From: JBFLXN01 sp040755715 [NCBI: Candidatus Edwardsbacteria bacterium]
Lineage (GTDB): Bacteria > Edwardsbacteria > AC1 > JBFLXN01
Direction: 5' to 3'
DNA length: 7,838 nt
Assembly (NCBI GenBank): GCA_040755715.1
Contig: JBFLXN010000129.1
Location: 1-7,838 of the forward strand
The notes beneath the pieces are model-generated. The model saw only the letters and a program-made list of their open reading frames with translations, ran no database searches and was not told the DNA's origin. Made by a program: the position numbers and the translations under genes. Below, one piece after another: positions 1-7,838 of the stretch (its first letter is position 1; each line of letters begins with the position of its first letter).

Positions 1-146
1 TAGCGTTTGGCGCCAGATTGAAGTAGCTCGCTTCGGTTTTAGAACAAACAAGGGACGTTTAGGCCATCTGAAGTTATTTCAAATTTCCAAATATTTAGGT
101 GATAGTTTGCACCGAAATCGGAAAAGCCCCAAAAATGCACGATTCA
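1..146. other. Left-edge stretch without a supported gene
   Basis: Just after the stop of the surface-protein gene, an ATG at 147-145 overlaps the TGA (minus-strand TGATG), the usual layout of a coupled downstream gene. The frame stops after only 22 codons (TGA at 79-81); beyond that stop the same frame is open to the window edge. It could be a leaderless fragment of a broken gene or chance. An 8-bp palindrome TGGCGCCA sits at 8-15. No T-tailed hairpin that would serve as a terminator for the upstream gene was found. Confidence 0.3.
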
Positions 147-3100
147 TCAAAAATACGCCTTCAATTCCATCCTTCCCAAATGTTTCATCTTTTCTTTTGG
201 CTTTTCCTGTCCTGAATAATTCAGAGAAAAAGTTACATATTGACTCAGGCGATAATCAAAATTAAGACTCCAGTTTGCCGAGAGACCTACCGGCCTTTCC
301 CTGCCAATTTCTATCGGAAGTGTTTTTTCTTCTCCTTTGATTTTTCTTTGCGTAATTGTCGTTTCTAATTCCAGTCGTCCTTTTTCTTTCAGAAAATAAA
401 TTAACTGGGGAGTGAGACTGTAGGATAAAAGTTTAATTGTCCCGAGTTGCGGGTAAAAAGCTGGCTGACTGGTCTTTTCCTGTTTCAATTCTGGTTTCAA
501 CGATATTTGCCAAAATTGCTTAGGCTTCTCCATAATTTTTACTCCTAAAAGCAAAATGTGAATCTCTGTCTCTATTCCTAACTCGGCGCTTTTTTCTATT
601 TCTTCCTTTTTCTCAAAAGTCCCTTCTAATGAACCAGTCCGGCTATAGGTTGAATTTATTTTTAGTCTCTCCTTTTCCTCCAGTCTTTCCAGATGGCGGC
701 TCAAATATTGATTGTCTTCTGCATCCTTACGAAAGTAATAGACAATCATAGAAAAATTTTTCTGTTTTGGAGAAAATGTTATTTCTTCTTCCAACTGGGT
801 TTCTCCAATAATGGTAGTAGTGTCATTTTGAAAAACTTTTGGATTTAAAAGATATACTTTGAGTTTATCTCTTTCTTTAGTCTTTTCTCTCACCAAAAGA
901 TTAGTTTCACTCTGAAAATATTGCAGAATATTTTTACTGGAATCTGCTAAAAATTTTCCTGGGGTAAGATAGATTTTTACTCGGGCGGAAAGGTCTGTCA
1001 AGGGTTGAACTTCACCTTGTGGTATAATTTCTCGCCGGTAGTTTCCTTCTGGGTCAGGATAAAATCTCCCGGTTTGTGGGTCTTGGCTATAATTGCCGGT
1101 CTTTGGTGCTACCTCATAAAATCGTTCCACAAAAAGCGCCTCCTGAATATTTGTTACTGAATATTCCAAAACACCATTTGTTGCTCTTGATGGTTGAGTC
1201 TCTAATCTTAGAGAAAAGAGGTCATTGCTGATATTTGTTCCTGGCATATCTCGCTCAAAAAGACATTGATAGTGTGTTCCCTCAAAGTTTAAAAGGAAAG
1301 CCGGTGTTCTTCTCAGACTCAAAACCCCTCTTAATGTTTGTCTCCTTGACTCTAAAATCCATCTCTGTTCCATTGTTTGATAAATTTTATCTCTCCGGTT
1401 ACTTATTTCACTACTTAAAGCAACTCCCTGCCAGGGCGTAAAACCTATTTTACCTCCCTTCTCAAAGTATCGCCATCCAGAAAATTCTGGACTTTTAGTC
1501 TCATCTTTTTCCCAAGCAAGGCGCAACATTGGAGTTAGCTGCCAGAAGTTATATCCAAATAAAATCTCATCAGTGAAACGTTTCCCTTCTCGGACTTTTG
1601 AAGAGAGAGAATCCGTCTGGTTTTTGACTCTTTCCTGGCGGTATTGAGTAAATATTCTTTCACTTTTAGTAGTCAGTTGAAACGCCTGATGCAAGCTCTT
1701 GAATTCACCCTTTGATAATCTACCATATTCCCCTTCAAAAGCGAAATATCTTAGAAAGAAATATTTTCCTTTGATTTCGTTGCTCTTCTCATCACCTCTG
1801 AGTTCTTGTCTTTCTGTTCCCCAATGGCGCTCATAGTCAAGTTTTTGTAATCTTCCGATACCTTGAAATTTTTTATCAATAAATCGGTGACTGCCTTGAA
1901 TTTCTCCTCTTCCATTTAAGAATGTCTTATACTTCAAACCCAGATTAACCTGATAAGCGCCTGCACTATTATCTTCATCATCCTTAGCTGAGAGGGCATT
2001 GGCATCAAAGATACTCTGAGCCGCCTCTACCACAGCGGAAACTGTGTTAGTTTGGAACTTGGTATCCAGGGCGAAAAGTTTTTCCGAAGCTGGTAAGGGA
2101 AGAAAAATTCTTGGCAAATAATCACCCATTCCTTTTCCGGCATAGTGGTAACCACCCAATTGAGCATCATAATTATACTCTCCATCCTGTCTTTCCACTT
2201 TAGTAAAAGAAACTAAATAATCTCCCTGTCCTTTTCCTTGATAAACAAAGACACTATCCTGTCCAAGGGTGTAATCTCCTTTTCCCTGTCCAACAAAAGT
2301 AGCTCCTGAAATCCAGGATTTGTTCGGTTCATCACCAGTTTCGGCTAAGACTTTTTTCCCTTCCTCAGTGAGGTTAAAAGAAAGTGGCCTTTGAGGATTA
2401 TCTTTTTCACTAAAAATTGTCATTCCCAGAGAAAGTCTTTTTTCAAAAAACCGTGACTCACTCCGTAAGGCAAAGAGAGACCGGCGATATCTTTCAGTAG
2501 TATATTCAAAATCAATGAGAATCCTAGATTGCGAAGTAATCAGGTGTCGCGGAGTGAAAGTGACAGCTCCGTCGCCGTATTCAATAACATAATCATTATT
2601 CTCACCTCGGACCAAAGGCTTTCCATCCAGCCAGACCTTTTCACTGCCGGCTAATATAATAATGGGATATTTTCCATTTTCACTTTTCAATTGATATGGT
2701 CCTTGTTTTCCTTCTTCACCAAAAAAGTGATTAGAAGCGAATTTTCCTTTGGAAATTGCTCCGGCTAAGGTTACGGAAAATTTGTCATAATCCACTTCGC
2801 CCTTTGCCCCTTCCAATTTGCGATTTGTCTCAGCCAATTCACTACCTTTTAGGTTCAAGTCATAATCACCGAGAGTAGCTCCTAAATTTCTTCCCTGAAT
2901 TTCTACCCACATTTTATCAATCTCTTCCAGTTTCTCGGTTGTTCCTTCAGGCTGGATGGGAAGATTTTGGTCTGAAAGAATGGCATTGACCTCTACTTCA
3001 GGGGCAATTCTACCAGAGAGATTGAGACGCAGTGATTGTTCCAGACTCAAGTCTTGACCTGAGCCAATAGTGAATCCAATGGTCTTACTCCCACCAAAAT

Positions 3101-3623
3101 TTAACGGAGATGGAAATGCAGTAAGATTTTCCTGCTTCTCTTGGCTCGGCTCAAGTGGATTGGCAGATTTATCAGTTCCCGTGTTTGGGAAGGTTTTCAA
3201 TGATTCCTCTTGTCCTTCAACTGAAACAGGCAAGGATGCCTGTTCTACCGAGCGGTGTTGGTAGCGAGATTTTAGGGGAAACGGCAGAATTTCGTAAGTT
3301 ATCTGAATTTTGTCAGTAGGCAGAAGTGAAAACAAAAAATTTATTTCACCATTATTAAAATTAAACCGATAGTCAATTTCTCTTTTCAATAATAGTGTAT
3401 CATTGAGGATAAGATTCTCACTATTGAAGATAACAAAACGATGTGGAAGAAAATACGGGCCTTTCTCTCCATTCCCTCTTAGTTCAAAGACTTTTCTGTA
3501 GAGGTTATAGGCACCAGGATATGCCTCGCTACGCTCGGCAAATGTAAAATGTAAAATGTAAAATGTAAAATGTAAAATGACGAGCCATTTTTTGCCCGTC
3601 AGTAAACGGATTACACTTCTCAT
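147..3623 (-). CDS. Large secreted outer-membrane beta-strand protein, SprA-like repeat modules (function unknown)
   Basis: This encodes about 1158 residues. The ATG at 3623 starts MRSVIRLLTGKKW followed by a hydrophobic run (LVILHFTFYILHFTFA), a convincing Sec signal peptide. An upstream TTG at 3656 would add 11 residues and overlap the cyclase stop; an AGGAAGG lies 12 bases before that TTG, while the ATG has no clear Shine-Dalgarno, so the start is uncertain. After the signal, residues about 58-112 and 319-374 share one pattern (hydrophobic strand, xDY, short strand, GxIxF/GAVTF, L, SRI/DKI, Y), suggesting a duplicated beta module. Between them lie a polar Pro/Ser/Glu linker (about 115-175) and the motif DQNLPIQPEGTTE (218-230). 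AGSEKVWLDG is near 325-334. Three GxGxGDY motifs occur at 445-451, 463-469 and 496-502. The remainder is alternating polar/aromatic beta-strand sequence ending GRMELKAYF, with the terminal Phe expected of a barrel inserted by BamA. Similar proteins are common in FCB-group and related candidate phyla, mostly unannotated. The SprA/type IX link is inference only. Confidence 0.85.
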   Translation of the reverse strand: MRSVIRLLTGKKWLVILHFTFYILHFTFAERSEAYPGAYNLYRKVFELRGNGEKGPYFLPHRFVIFNSENLILNDTLLLKREIDYRFNFNNGEINFLFSLLPTDKIQITYEILPFPLKSRYQHRSVEQASLPVSVEGQEESLKTFPNTGTDKSANPLEPSQEKQENLTAFPSPLNFGGSKTIGFTIGSGQDLSLEQSLRLNLSGRIAPEVEVNAILSDQNLPIQPEGTTEKLEEIDKMWVEIQGRNLGATLGDYDLNLKGSELAETNRKLEGAKGEVDYDKFSVTLAGAISKGKFASNHFFGEEGKQGPYQLKSENGKYPIIILAGSEKVWLDGKPLVRGENNDYVIEYGDGAVTFTPRHLITSQSRILIDFEYTTERYRRSLFALRSESRFFEKRLSLGMTIFSEKDNPQRPLSFNLTEEGKKVLAETGDEPNKSWISGATFVGQGKGDYTLGQDSVFVYQGKGQGDYLVSFTKVERQDGEYNYDAQLGGYHYAGKGMGDYLPRIFLPLPASEKLFALDTKFQTNTVSAVVEAAQSIFDANALSAKDDEDNSAGAYQVNLGLKYKTFLNGRGEIQGSHRFIDKKFQGIGRLQKLDYERHWGTERQELRGDEKSNEIKGKYFFLRYFAFEGEYGRLSKGEFKSLHQAFQLTTKSERIFTQYRQERVKNQTDSLSSKVREGKRFTDEILFGYNFWQLTPMLRLAWEKDETKSPEFSGWRYFEKGGKIGFTPWQGVALSSEISNRRDKIYQTMEQRWILESRRQTLRGVLSLRRTPAFLLNFEGTHYQCLFERDMPGTNISNDLFSLRLETQPSRATNGVLEYSVTNIQEALFVERFYEVAPKTGNYSQDPQTGRFYPDPEGNYRREIIPQGEVQPLTDLSARVKIYLTPGKFLADSSKNILQYFQSETNLLVREKTKERDKLKVYLLNPKVFQNDTTTIIGETQLEEEITFSPKQKNFSMIVYYFRKDAEDNQYLSRHLERLEEKERLKINSTYSRTGSLEGTFEKKEEIEKSAELGIETEIHILLLGVKIMEKPKQFWQISLKPELKQEKTSQPAFYPQLGTIKLLSYSLTPQLIYFLKEKGRLELETTITQRKIKGEEKTLPIEIGRERPVGLSANWSLNFDYRLSQYVTFSLNYSGQEKPKEKMKHLGRMELKAYF
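3540..3580 (-). repeat. Heptanucleotide tandem repeat, about 5.9 copies, inside a signal peptide
   Basis: The plus strand reads AAATGTA repeated five times without error, then AAATGA (41 bases). On the coding strand it encodes the hydrophobic core of the surface protein's signal peptide, HFTFYILHFTF. Because 7 is not a multiple of 3, three units make one 21-base cycle. All three minus-strand frames therefore read the same heptapeptide, ILHFTFY, without a stop. Gain or loss of one unit would shift the downstream frame, which meets CRA-stop in one alternative frame and a stop about 20 codons on in the other. Heptanucleotide short tandem repeats are known in cyanobacteria and in the promoters of Haemophilus HMW adhesin genes. 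Confidence 0.95.
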
Positions 3624-3643
3624 AGCTTTGTGGAGTGCGGGAT

Positions 3644-4666
3644 TTAGGCAAAGCAAACTCGGTTTTTGCCTTCCTGCTTTGCCTGATACAAAGCCTGGTC
3701 AGCTTTATCAATTAGTTGTTTTATCTCCCGGCCATCCTTTGGATAGGTTGCTACACCGAGGCTAATCGTTAACTTTTTGAGTGGCTGACAATTCTCTTTC
3801 GGAAATTGCTGGCTCTCCACTGCTCTTCTAATTTTTTCGGCGACGACGATTCCTCCCCTCTTATCTGTCTCTGGAAGAAGAATAACGAACTCCTCACCTC
3901 CATACCGAGTTACAATATCGCTATGACGAGTCATGTGTTTCATAATCTTCGCAATTTCTCGCAAGACATAGTCGCCTTTTGAGTGGCCGCAAGAATCGTT
4001 GTAGTTTTTGAACCAGTCAACATCAATCATCACCAAAGAAAATGGATGTTCGTAGCGGTTAGCCCTTTTTTCTTCCTCCTGTAGGTGCTCTTGAAAATAG
4101 CGTCTGTTGAAAAGTTTTGTTAAGGGATCTGTATTAGCCGAAAATTTCAGTCGCTCGTAAAGTAGAATGTTTTCAATAGCGATTGAGGCCTGATGTGCCA
4201 CAGTGGTGAGAGCGTCAAGGTCATTTTGATCAAAGGCATTAACCTTATCACTCTCCACATTCAACACACCTACTATTTTATTTCTAATCCTCAAAGGAAC
4301 AGCTAACTCTGACTTCACTTCTTTCCAGCCTTCTTTATAGCGTGGTTCTTTTCTCACATCCGGTATTAGCAGAGGCTTACCGTATTTAGCCACCCAGCCG
4401 ATAATTCCTTCTCCACCAACCACAAAATGAAATCGTTTTATCACTTCTGGTTTATATCCCTGAAAGGCTCTAACCACCAGTTCGTTGTTTCTGGCTTTTC
4501 GCATCAAAATGGTACAGTTATAATAATGAAGTCTCTCATAAGTAACCTTGACAATATTCTGTAGGAGCTCATCTAAATTATGAATTGAACTGAGAAGCAA
4601 ACCAATTTCTTGCAGGGCTTTTAAAGTAGCGATTCTTTTGTCTATTCCTGGATTAGAGTGAGGCAT
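3644..4666 (-). CDS. GAF-GGDEF diguanylate cyclase
   Basis: This is a cytoplasmic enzyme predicted to make cyclic di-GMP from two GTP. It has 340 residues from the ATG at 4666 (TAGGT six bases upstream). A GTG at 4702 with GGAG before it would add 12 residues, but it lies at the edge of a repeat, so I prefer the ATG. An N-terminal GAF sensor domain covers about 18-172 (GGEGIIGWVAKYGKPLLIPDV, SELAVPLR, IVGVLNVES). A GGDEF domain covers about 176-340: TDPLTKLFNRR, metal-site Asp in MIDVDWFKNYND (about 213-224), signature GGEEF at 256-260 and TISLGVATYP. RHSD at 247-250 sits exactly five residues before GGEEF, an intact RxxD inhibitory site, so product feedback is expected. There are no membrane helices, receiver domain or EAL domain. 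The GAF ligand cannot be read from sequence. The surface-protein ATG lies 20 bases past the stop, so the two are probably cotranscribed. Confidence 0.95.
   Translation of the reverse strand: MPHSNPGIDKRIATLKALQEIGLLLSSIHNLDELLQNIVKVTYERLHYYNCTILMRKARNNELVVRAFQGYKPEVIKRFHFVVGGEGIIGWVAKYGKPLLIPDVRKEPRYKEGWKEVKSELAVPLRIRNKIVGVLNVESDKVNAFDQNDLDALTTVAHQASIAIENILLYERLKFSANTDPLTKLFNRRYFQEHLQEEEKRANRYEHPFSLVMIDVDWFKNYNDSCGHSKGDYVLREIAKIMKHMTRHSDIVTRYGGEEFVILLPETDKRGGIVVAEKIRRAVESQQFPKENCQPLKKLTISLGVATYPKDGREIKQLIDKADQALYQAKQEGKNRVCFA
3645..3684 (-). other. 10-bp inverted repeat at the cyclase / surface-protein junction
   Basis: AGGCAAAGCA (plus strand 3645-3654) is perfectly complementary to TGCTTTGCCT (3675-3684), with a 20-base loop. 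One further G-U pair could form in the minus-strand transcript. The hairpin covers the last codons and stop of the cyclase. Its loop contains the AGGAAGG that could serve the alternative TTG start of the surface protein. It could set relative translation or mRNA stability of the two genes. There is no U-tract after it, so it is not a standard terminator. It may also be chance imposed by the coding sequence. Confidence 0.45.
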
Positions 4667-4700
4667 TTTTGACCTACAATTTTTTCGGCGATTGAAAATC

Positions 4701-4793
4701 ACTGCCTACTCCGAGCAAAGCGCTCCTGCGTCTCCTGCGAACAAAGTGATACTGCGTTTACTCCGAGCGTAGCGATCCTACGGTTCCTCCGAT
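4701..4793. repeat. Degenerate tandem repeat between dehydrogenase and cyclase
   Basis: Two imperfect direct copies, 4701-4740 and 4751-4792, share ACTGC..TACTCCGAGC..AGCG.TCCT.CG..TCCT.CGA. The segment between and overlapping them (about 4736-4757, CGAACAAAGTGATACTGCG) resembles CGAGCAAAGCGCTCCTGCG of the first copy. The array is therefore better described as three units of about 26-28 bases. The core CCGAGCGTAGCGA recurs in opposite orientation inside the surface-protein gene (about 3525-3539). The array fills nearly the whole gap and supplies the GGAG and GTG of a possible longer cyclase start. I see no gene, promoter or terminator in the gap. Confidence 0.75.
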
Positions 4794-4806
4794 TTTTCCC
4801 AATCGT

Positions 4807-6222
4807 TCACTCCAAGTGAAAACAGACGGTTTTCAATTCAGTCATTTCCTCTAAGGCAAATCTGACTCCTTCTCTCCCCAAACCCGACGATTTCACTCCC
4901 CCGTATGGCATATTATCCGCACGATAGGTAGGAATTTCATTTATCATTACTCCACCTACATCAATCTTTCTAAATGCCTCAATTGCGGTAGAAATATCCT
5001 TGGTAAAAACCCCTGCTTGCAAACCATATTTCGCCTGATTTACAAATTTCATTCCTTCTTCTAATGTTCTAAAACGGTTAGCTACTATCAAGGGAGCAAA
5101 TGCCTCTTCGGTATGAACCTTGGCGTTGAAAGGCACATCTACAAGAATCGCCGGTTGAAGAAGAGAGAATTTCCTCTCACCACCGCAAAGAACTTTTCCT
5201 CCCAATGATACAGCCTCTTCAATCCATTCAGCGGCTTTCTTAGCCGCACTTTCTGAAATCATCGGACCGACCTCGGTTGATTCTTCAAGTTGATTGCCAA
5301 CTTTTAGTGCCTTTACTTTTGGTAAAAGAGTTTCCAGAAATTTTTCAAAGATAGGCTCTTGGACAAAGACTCTTTGAACCGAAATGCAGACCTGCCCTGC
5401 TAAGGTGTAGCCACCAACAGTAATCCGGCTTGAGGCTCTTTCCAAATCTGCATCAGCCATTATCACCACTGCTGAATTTGAGCCTAACTCCATTGTCGCC
5501 TTTTTAAGCCCAATTTTAGACATAATGTGTTGCCCTACTTCAAGGCTTCCTGTAAATGTCACCATTCTTATGTTTGGATTCTGCACCAATAGGTCTCCAA
5601 TTTCCCCACCCCATCCTGTTACCACTGAAAGTGCTTTGGGAGGTAAACCTGATTCTAAAAGCAACCTGGCTAATTTCAATGCTGTTAGTGGTGTAGCGGT
5701 AGCCGGCTTAAGAACAAAAGAATTCCCCCCAGCAAATCCAGGGGCAAGTTTATGAGCCACGAGATTTAATGGAAAATTAAAAGGGCTGATGGCAGCAATT
5801 ATCCCGACTGGCACGCGAAGATAAAATCCGAACTTTTTTTCCCCACCGGGGACGGCATCAAAGGGAATAATTTCACCACCAATTCTCTTCGCCTCTTCAG
5901 AAGCAATGGTGAATGTCTGGACAGCACGATTTACTTCTGTCCTTGCCTCTTTGATTGTCTTACCTGATTCTTTAGCGATAGTAACAGCAAAATCCTCCGT
6001 TTGTTTCTCAAGTCCTTCAGCGGTTTTCTTCAAGATGAAAGAACGCTCAAGGCTGGACAAACTCCTTATTTCCTTAAATCCTTGAATTGCTCCGGCCGCT
6101 GCTTCTTCTACATCAGAAGCATCTCCGGCAGGCACTGTATCAATCAAGGAATTATCAAATGGATTTCTTACTTCAATTTTTTCCCTTTTATCCCGCCATT
6201 GACCATTGATTAGGATTTGCAT
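4807..6222 (-). CDS. NAD(P)-dependent aldehyde dehydrogenase (lactaldehyde / non-phosphorylating GAPDH-like)
   Basis: This soluble enzyme of 471 residues oxidises an aldehyde to its acid or thioester with NAD(P)+. The ATG at 6222 is chosen because GGAGG lies eight bases upstream; a GTG at 6237 would place that Shine-Dalgarno inside the gene. Family residues are in place: oxyanion Asn149 in SPFNFPLN, cofactor-binding Lys172 in VLKPAT, the nucleotide loop TFTGSLEVG (about 222-230), general base Glu245 in MELGSNS, nucleophile Cys279 in AGQVCIS, and Glu373 in EEAFAP. The C-terminus carries DNMPYGGVKSSGLGREGVRFA. ELGGNS is more usual; here the second Gly is Ser. The overall pattern, especially GQVCISVQR and the C-terminal block, resembles the ALDH branch with archaeal lactaldehyde dehydrogenase (MJ1411) and non-phosphorylating glyceraldehyde-3-phosphate dehydrogenases. 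The exact aldehyde cannot be assigned. Repeat-containing gaps on both sides give no pathway clue. Confidence 0.93.
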   Translation of the reverse strand: MQILINGQWRDKREKIEVRNPFDNSLIDTVPAGDASDVEEAAAGAIQGFKEIRSLSSLERSFILKKTAEGLEKQTEDFAVTIAKESGKTIKEARTEVNRAVQTFTIASEEAKRIGGEIIPFDAVPGGEKKFGFYLRVPVGIIAAISPFNFPLNLVAHKLAPGFAGGNSFVLKPATATPLTALKLARLLLESGLPPKALSVVTGWGGEIGDLLVQNPNIRMVTFTGSLEVGQHIMSKIGLKKATMELGSNSAVVIMADADLERASSRITVGGYTLAGQVCISVQRVFVQEPIFEKFLETLLPKVKALKVGNQLEESTEVGPMISESAAKKAAEWIEEAVSLGGKVLCGGERKFSLLQPAILVDVPFNAKVHTEEAFAPLIVANRFRTLEEGMKFVNQAKYGLQAGVFTKDISTAIEAFRKIDVGGVMINEIPTYRADNMPYGGVKSSGLGREGVRFALEEMTELKTVCFHLE

Positions 6223-6230
6223 AGGCTTAT

Positions 6231-6235
6231 CCTCC
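6231..6235 (-). promoter_or_regulatory. Shine-Dalgarno of the aldehyde dehydrogenase
   Basis: GGAGG on the minus strand, eight bases before the ATG at 6222. It decides the start against the in-frame GTG at 6237, which would lie upstream of this site. Confidence 0.85.
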
Positions 6236-6240
6236 ACTTC

Positions 6241-6335
6241 GACCTCTCCCTACCCCCTCCCGAGACTGTGTCATAATCCCCATTTTTGTCATTGTGACAT
6301 AGTCTCCCTGCGGGAGGGGGACAAAGGGGGCGGTC
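6241..6335. repeat. Long imperfect inverted repeat (MITE- or REP-like) between permease and dehydrogenase
   Basis: CCCCCTCCCG (6253-6262) pairs perfectly with CGGGAGGGGG (6311-6320). Inside it, AGACTGTGTCA (6263-6273) pairs with TGACATAGTCT (6295-6305) with a single G-T mismatch. A five-base bulge (6306-6310) interrupts the right arm, and the loop is 21 bases (6274-6294). Outer, weaker pairing extends to GACC (6241-6244) and GGTC (about 6332-6335). The GC-rich structure fills almost all of the 119-base gap. It has no T-tract on either strand, so it is more like a mobile or extragenic palindromic element than a terminator. In the transcript it would fold strongly and could separate expression of the two genes. 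Confidence 0.8.
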
Positions 6336-6341
6336 ACCTTT

Positions 6342-7175
6342 TCAGTATTCTGCCAGCGTTCCGTCTCTTCGCACCTTACGGTCAACGATGGCAAAGATGG
6401 AGAGTCCAAAAGCCACCCAGACAATCCCGATAATTAACAACCGGGCTAAGCCAGTCAGCACACTAAACCCCATTTTTTCGCCAATTAAGAAATGTCGGAC
6501 GGTCATAATGCCGTAAGTGGTAGGAATTGACAAAGCAATCTTCTGCAAGATTTCAGGAAAAACCGCCAGGGGATAAGCAATTGGTGTGACAATGGAAATG
6601 AGCGTATGCAAGGCTTCGGCGATAATCCAGCCTTCTTTATAAATGAGGGCTAAGGCAGAAACCATCACACCTAAACCGTAGAGAGCAATCATCATCACCG
6701 CAATAACCATCAAAGAGGGTAAAATACCCTCAATTTTCAAAACTACGCCAAAAATAAAATAGACTAACACCATTTGAACCAAAATAATCAACCCTTGATG
6801 GGCAGTAGAATGTGTGGCCATTCCTGCCACATAGACCCAGCGGGGAACCGGTGTAGTAAAGATTGATTCCAATGTGCCGAACCACTGTTCCTTGCGCAGG
6901 GCGAAACCCATCGCCCAAACCGCGGTATTCAAAAGTCCCATAAAGATGTAGCCAATCACTGTATAAGTAATCACATCGCCTGTTCCAGTAAGTTTGGCAA
7001 GCGAAGCCGAGTGTTTTCCACCAACGATTGCTACACCATACAAAATAAATGGTAGAACCCAGAAGAGCGGTTCAATCATTCCCCTCACGAAATCAACTCT
7101 ATAGGTCAGTTCAATCTTCCATTCTTTGATACTTTCGGCGTTTATCGCCCGGAGGTAATGTTTGATTTTTTGCAT
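6342..7175 (-). CDS. ABC-2 type transporter permease
   Basis: This is an inner-membrane subunit of an ABC-2 export system, 277 residues, the normal family length. The ATG at 7175 has AAAAGG ten bases upstream. After an amphipathic start (about 1-30) there are roughly six hydrophobic helices, near 33-52, 68-92, 126-146, 151-178, 182-206 and 240-263. The family signature loop EQWFGTLESIFTTPVPRW lies at 96-113 between helices 2 and 3, where ABC-2 proteins usually contact the ATPase. The C-terminus RKVRRDGTLAEY matches the common cytosolic ending of the family. No ATP-binding subunit is present on either side in the window: upstream is an unrecognised small protein, downstream an aldehyde dehydrogenase. 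The ATPase must lie elsewhere or beyond the right edge. The substrate cannot be told; drug, lipid or polysaccharide exporters share this subunit type. Confidence 0.92.
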   Translation of the reverse strand: MQKIKHYLRAINAESIKEWKIELTYRVDFVRGMIEPLFWVLPFILYGVAIVGGKHSASLAKLTGTGDVITYTVIGYIFMGLLNTAVWAMGFALRKEQWFGTLESIFTTPVPRWVYVAGMATHSTAHQGLIILVQMVLVYFIFGVVLKIEGILPSLMVIAVMMIALYGLGVMVSALALIYKEGWIIAEALHTLISIVTPIAYPLAVFPEILQKIALSIPTTYGIMTVRHFLIGEKMGFSVLTGLARLLIIGIVWVAFGLSIFAIVDRKVRRDGTLAEY

Positions 7176-7190
7176 AAATTCTATACCTTT

Positions 7191-7283
7191 TCATTTGACA
7201 ATCTCTGCGAAAAGTTCGTGTTTCAACCTTTCTCTTATTTTTTGTCTATAACTCTGAGGATGTTCCTCTGTATAGAACTTCCA
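7191..7283 (-). pseudogene. Out-of-frame second copy of the small protein's C-terminal tail
   Basis: In a frame one base off from the 7246-7665 gene, the minus strand reads W-K-FYTEEHPQSYRQKIRERLKHE-LFAEIVK and then TGA at 7193-7191. This matches the end of the neighbouring gene (NFYTSGILNRQIRERVKHEV): FYT, RQ, I-RER, KHE and an acidic residue shortly after are shared. Codon differences in the best-matched core are mostly synonymous (AGA/AGG, GAG/GAA, TTT/TTC), the mark of once-selected coding sequence. Its stop lies 15 bases before the permease ATG, with the permease ribosome site directly after it. It is either the true end of the gene after a one-base frameshift near 7284-7290 or the remnant of a tandem paralogue. 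Confidence 0.6.
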
Positions 7284-7665
7284 TATAGACCTCGTGTTTA
7301 ACTCTTTCTCTGATTTGACGGTTTAATATGCCACTAGTATAAAAGTTAAGAACCTCATCTGTTCTTTTCTTTTCTTTTTCAAACTCTGGCAATATGCTTT
7401 TTAGATATTTCTCATCTTTGGGAACACGAATATCTTTCAATCCCAGCTTAAAAAATATCTCTAGAAAACGCGCCTCCTCTTCTGAACGACATTCTAAAAA
7501 ATATTCCTTCTTTCTGCCATACCAGGTATAAAATAGCTTCCAGCCAAAAAGGTCTTTCTCTATTCTTAAATTTTCAGGAGAATATTCCAGCTCAACTTTA
7601 CGCAAAGATTTTTTAGGCAAAGACAGGACTTTTTCTCTATACATCTCTCCAAGTAGTTTTCTCAT
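7246..7665 (-). CDS. Conserved-looking small basic protein of unknown function, possibly frameshifted at its 3' end
   Basis: I do not recognise this 139-residue protein. The ATG at 7665 has AAGGG nine bases upstream; another ATG three codons earlier (7674) directly abuts that Shine-Dalgarno and is less likely. It is rich in Lys, Arg, Glu and aromatics, with no signal peptide or membrane helix. Residues about 25-60 look like beta strands (KVELEYS, WKLFYTWYG, KEYFLEC). They are followed by helix EEEARFLEIFFKLGL, the segment DIRVPKDEKYLKSILPEFEKEKKR, and a basic helical tail with RQIRERVKHE near 116-125. The last residues (about RGTSSEL) have no counterpart in the second tail copy that follows in another frame, suggesting this stop is the product of a frameshift. 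It precedes the permease, probably in the same transcript. Confidence 0.65.
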   Translation of the reverse strand: MRKLLGEMYREKVLSLPKKSLRKVELEYSPENLRIEKDLFGWKLFYTWYGRKKEYFLECRSEEEARFLEIFFKLGLKDIRVPKDEKYLKSILPEFEKEKKRTDEVLNFYTSGILNRQIRERVKHEVYMEVLYRGTSSEL

Positions 7666-7674
7666 CGTCTGCAT

Positions 7675-7679
7675 CCCTT
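7675..7679 (-). promoter_or_regulatory. Shine-Dalgarno deciding the start of the small protein
   Basis: AAGGG on the minus strand. It touches the first ATG (7674) but is nine bases from the second in-frame ATG (7665), so the second is the likely start. Confidence 0.6.
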
Positions 7680-7778
7680 AATAAATTTTTTACAACTACA
7701 TTCTTAATTGCATATATAGTTACTGGTGAAAAATTATTTATTCCAACAAAAAATAGTGATTTCCAGTCTGATTATTTC

Positions 7779-7807
7779 TTGAGTATCCTCGGAAATTATG
7801 ATATAAT
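7779..7807 (+). promoter_or_regulatory. Strong sigma70-type promoter of a plus-strand gene beyond the right edge
   Basis: TTGAGT (-35, 7779-7784) and a perfect TATAAT (-10, 7802-7807) are separated by exactly 17 bases. Transcription would start near 7813-7816, about 15 bases before the Shine-Dalgarno, giving a very short leader. It points away from all genes in the window, so it serves a divergent gene starting just past 7838. Confidence 0.8.
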
Positions 7808-7832
7808 TTAAATGTCAAAAAATTTCCGAGGA
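7786..7832. promoter_or_regulatory. Perfect 12-bp inverted repeat flanking the -10 box (candidate paired operator)
   Basis: TCCTCGGAAATT (7786-7797) is the exact reverse complement of AATTTCCGAGGA (7821-7832), with a 23-base spacer holding the -10 box and the expected start site. The left arm lies between -35 and -10 and the right arm overlaps the Shine-Dalgarno. The centres are 35 bases apart, about 3.3 helical turns. Because the left arm is upstream of the expected start site, transcripts from this promoter would not contain both arms. This favours two protein-binding sites over an RNA hairpin. Confidence 0.75.
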
Positions 7833-7835
7833 GGT
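7828..7835 (+). promoter_or_regulatory. Perfect Shine-Dalgarno at the right edge
   Basis: GAGGAGGT, a near-complete complement of the 16S rRNA tail. The window ends three bases later, so the start codon is expected within about the next ten bases. It overlaps the right arm of the inverted repeat, so a repressor bound there would also cover the start of the gene. Confidence 0.75.
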
Positions 7836-7838
7836 TAA

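What the first reader, a model, noticed from the sequence alone, without database searches (positions are those of the whole stretch)
3540..3580. Heptanucleotide repeat encoding the signal-peptide core of a giant surface protein: candidate phase-variation switch
Nearly six perfect 7-bp units lie in the first 30 codons of a predicted outer-membrane protein. Unit gain or loss by slippage would turn the protein off, because both other frames soon stop. Unusually, each of the three frames through the repeat encodes the same hydrophobic heptapeptide ILHFTFY. A second ATG in another frame (3588, MAR followed by the same run) would supply a signal-like N-terminus too. The repeat may thus tolerate frame changes by using different start codons, combining ON/OFF switching with a graded change of the signal peptide. 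Contingency loci of this type are known in host-associated pathogens; in free-living candidate phyla they are little studied.
Basis: partly seen in the sequence, partly recalled or inferred. Interest (0 to 1): 0.72.

Follow-up and report, generated by a model that had tools for sequence, protein, structure and literature searches.

The report
Seven-base repeat in a signal peptide
A short, slippage-prone stretch of seven-base repeats sits at the start of a large predicted exported-protein gene in an unidentified bacterium; it could act as a known type of on/off switch, but no sequences were at hand to show whether it ever changes length.

Summary
The array is real: 5.7 perfect AAATGTA units at 3540-3579, far beyond chance. 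On the minus strand it is in frame in a 1158-codon ORF and encodes residues 16-28, most of the hydrophobic core of a signal-peptide-like N-terminus. No in-frame ATG/GTG/TTG lies between the array and 3389, and codons after the array look coding, so an intact gene should start upstream of it. Two corrections: identical heptapeptides in three frames are unavoidable for any stop-free 7-bp repeat; and losing one unit puts ATG3588 in frame, whereas gaining one leaves no start. New here: a terminator-like hairpin adjoins the array, 42 nt after the diguanylate cyclase stop, and ATG3623 has no Shine-Dalgarno match, so the segment may be intergenic repeat DNA rather than a selected switch. No genome was held and no relative was found, so variability is untested. 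Signal-peptide-region repeats (Neisseria opa) and 7-bp coding switches (neuO) are known. Plausible, ordinary in kind, unproven.

The parts
3540..3579 (-). heptanucleotide array, 5.7 perfect units (AAATGTA on +, ATTTTAC on -)
147..3623 (-). 1158-codon ORF of unknown family, best candidate start ATG at 3623 (TTG3656 is also in frame); array supplies residues 16-28
   Evidence: no Pfam/NCBIfam family at E<=0.001
3621..3623 (-). candidate start ATG, in frame at the present copy number; no Shine-Dalgarno match; 20 nt after the diguanylate cyclase stop codon
3586..3588 (-). second ATG (MAR...), out of frame now; in frame if one unit is lost or two are gained
3578..3601 (-). hairpin, 8-bp stem and 8-nt loop (-12.3 kcal/mol), terminator-like, overlapping the array by two bases with the array as its T-rich tail; lies inside the candidate N-terminal codons
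3526..3538 (.). 13-bp element CCGAGCGTAGCGA (minus strand), one base from the array; second exact copy, inverted, at 4763-4775 in the spacer between the diguanylate cyclase and aldehyde dehydrogenase genes
3300..3470 (-). N-terminal segment resembling residues 305-368 of the same protein (possible internal repeat); weak support for coding upstream of the next in-frame start at 3389
   Evidence: score 46, 55 of 2000 shuffles as high
3644..4666 (-). GAF-GGDEF diguanylate cyclase (ORF list starts it at GTG4702), upstream neighbour on the same strand

Best explanation
A slippage-prone 7-bp simple sequence repeat is translated as the hydrophobic core of the signal peptide of a large exported protein. 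Replication slippage would change the frame between ATG3623 and the ORF. At 2.7, 5.7 and 8.7 units ATG3623 reads into the ORF. At 4.7 and 7.7 units ATG3588 does, with a shorter and less hydrophobic leader. At 3.7 and 6.7 units no ATG, GTG or TTG does. In-phase changes of three units would shorten or lengthen the core by seven residues. Shown: the array, the frames, and the absence of in-frame downstream starts until 3389. Inferred: translation from ATG3623, export, slippage, and any benefit from switching.
For: Array far above chance. In frame with a 1158-codon ORF; no in-frame ATG/GTG/TTG between the array and 3389. Codon score in the main frame after the array is 0.20 and then 0.11 bits/codon, higher than the other two frames in both stretches. 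A possible internal repeat starts at 3470 (weak: 55 of 2000 shuffles as high). Of 201 window start codons followed by 35 stop-free codons, 3 have as hydrophobic a 12-mer plus net charge of at least +2, ATG3623 being one; the other two are TTG codons of one plus-strand frame. Copy-number table. Five full units exceed the 3-unit cut-off of one H. influenzae survey (PMC2651432, passages).
Against: No Shine-Dalgarno match at ATG3623 (duplex energy +2.0, against -6.1 or -2.0, -9.3 and -3.4 for three of four neighbour genes; the fourth, at 7674, also lacks one at +1.7). The 15 codons before the array score -0.16 bits/codon, against -0.10 and -1.43 in the other frames. The 50 residues between array and 3389 taken alone show no internal similarity (208 of 2000 shuffles as high). 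A terminator-like hairpin lies inside the first codons. A recalled E. coli OmpA leader is more hydrophobic (best 10-mer 2.66 against 2.12). No length variation could be looked for.
Confidence: 0.4

Rival explanations
1. The segment 3601-3526 is intergenic-type repeat DNA: a terminator-like hairpin after the diguanylate cyclase gene, a heptamer array as its T-rich tail, and an element repeated in another spacer. It fell into, or replaced, the 5' end of the large gene. The open frame is partly luck, and the gene may be headless, decayed or in an off state in this contig.
For: Hairpin -12.3 kcal/mol, 7th strongest distinct 31-nt hairpin of the window on both strands, and one of two in the top 15 with a T-tail score of at least 3.5. 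The 13-bp element has a second exact copy in another spacer. Upstream codons do not look coding. TAACTGA heptamer arrays in the Beggiatoaceae genome BOGUAY are mostly intergenic (PMC4679880, passages). The same heptamer in a viral contig starts at the stop codon of an ORF and runs on behind it.
Against: The other top-15 hairpin with a good T-tail lies inside the aldehyde dehydrogenase gene, so such sites also arise without a gene end, and the terminator scan of 3300-4900 found 1 site against a shuffle mean of 1.3. The N-terminus is among the most signal-like in the window. The frame is intact over the whole ORF.
Confidence: 0.33
2. The array is translated as a signal-peptide core but is neutral and rarely changes: a low-complexity hydrophobic leader without selected switching.
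For: Signal peptides tolerate sequence change (general knowledge), and 9.2% of heptamers weighted by the window's composition are stop-free and at least as hydrophobic. Five to six units is at the short end of the 2-30 units seen in the listed gonococcal opa genes (PMC5320596, passages).
Against: Five perfect units without a mismatch suggest recent expansion or turnover (inference).
Confidence: 0.22
3. The array acts as a promoter spacer or promoter (like H. influenzae hmw) for the large gene.
For: Two promoter-like matches on the minus strand within the array (5 sites in 3300-4900 on both strands, shuffle mean 2.3).
Against: A transcript starting in or after the array would carry no in-frame start codon until 3389, which would cut the apparent N-terminal segment.
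Confidence: 0.05

Closest known systems
Neisseria opa genes (CTCTT repeats in the signal-peptide region)
   Same: Tandem repeat of a unit not divisible by three in the signal-peptide (leader) coding region of a surface protein; unit number sets the frame (PMC3960869, PMC4534519, passages)
   Different: Pentamer not heptamer; opa copy number is seen to vary between strains and in passage (PMC5320596, passages), here none could be examined; no sequence link between the proteins was tested
neuO of E. coli K1 prophage CUS-3 (AAGACTC heptamer)
   Same: 7-bp unit near the start codon, three units encode one heptapeptide, multiples of three keep the frame, in-frame copies give a graded effect (PMC3046976, passages)
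   Different: The neuO heptads are an N-terminal extension of an acetyltransferase, not a signal-peptide core; 2-93 copies
TAACTGA heptamer arrays of Beggiatoaceae, Cyanobacteria and some Bacteroidetes
   Different: Different unit; in BOGUAY mostly within several nucleotides upstream of start codons
Streptococcus gallolyticus pil1 repeat/attenuator
   Same: Tandem repeat, translated leader and terminator-like stem-loop together at the head of surface genes (PMC3894217, passages)
   Different: There the repeat precedes the stem-loop in a separate leader peptide; here the hairpin precedes the repeat and both lie in the candidate ORF, so frame changes would not alter translation of the hairpin
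H. influenzae hmw1A/hmw2A heptamer arrays
   Same: 7-bp arrays controlling large surface proteins (PMC2651432, PMC8262952, passages)
   Different: They lie in the promoter region and tune expression level; here the array is downstream of the likely start codon

Membership tests
Translational phase-variable contingency locus (opa-like) | Perfect tandem repeat of non-triplet unit, above the length expected by chance | tested here: met
Translational phase-variable contingency locus (opa-like) | Repeat inside the 5' coding region, so that unit change breaks the frame from the start codon | tested here: met
   of ten unit numbers tried (1.7 to 10.7) the ATG3623 path is open at 2.7, 5.7 and 8.7 only; holds if ATG3623 is the start, which is not proven
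Translational phase-variable contingency locus (opa-like) | Copy number varies between cells or strains | not testable with these tools
   no genome held; no relative found in genome contigs, plasmids, phages or viral contigs; no reads at hand
Translational phase-variable contingency locus (opa-like) | Repeat encodes part of a signal peptide of a surface protein | tested here: inconclusive
   (hydrophobic core and charge only); no signal-peptide predictor at hand; surface location unsupported by any family or usable model
neuO-type graded heptad switch | In-frame copy number changes protein activity | not testable with these tools
   would need expression of length variants
Intergenic heptamer arrays (TAACTGA type) | Array located between genes and present in many sets through the genome | tested here: inconclusive
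   one heptamer array in the window; whole genome not available
Intrinsic terminator | GC-rich stem followed by T-run, after a gene end | tested here: inconclusive
   stem strong, tail TTTTACATTTT interrupted, number of sites not above shuffles

The most novel reading that the evidence does not exclude
A three-state switch: slippage of a 7-bp array moves one large exported protein between two start codons that give leaders of different strength, and an off state. Because any stop-free 7-bp repeat encodes the same heptapeptide in every frame, the signal-peptide core survives each frameshift. In-phase changes would also tune core length between cleavable leader and membrane anchor.
Probability: 0.1. 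Interest if true: 0.65.

Novelty: new member of a known kind. Interest (0 to 1): 0.33.

Why it matters
If copy number varies in the population, this would extend slippage-driven switching of an exported protein to a bacterium that could not be linked to any record searched here, and give a simple example of a repeat whose translation does not depend on frame. If it does not vary, it is a caution that heptamer arrays at gene starts can mimic contingency loci.

Tried and rejected
Relatives: two genome-contig scans (large protein, aldehyde dehydrogenase) matched 32 and 21 short stretches and confirmed none; two viral-contig scans (large protein, diguanylate cyclase) matched 10 and 4 and confirmed none. 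These scans start from exact short peptides. That even an aldehyde dehydrogenase found no relative shows low sensitivity, not that relatives are absent. tblastn of the large protein against plasmids (E<=1e-5) and phages (E<=1) found none. The diguanylate cyclase matched at least 5000 plasmid records, all best places under 60% identity, too general to place the organism. Whole-window blastn against plasmids gave 4 records with one short match each, 69-74% identity. The exact 5-unit and 4-unit patterns in viral contigs both hit one contig, L001. blastn of 3500-3700 against phages gave one match at E 0.2. tblastn of an artificial ILHFTFY repeat peptide at E<=10 gave 22 plasmid records (best a Proteus mirabilis record, 65% identity, E 9e-5, where the DNA is a different heptamer) and 4 phage records. 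No Rfam family reached its gathering score. AlphaFold models made without an alignment are unusable (mean pLDDT 28.3 and 29.4), so no fold search was made. Searches of the large protein began one codon before ATG3623.

Rejected: a downstream start (the next in-frame start, TTG3389, would remove codons that look coding; the support from 65 is weak). A promoter role for the array (no in-frame start codon downstream of it until 3389). 'Same peptide in three frames' as a special feature (arithmetic).

Limits of controls: the codon scores were trained on 2038 codons of the window, part of which also gave the 'coding' percentiles, so those are optimistic. The fold z-scores are for stretches chosen after seeing the hairpin; one search is the scan over the whole window. 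The copy-number table also lists TTG starts that I did not carry into the summary: TTG3656 goes with ATG3623, TTG3711 and TTG3651 go with ATG3588.

My recollections that heptamer arrays of this kind are common between genes in genomes of uncultured phyla, and that parts of the large protein resemble surface proteins of the Fibrobacterota-Chlorobiota-Bacteroidota group, come from no call and carry no weight in the scores.

Full report
Observation. The window holds one perfect heptanucleotide array, AAATGTA x5.7, at 3540-3579. The run of 33 positions matching at distance 7 compares with at most 12 in 1000 first-order Markov sequences. On the minus strand the unit is ATTTTAC, in frame in an ORF that runs from ATG3623 (or TTG3656) to 147. 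From ATG3623 the array gives residues 16-28 of MRSVIRLLTGKKWLVILHFTFYILHFTFAERSEAYPG.

Frames. Any unit of seven bases is read in all seven registers by a single frame. If one frame is free of stops all are, and all give the same heptapeptide in rotation. By count, 1612 of 2344 rotation classes are stop-free, and 222 of 2344 are both stop-free and at least as hydrophobic as ILHFTFY; weighted by window composition, 55.4% are stop-free and 9.2% are both. The three-frame identity is therefore not evidence of design, although a hydrophobic stop-free unit is a minority outcome.

Where the gene starts. In-frame starts are TTG3656 and ATG3623 upstream of the array, then none until TTG3389. Main-frame codon scores after the array are 0.20 (3539-3477) and 0.11 bits/codon (3476-3390), above the other two frames in both. 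Coding windows of 21 codons have a median of 0.31 and off-frame windows a 95th percentile of 0.20, on data partly used for training. A possible internal repeat begins at 3470 (score 46; 55 of 2000 shuffles as high), but the 50 residues before 3389 taken alone show nothing (208 of 2000). An intact gene should therefore begin before the array, unless it uses a rare start codon. Against this, ATG3623 has no Shine-Dalgarno match, and the 15 codons before the array score -0.16. ATG3623 lies 20 nt after the diguanylate cyclase stop, so re-initiation is possible (inference). Its hydrophobicity and charge are matched by 2 others of 201 start codons with 35 stop-free codons; a recalled OmpA leader is more hydrophobic.

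Copy number. With ten unit numbers from 1.7 to 10.7 tried, ATG3623 reads into the ORF at 2.7, 5.7 and 8.7; ATG3588 at 1.7, 4.7, 7.7 and 10.7; no ATG, GTG or TTG between 3720 and the array does at 3.7, 6.7 and 9.7. The leader from ATG3588 at 4.7 units is less hydrophobic (best 10-mer 1.36 against 2.12 now). ATG3588 lies in the hairpin described next.

Surroundings. A hairpin of 8 pairs (3601-3578, -12.3 kcal/mol) adjoins the array, 42 nt after the diguanylate cyclase stop, and the array gives it a T-rich tail. Among 15,614 windows of 31 nt on both strands it is the 7th strongest distinct hairpin. Its tail score is reached by 0.9% of minus-strand positions; one other of the top 15 (inside the aldehyde dehydrogenase gene) has such a tail. 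The pattern scan found one terminator-like site in 3300-4900 against a shuffle mean of 1.3. On the other side of the array lies a 13-bp element with one more exact, inverted copy at 4763-4775. The whole 3601-3526 segment could thus be intergenic repeat DNA.

Relatives. No genome is held, and the searches for relatives of the large protein found none, nor did those for the aldehyde dehydrogenase and diguanylate cyclase genes in genome and viral contigs; the scans are of low sensitivity.

Comparison. Repeats in the signal-peptide coding region of a surface-protein gene are known from Neisseria opa (PMC3960869, PMC4534519, passages), and their numbers vary between strains (PMC5320596, passages). 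A 7-bp coding repeat with frame switching and graded effect is known from neuO (PMC3046976, passages). PMC4679880 (passages) summarises a 2007 survey, which I did not see, as finding heptanucleotides the most abundant class of long simple repeats in most genomes. A repeat-plus-stem-loop switch is known from S. gallolyticus (PMC3894217, passages). Full-text searches on tandem repeats or phase variation in uncultivated or candidate-phylum bacteria gave one paper at four of five terms, none at four of five of another set, 1,788 loose hits of which 15 were listed, and 66 papers at three of five terms, 15 listed. Of the last 15, one title names an uncultivated organism, Candidatus Mycoplasma girerdii, which is host-associated (listing only). 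A review of phase variation has one passage each for 'free-living' and 'metagenom', neither on environmental candidate phyla (PMC11868660, passages). This is not proof that nothing is in print.

Verdict. A sound observation of a slippage-capable repeat that encodes a signal-peptide-like core. As a switch it is plausible but unproven, and it is of a known kind.

Noticed in passing
4707-4792: Three imperfect direct copies of a 34-nt unit spaced 26 nt apart in the spacer between the diguanylate cyclase and aldehyde dehydrogenase genes; the last copy carries the 13-bp element found next to the heptamer array.
   Followed up: partly
6253-6320: Nested inverted repeats (16-nt arms 6262-6277/6291-6306, 88% complementary, within 10-nt arms 6253-6262/6311-6320) in the spacer between the aldehyde dehydrogenase and ABC-2 permease genes.
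   Followed up: no
7786-7832: Perfect 12-bp inverted repeat TCCTCGGAAATT/AATTTCCGAGGA with 23-nt spacer at the right end of the window.
   Followed up: no
7246-7674: 142-codon ORF on the minus strand with no Pfam or NCBIfam family at E<=0.001.
   Followed up: no
L001:952-1020: The same heptamer as a 9.9-unit array overlapping and following the stop codon of a basic protein ORF in an IMG/VR contig; other AT-rich short repeats lie in the spacers of that stretch.
   Followed up: partly
L004:1521-1653: A 19-unit (ATATTTT) array in a stretch of a Proteus mirabilis record for which the held gene table lists no feature, found with the artificial heptapeptide query.
   Followed up: no
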